Assembly: GCA_022826385.1 (NCBI GenBank) | Contig: JAJDUZ010000052.1 | Location: 1-64,000, forward strand | Length of the DNA stretch: 64,000 bases | Source: Silicimonas sp. | GTDB lineage: Bacteria > Pseudomonadota > Alphaproteobacteria > Rhodobacterales > Rhodobacteraceae | Reading direction: 5' to 3' | Shown: positions 1 to 64,000 of the stretch, in pieces | Layout: every line of letters starts with the position of its first letter | How positions within the stretch are numbered: position 1 is the first letter of the stretch | The notes under the pieces: generated by a model | What the model saw: the letters and a program-made list of their open reading frames with translations, nothing else | Databases searched by the model: none | What the model was told of the DNA's origin: nothing | Made by a program: the position numbers and the translations under genes

Positions 1-285
1 TTGCTCAGATCAAAATGTGGGCTTAGCGTTGTCATCAGAGGGGTGAGGAGAAATCCGAACATCCTGAAGATCCTTGTACTGGACAATCTTCAAGTTGAAT
101 CCTTTTTGCCCCTCGTTTCAAGTAGCGTCGTGTACTATGAACCCCGCCACCAGAAATCGTACAAGCCCCTGTTAAATTTGACTCTTTTCCCTTCATCTCT
201 TCAAAAATACGCAAATCCCCACGGCCCGACTGGACGCGCCGCCGGGGATGGGTCACAACCATCCCACTTGCGGGGAGTGCGGCCT

Positions 286-1065
286 ATGAAAATCGCCACG
301 TTCAACATCAACGGCATCAAGGCGCGGATCGACGCCCTGACCTACTGGCTCACCGAAAGCCAGCCCGATGTCGCGGTCCTGCAAGAGATCAAATCCGTTG
401 ATGACGCCTTCCCGCGCGAACATTTCGAAGACATGGGCTATATCGTCGAAACCCATGGCCAGAAGAGCTTCAACGGCGTGGCGATCCTGTCGAAACTTCC
501 CTTGGAAGACGTCACCCGCGGCCTGCCGGGCGATCCGGAAGACGAACAGGCGCGCTGGATCGAGGCAACCGTGATGGGCGACCGCCCGGTGCGGGTCTGC
601 GGGCTTTATCTGCCCAACGGCAACCCGGCCCCGGGGCCGAAATACGACTACAAGCTTGCCTGGATGGAGCGCCTGAAGGCCCGCGCCGCCGACCTGCTGG
701 CCGGCGAAGACCCGGCCGTGATGTGCGGCGACTACAATATCATCCCGCAGGACGAAGACGCCGCGCGCCCCGACGCCTGGCGCGAGGACGCCCTGGCCCG
801 CCCCGAAAGCCGGGCCGCGTTCCGTCAGATCCTGAACCTCGGGTTTACCGAAGCCTTCCGCGCCACCACCACCGCACCCGGCCATTACTCGTTCTGGGAC
901 TATCAGCGCGGCGCCTATGACCGCAACGATGGCATCCGCATCGACCACCACCTTCTGACCCCGCAAGCCGCTGATTTGCTGACGAATTGCTGGATCGAGG
1001 CCGAGGTTCGGGGGCGCGAAAAACCGTCGGATCACGTGCCGGTCTGGATCGAGCTTGCGGCCTAA
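286..1065 (+). CDS. xthA: Exodeoxyribonuclease III (start set at internal ATG)
   Basis: MKIATFNINGIKARIDALTYWL, LQEIK, GDYNIIPQDED, SDHVPVW motifs of the ExoIII/EEP family; the upstream extension of the ORF looks non-coding. Confidence 0.93.
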   Translation: MKIATFNINGIKARIDALTYWLTESQPDVAVLQEIKSVDDAFPREHFEDMGYIVETHGQKSFNGVAILSKLPLEDVTRGLPGDPEDEQARWIEATVMGDRPVRVCGLYLPNGNPAPGPKYDYKLAWMERLKARAADLLAGEDPAVMCGDYNIIPQDEDAARPDAWREDALARPESRAAFRQILNLGFTEAFRATTTAPGHYSFWDYQRGAYDRNDGIRIDHHLLTPQAADLLTNCWIEAEVRGREKPSDHVPVWIELAA

Positions 1066-1127
1066 CAGCCTGAAGATTTCCGTGACGGCTTAAAGCTTGC
1101 TTAGGGTCACTCCCGTAACCAGCCCTT

Positions 1128-1865
1128 ATGAGACGTCAAAGGGCCCTGGAGCGGATAAGCGAAGCCCTTACTCCGCAAGGATGGGTGGCATGGGGCGCGC
1201 GGGCGCTCCTGCTGTGTGATCTGTCGTTGATCGCCCTGATCGGCGTCAGAGCAGGCACACATGTCACAGAGACCCCCGGCGCCGAAATACTGGTTTTCGC
1301 TGTTGCGCTCATTGTGCCACTTGGATTGCTGCTGTGGGCACTTGGTCGGACGTCGGACTTGCTCAGGACCATGACCGAAGACGCCATGACCGACGCGCTG
1401 ACCGGCCTGATGAACCGGCGCGGCTTCCGGAAGGCTCTGGACGGTGCCGAACAGGGCGCAATCCTGGTGATCGACATCGATCACTTCAAGCAAGTCAACG
1501 ACCGCTACGGCCATGCCGCCGGTGACGAGGTTTTGAAAGCCATGTCGGGACATTTGAGGCGCAATATCCGCGAAACCGACCTTCTGGCGCGCCTCGGGGG
1601 CGAGGAATTTGCGCTGTACTTGTTCGATTGCGACAGCTTCGAGGTTGACCAGATCGGAGAGCGGCTGTGCCGCGGCTTTGTGACCTTCAACAAACGCATG
1701 AAGGTCCCGATCAAGGTCACCATGTCCATCGGCGCCGCCTACTCTACCATGGCCGAGGATGTGGATCGTCTGATCCAGAATGCGGACGAGGCGTTGTATC
1801 AGGCCAAACGCAGCGGTCGGGCGCGATTGACCTTCTGGCAGCCGCCGCTGGCATCTCGGCTGTGA
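1128..1865 (+). CDS. Membrane-associated diguanylate cyclase (GGDEF domain)
   Basis: Two hydrophobic segments, then DALTGLMNRRGF...RLGGEEFALYL; RETD (RxxD) 5 residues before GGEEF. Confidence 0.9.
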   Translation: MRRQRALERISEALTPQGWVAWGARALLLCDLSLIALIGVRAGTHVTETPGAEILVFAVALIVPLGLLLWALGRTSDLLRTMTEDAMTDALTGLMNRRGFRKALDGAEQGAILVIDIDHFKQVNDRYGHAAGDEVLKAMSGHLRRNIRETDLLARLGGEEFALYLFDCDSFEVDQIGERLCRGFVTFNKRMKVPIKVTMSIGAAYSTMAEDVDRLIQNADEALYQAKRSGRARLTFWQPPLASRL

Positions 1866-1877
1866 GGATCGGCTAAC

Positions 1878-2714
1878 GTGCCGCAAACACACCGCAAGAC
1901 CATGTTAAGACCCAAGAGCTGGCGTCTCGCCATCATGACGCCGCTCCGTTTCTGCTTTTTGCCGTTTTGCCTTCTGGCTGCCTTGCAGCCGGCGTTCTCT
2001 GAAGGAGTATTGCAACCTGCAATTGGCATGTTCACGGTGACACTCCCGCGGGATGGGCAAGCAGTGCCTCTCTCTCAAGGAACAACGGTGATGTTCCTGA
2101 TGCAGTCGGGGCTTGAAGTACCAGAGGAATCGGGTCGACAAGGCCTCGTGCTTGGCACGAGCCACGGTGCCATTGCATTGGAAGTGTCCCAAGATGTCGC
2201 TCTCTGGCTTGGCACCCTCCGCGAGGAACGTATCATCCTCCTGCGAAAAACGCGTGATCCAGACCCTGAACTTCTTGCTGCCAGACAAGAGGCCACCAAA
2301 AACAGCGTCCCGATCTACCTCGCGCCAGAGATGCGCAAAGTCAGTGTCTCTCTCAGCCCGCCGCCCTCTGACATCGCCTCATGGCAACCAGGCGAAACGT
2401 TGATCCTTCCGGAAGCGGGTTGGCGCAGATACTGGCGTCAAGTTGACGGGACCTTTGTGGAAGAGAGGCGACGGAAAACCGTCAACGCGGTCTTCGTTGA
2501 CGCAAAGCCATCACGCCGGAACAGCGTGACACTGACGCTGCTGGTCGATCCGGACCACGCCGTCGACGTGATATCGACCAGCATGAGGGACGGAATAACG
2601 GTGATCCGGCAGGTCACTCGGCCAGCAGCCAAACCGCTGAAGCGCAACAGGTGCTACGTGAAGCGGCGGCAAGGCGCCGAAATCGTCAACGTCGAAATCC
2701 CTTGCCGCAAGTAA
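1878..2714 (+). CDS. Hypothetical secreted protein
   Basis: Long ORF with hydrophobic signal-like N-terminus (LRFCFLPFCLLAALQPAFS); exact start uncertain (1935 also possible). Confidence 0.6.
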   Translation: MPQTHRKTMLRPKSWRLAIMTPLRFCFLPFCLLAALQPAFSEGVLQPAIGMFTVTLPRDGQAVPLSQGTTVMFLMQSGLEVPEESGRQGLVLGTSHGAIALEVSQDVALWLGTLREERIILLRKTRDPDPELLAARQEATKNSVPIYLAPEMRKVSVSLSPPPSDIASWQPGETLILPEAGWRRYWRQVDGTFVEERRRKTVNAVFVDAKPSRRNSVTLTLLVDPDHAVDVISTSMRDGITVIRQVTRPAAKPLKRNRCYVKRRQGAEIVNVEIPCRK

Positions 2715-2749
2715 GACCGCCCTTGCCTGTCATGCAGCCGCAGGCCTTG

Positions 2750-3241
2750 TTACCACTTGGCCTGCGCATCCTCGTATGTCGCCGTCGCAGCGTCGAGCGA
2801 GACGACAGACTGGCCGCGCGCGATCCAACCGGCGCCGCGCGGATTGCCCATCATGCCTTCCGAGACATCGGCCACGCCTTCGATCCCGGCTTGCCGCAGC
2901 ATCTGCACGACATGGGCCGTGCGCCCGCCCGTAGCGCAGATCAGCGCAATCTTGTCGGGCGAGACCTGGTCGAGGATGGCGCGGAAGCGCTCGCCGAAAT
3001 CCGGTTCATGCATCGAAACCGGCCACGCGCCTTCGGCGACGCCGGTGTCCTGCCACTCGCCGCGCGAGCGGATGTCGATCAGAACGATCTCGCCGGATTG
3101 CAGCTTTGCCTCGGCCTCGGGGGCCGACAGGATGGGGGTGTCTGACAGCGCGGCCATGGTTAGAGCGAACCAGCCGAGGATGGCGCAGGCAAGGCTGCGG
3201 CCAAGGCGTCTGTGGCGAAATGTAACGTCGGAAAGTGACAT
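2750..3241 (-). CDS. Rhodanese-like domain protein with signal peptide
   Basis: VLIDIRSRGEWQDTGVAEGA...IALICATGGRTAHVVQML: CATGG replaces the usual CR-type active loop. Confidence 0.8.
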   Translation of the reverse strand: MSLSDVTFRHRRLGRSLACAILGWFALTMAALSDTPILSAPEAEAKLQSGEIVLIDIRSRGEWQDTGVAEGAWPVSMHEPDFGERFRAILDQVSPDKIALICATGGRTAHVVQMLRQAGIEGVADVSEGMMGNPRGAGWIARGQSVVSLDAATATYEDAQAKW

Positions 3242-3341
3242 GAACCAACTCGCATCTTCATCCTTACTTCAGACAATCCAAACCACACTAGGGGTGGGAG
3301 GACGGTGGCGCATTTTTGTGTTAACGAATCTTACCAAACCC

Positions 3342-6224
<2,883 letters not shown>

Positions 6225-6288
6225 GGGTCCACCTGTCTCGGGCCTTTGAGACATAGCGGGCAAACCCGAAACCTCAATGGCGCAAAAA

Positions 6289-6303
6289 GAACATTACCAG
6301 AAC
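6289..6303 (-). promoter_or_regulatory. Putative LexA/SOS box (GTTC-N7-GTTC) upstream of uvrA
   Basis: Minus strand reads GTTCTGGTAATGTTC, matching the alphaproteobacterial GTTC(N7)GTTC operator, 65 nt upstream of the uvrA ATG. Confidence 0.75.
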
Positions 6304-6315
6304 ATTAAGCCGTCG

Positions 6316-7434
6316 TCACGCGGATTGCGCAATCTTTCTGTGGATAACCCGGACGGCGATGAAACCGATGGCGGAAATCACCGCGGCCGCCCCCAAAAGA
6401 CCCGGCAGGCCATACCAGACCACCGCGGCCATCAGCGGCAGCGAACAGGCGGTCCCGACATTGCCAAGTTGCGCGATGGCCCCGTTGGCGCGCGCCTGAT
6501 CCGCCGCCCTGTCGTTCAACGCAGGCACATTGGCGAAAGAGGCCCCGGGCACGACGCCCATCACGACAAAAAGCAGGAAGATCGTCCCGGTCTGCAAGGC
6601 CCCCGTGGTCAGCAGCGCCAGCGCGGCGAACAGAATGGTTTGCGCGAAGCCCGCAAGCAACAAGCGCTCGGGCGGGATGCGACGCGCCAGCCAGCCTGCG
6701 CCAAGCGTGCCGATCAGGGCAAGAAGCGGCAGAATTGGCGCGCTCCATGCGCCGACGAAGCGCGGCACGAAGGTCAGTAGGCCAAGGAACATGAGTGTGT
6801 GCCAGAAGAACCCCAAGGCCGGGGCAACCATGCGGGCCGAGCTATAGATCGCGATATGTCGCGCGATCACGCCCCCTTCGATGGCCCCGCGTTCGATCCC
6901 CCGCGGCAAGAGCGGCCAAAGGGCGGTCAGCAACACCAGCCCGAAAACACCATGCGCCAGGAACACCGCACCCGGCCCTGAGAGCAGCGGGATCACGGCG
7001 GCCGAGGCGGCAAAGCCCACACCGAAAAAGGTGCCCCAAAGCCCCATGGCCACCGGCACATCCTTGGGGCGGGCCACGGCCGCCATCAACGTGGGTGCGG
7101 CGACGACGATACCAAGATGGCTGAGCCCTTCGACCACGCGCAGCCCCATGAAGGCCGTGAAGGGCACCAGCAAGCTTTGCAGCAGCGACAGGCTTGAGGC
7201 CACCGCCAAGGCGACCAGCATCACCCGGCGCGCGCCGAATTGCGCGACGATCATGCCCGAGGTGACGCCCAGCAGAATGCCCGCAATCGACAGCGCCGAG
7301 ACGACCAGCGGCAGTGGCGCACCGGGATAGATCGCGGCTAGGGGTTCCAGTGTCAGGGCAATTTTCGAGAACTGCGCGGCTGCAAAAAGCCCCGCGAGGA
7401 AAAGTAACCCGATCAGGCGCCAATCTGTCCGCAT
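6316..7434 (-). CDS. MFS transporter
   Basis: Multiple TM segments, MFS-type architecture (SGMIVAQFGARRVMLVALA). Confidence 0.8.
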   Translation of the reverse strand: MRTDWRLIGLLFLAGLFAAAQFSKIALTLEPLAAIYPGAPLPLVVSALSIAGILLGVTSGMIVAQFGARRVMLVALAVASSLSLLQSLLVPFTAFMGLRVVEGLSHLGIVVAAPTLMAAVARPKDVPVAMGLWGTFFGVGFAASAAVIPLLSGPGAVFLAHGVFGLVLLTALWPLLPRGIERGAIEGGVIARHIAIYSSARMVAPALGFFWHTLMFLGLLTFVPRFVGAWSAPILPLLALIGTLGAGWLARRIPPERLLLAGFAQTILFAALALLTTGALQTGTIFLLFVVMGVVPGASFANVPALNDRAADQARANGAIAQLGNVGTACSLPLMAAVVWYGLPGLLGAAAVISAIGFIAVRVIHRKIAQSA

Positions 7435-7477
7435 GGGGGATGTCTCTGCCTGTCGGCGGGCCGCGTCAAGCACCGGC

Positions 7478-8953
7478 TCAGGTATTGAAGGCGGTCGCCA
7501 GATCGTTGGCCAGCCGGTCGCCGATCACGGCGGCCACCTGATGATGCGTCAGGTCCGGCGTCACCCGGAAAGCGTCGCCCCATGCGTCGCGTGCTGCAGC
7601 CTCGTCGCCCTTGGTCAGGGCGATCGCGGCAAGGACGACGCGCGAGAGATGCGTCCGGTCGTCGGCGGCGACCGCGCGCTCGGCCTCGACCATCGCGCGG
7701 TCAAGATCGCCCGCGGCCATGCAGCCGATCCCCAGCATTGACCCCCAGACGGCAAGCCGCCCGTCATTCGGGCTGATACGGATCGCCCGCGTCAGCATCT
7801 CGACCGCCTCGTCCAGGCGTTTGTCGATGATCCTCGCCGTGCCGAGGGCGGCCAGCGATTGCGCGTTGTTCGGGTCCAGCGACACGCCGCGCTCCAGCAC
7901 CGCCTTGCCACGCAGCACCTGCCCCGCATCGACCAGCGCGCAGCCGGCAAGGCCAAGGATGTTCGGCGTGTTGGGCGCGAGCTCGATGGCCTTTTCGGCA
8001 TGGGCGATGGCCTCCTGCCGGCGTGCTTCGTCCGGCTCGACCAATCCGATCCGCTGCCCCAGCGCCATCACAAGGCTGAGCGCGGCGCGGGCATAGCCCA
8101 GCTCCGGATCGGCTTTAACGGCTTCGCGCAGCAAGGTTTCCGCCTCGCGGAAGGCCGCCGTGTTCCAGCCCTTGAGGGACATCGTGCCTAGGGCCTGCAT
8201 GGTCAGCGCCCGCGGCTCCGAGTGTGCGGGCGACATGGTGAGTGCTGTGTGAATGGCGCCGACGATCTGCGGCTCGAGCCGCAACAGCACCTGTTCGACC
8301 ACCCCTTCCTCGTCCAGCCCATCGGTGGCGCAAGTATGGCTCCAGAGCGTGGCCGAGGTTTCAACCTCGAACAGAACGCAATCCAGCGCACCCTCGTGCC
8401 CTGTCACCTCCAACGCATAGCCGCGTCCGATCGTGCGGGCCATATCCTCGGGCGAGGCATCGACAAGGCGGCGCGCAACGGTTGGCGCGATCACGGTCAG
8501 GAACGGCACCCCCGCCATCGCGGTCGATATGCGGCGCTGCAACCGGTCGCCGTTCAGCCCATCGGGCAAATCCCGTGGTGGCAGCACGGCGAAGGACGGT
8601 TGCACGAAGACCTTGGCGGCGACCGCCTCTGGCCGCTCGGGGCGGGACGGCGGCGAAGCGTCAGGCAGTTCCATCCGGAATCCGCGCCCGCGCACGGTCT
8701 TGATCCGGCTTGTCGCGACATCCGTCTCGCCCATCGCGCGGCGGGCCGACTTGATCGCGCTGGAAAGCGCCGCGTCTGAGACGATGCGCCCGTCCCAGAC
8801 GGCTTCGATCATCTCGTCCTTGGTCACCAGACGGTTCGCGTTCTGGGCAAGGTAGCGGATCAGGTCGAACACTTTCGGCTCGACCGCGACCGCCGCCCCC
8901 GACTTGCGCAATTCATAGCGCTCCAGATCAATCTCGATGTCGTCAAAGGTCAT
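7478..8953 (-). CDS. Winged-helix (OmpR/CadC-type) transcriptional regulator with TPR-containing C-terminus
   Basis: MTFDDIEIDLERYELRKSGAAVAVEPKVFDLIRYLAQNANRLVTKDEMIEAVWDGRIVSDAALSSAIKSARRAMGE; TPR-like repeats downstream. Confidence 0.85.
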   Translation of the reverse strand: MTFDDIEIDLERYELRKSGAAVAVEPKVFDLIRYLAQNANRLVTKDEMIEAVWDGRIVSDAALSSAIKSARRAMGETDVATSRIKTVRGRGFRMELPDASPPSRPERPEAVAAKVFVQPSFAVLPPRDLPDGLNGDRLQRRISTAMAGVPFLTVIAPTVARRLVDASPEDMARTIGRGYALEVTGHEGALDCVLFEVETSATLWSHTCATDGLDEEGVVEQVLLRLEPQIVGAIHTALTMSPAHSEPRALTMQALGTMSLKGWNTAAFREAETLLREAVKADPELGYARAALSLVMALGQRIGLVEPDEARRQEAIAHAEKAIELAPNTPNILGLAGCALVDAGQVLRGKAVLERGVSLDPNNAQSLAALGTARIIDKRLDEAVEMLTRAIRISPNDGRLAVWGSMLGIGCMAAGDLDRAMVEAERAVAADDRTHLSRVVLAAIALTKGDEAAARDAWGDAFRVTPDLTHHQVAAVIGDRLANDLATAFNT

Positions 8954-9107
8954 CCGCACCCCCACAAGGCCAAGTTTACCGACAGTTTCGGCAAACTCCA
9001 AGAATTCCCCAGACAATCCTCAAACAACCCTCAAGCTTGGGGGCGCGCTGCGCCTTAGACCAGCCTCACACCGAATGACGGTGGAACTGAGGACAAAGGA
9101 GAAAGAT

Positions 9108-9329
9108 ATGCCTCTGGTTGATATCCAAGTGATCGAAGGGGTCTTCGATGATGAAACGAAAGCCCGGATGATCGAAGACGTGACCAACACCATGGTCGCA
9201 ATCGAAGGTGAAGCGATGCGCGGTGTGACATGGGTCCGCGTGCAGGAACTGGCCCAAGGCGCCTGGGGCATCGGCGGTCAGGCTCTGACCGCAGCCGATG
9301 TGAAGGCCATCGCGGCGGGAGGGGTGTGA
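9108..9329 (+). CDS. 4-oxalocrotonate tautomerase family protein
   Basis: MPLVDIQVIEGVFDDETKARMIEDVTNTMVAIEGEAMRGVTWVRVQEL; N-terminal Pro after Met, small size. Confidence 0.8.
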   Translation: MPLVDIQVIEGVFDDETKARMIEDVTNTMVAIEGEAMRGVTWVRVQELAQGAWGIGGQALTAADVKAIAAGGV

Positions 9330-9330
9330 C

Positions 9331-9624
9331 ATGGCGTTTCTTCCCGACATCCTGCCTGCCGATCCGCGCGATCCCGAAAGCGTGTCCTATCGCATGCGGC
9401 CGCTGCGCTATGGCCTGATCGGCCGGATCTTCATGGGCCTCGAGGTCGCCCGTGAACGTCGCGAACTGGCCCGGCTGGACGACACGATTCTGCGTGACAT
9501 CGGCCTGACCCGCGACGAGGCGATGCGCGAAGCCAAGCGCAGTTTCTGGGACATCGGCGGCACCGGTGCACGGCATTTGCAGGCCGACGCCAAGACGCTC
9601 TTTTCGCGCCCCGGCCTGCTGTGA
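9331..9624 (+). CDS. DUF1127 domain-containing protein
   Basis: RERRELARLDDTILRDIGLTRDEAMREA typical of DUF1127. Confidence 0.85.
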   Translation: MAFLPDILPADPRDPESVSYRMRPLRYGLIGRIFMGLEVARERRELARLDDTILRDIGLTRDEAMREAKRSFWDIGGTGARHLQADAKTLFSRPGLL

Positions 9625-9738
9625 GGACGGACCCGATGACCGAGAGCAAGCACATGCAACCCGCGTCAGGATACCTTTTCCTGGCGCTCCCCGACCGCCG
9701 CGTCTTCAAGCGGCACACAACCACGAAAGGACGCTGAG

Positions 9739-9852
9739 ATGACACATAACTTCCCGAACACCCGGACCCCGGCCACGCTGGACTATCTGCGCAAGGTCGC
9801 GCCGCGCCGGCTTGGCAATCTGGATTGGTGGCGTGAAAGGATGGGGCGTTGA
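9739..9852 (+). CDS. Putative 37-aa small protein (MTHNFPNTRTPATLDYLRKVAPRRLGNLDWWRERMGR)
   Basis: Short ORF with purine-rich GAAAGGACG upstream; stop immediately precedes a strong terminator. Confidence 0.45.
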   Translation: MTHNFPNTRTPATLDYLRKVAPRRLGNLDWWRERMGR

Positions 9853-9859
9853 ACGACAG

Positions 9860-9897
9860 GCAACCCGAACCGGTCTGGTTCGGGTTGCGCTCGTTTT
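9860..9897 (+). terminator. Intrinsic terminator
   Basis: Perfect 12-bp stem GCAACCCGAACC/GGTTCGGGTTGC, 5-nt loop, then GCTCGTTTT. Confidence 0.85.
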
Positions 9898-9927
9898 AAT
9901 GGTTTTTGCGTGTGAGGCCCGCTTGCC

Positions 9928-11325
9928 TCAGATGTGGATCACCCGATCAAAGGCATCCAGCACGCTTTCGTGCATCATCTCGGACAGGGTCGGATGCGGG
10001 AAGACGGTTTCCATCAGGTCTTCTTCCGTGGTCTCCAACTGGCGGCCAACCACATAGCCTTGAATCAACTCGGTCACTTCGGCGCCAACCATATGCGCGC
10101 CCAGAAGTTCACCGGTCTTTTCATCAAACACGGTTTTCACCATGCCTTCCGGTTCGCCCAAGGCAATCGCCTTGCCGTTGCCGATGAACGGGAAGCGCCC
10201 GACCTTGACTTTGTAGCCAAGCTCTTTCGCCTTTGCCTCGGTATAGCCGACCGAGGCGACCTGCGGGTGGCAATAGGTGCAGCCCGCGATGCTTTCCGGC
10301 TTGACCGGATGCACGTTGTTCTTGCCCGCGATCAGTTCCGCGACCATCACGCCTTCGTGGCTGGCCTTGTGCGCAAGCCACGGTGCGCCCGCGATGTCGC
10401 CAATGGCGTAGAGCCCTTCGACACCAGTGCGGCAGTATTCATCTGTGACGACATGGGTGCGGTCGATCTTGACGCCCAGCGCTTCCAGCCCCAGCCCCTC
10501 GACGTTGCCGACGATGCCGACGGCCGAGATCACCGTGTCGAATTCCTGCTTTTCGACCTTGCCGCCCACTTCGATATGCGCGGTCACCTTGTCCTTGGCC
10601 CGGTCAAGCTGCTTGACCATCGCCTTTTCCATGATCTTCATGCCCTGCTTGACGAAGGACTTCTTGGCAAAAGCACTAATCTCGGCGTCTTCGACAGGCA
10701 GCACGCGGTCCATCACTTCGACGACGGTCGTGTCGGCCCCCAGAGTGTTATAGAAGCTGGCAAATTCGATCCCGATCGCGCCCGAGCCGATGACCAGCAG
10801 TTTTCTCGGCATATGCGGCGGCTGCAGCGCGTGCTTATAGGTCCAGACCCGTTCGCCATCGGCTTCGAGCCCCGGCAATTCGCGCGCCCGCGCACCGGTG
10901 GCGAGGATGATCGACTTGGCGGCCAACTCCTCGACCCCCTTGTCGGTTTTCACGCTGACCTTGCCCTTGGCGGGCAGCGTGGCCGCGCCCATGACGACAT
11001 CGACCTTGTTCTTCTTCATCAGGTGACCGACGCCCGAGTTCAGCTGCTTGGCCACCCCGCGCGAGCGTTTGACCACGGCGTCAAGGTCGTAACCGATGCC
11101 TTCGGCCTTGAGGCCGAACTCTTTCGCGCGGTGCATCAGGTGGAAGACTTCAGAAGAGCGCAACATCGCCTTCGTCGGAATACAGCCCCAGTTCAGGCAG
11201 ATACCGCCCATATGCTCGCGCTCGACAATGGCGGTCTTGAGCCCCAGCTGACTGGCGCGTATCGCGGCGACATAGCCACCGGGGCCGGCTCCGATTACGA
11301 TGACATCATACGATTTTGCGGCCAT
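9928..11325 (-). CDS. lpdA: Dihydrolipoyl dehydrogenase
   Basis: MAAKSYDVIVIGAGPGGYVAAIRASQLGLKTAIVE...GGICLNWGCIPTKAMLRSSE; C-terminal HPTLSE. Confidence 0.97.
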   Translation of the reverse strand: MAAKSYDVIVIGAGPGGYVAAIRASQLGLKTAIVEREHMGGICLNWGCIPTKAMLRSSEVFHLMHRAKEFGLKAEGIGYDLDAVVKRSRGVAKQLNSGVGHLMKKNKVDVVMGAATLPAKGKVSVKTDKGVEELAAKSIILATGARARELPGLEADGERVWTYKHALQPPHMPRKLLVIGSGAIGIEFASFYNTLGADTTVVEVMDRVLPVEDAEISAFAKKSFVKQGMKIMEKAMVKQLDRAKDKVTAHIEVGGKVEKQEFDTVISAVGIVGNVEGLGLEALGVKIDRTHVVTDEYCRTGVEGLYAIGDIAGAPWLAHKASHEGVMVAELIAGKNNVHPVKPESIAGCTYCHPQVASVGYTEAKAKELGYKVKVGRFPFIGNGKAIALGEPEGMVKTVFDEKTGELLGAHMVGAEVTELIQGYVVGRQLETTEEDLMETVFPHPTLSEMMHESVLDAFDRVIHI

Positions 11326-11344
11326 GGTCTCCTCCGGGCGAAGA

Positions 11345-11362
11345 TTGTTTGACGTTAAACTA
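11345..11362 (-). promoter_or_regulatory. Putative operator shared with pdhA (TAGTTTAACGTCAAACAA)
   Basis: Near-palindrome sharing AGATAGTTTAACG with the region upstream of pdhA. Confidence 0.5.
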
Positions 11363-11504
11363 TCTTGCACACACTGCCCCAAAAGTCACCTGAGCACCAT
11401 TGCCGCAGGGGGAAAGCCGCTATGCAAGTACCGGGATACGGAAAGACTGTTTTTACCAATCACCTCTAGAACCGGCGCAGAACCGAGCAGCGTAAGGTTG
11501 GCAC

Positions 11505-12689
11505 ATGGGCGCACTTGCAACGCCGTTTTCCGGGGATGGCCGCCATTATCTGGAACAGGAACTGGACGAACTGGTCCAGCAGAAGAAGATCTGGCAATTC
11601 TTGCGGGGCGGTTCACTGGATGGTGTCTGGTACTGGGATCTGGAAGAGCCTGACAACGAATGGATGAGCCCGGAATTCTGGGCCCTGCTCGGGATCGACC
11701 ATCGGAGCAGGCGCCATGACCCATCGGAATGGCAGGACCTCATTCACCCGGATGATCTGCAAACCGCGACCGAGAACTTCGTCGCGCATTGCGATGACCC
11801 GAAGCATCCTTACGACCAGATCGTGCGCTATCGGCATGCCGACGGCTCGACGGTTTGGGTGCGCTGTCGTGGCCTGGCTATTCGGTCGCGCGACGGCACG
11901 CCGATCCGAATGCTTGGCACGCATAACGACGTCACCGCGCTGAAGCTGGCCGAAGAACGCGCGCTGCACGACCGCGGGGTCGCGGCGCACGCGAACGAAG
12001 AGCTGCAGGCTTTTGCCTATTCCACCTCGCACGATCTGAAATCGCCCGCCAACACAATCCGGATGTTGTTGCAGGAGATGCGCCACGCATTGAATTCTGG
12101 TGACTTCGAGGACATCGAATTCCTGCTGGGCAAGGCCGAGACAACAAATGAAGCCATGCGCACGCTGGTCGACAAGTTGCTGGAATACACCCGGATGATT
12201 GGCACAGAAAGTCAGCACGAGGCAGTTGACCTCGACGCCTTGCTTGCCGAGGTCGTGCAAAATCTTGAAGCCGACATCACGGCCTCGGGCGCTCAGGTGT
12301 CTATTGGACCTCTGGGGTCGGTCAGCGGGGTTGCGTGGCAACTTGGGCAGATGTTCCAAAACCTGATCGCCAACGCGATCAAGTTCCAGAGCGCAGGCGG
12401 TTCGCCTTCTATCCAGATAGCAGCGACACAAGCCCCGGCCGGACGTGTGAAGGTTGAAGTCACCGACAACGGGATTGGCGTCGCGCCGGAAGACCGGAAA
12501 CGCATTTTCGAGCTTTTTTCGAAACTGCACCGCCCCTCAGCCTATCAGGGGTCAGGCGTCGGCCTTGCCTTGTGCAATCGTGTGGCACGCGCCCATGGAT
12601 CCACCATCGACGTCAGGGCGTCCGAAAGCGGGGGAACGGTGTTCTCGCTGTCCCTGCCCCGTGTTCAAACCAAACCCAAAGAGCAATAA
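11505..12689 (+). CDS. PAS-domain sensor histidine kinase
   Basis: PAS segment (YWDLEEPDNEWMSPEFWALLGID), H-box TSHDLKSP, N/G boxes NLIANAIKFQS, DNGIGVAPEDR, GSGVGLALC. Confidence 0.92.
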   Translation: MGALATPFSGDGRHYLEQELDELVQQKKIWQFLRGGSLDGVWYWDLEEPDNEWMSPEFWALLGIDHRSRRHDPSEWQDLIHPDDLQTATENFVAHCDDPKHPYDQIVRYRHADGSTVWVRCRGLAIRSRDGTPIRMLGTHNDVTALKLAEERALHDRGVAAHANEELQAFAYSTSHDLKSPANTIRMLLQEMRHALNSGDFEDIEFLLGKAETTNEAMRTLVDKLLEYTRMIGTESQHEAVDLDALLAEVVQNLEADITASGAQVSIGPLGSVSGVAWQLGQMFQNLIANAIKFQSAGGSPSIQIAATQAPAGRVKVEVTDNGIGVAPEDRKRIFELFSKLHRPSAYQGSGVGLALCNRVARAHGSTIDVRASESGGTVFSLSLPRVQTKPKEQ

Positions 12690-12691
12690 GA

Positions 12692-13132
12692 ATGTCAGCC
12701 CAAACCCAAACCAACTCCGTCCCAATGATCCCACGCCTTGCCATTATCGATGATGCCGAGTTCGACCAGATGCTCTACAAGCGACTGATCGATCGCACCG
12801 GTCTGGTTGGCGAGACTTTGGCATTCCTCAGCGCCGAAGAAGCTTTGGACTATTTCGAAAGCCCCGACTCCGCGCCCGTCGATGTTATCCTGCTGGACAT
12901 CAACATGCCCGGGCTGTCCGGTTTCGATTTCCTTGAAAGGGCAAGCACGTCGACGGGCTGTCAATTCACCGACGTGATCGTCGTCATGCTGACCACATCA
13001 CTTGATCCGTCGGATGTCGAGCGGGCGAAGAAATACGATCTGGTACGGGACTATATCAACAAGCCGCTAGAGACCCAGCATCTGCAGCAGATATCCGAAT
13101 TGCTGATCGGGTTGCATTCCGAACAGGCGTAA
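12692..13132 (+). CDS. Single-domain response regulator
   Basis: LAIIDDAEFDQML...VDVILLDINMPGLSGFDFLE...YINKPLE; adjacent to the histidine kinase. Confidence 0.92.
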   Translation: MSAQTQTNSVPMIPRLAIIDDAEFDQMLYKRLIDRTGLVGETLAFLSAEEALDYFESPDSAPVDVILLDINMPGLSGFDFLERASTSTGCQFTDVIVVMLTTSLDPSDVERAKKYDLVRDYINKPLETQHLQQISELLIGLHSEQA

Positions 13133-13143
13133 CGCCCGACGCG

Positions 13144-13752
13144 CTACGCGGTTTCTGCCGCCTTTACCGCGCGCACGACAGCGCCGTACCCACCGTCATC
13201 CAGAAACTTCTGTTCTTCGTACCGTGTCACACGACCAAGCGCGGCATTCCGTGTCGGAAAACGGCCATAGCGCCGGATGATCTCGCGATGCGCGCAAGCA
13301 TGCGGCAGGTTCAAATCGCCCGTCTCGGGCATCCTTGTCTTGAACAGCCGAACCGCTCGGTCCTGATCTTCAAGATGTTCTGAATGCATCAGCGGCATGT
13401 AAAAAAACTGGCGCGCCGGTTCGTCGATCCGCATATCCCAGCCTTTCGAGATCGCCGCCTTCGCCGCTGCCTTGGCGATGCCGTCCGTGGCAAACGCCGT
13501 GGCGCTGTCACGAAACATGTTGCGCGAAAACTGGTCCGTCAGAATGATATAGGCCAGCGACCCGCTGGGATAGGTCAGCCAAAGCGACAGCGCGCCATCA
13601 ACCGCCCGTTTGTGAAGTCCTTCGAAGCGCTCGCGGATCTCGTCGTCCAACGCGTCGCCGCCCGCATACCAGCCATCGGGCCCGACCTTGTCCAACCAAA
13701 ACCCCAGAACCTCCTCGGGTCCAAGCATTGCCGCCACAACCGAGTGTTTCAT
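13144..13752 (-). CDS. DUF924 family protein
   Basis: VLGFWLDKVGPDGWYAGGDALDDEIRERF...ILTDQFSRNMFR...FFYMPLMHSE. Confidence 0.85.
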   Translation of the reverse strand: MKHSVVAAMLGPEEVLGFWLDKVGPDGWYAGGDALDDEIRERFEGLHKRAVDGALSLWLTYPSGSLAYIILTDQFSRNMFRDSATAFATDGIAKAAAKAAISKGWDMRIDEPARQFFYMPLMHSEHLEDQDRAVRLFKTRMPETGDLNLPHACAHREIIRRYGRFPTRNAALGRVTRYEEQKFLDDGGYGAVVRAVKAAETA

Positions 13753-13793
13753 ATCGATACTCCACGCGCCTGTGGGGAAGCGTTACAATACCT

Positions 13794-15092
13794 TCACATA
13801 CGGTCAAGCGAAGTTTCCACATCGCCCGTTTCTTCACTCTCGGTGTCGGCATTTTCAGCATAGTACTCGGACGCCACCTCGACCGCGACCGGCGTCGCCG
13901 ATGGCGAGATCGGCGCATAGGCAGTGGCGTCGTAATCCTCCTCGCCCGCATAGAGCGACACACGCTGTGTCATCCGCCAGGCCACGTAAGCCCCAAGCAC
14001 CAGCATTACGCACATCAAATAGACCCAGAACCCCGACGCACCGATGCTGCTCATCGCCCAACCAGTCAGGATCGGGCCAACAATGGCCCCAAGCCCGTTG
14101 ACGAAAATCAGACCGCCCGACGCGGCTGCCATGTCCTCGGCATCGAGGTAGTCGTTCATGTACGCGATCAGAAGCGCGTAAAGCGGGTTCGAAAATCCGC
14201 CCATCAGGAAACCTGCGACCAGCACAAGCTCGAACACTCCGCCAAAGAGGAACCCGATCAGCGCCGCCGTCAAACCGCCCACGGCCGTCCCGAAGATCAG
14301 GATCCGGCGGTCCATGCGGTCCGACATCCAGCCGATCGGATATTGCAGCAGCAACCCGCCTAGGAAGATCGCCGACACAAAAAGCGAGATCTGCGCCACG
14401 CTGAACCCGGCCTCGGTGCCATAGATCGACGCCATCCCGAATTGCGTGGCAAAGACAGCGCCCATCAGGAACATGCCGACCACCGACGTGGGCGAGGTCA
14501 CGTAAAGCTCGCGAAAGCTCATCGCCTTGGTCGTGTCAAAGGCCGGGGTTGGCGTGACCGACAGCAGGATCGGCGCGAAAGACAGCGACACCAGAACCGA
14601 TGGGATGACGAACAGGATGAACCCTGCCGGATCGCCAAAGTTCAAAAGCGCCTGGCTCGCCACGATCCCGCCCATCTGGACGATCATGTAAAGCGACAGC
14701 GCCTTGCCGCGGTTCTCGTTCGAGGATGCGGCGTTCAGCCAGCTTTCTGCGGTCACGTAGACACCCGAGAACGAGAAACCGAAGATCACCCGCAACAGGA
14801 CCCAGGCCCAGGGCTCGGTGATCGCGGGGTAGAGGATCAGAACCGCCGACACGAAGGAACCCAGCGCCGCGAAGACGCGCACATGCCCGACCCGGCGGAT
14901 CATCTCGGGCGCCATGCGCGAACCAAAGAGGAACCCGACGAAATAGGCCGAGGTGATGATCGACAGTTCGGCTGTCGAGAACGCCTCGATCGAACCGCGG
15001 ATACCGATCAACGAGCCTTGCAGCCCGTTGCCGACCATCAACAACAGAACGCCCAGCAACAGCGCCCAAGACCGTCCCAGAACTTCAACCAT
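13794..15092 (-). CDS. MFS transporter
   Basis: ~12 TM segments, GSRMAPEMIRRVGHVRVF loop. Confidence 0.85.
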   Translation of the reverse strand: MVEVLGRSWALLLGVLLLMVGNGLQGSLIGIRGSIEAFSTAELSIITSAYFVGFLFGSRMAPEMIRRVGHVRVFAALGSFVSAVLILYPAITEPWAWVLLRVIFGFSFSGVYVTAESWLNAASSNENRGKALSLYMIVQMGGIVASQALLNFGDPAGFILFVIPSVLVSLSFAPILLSVTPTPAFDTTKAMSFRELYVTSPTSVVGMFLMGAVFATQFGMASIYGTEAGFSVAQISLFVSAIFLGGLLLQYPIGWMSDRMDRRILIFGTAVGGLTAALIGFLFGGVFELVLVAGFLMGGFSNPLYALLIAYMNDYLDAEDMAAASGGLIFVNGLGAIVGPILTGWAMSSIGASGFWVYLMCVMLVLGAYVAWRMTQRVSLYAGEEDYDATAYAPISPSATPVAVEVASEYYAENADTESEETGDVETSLDRM

Positions 15093-15258
15093 GGCTCGAA
15101 CCTTCGACCAAGAACGCGCTCATCTCAATAGAGAGCGCCCCAATCAGAGAATAGCGTATTCCACGACCGGCACGGTCGGGGAATGCAATATCGTGGCGCC
15201 GCTTTAGCAGACGCAGAGCGGTGCACATGCTTGTCTGCGACATGGCCCATGTCGGTTT

Positions 15259-16299
15259 TCAGCCGGGCAGCAAAAGCGAGGCATCGCCATAGGAAAAGAA
15301 GCGATAGTCTTCGGCAATGGCATGGGCATAGACCTCGCGAATGCGATCTGCGCCAAGGAAGGCCGACACCAGCATCATCAGCGTGGATTTCGGCAAGTGA
15401 AAGTTGGTCATCAGCGCGTCGCAGGCCTTGAAGCGGTAGCCCGGCGTGATGAAGATGTCGGTCGCCCCGGACCATGCCGCCAGCCGTCCATTGTCGGCTG
15501 CGGCCGTTTCCAGAAGCCGCATCGCTGTTGTCCCCACCGGCACGATCCGTCCGCCTGCGGCGCGCGTCGCATTAATCTCGGCGGCCGAAGCGGCGGTGAT
15601 CTCGCCCCGTTCCGCATGCATCTTGTGGTCGCGCACATCGTCGACCTTGACCGGCAGGAAGGTCCCCGCCCCGACATGCAGCGTGACAAAACTGCGGGCG
15701 ATGCCGCGCGCGTCCAAGGCCGCCAGAAGGGCGTCGTCGAAGTGAAGGCTTGCCGTCGGTGCAGCTACCGCGCCGGTGTTCCGGGCCCAGACGGTCTGGT
15801 AGTCCTCGCGGTCTTGCGCATCCGCCGCGCGCCGTCCTTCGATATAGGGGGGCAGTGGCATCGCCCCGGCCTTGGCCAAGGCCGCATCGAACGCGTCGCC
15901 CTCAAGATTGAAGCGCAACAGACCCTGTCCTTCGGCCCGCCCCTCGACGACCGCCGTCAATCCGGCGGCGAATGTGACCCTCTCGCCGTCCTTCACTTTC
16001 TTCAAGGGCTTCAGAAGCGCGGTCCAAGCGCCATCCGGTTGCGGCTCCAGCAGCGTGACCTCGATCCGCGCTTCGGCTTCGCCCCGGCGGCGAACGCCGC
16101 TCAGCCGGGCCGGGATGACCCGCGTGTCGTTCAGGACCAACCGGTCGCCCGGTTGCAGGAAGTCCGGCAGATCAATGGCATGGGCGTCCGTCAGGCGGTC
16201 GGCGGTGGCCACCAGCAGACGCGACGAGGACCGCGGACGCGCGGGGCGCGTTGCGATCAGCCGTTCCGGCAGGTCGAAGTCGAAATCCGAAAGTTTCAT
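15259..16299 (-). CDS. queA: tRNA preQ1(34) S-adenosylmethionine ribosyltransferase-isomerase
   Basis: [65 protein letters not shown]. Confidence 0.96.
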
Positions 16300-16340
16300 G
16301 GCCCGCGCTTCTACACATTTCAGAGGGCGGTGAAAGACCC

Positions 16341-19300
16341 CTAGCCGTCGGGCGGCGCGCTGCGGAAGATTTGGCGAAACGCGCCGGGCGTCAGGATCGA
16401 CAAAGGATTGACCCGCACGCTTGGGTCCGAGGCCGGGCCCGCCATGCGATAGTTGAACCCGAAGAGCCCCTCGCCCCGGCGAGAGAACAGCGCGCCGATC
16501 CCGTTCAGGAAATAGACCGGCGACACAACGCCCTGAAAATCCATCTTCTTGCCGCGCAGATCGTAAAGCCCATCTGCCGAAATGCCGATCGACGGGCCGA
16601 CGGCAGCGGCCTGGGTCAGCCGCAACTGGCGTGCATTCATGCGGAAGCGACCATCGACGGTTTCGAACCGGATGCCCGGCCCGCCCAATTGGTCCAGAAG
16701 CCCGACGACGCTGATCGCATCCAGCAGGTCGGCCATGGCGGGCGCATCGCGCAACCGAATGTCCTCGATCAGAAACTCGCCGTCGAACGTCCCGCTGGGC
16801 GCCCCGGCAACGGGCGTCAGAACCAGGTCCAGCGACCCGTCACGCGCGTTGGGGGTCAACCCGGCATCCCGCAGCACACCCGCCGCGTTGGTGGAGGAAA
16901 TCCGGATCGCGGTGCCAGCATTGGCCGGTGTCAATGACCCCTGAATGAGTGTGCCGCCGTTGATCCGCCCCTCGAAACTGCCCGCAAGGCCGCGGGCGCC
17001 GGGCGTGATCCGGCCCCGGAAAGGCTGGAAGGCGATCCCGTCCGATACAATGAGACGATCCAGTCTCAGGTTGATCGGGCCTCCCCCATCGCCCGCAGTG
17101 CCTTCACCACCAAGTTCAAGCGCGCGCAGATCAAGCGTCCCGTCGGTGACCGAGACCACGGGCGCACCGCCGTCCGGCGACGGCGTCACCTCGACCTCGC
17201 CGTTCAACCAGCGCCCCAACTCAAGCCCGCGCAGCCGGGCTTTCTGAAGGCTGCCCGAGGCGGCAATTTCGAGATCGCCCTCGAAGCTCAGATCCTCGGT
17301 CTGGAGCGAAAGGGCCTCGATCTCGGGCGCCTCCCCAAGTCGCGCCGCCACATTCAGCCGCCCGCGCTCGTCTATCGGTTTGCGCCACCCGATGGCATCA
17401 AGCCCCATCGCAAGCCCGTATAGGTCCGAGGACAGGGCCAGTTCCGGCGCCACCTCTGGATCGGCTGGCAGATCAAGTGTGTAGTCCGCCTGCCCCTCGC
17501 CCCGCAGGAAGCCCTCGGGCAATGGCAGGTCGAACGCGGCCACGGTGTCAGGAGACAGGGTGACGCGCCCGGTGATCTGCCCGCCTTGCGCGGCGGCGTC
17601 GCCCAAGGGCTGGCGCCAATTGGCGGTCAGCGGCACCCCGTCGAGGCGCGCGGGCCCCGAGATCGCAACGGCCTCGGGTGTCGCGGTCAAGGCAAGGTTG
17701 GGCGAGGTCAGCACGCGGTCCGGCACCAAGGCCTCGGACGATACGTTGTCCAAAGTCGCGTTGACGAAATAGTCGACCTCTTCGGCGCGAATGCCGTCCT
17801 TCAAAGGCAACGTGATCCGGGCCCGCCCCCGCACACCGGCCGAGGCGATATCAACCGGTCGCTTGGCACGCTCCATCAGGCGCAACGGCGGATTGTTGAG
17901 AACCCCCAACACATCGTCGAGCCGACCGTCGGCCACCACCCGGATCTCGCCCATCGAGGGCTTTGGCCGCGTGTCCAGCACGGTGAACTCGGACCCGGTG
18001 GCGTCGATCGGTTGGCCTGATCCGGTTTCGATTTGCCCCGAAGACAGCACCAGCGAAAAGCGGTGATCATGCATGGCAGCGCGCCCGGCCGCTTGTGTCA
18101 GCCGGGGCATATCCGGCAGGAACCGGACGTTGCCTCCGTCGAACTCGAAGCTCAGCGCCACGTCCGGCTCGTCCCCGCTGTTGAAGCGGATGCCCAGCGC
18201 AGGCTTGCGCAAAACCCCCGATGACAGGTTGCGTGACACCCAGCCACGGGTCACAGGCGACACCCGGCGCGGCCAGAATTGCAGAACCCGCTCGGTCGAT
18301 ATGATGGGGGTCTTTGCGTCAATCGCAACATGCCAGCCCGCGTCGCCCGCCGAGATCCGCCCGGTGGCGTCGATCGGCACCCCATTGTTGTCGACCATCA
18401 CCTGCCCCAGATCGATCTGGAACGGGTTGAGACGGACACGCAGATCGGCACGCACGTCATCCAGCATGACCGGCCCGTCAAACGTATCGCCACCGGCATA
18501 TTGCAGGTCCTCGATCCGGAACTGGCTGAGATAGGCCCCCGGCCACGCGCCCTCGAACTCGGCCAGATAGGTGTGCCCGGTCGCCACCCCGCTGCCCGCC
18601 TCGGAGCGGACGCTGATCTCCGAGAAATCGATCCGCTGGCGCACCGGATCGAAAGTAAAATACGCTTTGGCCGCATCGAAGGCGACCGGCGGCGTTGCGG
18701 CGTCGGGCTGCAAAGCGCCTTCGGAAATATCGAGCGTGCCCGCGAAACTGGCCAGTGTCCCGGTTTCATCAAGTTCCGTCCGGACCGCGCCCGAAATGGG
18801 GGCATCCAGCACGCCAAGCCACGACAGCACCGGAGATTGTGACGCGATGTCGGCGGCGGCCATGTTCTCGACCGTGACCCCAAGCTGGACATGTTCCGTC
18901 GCCCGGCTGCGGGTTAGTGACAATTGCAGGCCAGCGATATCATCCGTTCCGTTGAACACGTCTGACGTGACCGAAAGCGACAACCCCTGAGCGGTTCTGC
19001 GCAACGTGGCGGACGCGTTCGTCGCCTGCCAGATGCGCCCGCTGCGGGCGTCTTCCAAAGTCAGAACCACGCCGCCGGCGACCACTTCCTGCAGGCTCGC
19101 AACCGCACCTTCGGTCATGGCGTGATCGATCCGGGCCAAGGCATCTGTGACCGATTGCTCCTCGCCGCCGAGGCCTGCGCCGGAGGCCACGGTGAACCGT
19201 CCCGCCGCCGTCCGCCGGATGGTGATCTGCGCGCCGGTCAGGAAGATCTTCTCGGCGGCAAACTCGCGGCGCAGGATACGTTCAAGCGAAAGCTCGGCCC

Positions 19301-19655
19301 CGAGCCAGTTCAACTGCACCACAGCCCCGCCCGATTGATCGGCCAGACGGATGTCATTCATCAGAAGTTGCGGCACGCCCTTGCGGTCTATGCCAAGCTC
19401 CATCGAGCCGAGTTGCAGCGGCGCGCCCTCAAGGCGCTGGTTCAACGCCTCTTCGATCTTGGACTTGACCATATCGGGCACTGGCAAGGTGCGCCCCGAA
19501 AGCGAAAGCGACAGCACGAAAAACACGAGGCACGCCACCGCGACGCTGAAGACCGCGGCAAATCGGAAGCCACGCCGCTTGCGCCTGGCCTTGGGTCTTT
19601 TGGGCGGTGCGTCGTCCGGGCTTTCGCTGGCCACGTCCGGGGCTTTCTTTTCCAT
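16341..19655 (-). CDS. AsmA/YhdP-like (DUF3971) envelope protein
   Basis: 1104-aa protein, single N-terminal TM, long beta-rich AsmA-like body, C-terminal [44 protein letters not shown]. Confidence 0.8.
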
Positions 19656-19707
19656 GACACAGTCCTACAACATGGGCTGAATCCTTGTCACCACTGGAGA
19701 CCTTCAA

Positions 19708-20169
19708 ATGAGCCTGATCGGCCAAGCTGCGCCCGACTTCACCCTGCCCCGCGACGGCGGCGATACCATCACACTGTCGGCGCTGAAGCCGAAAAACGTG
19801 GTGCTCTATTTCTATCCCAAAGACGACACGCCCGGCTGCACCAAGGAAGCCATCGGCTTTACCGAGGCGCTGGCCGAATTCGAGGCGGCTGACACGCTGG
19901 TCATCGGTGTCTCGAAAGACCCGGTCGCCAAGCATGACAAGTTCGTCGCGAAACACGAGCTTGGCGTGATGCTGGTTTCGGACGAAGACAGCGATGTCTG
20001 CGAACGCTTTGGCGTCTGGGTCGAGAAGAGCATGTACGGGAAAAAGTACATGGGGATCGAACGCGCGACCTTCCTGATCGACGGGACGGGAACCGTTGTT
20101 CAGGAATGGCGCAAGGTGAAGGTGCCGGGCCATGTCGAGGCGGTGCTTGACGCGGTGAAGGCGCTTTGA
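19708..20169 (+). CDS. bcp: Peroxiredoxin (BCP/AhpC-TSA family)
   Basis: APDFTLPRDGGDTITLSALKPKNVVLYFYPKDDTPGCTKEAIGF. Confidence 0.93.
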   Translation: MSLIGQAAPDFTLPRDGGDTITLSALKPKNVVLYFYPKDDTPGCTKEAIGFTEALAEFEAADTLVIGVSKDPVAKHDKFVAKHELGVMLVSDEDSDVCERFGVWVEKSMYGKKYMGIERATFLIDGTGTVVQEWRKVKVPGHVEAVLDAVKAL

Positions 20170-20180
20170 GATCAGGAATT

Positions 20181-20257
20181 GCGCTGGCTTCGCCATCGCG
20201 CTGAGCGAGGGGGTTTCACCCCCTCGCGCTCCCCCAGGATATTTGAGGGCCAATGGA
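20181..20257 (+). repeat. Hairpin + GGATATTT intergenic module, copy 1
   Basis: Two GC hairpins then CCCCCAGGATATTTGAGGGCCAATGGAAA; partner at 55071-55146. Confidence 0.6.
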
Positions 20258-21062
20258 AACACTGACCGAAATGGCCGTCGCCGTGCTGCAAACGGCCGAT
20301 GGCCGGGAGAAGACAGCGCTGAGCCGAAAGCTGGCCGCATCATGGTTTGCTGCGCGCGAGGCCGGGACCGACATTCCTGTTGGCGAGGCGACCCCGCCTT
20401 TGCGGCCCGCGCGGCCTGAACGCCCCGAATTGCTTGACCCGCGCGACGTGCCGAAGCGCAAGCCCGGCTCGCCCGAAGGGCGGATCGCGCTATTGCATGC
20501 GGTGGCGCATATCGAATTGAACGCGGTCGATCTGCACTGGGATCTGATTGCGCGGTTCGGCCATGTTCGGATGCCACCCGGCTTCTATGACGATTGGGTC
20601 AAGGCGGCGGACGAGGAATCGAAGCATTTCAATCTGGTCAGCGATTGTCTCGAAGCGCTTGGCAGCCATTACGGCGCCCTGCCCGCCCATGCTGGCATGT
20701 GGCGCGCCGCCGAGGACACGGCAAATGACCTTCTGGGCCGGCTGGCCGTCGTGCCGATGGTGCTGGAAGCGCGCGGGCTTGATGTGACCCCCGGCATGAT
20801 CGAGATCTTTCGCAAGGCCGGTGCAACCGAAGCCGTGGCGGCCTTGGAGACGATCTATGCCGAAGAAGTCGGGCACGTGGCCTATGGCTCGAAATGGTTC
20901 CATTTCCTGTGCGGGCGCGACAACCGTGATCCGAAGCCCGTTTTCCATGATCTGGTGCGCCGCTATTTCCATGGCCCCCTGAAACCGCCCTTCAACGAGG
21001 AAAAGCGGGCCGAGGCTGGTTTGCCCCCCGATTTCTATTGGCCGCTGAGCGCCACTGGGTGA
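20253..21062 (+). CDS. DUF455 / ferritin-like domain protein
   Basis: RIALLHAVAHIELNAVDLHWDLIARF...DEESKHFNLVSDCLEALG...YAEEVGHVAYGSKWF (metal-binding E/H pattern). Confidence 0.85.
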   Translation: METLTEMAVAVLQTADGREKTALSRKLAASWFAAREAGTDIPVGEATPPLRPARPERPELLDPRDVPKRKPGSPEGRIALLHAVAHIELNAVDLHWDLIARFGHVRMPPGFYDDWVKAADEESKHFNLVSDCLEALGSHYGALPAHAGMWRAAEDTANDLLGRLAVVPMVLEARGLDVTPGMIEIFRKAGATEAVAALETIYAEEVGHVAYGSKWFHFLCGRDNRDPKPVFHDLVRRYFHGPLKPPFNEEKRAEAGLPPDFYWPLSATG

Positions 21063-21222
21063 CGCGCGCGGTTGACGCGTGGTCGCGAATTCCTGGCGGC
21101 GTGGCAGAGGTTTATCTCGGCGAAAAACCGCTCATTGAGCGGCTTCCCCCGCCATCAAGGTCAGCAAACTTGCCTCAGTTTTCCCGGGAAGTTAACACTC
21201 TTGCTGCAGATCGGGACAGGAT

Positions 21223-22584
21223 TTGCGGACGGCTTGGACTCACGGGGAACGGGACAGACCCTTGACGCGATCATTGTTTGCCAGAGCTCACTCGGCAATT
21301 GAACGGACTTTTCCGGAGCAGCGCCTGTTCCTGAGATCCGATACCGAAACACGGTTCATCCGGCTTTCCCCGGTCACCCAGTTTGTCGGCGTCACTGGCA
21401 GCGCGATGCTGCTGGGTTGGACGATCGTGTCCTCGGCGATCCTGTTGATGCACTCGCTTGGTGCAGGCGACCTGCGCGAGCAGGCCTTGCGCGAACAGGC
21501 CATCTATGAAGCCCGGCTGAACGAATTGGCCTCCGAGCGTGATGCCCGCGCGACCGAGGCGGCAGCGGCGCAGGAACGGTTTGCAGTAGCCTTGGCTGAA
21601 GTGTCCGCGATGCAGTCCCGCCTTCTGGAATCCGAAGATCGTCGCAAGGAGCTGGAAACCGGCATCGACGTGATCGCGGGCACCTTGCGGGACGCGATGA
21701 AAGAGCGCGACATGGCCCGGGACGAAGCCGAAACGCTGTTGGCCGAACTTGCGGAAACCACGGCCGAACAGCCCGATGTGACCCGTCTGGAAGATCTCGA
21801 GGCGACATTGGGCTTCATGACTGCGGCACTTGGCAATCTGGCCGAAACGCGTGACGAGATGTCCGCCTTCGTCGACGAGGCCGAGCAGCACCTGGACCGG
21901 GTCGCCTTGGAGGAAAAGCTGGAAGGCCAGCGGAACGAGCGTATTTTCACCCAGATCGAAGACGCGGTGACCACCTCGCTGAAGCCGATTGACGACATGT
22001 TCAGCCAGGTCGGGCTGCCGACGGACAGTATCCTTGAACAGGTCCGGCGCAGCTATTCGGGCCGTGGTGGCCCTTTGACACCGATCGTCTTCTCGACCAG
22101 TGGCGACGCAGAGCCTGATCCGCTGACGACGCGGGCGAACGACGTTTTGAGCCAGCTCGACCGTTTGAACCTTTACCGCATCGCGGCCGAGAAACTGCCC
22201 TTCGGGTTTCCGGTGCGCGGCTCCTATCGGTCGACCAGCGGTTTCGGGCCGCGTTGGGGTCGCATGCACGAAGGCCATGATTGGGCCGGTCCGACCGGCA
22301 CGCCGATCCATGCAACGGCGGACGGTGTTGTGTCCTTTGCCGGCAGACAGGGCGGATATGGTAACCTTATCAAGATAAAGCATGATTTCGGGTATGAGAC
22401 CCGGTATGCACATCTGTCACGATTTCGCGTCAAGGTGGGTGATAGGGTCTCGCGCGGCGACCGGATCGGTGATATGGGAAACACGGGGCGATCCACCGGC
22501 ACACACCTTCACTACGAGATTCGTCGTGGGGGAAGCGCCATCAACCCGATGAAATACATCAAGGCAGCGAGAGATGTTTTCTAA
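21223..22584 (+). CDS. M23 family metallopeptidase with N-terminal TM/coiled coil (DUF5930-like)
   Basis: FGPRWGRMHEGHDWAGPTGTPIHATADGVVSFAG...HLSRFRVKVGDRVSRGDRIGDMGNTGRSTGTHLHYEI; start codon uncertain. Confidence 0.9.
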   Translation: MRTAWTHGERDRPLTRSLFARAHSAIERTFPEQRLFLRSDTETRFIRLSPVTQFVGVTGSAMLLGWTIVSSAILLMHSLGAGDLREQALREQAIYEARLNELASERDARATEAAAAQERFAVALAEVSAMQSRLLESEDRRKELETGIDVIAGTLRDAMKERDMARDEAETLLAELAETTAEQPDVTRLEDLEATLGFMTAALGNLAETRDEMSAFVDEAEQHLDRVALEEKLEGQRNERIFTQIEDAVTTSLKPIDDMFSQVGLPTDSILEQVRRSYSGRGGPLTPIVFSTSGDAEPDPLTTRANDVLSQLDRLNLYRIAAEKLPFGFPVRGSYRSTSGFGPRWGRMHEGHDWAGPTGTPIHATADGVVSFAGRQGGYGNLIKIKHDFGYETRYAHLSRFRVKVGDRVSRGDRIGDMGNTGRSTGTHLHYEIRRGGSAINPMKYIKAARDVF

Positions 22585-23074
22585 AAGCAAAATAAACGAG
22601 CCGGGCCCGAAGAACGGGTCCGAGGCACAGAAGGCAGATAAAAAGGACGAAAAGGCCCCCACCATGAGCGATACAAGCACGCCAGGCACCCCGAAAGCTA
22701 AACCGCCCGCATCCGTCCTGTCGGCTGATCTTCAGATCACCGGCAACATCAAGACGACAGGCGACGTGAACATCGAAGGCAATGTCGAGGGCGACATCCG
22801 CGCGCATCTTCTGACCGTCGGCGAAGGCGCCACGGTGAAGGGCGAGTGCATGGCAGATGACGTGGTGGTCAATGGTCGTGTGATCGGCAAGGTGCGCGGC
22901 CTCAAGGTGCGTCTGACCTCGACCGCACGGGTCGAAGGCGACATCATCCACAAGACCATCGCGATTGAATCCGGTGCGCATTTCGAAGGCTCGGTCCAGC
23001 GGCAGGAAGACCCGCTGAACGCGAAAGCCGGGATTGCCGCCGCTCCGAAGCCGGCAGCGGCGACAGGCAGCTAA
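22574..23074 (+). CDS. Bactofilin (polymer-forming cytoskeletal protein)
   Basis: VLSADLQITGNIKTTGDVNIEGNVEGDIRAHLLTVGEGATVKGECMADDVVVNGRVIGKVRGLKVRL. Confidence 0.93.
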   Translation: MFSKSKINEPGPKNGSEAQKADKKDEKAPTMSDTSTPGTPKAKPPASVLSADLQITGNIKTTGDVNIEGNVEGDIRAHLLTVGEGATVKGECMADDVVVNGRVIGKVRGLKVRLTSTARVEGDIIHKTIAIESGAHFEGSVQRQEDPLNAKAGIAAAPKPAAATGS

Positions 23075-23097
23075 GCCACAGCGCATCAAAACGTGTC

Positions 23098-23131
23098 AAA
23101 GGGCGTCGCGTTGCGGCGCCCTTTCGTTTTT
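23098..23131 (+). terminator. Intrinsic terminator after bactofilin
   Basis: AAAGGGCG...CGCCCTTT stem followed by CGTTTTTG. Confidence 0.8.
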
Positions 23132-23237
23132 GTGAACATCAGTCACGTTTCCGCGTGCAGCGCGCTTTCCGGTCGCCTTGATCCGATCCCGCTGCTAGCG
23201 ACGAGAGCAACATCTCGACCACGGAAGGCTCTCGCAC

Positions 23238-24620
23238 ATGTTCGGCATCCTCGTTTCGCTCATTTTTCTGGGCGTCATCGTCCTCTCGTTCGTTGTCGTA
23301 CCGAAGCGGGCCTTGGTCGAGGGGTTCTTTGACGGCAAGATGGGCGCGGCGCAGCCGGGGCTCTGGACGCTGGTCCTCAGCCAGGTGACCACGTGGATCT
23401 TTGCCCGGTCGCTGATGAACGCTGCGATCCTTGGCTATTTTTACGGCTTTCCCGGAACCCTCGCCTATGCCGCCTATTACCTGTCGTTCCTGACGGGCGG
23501 CTACATCATCGGCCAATTGCGGCGCGAGGATGCGGGTTCGGTGCAAAGCTGGCTCGGGGCGCGTTTCGGGCGCACCGGACAAGGCACCTATAACGTGGTG
23601 ATCGCACTCCGACTGTTGAGCGAGGTCTTCGCCAACCTGATCGTGGTCGGGCTGATCTTCGACGCCGTCCTGCCCGAGACGATGGGGGCCGGAACCGCCG
23701 CCATCGTGATCGTCGCGCTTTTGGGGCTGGTCTATTCGGCATGGGGCGGTCTGAGCGCCGCCCTGCGCACGGACGTGCTGCAAATGGCCGTGTTCCTTGT
23801 TGTCTTCGCGATTGCCTTTGTCTTCATGGTTACCGGCCCGGACTTCTCGCTGGCCGAGATCGTGACCGCCGAGGGCACAGCAGGTCAGCGACAAGGCTGG
23901 ATCCTGCTGTTGGTCGCCTTCCTGCAGGTCTTCTCCTACCCCGCCCATGACCCGGTGATGATGGACCGAGGCTTCATTGCCGACAAACGCACCACGCGCG
24001 CCTCTTTCCTTCACGCATTCTGGATCTCAACCCTTTGCATCATCGGCTTCGGCTTCTTCGGCATTCAGGCGGCGCTGCAAGAGCAAGCCTATGAAGGCCA
24101 GTTGCTGACCACATGGGCCAACATGTTCCCGGCCTGGGTCTATGCGGCCTTGCTGGTGTCGCTTCTGGTCTCGGCCCTCTCGACACTGGATTCGGCGCTC
24201 AGCTCGGCAGCGCGGCTCTGCGTGGTCGAACTGCGACTTGCGCCCCGCAGCCTGAACGGCGGCCGTGCCGTCATGCTGGTCTTCATGGCGCTTGGCGGCG
24301 CGCTGACCCTCTGGGGGAACGCAACGCTGTTTGATGCCGTCGCTGTCAGCGGCACTGCGTCCATGTTCCTGACCCCGGTCATGCTGGCCGTCTTCGTCTT
24401 TGGCGCGACCGTGCCGCTCTGGTCTTACCTCGTCAGCTATGCGGCTGCGATGCTGGGGGCCTTCGCCTATTTCGCCCGCGACTGGCCCAGCTTCGCGGCC
24501 CTTTTGCCCGACGCCCATAAATACGACCAGCTTCTGGTGATCTGCATTGCGGTTCTGGCGGTGGGCGGGCTGGCCGTGGCCATTGGCGCCCGGCGCGTTC
24601 CAGCGGCGACACAAGGCTAG
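23238..24620 (+). CDS. Sodium:solute symporter family protein
   Basis: ~13 TM segments; SSS-type patterns (GYIIGQLRREDAGSVQSWLGARFG, STLDSALSSAARL). Confidence 0.82.
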   Translation: MFGILVSLIFLGVIVLSFVVVPKRALVEGFFDGKMGAAQPGLWTLVLSQVTTWIFARSLMNAAILGYFYGFPGTLAYAAYYLSFLTGGYIIGQLRREDAGSVQSWLGARFGRTGQGTYNVVIALRLLSEVFANLIVVGLIFDAVLPETMGAGTAAIVIVALLGLVYSAWGGLSAALRTDVLQMAVFLVVFAIAFVFMVTGPDFSLAEIVTAEGTAGQRQGWILLLVAFLQVFSYPAHDPVMMDRGFIADKRTTRASFLHAFWISTLCIIGFGFFGIQAALQEQAYEGQLLTTWANMFPAWVYAALLVSLLVSALSTLDSALSSAARLCVVELRLAPRSLNGGRAVMLVFMALGGALTLWGNATLFDAVAVSGTASMFLTPVMLAVFVFGATVPLWSYLVSYAAAMLGAFAYFARDWPSFAALLPDAHKYDQLLVICIAVLAVGGLAVAIGARRVPAATQG

Positions 24621-24636
24621 GCCCGGTCGCCCCCGG

Positions 24637-25413
24637 TTACGTCAAAGGATGATAAAGCGCGCGGCGATAGATGTGCCACGTCGCGTGCCCCAAAACCGGC
24701 AGCACAAGGAAGAGGCCAAGAAACGCGGGCAGCATCCCGATAAACAGTGACACCGCGATGATCAGCGCCGACAGCCCCAGCGTCGCCTTGTTGGCGTTCA
24801 CCGTCTTCAGGCTGAGCAGCATGGCCGAGACAAAATCGATCTCTTTATCGACCAGCAAGGGCAGCGACACCGCCGTCAGCCCATAGGTCAGGAAGGCTAC
24901 CACGCCGCCAACGGCGACTTGCGCCGCCAGCATCAGGCGCCCGTCATCCGTGGCCATGAACGCCTCGAGCGAGGTGTTGCCCACGGACGAAACCCCAAGG
25001 AAAAGCGCCACCATCATGTGTGCGAAAAAGCTCCAGAACAGGAAGATCAGCGCCAGCACCACACCGATCCACGGCAATTGCCGCCGCCGTTCCGACCAGA
25101 TCACGCCAAGGATGGCAGTCCGGTCCAGTGGCTCGTCGGCTTCCAACCGTCGGCTGACCTCGTAAAACCCGACCGCCGCAAAGGGCGCAACCAGCGGAAA
25201 GCCCAGCGCCAAGGCCAGTGTCCAAAGGAACGTCCCTGCCCCGACAACGGTCAGCCCGATGCCGAGAATGGCGTAAAACGCTGCGAAAAAGATGCCATAG
25301 CCCGGCGCGCGGCGGAAATCCCAAAGCCCGTACTTCAGCGACGTCCAGATCTCGTGGAAGGTGACCTGGGCGATCTCGGGTTTCGGAGACGCCTCGACCG
25401 TAGTTGCCGTCAT
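24637..25413 (-). CDS. DUF2189 family membrane protein
   Basis: TWATSLKYG-like N-terminus (HEIWTSLKYGLWDFRRAPGYGIFF) and LPVLGHATWHIYRRAL. Confidence 0.82.
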   Translation of the reverse strand: MTATTVEASPKPEIAQVTFHEIWTSLKYGLWDFRRAPGYGIFFAAFYAILGIGLTVVGAGTFLWTLALALGFPLVAPFAAVGFYEVSRRLEADEPLDRTAILGVIWSERRRQLPWIGVVLALIFLFWSFFAHMMVALFLGVSSVGNTSLEAFMATDDGRLMLAAQVAVGGVVAFLTYGLTAVSLPLLVDKEIDFVSAMLLSLKTVNANKATLGLSALIIAVSLFIGMLPAFLGLFLVLPVLGHATWHIYRRALYHPLT

Positions 25414-25512
25414 GGCCCAATCTTGCGCCCTTCCCGGCTTGAAAGCAACTCTGCTTGAAGGTGCCGGGGTGCGTTGGTATCAGCTTGGAACCTGTAATTG
25501 TGGAGTTTCCCC

Positions 25513-26643
25513 ATGCGTGCCGAGGCCGAAAACCTGGTGGCTCAGATCGAGAAATCGCTGAACCTGCTCGCCCAGCGCATGGACTGGGAGACCGCCCCGC
25601 ATCGTTTGGAGGAATTCAACGCGATGGTCGAGGATCCGAACCTCTGGGACGATCCCGAGAAGGCGCAAAAGCTGATGCGCGACCGCCAGATGCTGGTGGA
25701 TGCCGTCGACCGCTATACCGGCATGAAGCAGGAAATGTCCGACAACGTCGAGCTGATCGAGCTGGGCGAAATGGAAGACGACGACGAGGTGGTGAAAGAG
25801 GCCGAAGCGGCGCTGAAGGCGCTGGCCGAACGCGCGGGCAAGGCCGAGATCGAAGCGCTTCTGGACGGCGAGGCCGACGGCAACGACACCTTCCTTGAAA
25901 TCAACGCGGGCGCCGGCGGCACCGAAAGCTGCGACTGGGCCAGCATGTTGGCGCGCATGTATGTTCGCTGGGCCGAAAGCAAAGGCTACAAGGTTGAATT
26001 GCAATCGGAATCCGCAGGTGACGAAGCCGGGATCAAATCGGCCGCCTACAAGATCAGCGGGCCCAACGCCTATGGCTGGCTGAAATCGGAATCAGGCGTG
26101 CACCGGCTGGTCCGGATCAGCCCCTATGACAGCTCGGCGCGGCGGCATACCTCGTTCAGCTCGGTCTGGGTCTATCCGGTGGTCGACGACAATATCGAGA
26201 TCGAGGTGAACCCTTCGGACATCCGGATCGACACCTATCGCTCGTCCGGTGCCGGTGGCCAGCACGTCAACACGACCGACTCGGCGGTGCGGATCACGCA
26301 TATTCCCACGAATATCGTCGTCACCAGCTCGGAAAAATCCCAGCACCAGAACCGCGACATCGCCATGAAGGCCCTGAAATCAAGGCTTTATCAGATGGAA
26401 CTCGACAAGCGGAACGAGGCCATCAACGAAGCCCACGAAAACAAGGGCGACGCGGGCTGGGGCAACCAGATCCGGTCCTATGTCCTGCAGCCCTACCAGA
26501 TGGTGAAAGACCTGCGGACCAATTTCGAGACCTCGGACACGTCAGGTGTTCTGGATGGTGATCTCGACGGCCTGATGGCCGCCACGCTGGCGCTTGGAAA
26601 GGCCGGCGCAAAGCGCGGTGACACGTCCCCGGAGGACGCATAA
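25513..26643 (+). CDS. prfB: Peptide chain release factor 2
   Basis: [51 protein letters not shown] (GGQ). Confidence 0.97.
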
Positions 26644-26869
26644 ACCACCCTTCCCTTGACTTCTGTCCGTCAGCCCTAAGTGACTATTGATAACGTCAGC
26701 GAAAGTTGACAGAATAGAAGATAGCCTGGTCACCAAGTAAGTGCCCGTTACAGCGGGACTTGGGCGTCATTTACAGGGCAGCTGACCGACGTCAGTTGTC
26801 GAACCGGAATGACCGACGCAGCGCTGAACCACCGGATATCCACGGCGCGCGCGGCAGATAGGAGGGACC

Positions 26870-27886
26870 ATGACGCAGGTCATCACTCGGTATTTCGACA
26901 GTGCGGATGCAGGGCGCAGGGCCAAGAAGGACCTGATCTTCATCAACGACTTCCCGCCCCGCATCATCGACTTCTATGACACCGCCGAAGACGCAGCCGC
27001 AGGCCTTGCCGACAACGGTGTTGGGGCCGAGACGGTTTCGGCCTATACGGACAAGCTGGCCTCGGGCGGGGCCGTGATCCTTGTCCGCGCAGGCTTCCGG
27101 CCTTTGGGCGTGGCGCGCACGACCCGCGAAGCGCTTGACGCATGGGGCGCGGCGGACATGGGCGACGTCGTGGAAGAGGTCCGGATCAAGGACGACACGA
27201 CGCCGCGCAGCGTTTACACCGATCACCGCCTGATGCTGACCCGGACACGCGAGCCGGGCGACACGAATTACTATATGGCGAACTGGCCGATCCCGCTGAT
27301 CAGCCGCAAGAAGCCCAACACCTTCATGCTGACCGCGCCGCACGCCCGGATGGCCGACAAGATCCTGCCGCTGGTGGTGAAAGGCAAACCCTTCACCTTC
27401 AAGCTCTTCGACGAGCACGCCTATATGGCGAACTTCCCGATCGGGCATATCAGCAAGCGCAAACCCTTCGACGGGTTTGCCTTCTCGCGCCATGCGCGGA
27501 TGGCAAACTTCCCGATTGGGCTGATCAGCCGACGCAAGCCGAACACGCGGTCGATCATCGCCCGGCACGCAAGGATGGCAAACTGGCCGGTCCCGCACCT
27601 GATCAATGGCGAGCAAGGCAAAAACGCCCTGATGCCGGGCGCGCCGCGCATGGCAAACTTCCCCATCGGATTGCTGTCGAAACGTCGGCCCTATGACGGC
27701 TTCGCCTTCCCGCGCCACTCGCGGATGGCCAAGTTCCCGATCGGCCTGATCTCGAAGCGGAAGCCGTTTACCGGCTCGATCTTCCCCCGGCACGCAAGGA
27801 TGGCGAACTTCATCCTGCCGCTGGTGGTCCGGTCGGGCTCGCGCGCGCGCGGGTATTTCGGGCTGCCGACCCTCTCGGCACACTGA
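26870..27886 (+). CDS. Tandem 25-residue repeat protein with ~134-aa N-terminal region, function unknown
   Basis: AGGAGG-like RBS (ataggaggg) before ATG; eight units starting at 27272, 27347, 27422, 27497, 27572, 27647, 27722, 27797. Confidence 0.9.
   Translation: MTQVITRYFDSADAGRRAKKDLIFINDFPPRIIDFYDTAEDAAAGLADNGVGAETVSAYTDKLASGGAVILVRAGFRPLGVARTTREALDAWGAADMGDVVEEVRIKDDTTPRSVYTDHRLMLTRTREPGDTNYYMANWPIPLISRKKPNTFMLTAPHARMADKILPLVVKGKPFTFKLFDEHAYMANFPIGHISKRKPFDGFAFSRHARMANFPIGLISRRKPNTRSIIARHARMANWPVPHLINGEQGKNALMPGAPRMANFPIGLLSKRRPYDGFAFPRHSRMAKFPIGLISKRKPFTGSIFPRHARMANFILPLVVRSGSRARGYFGLPTLSAH
27272..27883 (+). repeat. Eight in-frame protein-coding repeats, 75-nt period
   Basis: Each unit opens [RY]MA[NDK] and repeats at exactly 75 nt; consensus RMANFPIGLISKRKPFTGFIFPRHA; last unit is 29 aa and diverges at the end. 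Confidence 0.95.
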
Positions 27887-27905
27887 CCGCAGTGACATGA
27901 AGCAG

Positions 27906-27942
27906 AACGCCGCCGGGCTGGCTCCGGCGGCGTTTGTTCTTT
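27906..27942 (+). terminator. Intrinsic terminator after repeat protein
   Basis: AACGCCGCCGG-gctggct-CCGGCGGCGTT then TGTTCTTT. Confidence 0.8.
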
Positions 27943-27973
27943 ACGCTCCCGGGCAACAAGGGAGAACACCGAC

Positions 27974-28756
27974 ATGTCGAACTGGGAGGTCTTCGCGATC
28001 CGTTATGCGGATCAGCAGAACCGCACGCGCGCCCGCGCCTTCCTGATGGATGACAACCACAACGCGCCCCACCCGATCGACTTCTATGTCTGGCTGCTCC
28101 GCCGCGGCGACGAGGTGATTCTTGTCGATACCGGGTTCGACGGCCCCGAGGCCAAGGCCCGCGGCTTCGACCTGCGCCAGGAGGTCGGCTCTGCCCTTGC
28201 GCCATTCGGCCTGAAGCCCGAAGACATCACCAAGCTGATCGTCACGCATCTGCATTTCGACCATGCGGGCGGGTTGCACCTGTTCCCGAACGCCATGCTC
28301 TATATGCAGGCCGCCGAGATGGCTTATGCCACCGGCCCCTGCATGTGCCACGACACGCTGCGCGCACCGTTTACCGGCGCCCATGTCTGCGAAGCGGTGA
28401 TGCGGCTATATGCCGGGAAACTGGTCTTCTTCGATGGCGACGCCGAAGTCGCCGACGGCGTGACCGTGCACGCGATTGGCGGGCACTCGAAGGGCCTGCA
28501 GGCCGTGCGCGTCCGGACCGAGGCCGGGTGGCTGGTCCTCGCGTCGGACGCCGCGCATTTCTATGAGAACTTCCAGCGCCGCGTGCCCTTCCCGCTAGTG
28601 GTCGATGTCGACGACATGCTGACGGGCTTCGACACGCTCTATGCGCTGGCCTCGGAGGAAAGCCTGATCATCCCCGGCCACGACCCATTGGTTCGCAGCT
28701 ATTTCCCGAACGACATCGCGCCCGAGATCACCCGGCTTGACCGCGGACGCACCTAG
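27974..28756 (+). CDS. MBL-fold metallohydrolase (N-acyl homoserine lactonase-like)
   Basis: VILVDTGFD...LIVTHLHFDHAGGLHLFPNA...IGGHSKGLQAVRV...VLASDAAHFYEN...IIPGHDP. Confidence 0.82.
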   Translation: MSNWEVFAIRYADQQNRTRARAFLMDDNHNAPHPIDFYVWLLRRGDEVILVDTGFDGPEAKARGFDLRQEVGSALAPFGLKPEDITKLIVTHLHFDHAGGLHLFPNAMLYMQAAEMAYATGPCMCHDTLRAPFTGAHVCEAVMRLYAGKLVFFDGDAEVADGVTVHAIGGHSKGLQAVRVRTEAGWLVLASDAAHFYENFQRRVPFPLVVDVDDMLTGFDTLYALASEESLIIPGHDPLVRSYFPNDIAPEITRLDRGRT

Positions 28757-29814
28757 CGAGACGCCTGAAGGAAACCCAGGATCGTCTCGGTCAGTTCCAC
28801 GTGGACGTCGCCCCGCGTGCGGTCAAAGGGATCGGTGCAGATTTCCTCGCTCTTGCGAGACAGAAGCCCGATCACGACACGTCCGGCCGTCGAGCATTCC
28901 GCAAGGAAACTGAAATGCCAGCTTTGCGGAACCGCGTGATAGGTAAACGCTGCTGACATCCCCTCCCAGTCATCGACACGAACGGCCGAGCTCAACGTGC
29001 CGGGATCGCCAAGATTGACCAACAGCACAGGCCGGTCGATCTGCGTCAGGCTCTCGGCACGGGTCGCGCGCGGCAAGGCCGGGTCCACCGCAATGAACCG
29101 CTCAGGGCGCGGATCAGCGTGCGAGGCGTTATAGCGGGTCTCGTCAATCGTCGTCAGGTCAAGCCCGCCCCGCTCCATCCACTGGCAGTCCACGGCGTCG
29201 TCGAAGCTGGCGCAATACTCAATGAAGGCAGCCTTGGTAACCTCGACGCCCGCCAGCGCCAACGCGGTATGCCCCCCGATGGAGAACCCGAGGACGGATA
29301 CGTCCCCCATGTCAGGAACAATCCCCTGCGGCGGGCTCTCGGCCAGCCAGTCGAGCACGGCGGCCACATCCTGCGGACGCTCCCAGATGCGAACGGTGTC
29401 TTCGGGCCGGCTGTCCTGAGACATCGTCCCCGGATGGTTGGCCGCCAGCACAAGATACCCCTTCCGCGCCAGTTCCGTGGCCAGCCAGCCCAGCCGATAC
29501 GCATTGCCGCCCGAGCCATGGACCAGAACGATCACGGGACGTGCGCCCGCGATCATCGGCGCATCGGGTCTGGCGTGAAACCCATAGAACAAAAGGTTCT
29601 GCCCGATCAGTTCCGGGGCGCTCACGGCCTCGGTCGGGTACCAGAGATGAACGGACAGGTCGGTGTCGCGATGCGGAACCGGGACCGAGGCGACATGATA
29701 CCCCGGGGCGTCTGGCGCAGCAGCGCGTTCGGATGGCCCAAGCGACAGAAGTGTGCCCAAGGCAATCGCTGCAAACAGCAAAAACAGCAGCACCCCATAG
29801 ATGAATGTCTTCAC
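28753..29814 (-). CDS. Alpha/beta hydrolase (dienelactone hydrolase/PAF-AH-like)
   Basis: PVIVLVHGSGGNAYRLGWLATELARKGYLVLAANHPGTMS...VSVLGFSIGGHTALALAG. Confidence 0.82.
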   Translation of the reverse strand: MKTFIYGVLLFLLFAAIALGTLLSLGPSERAAAPDAPGYHVASVPVPHRDTDLSVHLWYPTEAVSAPELIGQNLLFYGFHARPDAPMIAGARPVIVLVHGSGGNAYRLGWLATELARKGYLVLAANHPGTMSQDSRPEDTVRIWERPQDVAAVLDWLAESPPQGIVPDMGDVSVLGFSIGGHTALALAGVEVTKAAFIEYCASFDDAVDCQWMERGGLDLTTIDETRYNASHADPRPERFIAVDPALPRATRAESLTQIDRPVLLVNLGDPGTLSSAVRVDDWEGMSAAFTYHAVPQSWHFSFLAECSTAGRVVIGLLSRKSEEICTDPFDRTRGDVHVELTETILGFLQASR

Positions 29815-32348
29815 TAGTAGAGACCGCCCGAGGATATCTCGTTCGATGTGGCCCGCCGCGGGATGACCACAACCTCGCCGGTTCCGGTCTCAACCTGTTG
29901 AGCCCTTTGGCCTAGCTCTGCATCGGTAAACATCGGCAGGTTGGCCCCCATGGCGAAGCCACCGTCGAAGGCCACCCCGAAGACCGGTTCCTCGCCTTCG
30001 CGGAAATACTCGGCCACGACGAAATCGCCCGAGGCATCGTCCGGCAGGCGGGCCCCGTTGAAGCGATTGATCTTGATGAACTTCCCCCCCGGCGGAATGG
30101 TGAACTGTCCACCGCCATACTTCTCGACCGCCTTGGCCATGAATTTCTGGAAGACCGGTCCACACATGCCGCCGCCCGACGCTTTGGGGCCCAGCGACTT
30201 GGGCTGGTCATAGCCGATATAGCAGCCCGCCGCGATGGTGGAGGTGAAGCCGACAAACCAGACGTCGCGTGCGTCGTTCGTCGTGCCGGTCTTGCCCGCA
30301 GCGGGCACCGGCAGGTTCACGGTCTTTGACGCCGTGCCACGGTCGACAACGCCCCGCATCATCGAGGTCAGCTGATAAGCAGTGATCGGGTTCATCACCC
30401 GCTTGCGGTTCGACGTGACACGCGGCAACAGCCCCGGCAAAACCTCGCGGGTCTGCGCTTCGTCAAAGCTGCGCTGGTCATGGCGATAGACCGTAGACCC
30501 CCAGCGGTCCTGCACGCGGTCGATCAGGGTCGGCTCGACGCGCTCGCCCCCATTGGCGAACATGGAATAGGCCGAGACCATCCGGTAAAGCGATGTCTCC
30601 TGACTTCCCAGTGAGTTGGCCAGGAACGGGTCCATCCGGTCATAGGCGCCGAACCGCTCGGCATAGCCTGCGACCGTGTACATGCCGACCTCTTCCGCCA
30701 GTCGCACGGTCATCAGGTTGCGCGAGTTCTCGATTCCCGTCCGCAGCGGCGTCGGACCATAGAACTGGTTCGATGCGTTCTTCGGGCGCCAGACCTCGCC
30801 GCCGCCGATATCTACTTCAATCGGGGCGTCGATGATGATCGTCGCCGGCGTGAACCCGCTGTCCAAAGCCGCTGCATAGACGAACGGCTTGAACGACGAG
30901 CCCGGCTGACGCCGGCCCTGGGTGGCGCGATTGAAGTTCGACACCTGATAGGAAAAGCCGCCCTGCATCGCCAGCACACGGCCGGTGTTCACGTCCATCG
31001 CCATGAACCCGCCCTGCACACCGGGCACCTGCCGCAGCGAAAAAACCGGATCGTCGATGTCGCCGCCCTCGTAGCGGACATGGATCACGTCACCGACGCT
31101 GAGAATGTCACCGGCCACATTGGCCCCACGCACCCAGTCGAGATCCGCAGGGGTGATCCAATGACCATCAACACCGTCGGCCCAGTCCTCGACCCCGATC
31201 CGGGCCGAGCTGTCGCCGACCTGCAAAACCACGGCGGCGTGCCAGCCATCGACGTCACGGGCCAACTTCGGTGTGTTCAAAAGCGCTTTCCGCCATGCGG
31301 CAACGCCATCGACCGTGCCTTCCAGTTGCTCGACCGGGATCGTCGCCGCAGCACCGCGCCATTCGCCTTGGGCGCGGTCATATTCTTCCAGTGCCTCGCG
31401 CAAGGCCAAGGCCGCAACCGCCTGCATTTCGGCATCGATGGTGGCGCGCACCGTCAGACCGGCGGCTTCGAACGCGTCGGCGCCAAACTCGCGCCGCACC
31501 TGTCGGCCGATTTCCTCGCTGAAATAGTCGCGGTCCGGCAGCGCCGTGCGGAACCCTTCCACATCGCCCGCCTGCACCGTCAGCAATGGGGAAACGCGGG
31601 CGGTCTCATAGCTCTTGTCGTCGATGTAACCGTTCTGGAACATCTCGCGCAGAACGAAATTGCGCCGCGTCAACGCACGCTCTTCCTGCCGCACCGGATG
31701 GTATTGCGAGGGCGCTTTCGGAAGCACTGCCAGATAGGCTGCTTCTTCGACCGTCAGTTCAGACAATTGTTTGTTGAAGTATGTCTGCGCCGCCGCCGCG
31801 ACCCCGTAGGCGTTCTGGCCCAGGAAAATCTCGTTCAGATAGATCTCCAGAATTTTCTCGCGCCCGATCGTGTTGACCATCCGGTTGGCCAGAATGACTT
31901 CCTTGATCTTCCGCTCGACCGCGCGCTCGCCGCCGACGATCAGGTTCTTGGCCGTCTGCTGCGGAATGGTCGACGCGCCGCGCACCGTCTGGCCGCGCGA
32001 TTCGACCGCTTCGTAAAGCGCTGCCGCAATGGCCCGCAGGTCGAAGCCGGCATGTTCATAGAAGTTCTTGTCTTCCGCCGAGATGAAGGCGTCTTTCACA
32101 ACATCCGGAATTTCGTCGAACGGGATATAAATACGGCGCTCGGTCCCGGCGAATTCGTCGATGATTGTGCCTTGGGGCGAATAGATCCGCGTGACTGTCG
32201 GCGGCTGATAGTTTTCAAGGTAAGCAACGTCCGGCAAGTCTCTGCCGTACACATAAAAAATCGCCCCGACCCCGATGGCCGCCATGATCGCGCCAAGGGT
32301 GGCCATGGTGAAGATCGCACCGAAAAACGAAAGAATGAACCGGGTCAC
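29814..32348 (-). CDS. mrcA: Penicillin-binding protein 1A family transglycosylase/transpeptidase
   Basis: EDKNFYEHAGFD...RGASTIPQQTAKNLIVGGERAVERKIKEVILANRM...QPGSSFKPFVYAAALD...AGKTGTTNDARDVWFVGF. Confidence 0.96.
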   Translation of the reverse strand: MTRFILSFFGAIFTMATLGAIMAAIGVGAIFYVYGRDLPDVAYLENYQPPTVTRIYSPQGTIIDEFAGTERRIYIPFDEIPDVVKDAFISAEDKNFYEHAGFDLRAIAAALYEAVESRGQTVRGASTIPQQTAKNLIVGGERAVERKIKEVILANRMVNTIGREKILEIYLNEIFLGQNAYGVAAAAQTYFNKQLSELTVEEAAYLAVLPKAPSQYHPVRQEERALTRRNFVLREMFQNGYIDDKSYETARVSPLLTVQAGDVEGFRTALPDRDYFSEEIGRQVRREFGADAFEAAGLTVRATIDAEMQAVAALALREALEEYDRAQGEWRGAAATIPVEQLEGTVDGVAAWRKALLNTPKLARDVDGWHAAVVLQVGDSSARIGVEDWADGVDGHWITPADLDWVRGANVAGDILSVGDVIHVRYEGGDIDDPVFSLRQVPGVQGGFMAMDVNTGRVLAMQGGFSYQVSNFNRATQGRRQPGSSFKPFVYAAALDSGFTPATIIIDAPIEVDIGGGEVWRPKNASNQFYGPTPLRTGIENSRNLMTVRLAEEVGMYTVAGYAERFGAYDRMDPFLANSLGSQETSLYRMVSAYSMFANGGERVEPTLIDRVQDRWGSTVYRHDQRSFDEAQTREVLPGLLPRVTSNRKRVMNPITAYQLTSMMRGVVDRGTASKTVNLPVPAAGKTGTTNDARDVWFVGFTSTIAAGCYIGYDQPKSLGPKASGGGMCGPVFQKFMAKAVEKYGGGQFTIPPGGKFIKINRFNGARLPDDASGDFVVAEYFREGEEPVFGVAFDGGFAMGANLPMFTDAELGQRAQQVETGTGEVVVIPRRATSNEISSGGLY

Positions 32349-32454
32349 TGGCCTGCTCGCTGAGATTTGCCCTGACTATATGGGCTTCCTCTGCGACGGT
32401 CAAAAGAGGCTGTGACGTCGCGGGGGAAAGTGGCGGGCTGGCGCCTGCCGTGGC

Positions 32455-33606
32455 TCACTGCACCAGGTCTTCCTGCGCCCAGAGGATCAGGCCATCGCGG
32501 ATCGCATGCGCGGCGGCGGTCTGCCAATCTTCCGAGGTCAGACGCTCCAGATCCTCTTCTGTCGACAGGAACCCAAGCTCGATCAGCAAGGACGGGATGT
32601 CGGCCGCCTTGAGCACCGCGAAGGACCCGTTACGCTCGGGGCGCGAATTGACCACCAGGTCGGCCCCTAGAAACGCTTGCAGCAGCGAGGCCGACAAGGC
32701 CTCGGTCCGGGGCACAACGTTCTGGCGCGCCAGATCAAGAAGCGCCACCGTCACGTCTTCGCCCGCGTCGGTCAGGTCCATACCGGTCAGTTGGTCGTCC
32801 GGCCCATGCCGTTCCTGCAGGCGCTGGTTGGCCGCCGCCTGCGCCTCGCGCGAGAGCCGATAGAGCACGATCCCCGACGCCGCCCCCGGCACCGCAAGCG
32901 CTTCGGCATGAAGCGACAGGAAAACATCTGCACCCGCCTCGCGCGCCCGCGACAACCGCGCGTCCAGCGACAGAAGGCGATCATCGTTCCGGGTCAACAC
33001 CACGTCGAACTGTCCGCTTGCCAGAAGCACGTCACGCAATCGCTGGGCAAAGCCCAACACAAGGTCAGCTTCGCGCAAGTCGCCGCTTTCGGCGCCCGGG
33101 TCAGTGCCGCCATGGCCGGGATCGATCGCGATGACGGGCCGTTTGCTTTCATGTGCTGCCGTGTCCACCGCGACTTGGACATCGGATTGCCACGCCTCGG
33201 CGGTGATCGGCGTCAGTCGCACCTGCAAGGACGCCGTGCCGTCTTCCGCCGCCGTCATCTCGGCCGAGAGCACGCCCAAGGGTTCGCGTAGGATGGCGTG
33301 AAGTTCCGAAGATGTCGGTCCGGTCTCGACGATATGAAGGCCAAGGATCGATGTCGATTTCAGCTCGGGTCGCTCGGTCCAATTCATGTCGGTCAATTCA
33401 AGCACAAAGCGCGGTGGTCCATCGGCCAGCCAGAGCCGCCATCCCACCGGTCGTGTCAGATCGATCTCAAGAGAAACGCCACCGCCATCGTCCTGAACCA
33501 CGGCTCCGCCACCGGTGAGCCCCGCAGGGGGTGCTTCTTCCGCGCTGGCAACCGTTGCCAGCATCGTCGCAAAAGCGACGAGCAGTCCGAAGATCAGACG
33601 ATCCAT
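32455..33606 (-). CDS. N-acetylmuramoyl-L-alanine amidase (AMIN + Amidase_3)
   Basis: VIAIDPGHGGTDPGAES...VFLSLHAEAL...SLLIELGFLSTEEDLERL. Confidence 0.93.
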   Translation of the reverse strand: MDRLIFGLLVAFATMLATVASAEEAPPAGLTGGGAVVQDDGGGVSLEIDLTRPVGWRLWLADGPPRFVLELTDMNWTERPELKSTSILGLHIVETGPTSSELHAILREPLGVLSAEMTAAEDGTASLQVRLTPITAEAWQSDVQVAVDTAAHESKRPVIAIDPGHGGTDPGAESGDLREADLVLGFAQRLRDVLLASGQFDVVLTRNDDRLLSLDARLSRAREAGADVFLSLHAEALAVPGAASGIVLYRLSREAQAAANQRLQERHGPDDQLTGMDLTDAGEDVTVALLDLARQNVVPRTEALSASLLQAFLGADLVVNSRPERNGSFAVLKAADIPSLLIELGFLSTEEDLERLTSEDWQTAAAHAIRDGLILWAQEDLVQ

Positions 33607-33686
33607 ATTCCCATGACCCCATTCGCCAACACACTATCCCGACGGCTGGAATTCGCCAAATGGCAAGGTGGCTTACCGGGGTAATC

Positions 33687-34835
33687 TTAACGTTGCGCAC
33701 GCTGTTCCATGAAACGGGTCAGTCTGGCAAGCCCTTCCTTGATATCCTCGGTCGCACGCGCATAGGAAAACCGGATCATTCCGCCCCCCCGCGCCTTGTC
33801 GAAATCGAGGCCGGGCGTCACGGCAACGCCCGCTTTTTCAAGGATTTCAGCGGCGAACGCACGACTGTCATCGGTTAACTCGGACACGTCGGCATAGATG
33901 TAAAACGCCCCATCGGGCGGTGCGATGCAGGTGAACCCGGCCTTAGCAAGACCGTCCAGCATCAAAGCGCGGTTCACCCGATAGACATCTACATTGGCGT
34001 TCAACTCGTCCCCGCAGTCCATCGCGGCCAAGGCCGCCACCTGCGCCACATGCGGCGCACAGATGAACATGTTTTGCGCCAGCCGCTCGATGCGGCGCAC
34101 ATGGTCGTCGGGCACCACCATCCAGCCGACGCGCCACCCGGTCATCGAGTGGTATTTCGAGAATGAATTGATCACATAGACATCGTCTGAAATCTCCAGC
34201 GCGCTGACGGCGGGTCGTTCGTATTCAACCCCGTGATAAATCTCGTCCGAAACGAACGCCGCCCCGCGGGCCGCCGACGCCTCGATCAGCGCCGACAGCG
34301 CCGGTTTGTCAAGCATCGTGCCGGACGGGTTTGCGGGCGAGGCGACAATCAGACCTTGTATGTCGTCCGGTAAGTTCTCGGGCACCGGCTGATAGCGGTC
34401 CTCGATCCGGGTCTCGATATCGACGGGTGTTAGGCTGAGCGCCGTGAGGATCTGGCGATAGGACGGATAGCCCGGCGCGCCCAGCGCCACCCGGTCGCCC
34501 GCATCGAAAAGCGCGGTGAAGGCCAGCAGAAACGCACCTGACGACCCACTGGTCACGATGATCCGCTCGGGCGAAATCGTCAGACCGTGCCGATCCGCGT
34601 ACCATCTTGCGATCCGCGCCCTGAGCTCTGGCAGGCCCAGCGCCACGGTATAGCCCAGCGCCCCGGCTTCCATCGCCTTGGCAACTGCGCGCCGCGCCCC
34701 CTCGGGCGCGGGCGTGCCGGGCTGCCCGACCTCCATATGGATGATGTGACGCCCGGCGGCTTCGGCCTGCGCCGCGGCTTCCATCACGTCCATCACGATG
34801 AACGGGTCGACATTGGATCGGTTGGAGTGGCGCAT
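33687..34835 (-). CDS. Pyridoxal phosphate-dependent aminotransferase (class I/II)
   Basis: HMEVGQPGTPAPEGARRAVAKAME...IVASPANPSGTML...VINSFSKYHSMTGWRVGWMV. Confidence 0.92.
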   Translation of the reverse strand: MRHSNRSNVDPFIVMDVMEAAAQAEAAGRHIIHMEVGQPGTPAPEGARRAVAKAMEAGALGYTVALGLPELRARIARWYADRHGLTISPERIIVTSGSSGAFLLAFTALFDAGDRVALGAPGYPSYRQILTALSLTPVDIETRIEDRYQPVPENLPDDIQGLIVASPANPSGTMLDKPALSALIEASAARGAAFVSDEIYHGVEYERPAVSALEISDDVYVINSFSKYHSMTGWRVGWMVVPDDHVRRIERLAQNMFICAPHVAQVAALAAMDCGDELNANVDVYRVNRALMLDGLAKAGFTCIAPPDGAFYIYADVSELTDDSRAFAAEILEKAGVAVTPGLDFDKARGGGMIRFSYARATEDIKEGLARLTRFMEQRAQR

Positions 34836-34971
34836 CGGGGATAGGGTCCTGAAAACAAGTCCCTCCGTCCTGCCAAGGCCAGCCCGGCGCGTCAATGGAC
34901 ACGTCCTCGTGAGGTGGTTGCGATTGCCCCGTGATCTGCCATTCTGTCGACCGACTTATTGGAGACACGCC

Positions 34972-35727
34972 ATGATCCGCGCGCTATCTGCCGCCTGCCT
35001 CTTTGCCCTTGCGCCGCTTGGCGCTTCCGCCTTCGACATCGACGCCATGACGGATGCGGAACGCGAGAGCTTTCGCGCCGAAATCCGCACTTATCTTCTG
35101 GAGAACCCCGAAGTTCTGATGGAAGCCATCGCTGTTCTGGAAGAACGCCGTGCCGCCGAAGCGCAAGCACAGGAAGGGCAGTTGCTGGAGGATTATCGCG
35201 CCCAGATTTTTGACGACGGGTTCAGCTGGGTCGGCGGCAACCCTGACGGCGATGTGACCATCGTTGAATTCCTCGACTATCGCTGCGGCTTCTGCAAACG
35301 CGCCCATCCCGAGGTGCAGGCGCTGCTGGCAAGCGATGGCAACATTCGCTTGGTCGTCAAGGAGTTTCCCATTCTAGGGCCCGAAAGCGAACTGGCGTCA
35401 CGCTTCGCCCTTGCGACCAAGATCGTCGAAGGCGACGAGATGTATGCCGCCGTCCATGACGAACTGATGGAGATGCAGGGCCAGGTCAACCAAGGCGCCT
35501 TGGGCCGTGTCGCGCGCAGCGCTGGCATCACGGATGTGCAGGCGGTTCTGGCCGAAATGGACAGCGATACCGTGTCCGAGATGATCGCCGCCAATCGCGC
35601 CTTGGGACAAGCGCTGCAGATCAACGGCACGCCAAGCTTCATCATGGGCGACAATTTCGTGCGCGGCTATGTCGAGCTTGAGCAGATGCAGGCGATTGTC
35701 GAAGGCATTCGCGCCGAGCAAGGGTAA
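34972..35727 (+). CDS. DsbA/Com1-type thioredoxin-fold secreted protein
   Basis: Signal peptide; VTIVEFLDYRCGFCKRAHPEVQALL (CGFC); NGTPSFIMGDNFVRGYV. Confidence 0.92.
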   Translation: MIRALSAACLFALAPLGASAFDIDAMTDAERESFRAEIRTYLLENPEVLMEAIAVLEERRAAEAQAQEGQLLEDYRAQIFDDGFSWVGGNPDGDVTIVEFLDYRCGFCKRAHPEVQALLASDGNIRLVVKEFPILGPESELASRFALATKIVEGDEMYAAVHDELMEMQGQVNQGALGRVARSAGITDVQAVLAEMDSDTVSEMIAANRALGQALQINGTPSFIMGDNFVRGYVELEQMQAIVEGIRAEQG

Positions 35728-35733
35728 GCCCCC

Positions 35734-36393
35734 ATGCGGTCCTTCGACGATATCCGGAAGATCGCAGAAGGCCGCCACGGCGACACGCTGGCCGAAAAGA
35801 TCGGTGCCGGTCCGAAGTCCGCCGCCGCGCTTGCGGCGATCCCGGATGACCGTTGGCTCGCGACCTTCACCAAGTCGATTTTCCAATCCGGCTTCAACTG
35901 GAAGGTCATCGAGGCCAAGTGGGACGGTTTCGAGGACGCCTTCCGTGGCTTCGACATCGCCGCTTGTGCCTTCATGCCCGACGAGTGGTTCGAAGAGCTT
36001 TGCACCGACACCCGCATCGTTCGCTATCCCGCCAAGATTCGGTCCGTTCAAGAGAACGCCCAGTTCATTCAGAGCCTGCAGGACCAGGGCGGCGCGGGCA
36101 CGGTGATCGGGCATTGGCCGGGCGAAGACTATATCGATCTGCTGGAGATGCTGAAGAAAGATGCGACCCGACTTGGCGGCGTCACCGGCCAATATGCGCT
36201 GCGGTTCATGGGCCGCGACGGGTTCATCCTGTCGCGCGACGTGGTGGCGCGCCTGGTGGCCGAAGGGGTGATCGACAAGGCGCCGACGTCCAAGAAGGCG
36301 CTGCGGGCCGTGCAGGATGCGATCAACACATGGCGGGATCAGTCGGGCGCTTCGCTGATCGAGATCAGCCGCGTGCTGGCGCTGTCGATCTGA
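35734..36393 (+). CDS. DNA-3-methyladenine glycosylase I family protein
   Basis: FTKSIFQSGFNWKVIEAKWDGFEDAFRGFD...YPAKIRSVQENAQFIQSLQ. Confidence 0.85.
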   Translation: MRSFDDIRKIAEGRHGDTLAEKIGAGPKSAAALAAIPDDRWLATFTKSIFQSGFNWKVIEAKWDGFEDAFRGFDIAACAFMPDEWFEELCTDTRIVRYPAKIRSVQENAQFIQSLQDQGGAGTVIGHWPGEDYIDLLEMLKKDATRLGGVTGQYALRFMGRDGFILSRDVVARLVAEGVIDKAPTSKKALRAVQDAINTWRDQSGASLIEISRVLALSI

Positions 36394-36568
36394 GCAGGCG
36401 CGAGGGACGCGCGCGATCTTAAACGCAGTTTAGCATTTTCGCCGCAAAACTCGGGGAACGGACGTCCAAGCTCGCGAAAAATTAGATGAAAATTAGCCGA
36501 CTCACCCAGAGAATAGAGGGTGGGAGGGAGGGGGAAACGCTTTGGGGCGTTAACCTTGGTAAACGCCC

Positions 36569-37690
36569 CTACTCGGCCGCTTCCTGCGCCGCGTCGATCT
36601 CGGCCGCCTTGGCTTCGACCTGCTCGACAATGTGATCGACCATTTCGTCATTCGACATCTTGTGGCTCTGCTTGCCCGCCAGATAGACCATCCCCGAGCC
36701 AGCGCCGCCGCCGGTAAATCCGACATCCGTCATCAGCGCTTCCCCCGGCCCGTTCACGACGCAGCCGATGATCGACAGGCTCATCGGTGTCTTGATGTGC
36801 TCCAGCCGTTTTTCCAGAACCTCGACCGTCTTAATCACGTCGAAGCCCTGCCGCGCACAGGAGGGGCAACTGATGATGTTCACGCCGCGATGCCGAAGGC
36901 CCAGCGACTTCAGAATCTCGTACCCGACCCTCACCTCTTCCACCGGATCGGCCGACAGGCTGACGCGGATCGTGTCGCCGATCCCCATCCACAAGAGGTT
37001 GCCCAGACCGATGGCCGATTTGATCGTCCCCGAGACAAGCCCCCCCGCCTCGGTGATGCCAAGGTGGATCGGCGCATCTGTCGCGTCCGCCAACGCCTGA
37101 TAGGCGGCGGCAGCAAGGAACACGTCGGACGCCTTGCAGCTGATCTTGAATTCGTGAAAGTCGTTGTCTTCCAATATCTTGATATGGTCGAGCCCGCTTT
37201 CCACCATCGCCTCGGGACACGGCTCACCATATTTCTCAAGCAGGTGCTTTTCCAAGGAACCGGCATTCACCCCGATCCGGATCGAGCAATTGTGGTCGCG
37301 CGCCGCCTTGATGACTTCGCGCACCCGCTTTTCGTCACCGATATTGCCAGGATTGATCCGCAGGCAGGCCGCGCCCGCCTCGGCCGCCTCGATGCCGCGC
37401 TGATAGTGGAAGTGGATGTCGGCCACGATCGGCACCGGGCTTTCGCGCACGATCTCTTTCAGCGCCGCCGAACTGTCCTTGTCGGGCACCGAGATGCGCA
37501 CGATATCCGCCCCCGCCTCGGCGGCGGCCTGCACTTGCGCGATGGTGCCCTTGATGTCGGTCGTGACCGTGTTGGTCATCGTCTGGACCGAGATCGGGGC
37601 ATCCCCCCCGACGGGCACATTGCCCACGTGGATCTGACGGGATTTGCGGCGATAGATATTGCGCCAGGGGCGCACGTGGTTCAGCGACAT
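36569..37690 (-). CDS. ispG: 4-hydroxy-3-methylbut-2-enyl-diphosphate synthase
   Basis: [29 protein letters not shown]...LHRG-type [14 protein letters not shown]...[21 protein letters not shown]. Confidence 0.97.
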
Positions 37691-37755
37691 GGGTGTCTCG
37701 ATTGCTGCGTCTTGTCCGAAACATATTCGGGCAAAGGCGCGGCGTCCATGGGCGG

Positions 37756-39027
37756 TTACTGGTTGGCCGACGCGTCCGCGACCGAGATGAAGCGCGCAAG
37801 GTCGCTGTCATCCTGCGGATTGGCCACCTCATAGGTGTCAACGACCGCTTCAGCATCCAGAACGATGCCCTTGACCACCGACGGCCCCGATCCAACCGGG
37901 CCATAGGTTTCCTCGCCAACAGCGAAATAGAGAGAGTTCGCATTGCCCGCACGCAAGGTGGGCGGCTCTTCGGTGACCGGCACATCGAACCGTTCGCCGG
38001 CGTCGAGGATCTTCTCGAAGATCACGGTGCCATCAGCGCCCCGCACGCGCACCCACGAGGGACGCACGGCGAAAAGCGACACGGTCGGGTCAGCCTCGGC
38101 AATGACCTGCACCGGCGGTGCCGGAGGTCCGATGGCGTCAAGCGCGGCCTGCATTGGGTCAAGCTCATCCACACCCGGTGTCGAGAAGGGCAGATTGTCG
38201 GGGCGCGGCGCACGCGCGCCGATGAAGCCTTCGGTCCGGCTGGGCGCCAAGGCGCCCACGGTGTCGGGATCAATCGACGCAATCGGCCCGTCCCGCGCAA
38301 TCAAGATGGGAACGTCCAACGCTTCCGGGCGCGACAGGCGGCCGAAACCTTCCACGCTTGGCGTGTTCAACGCCAGTTGATCGCCGGTGCCCGGTTCGGG
38401 GCGCATTGCGTCGGCAAGCGGGTCGAGTTCCGCCAAAACCTCGGGCGTCTGATCAACCGGGGTCAGGCGCACTTTCTGCACCTCCTGCAAGACCGCCCAG
38501 CCGCCGTAGCCGATACCCGCCAACAGCGCCATCAGAACGACCACCGAGGCGATCGCGCGCGGCTCGACCCGCGACAGGGCCGCCTCGCCCTTGGGCAGAT
38601 AACTGACTGACGGTTCGGTGAACGGGTCGCGCAGATGAGCGGGTTTTTGCGCAGTCGATGTCTTTACGCCCGGCGCGCGGTCGGACCGACGTCGCGCCTC
38701 GGGCGACATGCCATGCGCGACCTCGAAATTGCCTTCCTCGCAGAACGTCTTGAAGGCCCATTCCGGGTCCAGCCCAAGATAGCGCGCATAGGACCGCACA
38801 TAGCCTGCGACGAAGCCCGGCGTGTCGAAGGCCGAGGGGTCAGTGTTCTCGATCGCCGAGATGTAGGTGGCCTTGATTTTAAGCTCGCGCTGCACGTCCA
38901 GCAGCGATTTGCCCATCGTGGCACGTTCGCCACGCATGATGTCCCCAAGAGACAGCTCGAAGTCGTCAAACCCTTTCAGGGTTTGGCGATCCTCGTCGGG
39001 ATCCGGCGTCTCAGGACGGCCGATCAT
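37756..39027 (-). CDS. RodZ-like helix-turn-helix/DUF4115 protein
   Basis: [63 protein letters not shown]-terminal [24 protein letters not shown]. Confidence 0.88.
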
Positions 39028-39138
39028 ATATCCTGCCCCTTGGCACTCATTTCGTTCCCCAAGTCAGGGCAGCAGAATCGGCCCTGAGCGTCGCTGGTTA
39101 ACGTTTAACATACCGCTAACCTTCGGTCACGATTGAGT

Positions 39139-40362
39139 TTAAGCGGAAAGATCGGCGCGATTTAGTGCACAATGGGACCATAGTGCGTCCATTGCCTTAA
39201 CGAGATAATCAATCTCGTGCGGCCCGTGCACCGGCGACGGCGTGAAGCGCAACCGCTCGGTCCCGCGGGGGACGGTCGGGAAGTTGATCGGCTGGACATA
39301 GATGCCGTGATCTTCCAGCAGCATGTCCGACAGCAGTTTCGTGTGCTTCGGATCGCCAACGATGACCGGCACGATGTGGCTGCCATGGTCGATCAGCGGC
39401 AGGCCCAAGGCCTTGAACCGCGTTTTCAGGATCTTCGCCTGCGTCTGATGCTGCTCGCGACGCAACTGGTCCGTCTTCAACAGCCGGACCGACGTCGCGG
39501 CACCGGCCGCAACCGCAGGAGGCAGCGACGTGGTAAAGATGAAGCCCGGCGCATAAGACCTTATCGCGTCACACATTTTCTCGGACGCGGCGATATAGCC
39601 GCCCATCACGCCATAGGCCTTGGCCAGCGTGCCGTTGATGATGTCGACCCGGTGCGCGATCCGGTCGCGTTCGGAAACACCGCCGCCGCGCGTGCCGTAC
39701 ATGCCGACCGCATGCACCTCGTCCAGATAGGTGAGCGCGCCAAATTCCTCAGCCAGGTCGCAAATCGCTTCGATCGGGCCAAAATCGCCATCCATCGAAT
39801 AGATCGATTCAAATGCGATCAGCTTCGGCGCGGCTGGATCGTCGGCCTCGAGCAGTTCGCGCAGATGCGCGACGTCATTGTGACGGAACACGCGCTTGGC
39901 CCCGCCATTGCGGCGAATCCCCTCGATCATCGAGGCGTGGTTCAGTTCGTCGGAATAGATAATCAGGCCGGGGAACAGCTTTGGCAGCGTCGACAGGGTT
40001 GCGTCATTGGCAATATAGGCCGAGGTGAACAGCAGCGCCCCTTCCTTGCCATGCAGGTCCGCCAATTCAGCTTCCAGAGCCTTGTGATACAGGGTTGTGC
40101 CGCTGATGTTGCGCGTGCCGCCCGACCCGGCGCCGGTGGCGTCGACCGCATCGTGCATCGCCGCCAGCACCTCGGGGTGTTGGCCCATGCCAAGATAGTC
40201 GTTGCCGCACCAGACTGTCACCGGCTGCTCGGTCCCGTCGGGACGGCGCCAGACAGCGTGCGGGAACTGACCCTGGGTGCGGACAATATCAATAAACGTG
40301 CGATACCGGCCTTCGTCGCGAAGTTGCTGCAAAGCCGTGTCCAAAGCCGTCGAATAGTCCAC
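39139..40362 (-). CDS. hemA: 5-aminolevulinate synthase
   Basis: [41 protein letters not shown]...[47 protein letters not shown]. Confidence 0.97.
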
Positions 40363-40566
40363 TCACTCACCCTCTCGAGTCATTTTGACCGTATTAGATC
40401 GTTTCTAAGACTTTCTAAAGTGTGTATCGCGTCGCAGGCTTTGACATAGAACAAATTGCCGCGGTTCACCGTGCAATCACACCGCGTTACGTCCAAAACT
40501 TGAGCGGTCCGGGTCTGGACGTCGCGTCCTTGGCTGCTACGGTCCGACCGAACACCGGAGGCCCCC

Positions 40567-41940
40567 ATGACACTCGATACCGTCCTGACCCGCATCGACG
40601 ACGACCTTGACGCCGCACTTGATCGCCTGATGACGCTTTTGCGCATCCCGTCCATCTCGACCGACCCGGCCTATAAGGACGACTGCCAGAAGGCGGCCGA
40701 TTGGTTGGTGGCCGATCTGGCGGCTTTGGGTGTAAAGGCCGAAGCACGGCCGACACCCGGTCATCCGATGGTGGTGGGCCATGTGGGCGACGGCGCGCCG
40801 CACGTCCTGTTCTATGGCCATTACGACGTGCAACCGGTTGATCCGCTTGAGCTTTGGACCCGCGACCCGTTCGACCCGGCGATCGAGGACACGGCAAATG
40901 GCAAAGTCATCCGCGGCCGTGGCACTGCCGATGACAAGGGGCAACTGATGACCTTTGTCGAGGCCTGCCGCGCGTGGAAAGCCGTCCACGGCGATTGGCC
41001 CTGCAAGATCACCTTCCTGTTCGAAGGCGAAGAGGAATCCGGTTCGCCCTCGCTGATCCCGTTCCTGAAGGGAAATGCCGATGAACTGAGCCAGCCTGAT
41101 ATCGCGCTGATCTGCGACACGTCGATGTTCAACCGCCAGACCCCGGCGATCACAACCATGCTGCGCGGCCTTCTGGGCGAAGAAATCACGATCACCGGCC
41201 CCGACAAGGATTTGCACTCGGGCTATTTCGGCGGCGCGGCGATGAACCCGATCCGGGCCCTCTCGCGTATCATCGCAGCGCTTCACGATGAAAACGGACG
41301 GGTCACCGTGCCGGGCTTCTATGACGGCGTGGCCGAGTTGCCGGACGCGATCAAGGCGCAATGGGAGGCGCTTGGCTTCGACGCGGACGCGTTCCTTGGC
41401 GATGTCGGACTGAACACGCCGGCTGGCGAGGCCGGGCGCAGCGTGCTGGAGCAGGTCTGGGCGCGCCCCACCTGCGAGGTGAACGGCATCACCGGCGGCT
41501 ATACCGGCGACGGCTTCAAGACCGTGCTGCCGTCCAAAGCCTCGGCCAAGATCAGCTTCCGGTTGGTCGGACAACAGGACCCACACGCCATCCGCAAGAG
41601 CTTCCGCGCGATGGTGCAGGATCTGCTCCCCCCCGATTGCAAGGTCGAGTTCCATGAACACGGCGCCTCGCCCGCCAGCGTCATGGCGACCGACAACCCG
41701 GCGTTCGAAGCGGCCCGTCAGGCGCTGTCCGACGAATGGCCCAACGACGCCGCCTTCCTTGGCAGCGGCGGGTCGATCCCGATCGCGGGGTATTTCAAGG
41801 ATTACCTTGGGCTGGATTCGATGCTGATCGGCTTCGGGCTGGAAGACGACCAGTTGCATTCGCCGAACGAGAAATACGACCTTGCGAGCTTTCACAAGGG
41901 CATCCGCAGTTGGGCGCGGGTGCTGGACGCGATCAGATAG
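40567..41940 (+). CDS. M20 family peptidase/dipeptidase
   Basis: PHVLFYGHYDVQPVDPLELW...RGTADDKGQLMTFVEA...FLFEGEEESGSPSL. Confidence 0.93.
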   Translation: MTLDTVLTRIDDDLDAALDRLMTLLRIPSISTDPAYKDDCQKAADWLVADLAALGVKAEARPTPGHPMVVGHVGDGAPHVLFYGHYDVQPVDPLELWTRDPFDPAIEDTANGKVIRGRGTADDKGQLMTFVEACRAWKAVHGDWPCKITFLFEGEEESGSPSLIPFLKGNADELSQPDIALICDTSMFNRQTPAITTMLRGLLGEEITITGPDKDLHSGYFGGAAMNPIRALSRIIAALHDENGRVTVPGFYDGVAELPDAIKAQWEALGFDADAFLGDVGLNTPAGEAGRSVLEQVWARPTCEVNGITGGYTGDGFKTVLPSKASAKISFRLVGQQDPHAIRKSFRAMVQDLLPPDCKVEFHEHGASPASVMATDNPAFEAARQALSDEWPNDAAFLGSGGSIPIAGYFKDYLGLDSMLIGFGLEDDQLHSPNEKYDLASFHKGIRSWARVLDAIR

Positions 41941-41973
41941 CACCCGTCTCGTCGTGCCCTTGAACCGGCTCGA

Positions 41974-42828
41974 TCAGACCGCCCCGTGACTGCGCAAGTG
42001 TTCGGCCAATAGAGCGGCCACGATCCGGGGGTTCTGATCCACGAAGAAATGCCCCCCTGGCACCGCGTCCGCGCGCATATGTGACAGCCGGTCCTGCCAA
42101 ACCGCCTGCACATCGAAATGCCGGGCCATCACACCGCTCTCGCCCCACAACACCAGAGCCGGCAGGTCCAGCACCCGCCCCGCATCCGCCGCGTCATGCT
42201 GCAGATCGATGCCGACCGCGGCGCGATAGTCATGGCACATCGCGGCAATGACCTCGGGGCGTCGCCACGCCGCGCGATAGGCGTCAATGGCCGGGAAGTC
42301 GTCCACCCTCGCCCCGCCCCAGCCGGTCAGGCAGGCTTCGAAGAAAGGGTCGGGATCCGCACCGATCATGCGTTCGGGGAACGGCGCGGGTTGCGCCAGA
42401 AAGCTCCAGTGGAAATACGCCTTGCCGACGGGATAGTCCCACGCCGCAACCAGCGCATCAGTCGGCAGAATATCCATCACCGTCAGGCTCGTCACACGCT
42501 TGGGATGGTCCAACGCCATCCGATAGGCCACCCGCGCCCCCCGGTCGTGCCCCACAAGATGGAACCGCTCGTGCCCCAAGGCCGACATCAAGGCAAACTG
42601 GTCGCCGCCCATAGCCCGGAAACTATAGGCTTCGGAGGCCTCGCCAGCCTCTGGCGTCCATGACGCGCCATAGCCGCGCAAGTCCGACGCGATGCATTCG
42701 AAGTCGGGCAAGCACCGGATCACCGGCCCCCAAAGCGCCGAGGTTTGCGGAAACCCGTGCAGGAACAGAACCGGAGGCCCCTCGCCCGCAGTACTGAACG
42801 CAATATGTGTCAGGGGATCGAACGTCAT
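41974..42828 (-). CDS. Alpha/beta hydrolase (haloacetate dehalogenase/epoxide hydrolase-like)
   Basis: PVLFLHGFPQTSALWGPVI...DLRGYGAS...LVGHDRGARVAYRMALDHP...PGGHFFVDQNP. Confidence 0.85.
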   Translation of the reverse strand: MTFDPLTHIAFSTAGEGPPVLFLHGFPQTSALWGPVIRCLPDFECIASDLRGYGASWTPEAGEASEAYSFRAMGGDQFALMSALGHERFHLVGHDRGARVAYRMALDHPKRVTSLTVMDILPTDALVAAWDYPVGKAYFHWSFLAQPAPFPERMIGADPDPFFEACLTGWGGARVDDFPAIDAYRAAWRRPEVIAAMCHDYRAAVGIDLQHDAADAGRVLDLPALVLWGESGVMARHFDVQAVWQDRLSHMRADAVPGGHFFVDQNPRIVAALLAEHLRSHGAV

Positions 42829-42874
42829 GCCCGGCACTCAACCAGCCAACAGCCGACAAGACAATGCGCCCGGC

Positions 42875-43645
42875 TTATATCTCGGCGTCTGGCTCGGGCT
42901 CGGTCGCGCGGAAGATCTCGGTCAGAACCGCGATCGACAGCATGAAAGCGATCCACATGAAGATCAGATCCAAGGCCAGTTCCAACCACCACGGCAAGCC
43001 CGCAAAGCCCAGAAAACTCCAGACGAATGTTGCCAGTGTATAGAGCACCGCAATGTGAATGATCTGTCCCCGAACCGCATACGTCCGGCCAATCGAGTTT
43101 TTCGACGTCTGGCCAAGCGCGAGGGACACCAACCACGGCGACAGACGCATCAGAATATAGGCAAACCCGAAGGTTGCCAAAGCGTTTATAGCGACATGAA
43201 AGGGCCCGCGCACCCACGCCTCGGAGAAGCTGCCGATGCTGACATTCAAGCTTTCGCCCACGATCACGCTGGCGATTAGCGCGGGCACCAACATCAGCAG
43301 CAAGGCTCCGATTGAAATCAGGATCGATACGCAGGCATAGAAGAACGTCCGCTTTACCAAACCATCCCGGTTCGTGCTGTTCAGGCTGAACCGATGCCAG
43401 TTTACGGCCACCAAGAAACCCGAGAACACAAGCGCTGCGACGCCGGCAAACAGAAGTGCGATGGCACCGCCAGAGACCGAGACGGATCCGCCGCCCTGTT
43501 GCATGATCGACTGAACGGTCGGATAGTTCACCCCAACCGCAAAAACCAAAGCGATCAGAAACGGCGGAAGGCTGATCCGAAGGGCGTCGCGAAGGTGTCG
43601 GAACACTTGGTCGAATGAGGCGTCAATCAATTGGTTTGATAGCAT
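42875..43645 (-). CDS. Hypothetical multi-pass membrane protein
   Basis: ~6 hydrophobic segments over 256 aa. Confidence 0.7.
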   Translation of the reverse strand: MLSNQLIDASFDQVFRHLRDALRISLPPFLIALVFAVGVNYPTVQSIMQQGGGSVSVSGGAIALLFAGVAALVFSGFLVAVNWHRFSLNSTNRDGLVKRTFFYACVSILISIGALLLMLVPALIASVIVGESLNVSIGSFSEAWVRGPFHVAINALATFGFAYILMRLSPWLVSLALGQTSKNSIGRTYAVRGQIIHIAVLYTLATFVWSFLGFAGLPWWLELALDLIFMWIAFMLSIAVLTEIFRATEPEPDAEI

Positions 43646-43674
43646 AGGATCAAAATAGCGCGTTTGGGGAAAAG

Positions 43675-43751
43675 TGGCGCGGTTGACGGGGCTCGAACCC
43701 GCGACCCCCGGCGTGACAGGCCGGTACTCTAACCAACTGAGCTACAACCGC
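43675..43751 (-). tRNA. tRNA-Asp(GTC)
   Basis: GCGGTTGTAGCTCAGTTGGTTAGAGTACCGGCCTGTCACGCCGGGGGTCGCGGGTTCGAGCCCCGTCAACCGCGCCA; cloverleaf arms, encoded CCA, anticodon GTC. Confidence 0.95.
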
Positions 43752-43788
43752 GCGTGAGGCCGGGATGTACCGTCAGGCCAAAGGGGCG

Positions 43789-44742
43789 TCAAGCATCAAA
43801 TGCATCATCCAGAGGAAGTTCTCGCGCAAATTTCGGCGCGCGCCCGCTGGACTTGAAACTCGACAGATGGGCGATCAGCGCATCGAACACCAGCCGCACC
43901 CGCGGGTTGGTCTTCAACTCGCGCGGCGCCACCAGCCAGACCGGAAACTCGAAATGCACCGCTTCCGGCAAAACCGGGATCATACCGTCGGCCAAAGCCC
44001 CGATATCGGCCCCGTTCAAACCGATCCCGATGCCCGCGCAGGCCATCTCCCAATGCACCAGATGGTTCTCCGAGGACGCCACGAAGTTGGCTTCCGTCAC
44101 CGGCACCTGCCGCTTGCGCAACTCTTCCACAACGCCCGAGGTCGAGGCAAATCCGACAAACGGCGCGTGCCGCAGGTCTTCGACGGTGCGAAACGGCCCG
44201 TGCTTGCGGATCAGATCAGCGGTCGCGAAGAGCCCGCCGGTTTCCTCGAACAGCCGCCGTGCAATCATGTCGGGGTCTTTCGGATCAGTGTTGCGGATCG
44301 CGATATCCGCTTCGCGCTGGCGCAGATCGCTCAGCGCGTTGGTCGCCACGATTTCGATGACGATGCCGGGATGACTTTCGTGCAAGGCGGCCACGAAGGA
44401 CGGCATGACCTTGGCGCCATACATCTCGGTCGCCGAGATGCGCACCACGCCTTCCAGCGATTTCGACTGGCCGGATGCCGCCAGCGAGATAGCCGTGGCC
44501 GCCTCGCCCATCCGGCGCACATGCGCCGCGATTTCGCGGGCCGCCGGTGTGGGCAACAGGTTTCGGCCCGAACGCTCGAAGAGCACGATGCCCAGTTCCT
44601 CTTCCAGCGCCGCGACCTGCCGGCCCAGCGTCGGCTGTGTCTGGTTCAACGCCCGCGCCGCCGCCGACAACGAGCCTTCCTCGACGGTTGCCAGCAGCGC
44701 CCGCGCCTGATTCCAGTCAAAGTTGATCGCCGCCCAATTCAT
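43789..44742 (-). CDS. LysR family transcriptional regulator
   Basis: FDWNQARALLATVEEGSLSAAARALNQTQPTLGRQVAALEEELGIVLFERSGR. Confidence 0.93.
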   Translation of the reverse strand: MNWAAINFDWNQARALLATVEEGSLSAAARALNQTQPTLGRQVAALEEELGIVLFERSGRNLLPTPAAREIAAHVRRMGEAATAISLAASGQSKSLEGVVRISATEMYGAKVMPSFVAALHESHPGIVIEIVATNALSDLRQREADIAIRNTDPKDPDMIARRLFEETGGLFATADLIRKHGPFRTVEDLRHAPFVGFASTSGVVEELRKRQVPVTEANFVASSENHLVHWEMACAGIGIGLNGADIGALADGMIPVLPEAVHFEFPVWLVAPRELKTNPRVRLVFDALIAHLSSFKSSGRAPKFARELPLDDAFDA

Positions 44743-44831
44743 GCAAATATGTATGCCAGAGACACGAAATTCCGGAATTAACCCGCAAAGACGTATGTGC
44801 GAAAGGTCCCGCCATGACAAGGAGAAACAAG

Positions 44832-45443
44832 ATGACAGACGCTGCATTCTGGGACCGGATTGCCCCGAAATACGCCAAGCAACCCATATCGAACACGGAA
44901 GCCTACGAAGAAAGCCTTGCCCGCACGAAGACCTATCTCGGCGCCGACACCACCGCGCTTGAATTGGGCTGCGGCACCGGCTCGACCGCGCTGCGCCTTG
45001 CGCCGGGCACCAAGCGCTTTGTCGGCGCCGATATCTCGCCCGGCATGATCGACATCGCCAAGGGCAAGGTCACCGACGCGGACGGCCCCGAGTTTCGCGT
45101 GGGCGGCGTCGATGATGCCGTTTTCGGCGGCGAGAGCTTCAACACCGTTCTGGCCCATAACCTGCTGCACCTGCTGCCGGATCTGGACGCAGGGCTTGCC
45201 GCGATCCACCGGAACCTGCCCGAGAACGGGCTCTTCATCTCGAAGACGCCCTGCATTGGCGGCAGATGGTATCTGCGCCCGATCATCGCGATCATGCAGG
45301 CCGTCGGCAAAGCGCCCTTCGTCAACTTCCTGACGGTCGAGCAGGTCGACGCACGCATCGCCGCCGCCGGGTTCCGGATCGTTGAAACCGGGCTTTATCC
45401 CCCCTCAACGCCAAGCCGTTACGTGGTGGCGCGGAAGGTTTGA
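44832..45443 (+). CDS. Class I SAM-dependent methyltransferase
   Basis: FWDRIAPKYAKQPI...TALELGCGTGSTALRLAPG...GADISPGMIDIAKGK. Confidence 0.9.
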   Translation: MTDAAFWDRIAPKYAKQPISNTEAYEESLARTKTYLGADTTALELGCGTGSTALRLAPGTKRFVGADISPGMIDIAKGKVTDADGPEFRVGGVDDAVFGGESFNTVLAHNLLHLLPDLDAGLAAIHRNLPENGLFISKTPCIGGRWYLRPIIAIMQAVGKAPFVNFLTVEQVDARIAAAGFRIVETGLYPPSTPSRYVVARKV

Positions 45444-45456
45444 CCGCGCCCCACAC

Positions 45457-46398
45457 TCACTTCGGCGGCAAGGGAATGAACTCGGCATCGTCGCCGGGGG
45501 GCAGTTGGAAGCGCGGGTTCTCGGCCCAGTCGCCCCGCGCCCAGGCTTCCTTAGCCTCTTCGATGCGTTCCTTGGACGAGGCGACGAAGTTCCACCAGAT
45601 GTAACGCGGCCCTTCCAGCGTCTCGCCCCCCAGCAACATCACCCGCGCCCCTTGCGCCCCCGCCGTCATCGAGATGCGGTCGCCGGGGCGGAACACCATC
45701 ATGCGACCGGCTTCGAAGGTCTCGCCCGCGATTTCGACCGCGCCTTCGACGACGTAAGCGCCGCGATCCTCGTGATCGTCGGGCAAAGGCAGCTTGGCAC
45801 CGGGCTGCAGAACCGCATCGGCATAGAACATCTCGGACGCGGTCTCGACCGGCGCCCGCTCGCCATAGGCATTGCCAAGGATCAGGCGCACTTCCTTCCC
45901 CTCGCCTTCCATGAACGGCAGGGCCGATGCCGGGGCGTGCTGGAACTCGGGCGCGCGGTCCTCGTGATCCTTCGGCAGCGCCACCCAGGTCTGGATGCCA
46001 AAGAACGGCATGGGATCGACCTGCGTTTCGTCGTCGATCCGTTCGGAATGGGTGATGCCGTGACCGGCCACCATCCAGTTGACAGCACCGGGCTCGATCC
46101 AGCTGTCGGTGCCCAGACTGTCGCGGTGGTGCATCCGGCCACGATAGAGATAACTGATCGTCGCCAGACCGATATGCGGATGCGGTCGCACGTCCAGCCC
46201 CTTGGTCGGCAGGAACTCGGCCGGTCCCATCTGGTCAAAGAAGATGAACGGCCCCACCATCTGCCGCTTGGGCGCAGGCAGGGCACGGCGCACCTCGAAC
46301 CCGCCAAGGTCGCGGGCACGGGGAATAATCACATGTTCGATCGACCGGGCGTCATCGCCGGTCGGGCAGTCGGGATCGAGGGCGGGGTTCCAGTTCAT
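45457..46398 (-). CDS. Pirin family protein
   Basis: RRALPAPKRQMVGPFIFFDQMGPAEF...DVRPHPHIGLATISYLYRGRMHHRDSLG...GAVNWMVAGHGITHSER. Confidence 0.95.
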   Translation of the reverse strand: MNWNPALDPDCPTGDDARSIEHVIIPRARDLGGFEVRRALPAPKRQMVGPFIFFDQMGPAEFLPTKGLDVRPHPHIGLATISYLYRGRMHHRDSLGTDSWIEPGAVNWMVAGHGITHSERIDDETQVDPMPFFGIQTWVALPKDHEDRAPEFQHAPASALPFMEGEGKEVRLILGNAYGERAPVETASEMFYADAVLQPGAKLPLPDDHEDRGAYVVEGAVEIAGETFEAGRMMVFRPGDRISMTAGAQGARVMLLGGETLEGPRYIWWNFVASSKERIEEAKEAWARGDWAENPRFQLPPGDDAEFIPLPPK

Positions 46399-46566
46399 GT
46401 CAGCCTCCTGTGGGTCGGATGCCCAAGAGGTAGCGCATTGCAGAAAGCAACAATACGCCCGCCAGCACGCAGGTTATGTGCGAATTTGCAGAAGCGCGGA
46501 GTATTCGCCTGCTCACGCACAGCGCCCGTACGACGCGCGTCGGTTCTTCTTCGAAAAGGTCGGCGG

Positions 46567-46642
<76 letters not shown>

Positions 46643-46685
46643 GCCGCGTGTCGTTTAACGGCTCGCACCGGCAGGGGCAAGTGGC

Positions 46686-47141
46686 TTAGGCCCGCTCGTC
46701 GGCCTCGCCCGTCCAGCGTCGCGGTCCGGCCCCGTTTTCGCCAAGCACGTCCTCCGGGTTGTAAAGCGGGCAATTGTCCAGCGAGAGGCAGCCGCAGCCG
46801 ATGCAGAAGCCCATCTGGTCGCGCAAACGCTGCAAAAGCTCGATCTTCTCGTCCAGCATGTCGGCCCATGGGCTGGCCGCCGCGGCCCAGTCGTCCTTGC
46901 CCACGGCCTTGTCGCGCGGCACGCCGTCCAGCACGGCTTTCACCTCTTTCAGCGACACCCCCACCGTCAAAGCGACACGGACGATGGCGATCCGGCGCAA
47001 TTCGCGCCGGTCATAGCGCCGATGATTGGCCGGGGTCCGCCAGCTTTCGATCAGCCCTTCCGCCTCGTAATAGTGCAGCGTCGACACCGGCACCCCGGCC
47101 CGTGCCGCCATCTCTCCCACGCTCAGATCGTTCGGTCGCAT
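46686..47141 (-). CDS. soxR: Redox-sensitive MerR-family activator SoxR
   Basis: LSVGEMAARAGVPVSTLHYYEAEGLIESWRTPANHRRYDRRELRRIAIVRVA; [2Fe-2S] motif CIGCGCLSLDNC. Confidence 0.95.
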   Translation of the reverse strand: MRPNDLSVGEMAARAGVPVSTLHYYEAEGLIESWRTPANHRRYDRRELRRIAIVRVALTVGVSLKEVKAVLDGVPRDKAVGKDDWAAAASPWADMLDEKIELLQRLRDQMGFCIGCGCLSLDNCPLYNPEDVLGENGAGPRRWTGEADERA

Positions 47142-47161
47142 GACGGTCCTCCAGAAAACGC

Positions 47162-47192
47162 TTTATCTCAAGTGAACTTGAGGTCGTAGCGT
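47162..47192 (+). promoter_or_regulatory. SoxR box inside 19-bp-spacer promoter
   Basis: TTTATC-(TCAAGTGAACTTGAGGTCG,19)-TAGCGT; palindrome TCTCAAGTGAACTTGAGG (47166-47183) matches the SoxR operator CCTCAAGTtaACTTGAGG. Confidence 0.85.
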
Positions 47193-47227
47193 GAAACACA
47201 ATGGAACCCGAATCAAGGAGCAAACGA

Positions 47228-47389
47228 ATGGCAAATCCCCTGCTGACACTGGCCACAAGGCTGGAGCGCATCGCCGCCGAACGCCGCGCCCGGCGCGCGC
47301 GCGAACTGGTGCAGTCCGACCCCCACCTTGCCCGCGACATCGGCCTGCCCTATCGCCCCCGCGAACCGCGGAGGGTCGAGCCATGGTAA
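47228..47389 (+). CDS. 53-aa DUF1127-like small protein
   Basis: AAGGAG RBS 7 nt upstream; MANPLLTLATRLERIAAERRARRARELVQSDPHLARDIGLPYR, DUF1127-like D..L.RDIGL. Confidence 0.75.
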   Translation: MANPLLTLATRLERIAAERRARRARELVQSDPHLARDIGLPYRPREPRRVEPW

Positions 47390-47538
47390 TGCTGCGCCTG
47401 AAACGGCTGATGCCACCCCGAAACCGCGACAGCCGGCTCTCCCGCTCGGTCCAATCCGAGATCGCCAGCATGGCGCGCGCCGACGCATTGGAGGCATTCG
47501 TGAAGGAGAGATGCAGGAAAAACCCGGCCAAGTGCTGA
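47383..47538 (+). CDS. 51-aa small protein, start overlaps the upstream stop
   Basis: ATGGTAA overlap with preceding ORF; MVMLRLKRLMPPRNRDSRLSRSVQSEIASMARADALEAFVKERCRKNPAKC. Confidence 0.5.
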   Translation: MVMLRLKRLMPPRNRDSRLSRSVQSEIASMARADALEAFVKERCRKNPAKC

Positions 47539-47776
47539 AGCGCGTTCACCGCACCCAGAAGCCCAGTCCTTGCCCCTATGGGCTGGGTGCATTCATAGCA
47601 CAGTCGATGCAACAGGTTCGCGGTCTTGGACGTGTTTCGGGACCGGTTCACTGGAAGGAACACGAAATGCACAGCCGGCCGGGGTAAGATGCTGGGATTG
47701 GCGGTGTGCCGGACTTTGATGTCGGAAGTTGCCAACCACAGGGTGTGAGTTTTGCCGCAATGACCGGTTTGAGCCG

Positions 47777-47988
47777 TTGGCGGAGATCGGATACCGAGAA
47801 ATCCAGGGCACGGAGTCAAGGGGCGTCAGCCCCGCCGTGCCATCGCCGGACCGGCCCGCGGTCTGGCGATTTGTCCGCCAAAGGCGCTTAGCTCAAGCAG
47901 AAAATGTGTCTTGGCGACCATAAAGTGCTTCGCTCGACTGTCTGATCGCCAGCCCCCGGTCCGCCGACGGCACGGCTTTCTATGGATG
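47777..47988 (+). repeat. 212-bp dispersed repeat, copy A (contains imperfect ~140-bp hairpin)
   Basis: Ungapped match to reverse complement of 58674-58885, 19 mismatches by hand count. Confidence 0.9.
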
Positions 47989-48029
47989 ACGGCTAGGAGC
48001 CCCTTGTGACACCATCTTCGGTGCGAAAT

Positions 48030-48596
48030 CTACTTTCTGGTGACAGCTGTATTGACGTGCAGGGGCTCGCCATCAGCAGAAAATGTAACTCCTACCGAAA
48101 CACCGTGAGCGAGCAATCGGTCTAGGAACCCAACCCGAATTGGCCCGCGTATAGGAGCACCGGCGCTTATCAAAATGCCTTCACCTTCACGTTTGTATAT
48201 CCGCATAGCGCTTGATGGCTTTTCAATTATGATCGCTTTGAAACCATTCGAGTTGAACCAATCAAGCATTTGTTCGTGATTGTTTAGTTCTGAGGCTAAC
48301 AGGAAAACACAAACGTTCACTTTCTCCAGTGTGTTCAGGCGGTTCCAGCGCATAAGCGAAGTAGCGTAGCGTGGCTGGTTTTCGGAATCAGTAACGCAAT
48401 CATCCACATGTTGGAATTCAGCAAGAGCGGCCTCGTATCGAAGAAGGTTGCGTTCACTCAAATGTTCGGCTTGTTGGCTGAGTGGCCGCCCGAAAACAAG
48501 GAACTCTGGTGCAGTATTCTCTCCTGCGGAGCCATACGAAGGCAATAGAAAGGCACCCATCAGCACAAAAATGATTGCCTGTACTTTTTTCTTCAT
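48030..48596 (-). CDS. Hypothetical secreted protein (188 aa)
   Basis: MKKKVQAIIFVLMGAFLLPSYGSAGEN signal peptide; rest unrecognised. Confidence 0.6.
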   Translation of the reverse strand: MKKKVQAIIFVLMGAFLLPSYGSAGENTAPEFLVFGRPLSQQAEHLSERNLLRYEAALAEFQHVDDCVTDSENQPRYATSLMRWNRLNTLEKVNVCVFLLASELNNHEQMLDWFNSNGFKAIIIEKPSSAMRIYKREGEGILISAGAPIRGPIRVGFLDRLLAHGVSVGVTFSADGEPLHVNTAVTRK

Positions 48597-49088
48597 GCCT
48601 CTGGGCTTGGGCCGGAAGAGCCCAGTTTTCAAGTTAATGAGTGTCCGCTTCGTCCGCAAAGCCGCCAACGCCCTTTCCGGATCGCAAGTACAAGGCTTCG
48701 GCAGCCTCCTGTTTCGAAAAGCACGTTGGCACTGAATGGCGCGCTTCTCCATTTTTGCTAGCCCATCGACTATAGATGACAGAGAAAGAAGTATAGGCCT
48801 AAAAAGTAGAGAGCGTGCCACGGCGGAAACGAAAAAGAAGCTATCTTAAGTGGGCACTATTTCTTGCCTGCTGGGTCGTGTTTTGGGCTGTGATAATCGG
48901 ATACGCACCATTCTTCGCGGCCCTCGAACCATAGCTTATCTTTCAAGACTAGACCGTGGAAGACAGCTTCGTCCCGCACGGTGGTCATCAAGATGGCCAA
49001 ACCTGCAGGACAAAGCAGTTTTTGGCCCTCTTCAGGTCGTGAAGTGTGAGACACCCCTGCAGAAACCGCGTTACGACGTTGGAAAAAA

Positions 49089-49163
49089 TGGTGGGTGATA
49101 AGAGATTTGAACTCCTGACATCTTCGATGTGAACGAAGCGCTCTACCACTGAGCTAATCACCC
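49089..49163 (-). tRNA. tRNA-Val(CAC)
   Basis: GGGTGATTAGCTCAGTGGTAGAGCGCTTCGTTCACATCGAAGATGTCAGGAGTTCAAATCTCTTATCACCCACCA; anticodon CAC. Confidence 0.92.
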
Positions 49164-49209
49164 GCCAGAACGGTCTCTTAACGCCAGAGCGGCGAGGACG
49201 CAAGATGTC

Positions 49210-49632
49210 TCAGGCTGAAGGAATGTCGAAGCCAGTCGGGGCCAGTTCGAACCCCTCGAAGCGGAAGGCGGGCGACACGGTGCAGCCGACCAGCGTCCAG
49301 TCGCCGGTTGTCGTCGCACTTTGCCAGTGTTGCGCGGGCACGATGACCTGCGGCGTCTCTCCTGCCGTCAAATCGGGGCCCAGGGCGTGCGCGACGGCGG
49401 GACCGGCCTCGGTCTCGGCCAGCCGCAGGGTCAGCGGGGCACCGGCATAGAAATGCCAGATCTCGGTGGCGTCGACGCGGTGCCAATGGCTGCGCTCGCC
49501 GGCCTGCAACAGGAAATAGATGCAGGTCCCGCTTGGGCGCGGGCCGTCTTCCGCAATCCAGGTCTGGCGAAACCATCCCCCTTCCGGGTGTGGCGCCAGA
49601 CCGAGATGTTCGATGATCTCGGCGCCCGTCAT
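49210..49632 (-). CDS. Cupin (DUF985) family protein
   Basis: MTGAEIIEHLGLAPHPEGGWFRQTW...CIYFLLQAGERSHWHRVDATEIWHFYAGAPL. Confidence 0.9.
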   Translation of the reverse strand: MTGAEIIEHLGLAPHPEGGWFRQTWIAEDGPRPSGTCIYFLLQAGERSHWHRVDATEIWHFYAGAPLTLRLAETEAGPAVAHALGPDLTAGETPQVIVPAQHWQSATTTGDWTLVGCTVSPAFRFEGFELAPTGFDIPSA

Positions 49633-50303
49633 ACCTTGTCCGCCAAATCGTTGAAGTCCCGCGCCACGATGTCCCATGGGCCCGTGGGCGCAAGATCGGT
49701 GCTTTGCGTCGGACCATGCTCGGTCAGGCGCGGCACGAACGCCGTTTTCAACCCCGCCGCCGCCGCCGCCGCCAGATCGTCGTTATGCGCGGCCACCATC
49801 GTGACCTCTGCAGGCGCCAGTCCAAGCGCCTCGACCGAGCAGCGATAGACCGCCTCTTTCGGTTTGTAGTCGCGGCCAATATCGGCGCCCAATATCGCGT
49901 CCCAAGGCAACCCGCCCCAGCGGGCAAGCCGCGCCATCATGCCGACCGACCCGTTCGAGCAGGTGGCAATCAACCCATGCGCGCGCAACGCGGTAAGCCC
50001 CGGCACGACATCGGGCCACGGGTCCAGACGCTCCCACGTGCGGTTCAGGGCTGCGCGGTCAGGCACGTCGACGCCGAAGCGGTCCAGCACCAGATCAAGG
50101 TTCTCGCGATGCAGGATGTCCAGCGGCACATATCCCCGGCCGCCATCGCGTACCCGCGACATCGCCGGTTGATACTCGCCCCGCCACGCGTCCGCAAAAG
50201 CCAGCGCATCGACATCCGGCAAAACGGCCGCGACATCGCGCGCGACCGAGCCTCGCCAGTCGACGCAGGTGCCGAACACATCAAAGATAAACGCCCGTTG
50301 CAT
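49629..50303 (-). CDS. Haloacid dehalogenase type II (HAD superfamily)
   Basis: MQRAFIFDVFGTCVDWRGSVARD...ATCSNGSVGMMARLARWGGLPWDAILGAD...MVAAHNDDLAAA; ATGA overlap with next gene. Confidence 0.9.
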   Translation of the reverse strand: MQRAFIFDVFGTCVDWRGSVARDVAAVLPDVDALAFADAWRGEYQPAMSRVRDGGRGYVPLDILHRENLDLVLDRFGVDVPDRAALNRTWERLDPWPDVVPGLTALRAHGLIATCSNGSVGMMARLARWGGLPWDAILGADIGRDYKPKEAVYRCSVEALGLAPAEVTMVAAHNDDLAAAAAAGLKTAFVPRLTEHGPTQSTDLAPTGPWDIVARDFNDLADKV

Positions 50304-50335
50304 GGGCGCAGTCTGACCAGATTGACCGGCCAGCG

Positions 50336-51595
50336 CTAGGGGCGAGTTGCGAGCGTCTGCACGGCGTCCCAAAGCCCGCGCTCTTCTTCGAACGGGGCTG
50401 TCGAAAGAACCCTTCCCGTGTGGTCAAGGCAGAAGCGAACCGGCGACATATGCGTGCCGACCGCCTGCATCACGGTTTCCTCTTCATCCCAGAGCAGGGT
50501 CATCGGCAAGCCGAAACGCCGCGCCAGCCCCTCGGCATGGTGGCGGTGGTTGGCATCCAGCGCGTAATCCGAGGACACGATGACATGCACATCGGCCATC
50601 CGCCCCGCGCAGGCCTGATGCAGCAGCGACAAGCGCTCGATGTCGAGATTGGCGTAATAGTTCGACCGGTATCCGCCAAGGACCAGCACCACAAGGATCT
50701 GATCCGGCTCCATCGCCGCCAGTGTCGAGCGCAGCGCCAGCGTGCGCCCATGCGTCGGCCATTCCCCGATCGGGTCATGGTTCGGCAGAACGTAGTCGAC
50801 CGGGAAGCGGGCGCCAGCCGGGACACGTTCATAGGGCTGCGGCGCCTCGCCCTTGAGGCGCTTATAGGTGCTTTGCAGGAACGGATGCTCGGGCTTGCTG
50901 GCCAGCGCCGCACTGATGTGGTCCACCGCATCGGCCCGCCGCCCCTGTGCTTCGGCCACCATCATCAGGGTGACGTGGTGGATGGCATGGGTGTTCCCGG
51001 AATAAGACGCCTGCGCCAGACGCTGTCGTGCCTCGGTCGCGGCCGTGCAGGCCGCCACAGCGTCACTGAAGCGGCGCGATGCGGCATAGCCAAGACCCAA
51101 AAACCCCAGCATTTCATAGTCATCCGACGGCGGCACGATCTCGGCCCCCTTGGTCTTGCCCAGACCCAGCATCTCCAGAAAGCCCTGCGGCCCCGACAGC
51201 CCGCGACGCACGTCGTCGACCAGATCGGCAAAGAGCCCAAGATCGCCTTCGCCGAAACGTTCGACCAGCAACTGGCGGTCGGGGCGCGCCGCCCGCACGT
51301 CCCTCCGGAAGGCGGCATCGACCGGCGGCACGATATAGGCGCCGAACGGAAACGCGCGCCCCCGCCATTCCCAGACGCGCCCGCCTTCATCGGCAAAGGT
51401 CAGATCCGGATGGCTGCAAGTGCGCGCCTCAAAGAGGCTGGCTTGCGTCGGTGTCGTCCCCGCGATGGCCAGAAGCCGCCAGTCCGGCGTGATCCCCGCC
51501 GCCTCGGCCGGGCTCGCCGGAAAGACGGCCGGGATCGCCCAACCGCCTGCACCATGAGACACCGTCTCGTTCAGGGGAACCAACGCATCGCTCAT
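50336..51595 (-). CDS. Unusual PDZ-like/TPR-like/thioredoxin-like fusion protein
   Basis: N-terminal FPASPAEAAGITPDWRLLAIAG (PDZ-like), helical repeats mid-protein, C-terminal redoxin-like segment with no CxxC. Confidence 0.5.
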   Translation of the reverse strand: MSDALVPLNETVSHGAGGWAIPAVFPASPAEAAGITPDWRLLAIAGTTPTQASLFEARTCSHPDLTFADEGGRVWEWRGRAFPFGAYIVPPVDAAFRRDVRAARPDRQLLVERFGEGDLGLFADLVDDVRRGLSGPQGFLEMLGLGKTKGAEIVPPSDDYEMLGFLGLGYAASRRFSDAVAACTAATEARQRLAQASYSGNTHAIHHVTLMMVAEAQGRRADAVDHISAALASKPEHPFLQSTYKRLKGEAPQPYERVPAGARFPVDYVLPNHDPIGEWPTHGRTLALRSTLAAMEPDQILVVLVLGGYRSNYYANLDIERLSLLHQACAGRMADVHVIVSSDYALDANHRHHAEGLARRFGLPMTLLWDEEETVMQAVGTHMSPVRFCLDHTGRVLSTAPFEEERGLWDAVQTLATRP

Positions 51596-51719
51596 GGCGC
51601 GAGACTCGCAGAAGGCAGGTGCCGCTCAAGCGAAACAGCGCCCCCTGCCCAGAATGGCCCGGGAAACGTTGCCGTTGAGACTCACCGCGGCCTAATCGCT
51701 CTGGGCCTGCAGGCAGCGC

Positions 51720-53057
<1,338 letters not shown>

Positions 53058-53927
53058 TCAGGCCACCGCTTTCACGCGCATTTCGCGCCAATAGGAATAA
53101 AGCCCCGCCCCCACGATCAGCGCGGCCCCCACCCAGATCGTCGCTCCCGGCACCTCGCCAAAGAACACATAGGCCAGACCAAGCCCGAACACGATCCGGG
53201 TATAGCGCAAAGGCGCCACGACCGAGGCCTCGCCGGTGCGCATGGCAATCGTAATCAGCGCCATCCCCAGCGAAGTCAGACCGACCAGCAGCACCATCCA
53301 GAGCCACGCCTGCCCCGGCACCGGCGACCAGCCGCCCTCATAGGCCACAAGCCCGACGCTATAGAAGATAATCACAACCATGGCCCAGCTGACGGCAAAA
53401 CTGGTCGACACGCCGGGCGGCAGCACCCGGCTGGCCAGATCGCGCATCGTCAGGCCAAGGATCGCCGGAATGGTCCAGAGAAGCCCGGCATTCAGCCCCG
53501 ACACGCCGGGGCCAAGAATGACCACCACGCCGACAAAGCCCACGATCACCGCCGTCCAGCGCCGCCAGCCCACCGGTTCGGCAAGGAACAGCGCGGCCCC
53601 CAGCACCACGACCAGAGGCTGCACCTGCATCACCGCCGTTACCGTCCCCAGCCCGGCGGCCCTGAGCGCCTCGGTCAGGCCGAACCACGCAAAAAGCTCC
53701 CCGACCGAGCGCACGATCACCGCCCGGTGGAACACATGGCGCGAGAAAAACGCCTCGCCCGCGCGCTTCATCAAGGGCAGGAACACGAACAGGCTGCCGA
53801 TCGAGACGACCAGCAGCAACTGTCCCGTTGTTACGAACCGCCCCGCCACCTTCACCGCCGCATCGACGCAGGTGAAGGTCAGCATCGCGGCAATCATATA
53901 TAGGATGGCCTTGGCGTTGTTGGTCAC
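53058..53927 (-). CDS. EamA/DMT family transporter
   Basis: 10 TM segments, two EamA-like halves. Confidence 0.87.
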   Translation of the reverse strand: MTNNAKAILYMIAAMLTFTCVDAAVKVAGRFVTTGQLLLVVSIGSLFVFLPLMKRAGEAFFSRHVFHRAVIVRSVGELFAWFGLTEALRAAGLGTVTAVMQVQPLVVVLGAALFLAEPVGWRRWTAVIVGFVGVVVILGPGVSGLNAGLLWTIPAILGLTMRDLASRVLPPGVSTSFAVSWAMVVIIFYSVGLVAYEGGWSPVPGQAWLWMVLLVGLTSLGMALITIAMRTGEASVVAPLRYTRIVFGLGLAYVFFGEVPGATIWVGAALIVGAGLYSYWREMRVKAVA

Positions 53928-53931
53928 ACGC

Positions 53932-54498
53932 TCAACGCTCGACCGTGACTGTCTTCATCACGTCAGGCTGGCCGATCACGGCCCCGTTCGGGCCCTGCCC
54001 CAGCTTGATCGCGTCGACGATCTCCATGCCTTCGATCACGCGCCCGATGACAGTGTATTGCCCGTTCAGGAAATAGCCTTCGGCAAACATGATGAAGAAC
54101 TGGCTGTTGGCACTGTTCGGATCCTGTGCGCGCGCCATGCCGACAATGCCCCGGTCATAGGGCACGTCCGAAAACTCGGCTGCCAGGTTTGGCCGGCTCG
54201 AGCCGCCCCGCCCCGCCATCCGCATGTCGCCGCCCATCTTGCCGAACTCGACATCGCCGGTCTGCGCCATGAAGCCCTCGATGACCCGGTGAAAGACGAC
54301 ACCGTCATAGGCGCCCTCTTCGGCAAGCCCGGTGATCTGCGCCACATGACCCGGAGCCACATCTTCCAGCATGTCGATAACGATCCGGCCATTGGCCTCG
54401 CCCTCGACCTCGATGATCAGGTTCGGCCCCGGCCCGTCGGCCTCCTGCGCCAAAGCGGGCGACGCCAGCAGCGCGCCGATCAGAAGAAACTTACGCAT
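53932..54498 (-). CDS. Exported cyclophilin-type peptidyl-prolyl isomerase
   Basis: Signal peptide; [27 protein letters not shown]. Confidence 0.93.
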   Translation of the reverse strand: MRKFLLIGALLASPALAQEADGPGPNLIIEVEGEANGRIVIDMLEDVAPGHVAQITGLAEEGAYDGVVFHRVIEGFMAQTGDVEFGKMGGDMRMAGRGGSSRPNLAAEFSDVPYDRGIVGMARAQDPNSANSQFFIMFAEGYFLNGQYTVIGRVIEGMEIVDAIKLGQGPNGAVIGQPDVMKTVTVER

Positions 54499-54997
54499 CG
54501 GACGCCACCTTCACGCTGTGCATCCGGTCGGGGTTCATCGGCGGCTCGCCCCGCGCAATGGCGTCGACATGCTCCATCCCCGAAATCACCCGGCCATAGA
54601 CCGTGTACTGGCCGTTCAGGAAATGGTTGTCCTTGAAGTTGATGAAGAACTGGCTGTTCGCGCTGTTCGGGTTCTGGCTCCGCGCCGCACCCAGGGTGCC
54701 GCGGTCATGCGGGATCTTGGAAAACTCGGCCTGCACATCCGGCAGGCTCGAACCGCCGGTGCCAGCCCGACGCAGATCGAACCCGTCGACGAAATCGCCA
54801 TGCTCGACATCGCCGGTTTGCGCCATGAAGCCGTCGATCACCCGGTGAAAGACGACATTGTCATATTCGCCCGCCCGCGCCAGTTCCTTCATCCGGGCCG
54901 TGTGCAAGGGCGCCACATCCGGCAGCAACTGGATGGCCACGGTGCCGTCCTTCAATTCGATCAGAATGGTGTTCTCGGGATCTTCATAGTCGGCCAT
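54491..54997 (-). CDS. Cytoplasmic cyclophilin-type peptidyl-prolyl isomerase
   Basis: [68 protein letters not shown]. Confidence 0.93.
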
Positions 54998-55070
54998 CTT
55001 CGGGCGTCCTCCATCTGCATTGTTGCGCGAGACCCTAGTCCGCCCGCCCCGGAAGGAAAACCCAAAGCCT

Positions 55071-55146
55071 CTCCATCGGCCCAGAAATATCCCGGGGTCT
55101 GGGGCAGAGCCCCAGCGGATCGCCGCGCATCGCGCGGCGAAACCCC
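55071..55146 (-). repeat. Hairpin + GGATATTT intergenic module, copy 2
   Basis: Minus strand CCCCGGGATATTTCTGGGCCGATGGAGAG preceded by GC hairpins. Confidence 0.6.
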
Positions 55147-55205
55147 GCCTTGACCTTCGGCGCTGCAACCGGCAACTGACGCCTGAGCCAACACGGAGCT
55201 GCCCC

Positions 55206-56399
55206 ATGGCCTGGAAAACCCTCGACGACCTCGACCTTGACGGCAAAGCGGTCCTTGTCCGCGTCGACCTGAACGTGCCTGTCGACAACGGCACGGTCAC
55301 CGACACGACCCGGATCGAGCGGATCAAGCCCACGATCGAAGACATCCTCGCCAAGGGCGGCAAGCCGATCCTGATGGCGCATTTCGGGCGCCCCAAGGGC
55401 CAGCCCAACCCCGAGTATTCGCTGGCCCAGATCAAGGACACGGTCGAAACCGTGCTGGGCCACAAGGTGGTCTTCGCCGAGAATTGCATCGGCGGCCCGG
55501 CCAAGCAGGCAGTGGCCGCGATGGGCGCGGGCGACATCGTGCTGCTGGAAAACACCCGCTTCCACGCGGGCGAGGAACAGAATGACGGCATCTTCGCGGC
55601 CTCGCTGGCCGCACTTGGCGAAGCTTTCGTGAACGACGCCTTCTCGGCCGCGCACCGCGCCCATGCCTCGACCGAAGCGCTGGCGCGCCTTCTGCCCTCC
55701 GCCGCCGGGCGCCTGATGGAAGCCGAGCTGACCGCGCTTGAAGCCGCACTCACCCAGCCCGAGCGACCCGTGGTGGCCGTCGTCGGCGGCGCCAAGGTCT
55801 CGACCAAGCTCGATCTTCTGGGCAACCTCGTCCGCAAGGTGAACACGCTGGTGATCGGGGGCGGCATGGCCAACACCTTCCTCGCCGCCAAGGGCATCGA
55901 AGTGGGCAAATCGCTGGCTGAACATGACATGGCCGACACCGCGCGCGAGATCATGGCCAAGGCCGAGGAAGCCGCCTGCGACATCCTCCTGCCCGTCGAT
56001 GTCGTCGCCGCGACCGAGTTTGCCGCCCATGCCGACAACGTGACGGTGCCCGCCGATCAGTGCCCGGCCGACCGGATGATCCTCGACGCTGGCCCCGAAA
56101 CGGTGGCCAAGGTGGCCGACGCCTTCGCGCAGGCCCGCACGGTGATCTGGAACGGCCCGCTGGGCGCCTTCGAGATCGAGCCGTTCGACGCCGCCACCAA
56201 AGCAGCGGCGCAGAAGGCCGCCGAACTGACGGCGGCCGGCAGCCTTGTCACCGTTGCAGGCGGCGGCGATACGGTCGCGGCCCTGAACAAGGCGGGTGCG
56301 GCGGAAAGCTTTACTTATATCTCGACCGCTGGTGGTGCATTCCTTGAATGGATGGAAGGCAAGACCCTGCCCGGTGTGGCCGCGCTCGATCAGGGCTGA
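55206..56399 (+). CDS. pgk: Phosphoglycerate kinase
   Basis: [31 protein letters not shown]...AHFGRPKG...[14 protein letters not shown]...WNGPLGAFE...[10 protein letters not shown]. Confidence 0.98.
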
Positions 56400-56402
56400 G
56401 CC

Positions 56403-56446
56403 GCGAAAATCGCATTTTCGCACGCAAAATCCGTGTCGGATTTTGC
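56403..56446. repeat. Two adjacent perfect hairpins
   Basis: GCGAAAAT-cgc-ATTTTCGC and GCAAAATCCG-tgt-CGGATTTTGC. Confidence 0.85.
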
Positions 56447-56564
56447 CCGCTGTTGCGGACATCCGGCAGTCTCAAGGGAATCCCGCGCTGTTACCGCTAC
56501 CTGCGTTGACAGCGCGGCACGGCTCCCGCAAACCGCGCGCAACATTTCCTGAACGAGGGTTCCC

Positions 56565-57452
56565 ATGTCACAAGTTGCTCAGCAGACCGAACAGATGCGC
56601 ACTGGCAAAGGCTTTATCGCCGCGCTCGACCAATCCGGCGGCTCGACACCGAAGGCGCTTGGCCTTTACGGGATCGGCGAAGACCGGTTCTCGAACGAGG
56701 CCGAGATGTTCGACCTGATCCACGCGATGCGCGCCCGGATCGTCAACGCGCCCGCTTTCACCGGCGACAAGGTGATCGGCGCGATCCTGTTCGAGATGAC
56801 GATGGACCGCGACTTCAACGGCACCCCGGCGGCGGCCTATCTTTGGGAGAACCGCGGCGTGGTTCCGTTCCTGAAATGTGACAAGGGCCTCGAAGACGAA
56901 GCCGATGGCGTGCAGGTGATGAAGGATATGGGCGACCTCGACGGTCTTCTGGCCCGCGCCAAGTCGCTGGGCGTCTTCGGCACCAAGATGCGCTCGGTCA
57001 TTCATGCAGCGAACGAAACCGGGATCGCCCGCAACGTCGCTCAGCAGTTCGAAATCGGCCGCCAGATCCTCGGCCATGGGCTGGTTCCGATCCTTGAGCC
57101 GGAGGTGAACATTACCATTGCCGACAAGGCCGAGGCCGAAGCGATCATGCGAGACGAACTCATCAAGGGGCTCGACGCGCTGGACACGCCCGTCATGCTG
57201 AAGCTCTCGCTGCCGTCCGAGGCCAACTTCTTCGCCCCGCTCATCAACCACCCGAACTGCCTGCGCGTTGTCGCGCTCTCGGGCGGGTATGCGCGCGACG
57301 AAGCCAACGACCTGCTGTCGCAGAACACCGGCATGATCGCCAGCTTCAGCCGCGCGCTGACCGAAGGTCTGAACGACGCGCAATCGGATGACGCGTTCAA
57401 CGCCACCATCGCGGCGACGATCGACAGCATCTATCAGGCCTCGATCACCTGA
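56565..57452 (+). CDS. Class I fructose-bisphosphate aldolase
   Basis: TGKGFIAALDQSGGSTPKALGLYGI...GAILFEMTMDRDFNG...VMLKLSLPSEANF. Confidence 0.95.
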   Translation: MSQVAQQTEQMRTGKGFIAALDQSGGSTPKALGLYGIGEDRFSNEAEMFDLIHAMRARIVNAPAFTGDKVIGAILFEMTMDRDFNGTPAAAYLWENRGVVPFLKCDKGLEDEADGVQVMKDMGDLDGLLARAKSLGVFGTKMRSVIHAANETGIARNVAQQFEIGRQILGHGLVPILEPEVNITIADKAEAEAIMRDELIKGLDALDTPVMLKLSLPSEANFFAPLINHPNCLRVVALSGGYARDEANDLLSQNTGMIASFSRALTEGLNDAQSDDAFNATIAATIDSIYQASIT

Positions 57453-57458
57453 GGCGTC

Positions 57459-57665
57459 ATGAAGGGCTATCGCTATATCACCGGCCCCGATGACAGCGCG
57501 TTCTGCAACCGCATCACGCGCCTTCTGAACCATGGCTGGGACCTTGCCGGTCCCGCCACCCTCACCTTCGATCCGGTGTCGGGACGGGTGATCTGCGGCC
57601 AGCCGATGGTCAAGGACAACCCCGACATCGCCTATGACCCGGACCTGCCGCTGGACGAGCTCTGA
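57459..57665 (+). CDS. DUF1737 domain protein
   Basis: MKGYRYITGPDDSAFCNRITRLLNHGWDLAGPATLTFD. Confidence 0.82.
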   Translation: MKGYRYITGPDDSAFCNRITRLLNHGWDLAGPATLTFDPVSGRVICGQPMVKDNPDIAYDPDLPLDEL

Positions 57666-57776
57666 GCCGCTCGGCAGAAAATCGCCACGGGGGGATTCAC
57701 ACGCGAATCACTTTGTGTCATGGTCGCCGAAGCACTCCGTCAGAGGGTGCAGTGTAGGCAGAGCAAGAAGACCCCC

Positions 57777-58067
57777 GTGACCCGACCCGCCATTGGCATA
57801 GTCGTCTATTTCACCGCGATGTTCGCGTTGGGCGTCTATTTCATGTTCGCCAGCGTACAGGGCGATTTCGGGCTGTTTCGGCGGGTCCAGATCGAAGCCG
57901 AGGTCACCACCCTGACCGCCGAGCGGGACCGCCTGACCGAAGAAGTCGCGATGCTGGAAAACAAGACCCGGCGCTTGTCCGACACGTATCTTGATCTTGA
58001 TCTTCTGGATGCGCAGGCGCGCGATATCCTTGGCCTGATCCGGCCCGACGAGATCGTGCTGCACTGA
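57777..58067 (+). CDS. FtsB/DivIC-like septum formation initiator (GTG start; ATG at 57720 is the alternative)
   Basis: One TM, coiled coil (TLTAERDRLTEEVAMLENKTRRLSD), ILGLIRPDEIVL. Confidence 0.85.
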   Translation: MTRPAIGIVVYFTAMFALGVYFMFASVQGDFGLFRRVQIEAEVTTLTAERDRLTEEVAMLENKTRRLSDTYLDLDLLDAQARDILGLIRPDEIVLH

Positions 58068-58160
58068 CATTTTAGCGATTGCCAGAATGACCGCTATGTG
58101 GACGAAGCGGACGTTTGACACTCGGTTACGAATGACCGCTTTGTGCGCCGCTTGTGAAAA

Positions 58161-58631
58161 TCAATTGCCCTTGCGCGCGGCTTCTCGGTCCCAGTTGTCG
58201 AGACGTTTTTGTGCGAAACCGCAAACGACCAAAGTCTCTGACTTTGACAAACGCTCAAGTGCCTGTCTCGCGTCGACTGTCCCAATATCAGCGAGAGCCC
58301 AAGTGCACTTTCTAGCAAGGGCATGGCCTTCGTCCCATTCAAGGTAATTCGGATTGCTTGCAGCTCTTCGTTCCAGTGCTTCAACTGCACATGCGCATTT
58401 CAAGTCTTGGATAGCTGAAGCAACATCTTCGTGGCGGAAGTGCCAGCCCTCGATGAGCACGTCAGCAAGCAATTCGCACAGTCCTTCGCAATGCTGTATT
58501 GGAAAGCATGCATTCAAGGCTTCTTCAAAGCTATCTGGGTCTTTTTGTTGCACAGCCTTTTGCAAAACGATGAAATTATCGCTCATGTCACTCGTCATCG
58601 CTTTCACCTTGTAGTTCTCAAAAGCGGACAT
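58161..58631 (-). CDS. HEAT-repeat-like hypothetical protein (start uncertain)
   Basis: AVEALERRAAS...LARKCTWALADIGTVDARQALERLSKSETLVVCGFAQKRLDNW resembles HEAT repeats. Confidence 0.65.
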   Translation of the reverse strand: MSAFENYKVKAMTSDMSDNFIVLQKAVQQKDPDSFEEALNACFPIQHCEGLCELLADVLIEGWHFRHEDVASAIQDLKCACAVEALERRAASNPNYLEWDEGHALARKCTWALADIGTVDARQALERLSKSETLVVCGFAQKRLDNWDREAARKGN

Positions 58632-58673
58632 TCCCGCATCGTGCAGCAACGGTCAACATGGGCTCATTGCTGA

Positions 58674-58885
58674 CATCCATAGAAAGCCGTGCCGTCGGCG
58701 GACCGGGGGCTGGCGATCAGACCGTCGAACGCGGCACTTTTTGGTGGCCAACACACATTTTCTGCCCGAGCTACGCGCCTTGGGCTGACAAATCGCCAGA
58801 CCGCGGGCGGGTCCGGCGATGGCACGGCGGGGCTGACGCCCCTTGGCTCCGTACCTTGGATTTCGCGGCATCCGATGTCCGCCAA
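58674..58885 (-). repeat. 212-bp dispersed repeat, copy B
   Basis: Reverse complement matches 47777-47988 without gaps; the ~50 nt at one end are identical. Confidence 0.9.
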
Positions 58886-59094
58886 GGGCTAAGAGCCGAC
58901 GCCCGTTGTTTTCTGTTGTGCTCCGCAAAATCCATCACAAGCCGCACAGAGCACAACCGTCGAAAACTCCAGTTCTTTACATCTTCTCTAACGTGACTTC
59001 AGCCGCCATCGTCACACTTGCACGCGGCGCATAGCGGGTTTGACGCGCCGCGACGACTTATCACGTGCAATGTGAGCGACGCTGCGTTAAGAGA

Positions 59095-59112
59095 TAGTTT
59101 AACGCTGAACTA
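59095..59112 (+). promoter_or_regulatory. Putative operator upstream of pdhA (TAGTTTAACGCTGAACTA)
   Basis: Near-palindrome shared with lpdA upstream region. Confidence 0.5.
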
Positions 59113-59141
59113 CTTTTCTGGACCGAGGGAGGAGTGACCCC

Positions 59142-60143
59142 ATGGCCGCCAAACGCGCCACGAAAGCCTCACGCAAATCAAACGCGTCGAAGGAAGACCT
59201 GCTCAAGTACTACAAGGATATGCTGCTGATCCGCCGGTTCGAAGAAAAGGCGGGCCAGCTTTACGGCATGGGCCTCATCGGCGGGTTCTGCCACCTCTAT
59301 ATCGGACAGGAAGCGGTCGTCGTCGGGCTCGAAGCCAACACCGAAGACGGCGACAAGCGCATCACCACCTATCGCGACCACGGCCACATGCTGGCCTGCG
59401 GGATGGACCCGAAAGGCGTCATGGCCGAGCTGACAGGCCGCGAAGGCGGACTTTCCAAGGGCAAGGGCGGCTCGATGCACATGTTCTCGAAAGAGGCGCA
59501 TTTCTACGGCGGCCACGGCATCGTCGGCGCCAACGTGCCACTGGGTGCAGGCCTCGCCTTCGCCGACAAGTATCTGGGCAATGACCGCGTGACCTTCACC
59601 TATTTCGGTGACGGTGCCGCCAACCAGGGCCAGGTCTACGAGACCTATAACATGGCCCAGCTTTGGGAACTGCCGGTCGTCTTCGTGATCGAGAACAACA
59701 AATACGCCATGGGCACCAGCGTTCAGCGCGCCACCAAGTCGCCCAGCCTCTGGGAACGCGGCGCAGCTTACGGGATCGCCGGCGAAGAGGTCGACGGCAT
59801 GGACGTGCTGGCGGTTAAAGAAGCCGGGGCACGCGCGATTGAACACTGCCGCGCGGGCAAAGGCCCTTACATCCTCGAAGTCATGACCTATCGCTATCGC
59901 GGCCACTCGATGTCGGACCCGGCCAAGTACCGGACCCGCGACGAGGTGCAGAAGATGCGCGAGGAACGCGACGCCATCGAACAGGTCCGCAAACGCCTGC
60001 TCGACACCGGCGCCACCGAGGACGAACTCAAGGCAATCGATAAAGAGATCAAGGACGTCGTGAACGAGGCGGCCGAGTTCTCGAAAGAAAGCCCCGAGCC
60101 CGCGCTGAGCGAGCTCTGGACCGACATCACAGTAGAAGCTTAA
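59142..60143 (+). CDS. pdhA: Pyruvate dehydrogenase E1 alpha
   Basis: LLIRRFEEKAGQLYGMGLIGGFCHLYIGQEA...GDGAANQGQVYETYNMAQLW...YRYRGHSMSDP. Confidence 0.97.
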   Translation: MAAKRATKASRKSNASKEDLLKYYKDMLLIRRFEEKAGQLYGMGLIGGFCHLYIGQEAVVVGLEANTEDGDKRITTYRDHGHMLACGMDPKGVMAELTGREGGLSKGKGGSMHMFSKEAHFYGGHGIVGANVPLGAGLAFADKYLGNDRVTFTYFGDGAANQGQVYETYNMAQLWELPVVFVIENNKYAMGTSVQRATKSPSLWERGAAYGIAGEEVDGMDVLAVKEAGARAIEHCRAGKGPYILEVMTYRYRGHSMSDPAKYRTRDEVQKMREERDAIEQVRKRLLDTGATEDELKAIDKEIKDVVNEAAEFSKESPEPALSELWTDITVEA

Positions 60144-60161
60144 CCGGGGGAGACTGGACAG

Positions 60162-61529
60162 ATGGCTACCGAAATTCTCATGCCCGCCCTTTCACCCACG
60201 ATGGAGGAAGGCACACTGGCCAAATGGCTCGTCAAGGAAGGCGACACCGTGTCGTCGGGCGACATCATGGCCGAGATCGAAACCGACAAGGCGACGATGG
60301 AATTCGAAGCGGTCGATGAAGGCATCATCGGCAAGATCCTCGTGGCCGAGGGCGCCGAAGGCGTCAAGGTGAACACGCCGATCGCGGTGCTGGTCGAAGA
60401 CGGCGAAAGCGCCGACGACATCGCTGCCCCGGCCGCTGCGCCCGCCGCGGCCCCAGCGGAGGCAGCGCCCGCCGCCGCCGAAACCGCCACCGCTCCTGCC
60501 GCGGTGGCCAGCGTCGACCGCACGCCGGACTATCCGGAAGGCACCGAAATGGTCTCGACCACCGTCCGCGAAGCATTGCGCGACGCCATGGCCGAGGAAA
60601 TGCGCGCCGACGAAACCGTCATGTTGATGGGCGAGGAAGTCGCCGAGTACCAAGGCGCCTACAAGGTCTCGCAAGGCCTGCTTGATGAATTCGGCGCCCG
60701 CCGCGTCGTCGACACGCCCATCACCGAGCACGGCTTTGCCGGCATCGGCGTTGGCGCAAGCTGGGGTGGTCTGAAACCCATCGTCGAGTTCATGACATGG
60801 AACTTCGCGATGCAGGCCATCGACCACATCATCAACTCGGCGGCGAAGACGCTTTACATGTCGGGTGGTCAGATGGGCAGCCCAATCGTCTTCCGTGGCC
60901 CGAACGGCGCCGCGGCCCGCGTGGCCGCGCAGCACAGCCAGGACTATGCGGCATGGTATGCCAGCGTCCCGGGTCTCCGCGTTGTTCAGCCGTATTCGGC
61001 AGCCGACGCGAAAGGCTTGCTGAAACAGGCGATCCGCGACCCGAACCCGGTCGTCTTCCTCGAAAACGAGGTCCTCTATGGCCAGTCCTTCGACGTGCCG
61101 AAGCTGGACGATTTCACCATCCCCTTCGGCAAGGCCCGTGTCTGGCGCGAAGGCTCGGACGTGACGCTGGTCTCGTGGGGCATTGGTATGAAGTATGCGC
61201 TTGGCGCCGCCGATGAGCTGGCCAAGGAAGGGATTTCAGCCGAGGTCATCGACCTGCGCACGCTGCGCCCGATCGACATGCCCACGGTTATCGAAAGCGT
61301 GAAGAAGACCAACCGTTGCGTCACCATCGAAGAAGCCTGGCCCGTGGCCTCGATGTCCGATTTCATCGGCTCGGAAATCATGCGCGAAGCCTTCGATTAC
61401 CTCGACGCGCCCGTGCTGAAATGCACCGGCAAGGACGTGCCCATGCCCTATGCGGCCAACCTCGAGAAACTGGCGTTGACGTCGGTGAAAGAGGTCATCG
61501 ACGCCGTCAAAGCCGTGACCTACCGCTAA
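60162..61529 (+). CDS. pdhB: Pyruvate dehydrogenase E1 beta with N-terminal lipoyl domain
   Basis: Lipoyl domain [26 protein letters not shown]-type E1 beta core, [16 protein letters not shown]. Confidence 0.97.
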
Positions 61530-61541
61530 GGAGAGACCGAG

Positions 61542-62849
61542 ATGCCCACTGAAATCCTCATGCCCGCGCTCTCTCCGACGATGGAGGAAGGGACGCTGGC
61601 CAAATGGCTGGTCAAGGAAGGCGACACGGTCTCGTCCGGCGACCTTCTGGCCGAGATCGAAACCGACAAGGCAACGATGGAGTTCGAAGCCGTCGATGAA
61701 GGCGTGATCGGCAAGATCATGGTCGCCGAAGGCACCGAAGGTGTGAAGGTCAATGTGCCGATCGCCGTGTTGCTGGAAGACGGCGAAAGCGCCGACGACA
61801 TCAGCAGCGCACCAGCCGCCGCGCCTGCACCGGAAGCGGCGCCCACCCCTGACGCGGCCACCGAGGCGGCGCCCGCCGCCGAGACGGCCGCCCCCGCCCC
61901 TGCCGCACCGAGCCATGACGGGACCCGTGTCTTCGCGTCACCGCTGGCGCGCCGCATTGCCGCCGACAAAGGTCTCGACCTGAGCCAGATCAAGGGCTCG
62001 GGCCCGAAAGGCCGGATCGTCAAGGCCGATGTCGAGAACGCAGTACCGGGCGCCAAGCCCGCCGCAGCCCCGGCCGCCGCCGCAGCAGCAGCACCAGCCG
62101 CCGCTGCCGCGCCAACCGGCCCCTCGACCGATCAGGTCACCGCCATGTTCGCGGATCGCGACTATGAAGAGGTCAGCCTCGACGGGATGCGCAAGACCAT
62201 TGCGGCGCGTCTGGGCGAAGCCAAACAGACCATTCCGCATTTCTACCTGCGCCGCGACATCGAACTGGATGCGCTTCTTGCTTTCCGCTCGACGCTCAAC
62301 AAGCAACTGGAAGGCCGCGGCGTGAAGCTGTCGGTCAACGACTTCATCATCAAGGCCTGCGCCTTGGCCCTGCAAGCCGTGCCGGACGCCAACGCGGTCT
62401 GGGCCGGGGATCGTATCCTCAAGCTCAAGCCGTCTGACGTGGCCGTTGCCGTCGCCATCGAAGGCGGGCTGTTCACGCCGGTTCTGAAAGACGCCGACAT
62501 GAAATCGCTCAGCGCCCTTTCTGCCGAGATGAAAGACCTCGCCGGTCGCGCCCGCGACCGCAAGCTGGCACCGCATGAATATCAGGGCGGCAGCTTCGCG
62601 ATCTCGAACCTTGGCATGTTCGGCATCGACAATTTCGACGCCGTCATCAACCCGCCGCATGGCTCGATCCTTGCCGTGGGCGCTGGCGTCAAGAAACCGG
62701 TCGTGAAAGACGACGGAACGCTGGGCGTGGCCACCGTGATGAGCGTGACGCTCAGCGTCGACCACCGGGTGATCGACGGTGCTCTTGGCGCCGAGTTCCT
62801 GACTGCTATAAAGGAGAACCTCGAGAACCCGATCGGAATGCTTGCATGA
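61542..62849 (+). CDS. pdhC: Dihydrolipoamide acetyltransferase E2
   Basis: Lipoyl domain, E3/E1-binding [29 protein letters not shown], catalytic [16 protein letters not shown]. Confidence 0.97.
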
Positions 62850-63133
62850 GACCGCTTTACCTCCTTCCCGTCCTGGCCCTTCTTGCAGCCTGCAACGATG
62901 GGCCGTCGGGGGCCGAGACCTATACCTGCCCGAACGGGCCGGACCTCAGGATCGGTTATTCCGAGGAAGGCGCGCTGATCCTCTTCCCAAGTGGCCGCAC
63001 CGAACTGGTGCCGCCCACGGAAACGGTCGATCTTTATGCAAAGCCGGGGATCGTGTGGGATGCACGCCAGTTCCGCTCGGCCCGCCTGACGGATGGCAAC
63101 GCAAGCTATGCTTGCGACCAGATGGCCGGGTAG
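62846..63133 (+). CDS. Putative lipoprotein with MliC-like lysozyme-inhibitor fold
   Basis: Lipobox [38 protein letters not shown]...[12 protein letters not shown]. Confidence 0.65.
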
Positions 63134-63139
63134 GACCGG

Positions 63140-63628
63140 ATGTCTGACGAGACCTACCTCCTGACCGCCGAGGACATCGCCGCGATGGAGGGGCTCGCCA
63201 AGACCCACTTCCTGAACCCCAACGCCCAGCGGATCAACAAGTCGCTGGGCGACGCGACCGGCCTGACCGGCCTCGGCATTCACCTGATCGAGGTCGAACC
63301 GGGCCGCGACACGACCGAAACCCACGTGCACTATCACGAGGACGAGGCGGTGTTCGTTCTCTCCGGCACGGCCACGGCACAGATCGGAGAGGAAAGCGTC
63401 AAGATCGGGCCCGGTGATTTCATCGGCTATCGCAAGGGCGGCCAGCCCCACAACATCCGCAACACGGGCTCAGAGACGTTTCGGTGTCTGGTGATCGGGC
63501 AACGGCTTGACCAGGACGTCGCCGACTATACCGAGCAAAGCAAGCGCATCTACCGAAACGCGGGCATGGCATGGGATCTGGTCGATCACGACGCCCTGAC
63601 GCATCCGCAGGCCGGCGCGAAAAAATGA
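63140..63628 (+). CDS. Cupin domain protein
   Basis: ETHVHYHEDEAVFVLSGTATAQIGEESVKIGPGDFIGYRKGGQPHNIRN. Confidence 0.92.
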   Translation: MSDETYLLTAEDIAAMEGLAKTHFLNPNAQRINKSLGDATGLTGLGIHLIEVEPGRDTTETHVHYHEDEAVFVLSGTATAQIGEESVKIGPGDFIGYRKGGQPHNIRNTGSETFRCLVIGQRLDQDVADYTEQSKRIYRNAGMAWDLVDHDALTHPQAGAKK

Positions 63629-63702
63629 CACCTTAACGGTATCCACACTTTTTGTGCCTACAGGCCAATAGACTGGCCTGTCGCCGTGCAAGGAGGATAC
63701 CG

Positions 63703-64000
63703 ATGCGTAACGAAACCTATGTGCTCTCTGCCGACGAGATCGGACAGAAGTCGGGCAAGGAAAAGACGCATTTCCTGAATGACCACGCCCGCCGGTCCGA
63801 AAAAGGTTTGGGGAAAGCAACCGGCCTGAACGAGATTGATTTCTGCATTGTCGAGGTCGCGCCGGGCGACGAGTCCACCGAACACCACAAGCACTACCAC
63901 GAGGAAGAGTGTCTTTACATTCTTGAAGGTCAGGGCACAGCCCGGATCGGCGCTGACAGTTTCGACGTCGGCCCCGGCGACTTCGTCGGTTTCCGCGCAG
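63703..64000 (+). CDS. Cupin domain protein, paralog of previous gene (truncated by window end)
   Basis: AGGAGG RBS; TEHHKHYHEEECLYILEGQGTARIGADSFDVGPGDFVGFRA. Confidence 0.88.
   Translation, partial: MRNETYVLSADEIGQKSGKEKTHFLNDHARRSEKGLGKATGLNEIDFCIVEVAPGDESTEHHKHYHEEECLYILEGQGTARIGADSFDVGPGDFVGFRA

Follow-up and report, generated by a model that had tools for sequence, protein, structure and literature searches.

SoxR-type promoters have the SoxR box between the -35 and -10 elements, in an over-long spacer of 19 bp, and are activated by oxidised SoxR. To our knowledge, the targets of SoxR are pumps, redox enzymes, monooxygenases or the regulator SoxS. The locus described here is similar to soxR-soxS of Escherichia coli in having a single box between divergent genes, an over-long spacer and a near-identical operator, but it has no gene for an AraC-family activator such as SoxS. 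In Stenotrophomonas maltophilia, mfsA is a proven SoxR target with the promoter TTGACC-19-CATGCT and the SoxR box between the two elements (PMC4411124). The features in common with that locus are a divergent target, a box in a 19-bp spacer after TTGACC, a weak -10 and a box near the soxR start, whereas mfsA encodes an MFS efflux pump and the target here is a set of small proteins. The SoxR-VOC (glyoxalase-like) divergent loci of other Rhodobacteraceae have the same promoter anatomy and belong to the same bacterial family, and the VOC gene of the present genome also has a SoxR box. Their divergent target differs in that it is an enzyme-like VOC protein.

The locus is in a 64,000 nt stretch of DNA from Silicimonas sp., a marine member of the Rhodobacteraceae; the whole stretch was analysed and is termed the window. 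The gene soxR (positions 46686–47141, minus strand) encodes a 151 aa redox sensor of the MerR family with a [2Fe-2S] cluster. Its score with the TIGR01950 equivalog model is 176.4 bits (cut-off 116.9), and the four-cysteine [2Fe-2S] motif C-x2-C-x-C-x5-C is present in the translation as CIGCGCLSLDNC. A tRNA-Val (tac) is found at positions 46567–46642, directly downstream of soxR. On the opposite side, past A/B or the box, several relatives (L015, L020, L028, L029, L049, L054 and L073) have a tRNA-like sequence.

The promoter region at positions 47162–47192, gcTTTATCtcaagtgaacttgaggtcgTAGCGTg, is divergent from soxR. It consists of a -35 element TTTATC (47162–47167, plus strand), a 19-bp spacer (47168–47186) and a -10 element TAGCGT (47187–47192, plus strand), with the SoxR box in the spacer (47166–47183). 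The box is an 18-bp palindrome, TCTCAAGTGAACTTGAGG, that is conserved in relatives and differs from the consensus CCTCAAGTTnACTTGAGG by one mismatch when read on the minus strand and by two on the plus strand. An 18-bp palindromic box between -35 and -10 elements that are 19–20 bp apart is characteristic of SoxR-activated promoters, and the 19-bp spacing found here is also conserved. A reading made earlier from the sequence only had proposed TTTATC-19-TAGCGT with a near-perfect SoxR operator in the spacer; the exact sequence is confirmed, and the operator match is far above chance. It is the sole match with up to three mismatches in the 64-kb window, where shuffled sequences give a mean of 0.06. 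The 3.38-Mb assembly has two sites with up to one mismatch to the box pattern, one of them the window site, and a reversed-pattern control with up to three mismatches gives one forward and no reverse matches in the whole assembly. A 22-nt pattern of promoter plus box recovers the same two assembly sites, with no control matches. An ordinary sigma-70 scan (16–18 bp spacers) shows no promoter on either strand at the soxR/ORF A region. The window -35 and -10 elements are weaker than those of most relatives, and this counts against reading the region as a SoxR promoter.

The promoter was also said to point at small open reading frames, and this is borne out. ORF A (47228–47389, plus strand) starts 44 nt past the SoxR box, after a Shine-Dalgarno sequence AAGGAG (47215–47220, plus strand), and encodes 53 aa with the pattern DPHLARDIGL...W. 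ORF B (47383–47538, plus strand) encodes 51 aa and has the motif (C)GPLCRxVxxEVxSI in relatives. The end of A and the start of B overlap in ATGGTAA (47383–47389), which provides the Trp and stop codons of A and the ATG of B. A and B together form a two-gene operon, and this operon rather than a single ORF is what the promoter points at, so the single-target wording of the sequence-only reading has to be widened by a second, unrelated small gene. Profile comparison shows that ORF B is related neither to A nor to DUF1127 (hhalign probability 0.1 for the latter), and it has no family in Pfam or NCBIfam. It is a separate, unnamed family. AF2 models display two helices for ORF A (4–30 and 32–38, pLDDT 88) and one long helix for ORF B (pLDDT 82).

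The short, fast-evolving ORFs could be leader peptides or part of a regulatory RNA, i.e., the promoter would be SoxR-controlled but the true product would be the transcript or a gene farther downstream. In two clade I loci, L013 and L061 (see below for the clades), the small ORF that comes first after the SoxR box is followed by a DUF4386 membrane-protein gene. The target operon can thus hold other genes, which is in line with this explanation. On the other hand, conservation extends to the reading frames and to motifs in the proteins, and the pooled pN/pS values of 0.55 (ORF A) and 0.64 (ORF B) reveal constraint at the protein level, with synonymous sites near saturation so that the values are a rough guide only. 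No downstream gene is shared across the loci, and the window has no obvious plus-strand gene closely downstream of B. Rfam matches near the locus are tRNAs only, so a CcsR-like RNA downstream, as is found behind ccaF1, is unsupported. No convincing terminator is seen after B. A leader or RNA function is given a very slight chance.

A SoxR-protein scan of genome contigs gave 38 loci, and of 150 Rhodobacteraceae genera sampled, 67 have SoxR. In the regions around these soxR genes, the divergent ORFs were screened with profiles built on A and B. The SoxR tree has two clades (support 99/92), and neighbour-gene labels cluster on it far more than in shuffles. Clade I consists of 44 Rhodobacteraceae loci, the window included, and A and/or B are opposite soxR in 38 of them: both in 20, A only in 11 and B only in 5 by HMM, with 2 more found by eye. 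In clade II, a VOC gene is opposite soxR in 48/53 loci by a motif test. In a logo made from 40 promoters of clade I and 53 of clade II, CTT(G/T)ACC overlaps the box at its left edge, and the spacing to a TA-type -10 is exactly 19 bp. By the clade I logo, the -35 of relatives is TTGACC or TTTACC and their -10 is TAnnnT. The TT(G/T)ACC-19-TA anatomy is shared by both clades and is directed at the gene divergent from soxR. The distance from box to start is 41–49 nt in all clade I loci but one, L019 from Boseongicola aestuarii. In this locus ATA is found in place of the relatives' start ATG while the Shine-Dalgarno sequence is retained, and ORF A either begins at ATA or encodes a shorter protein. 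A search of plasmids found SoxR proteins of less than 60% identity only.

Only 24 bp separate the box from the start codon of soxR, and autorepression by SoxR is therefore probable. It could be proposed that the box has this role alone and that the small ORFs lie there by chance, with a separate promoter or with none at all, and soxR does occur without A/B in some clade I species. The promoter elements, though, flank the box in a single orientation, toward A/B. A promoter was counted as intact when the -35 had TT, the -10 had A and T, and the box had no more than 2 mismatches, at the 19-bp spacing. It is intact in 36/38 A/B loci and in 0/6 clade I loci without A/B, where it has decayed (Fisher P 4e-6, kinship uncorrected). 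The association of promoter and A/B thus exceeds that of mere proximity. Further, in a genome with a clade II, VOC-linked SoxR (G099), A and B are on another contig with no soxR alongside, yet retain a SoxR box, TTGACCTCAAGTATACTTGAGGTCGCAT, with one mismatch (the box sequence is also given as TTGACCTCAAGTATACTTGAGG). Autoregulation as the sole role of the box is consequently very improbable, and comparison strongly supports SoxR as the putative regulator of the A/B promoter. The earlier proposal that the divergent target is neither a pump nor soxS stands in so far as a SoxR-type activatable promoter and a small-protein target are concerned, on the basis of conservation in many genera, joint loss of promoter and genes, and the unlinked A/B copy that keeps its box.

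Boxes away from soxR are few. The Silicimonas genome has a second strong box on contig 36, TTGACC-19-TAGACC, which is 41 bp before a VOC/glyoxalase-superfamily gene (L007:1079–1518). This gene is the usual divergent soxR neighbour in clade II, and it has that place in most other Rhodobacteraceae sampled. Eleven clade I genomes have 1–3 SoxR boxes each, compared with 0–1 for the reversed-pattern control, and boxes not at soxR precede a VOC gene in G113, G147, G134, G080, G098 and G067 as well as in the present genome. G113 has a third, weaker site, and the box away from soxR in G128 has no clear ORF. The number of boxes, the VOC genes behind them and the A/B box in G099 suggest a very small SoxR regulon to which both the A/B and the VOC operon would belong. 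A lineage-specific SoxR apparently governs only 1–3 promoters per genome, those of a tiny-protein pair and a VOC protein. Which of the two operons adjoins soxR looks to vary by lineage, with the other sitting apart. Within one bacterial family, SoxR lineages thus differ in the target that adjoins soxR.

The locus very likely represents a SoxR-activated promoter that drives a two-gene small-protein operon. From established SoxR biology, a box between -35 and -10 elements 19 bp apart is expected to leave the promoter silent with reduced SoxR and open with oxidised SoxR. Reduced SoxR would be bound at the box in the over-long spacer with the promoter off, and redox-cycling compounds would oxidise its [2Fe-2S] cluster. 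Oxidised SoxR would then distort the DNA such that RNA polymerase could use the -35 and -10 elements. An mRNA with a short leader would be translated into A and, by way of the stop/start overlap, into B. The two proteins, A arginine-rich with its two predicted helices and B with one long predicted helix, may act as joint adaptors that tune expression or signalling in redox stress by binding RNA or a regulatory protein; such an adaptor role is the most likely one by analogy. Since dozens of related bacteria share this conserved arrangement, A/B probably belong to the defence against redox-cycling compounds. Species with A alone, B alone or merged ORFs hint that A and B work together: one ORF matches both the A and B profiles in L060 and L069, and the ORFs of L013 also look merged by eye. 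These forms interchange with separate A and B, and some clade I species are without both, so A/B are not essential to SoxR function.

The target had been labelled DUF1127-like, and this holds at the profile level but not at the level of Pfam. An ORF A family profile aligned with six DUF1127 proteins by hhalign gives a probability of 95.7 (E 1e-8, 38 columns). Against Pfam, ORF A finds nothing even at E 10, and NCBIfam likewise gives nothing. The gathering score of DUF1127 (PF06568) is 23.3 bits; it is not reached by A, and one of 21 family members matches at E 0.011. ORF A is thus a remote DUF1127 relative as judged from profiles only. It is similar to YjiS, the Agrobacterium SDPs and Rhodobacter CcaF1 (PMC12501420) in being short and arginine-rich (12 Arg in 53 aa), with two helices (predicted in A) and a DIGL motif. 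It differs in its lack of a Pfam-level match, its own pattern DPHLARDIGL...W, the pairing with B and the SoxR-type promoter. Searched at E 1e-6 against a class-level sample, the A profile finds no relative in the 288 other genomes, and the A family is therefore apparently limited to the Rhodobacteraceae. A functional role was considered for the Trp conserved at the end of A. Its codon falls within the ATGGTRA overlap with B in many loci, though the residue also persists in some species where no B was detected.

For other DUF1127 proteins, binding to RNA (CcaF1) or to the sensor kinase PhoR has been reported (PMC12501420). ORF A may accordingly be an ordinary DUF1127 protein of the YjiS/CcaF1 kind that has been captured by SoxR, with the usual RNA- or PhoR-related role and with B incidental. 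This is compatible with SoxR control and refines the functional part of the preferred explanation. The profile match, the arginine content and the five Pfam DUF1127 genes that the genome has at other loci speak for it, while the missing Pfam match of A, the occurrence of B without A in several species and overlapping A in others, and the merged ORFs that match both profiles speak against it. It is a plausible reading that falls short of being probable. A wider proposal is likewise offered tentatively, as something that may well prove wrong: that A/B are a SoxR-induced pair replacing SoxS or a pump, in which a DUF1127-type RNA or kinase binder and its dedicated partner relay the redox signal, so that SoxR output would be post-transcriptional or post-translational across this group of Rhodobacteraceae. 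Both regulator and promoter belong to known kinds. As a target, the lineage-restricted two-gene small-protein operon is new as far as the open-licence literature was searched, where no earlier report linking SoxR to DUF1127, to glyoxalase or to small proteins was found. DUF1127-type proteins, whose role is debated between RNA and kinase binding (PMC12501420), gain here a probable inducer and a partner gene, which provide a clean experimental handle.

SoxR often seems to switch its neighbour gene. Rhizobium SoxR branches beside clade I, and in L044 and L045 a variant box, CCTCAACCAAGGTTGAG, whose left edge carries TTGACC, faces an apparent MFS transporter gene (assigned by eye; a 60-residue piece has no Pfam match). 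Single SoxR loci with other divergent genes are L048, L052 and L102, where weak matches to DUF1330 and to the Endoribonuclease L-PSP family are found, along with what may be a membrane transporter. Weaker matches to the A profile within the family (L135, L136, L137, L138 and L139) were set aside as DUF1127-type genes without a SoxR box. They form a separate subfamily with the pattern DPHLLRDIGL...FW, are mostly divergent from a gene for a GntR/MocR-like regulator, and possibly represent another pairing of a regulator with a DUF1127 protein.
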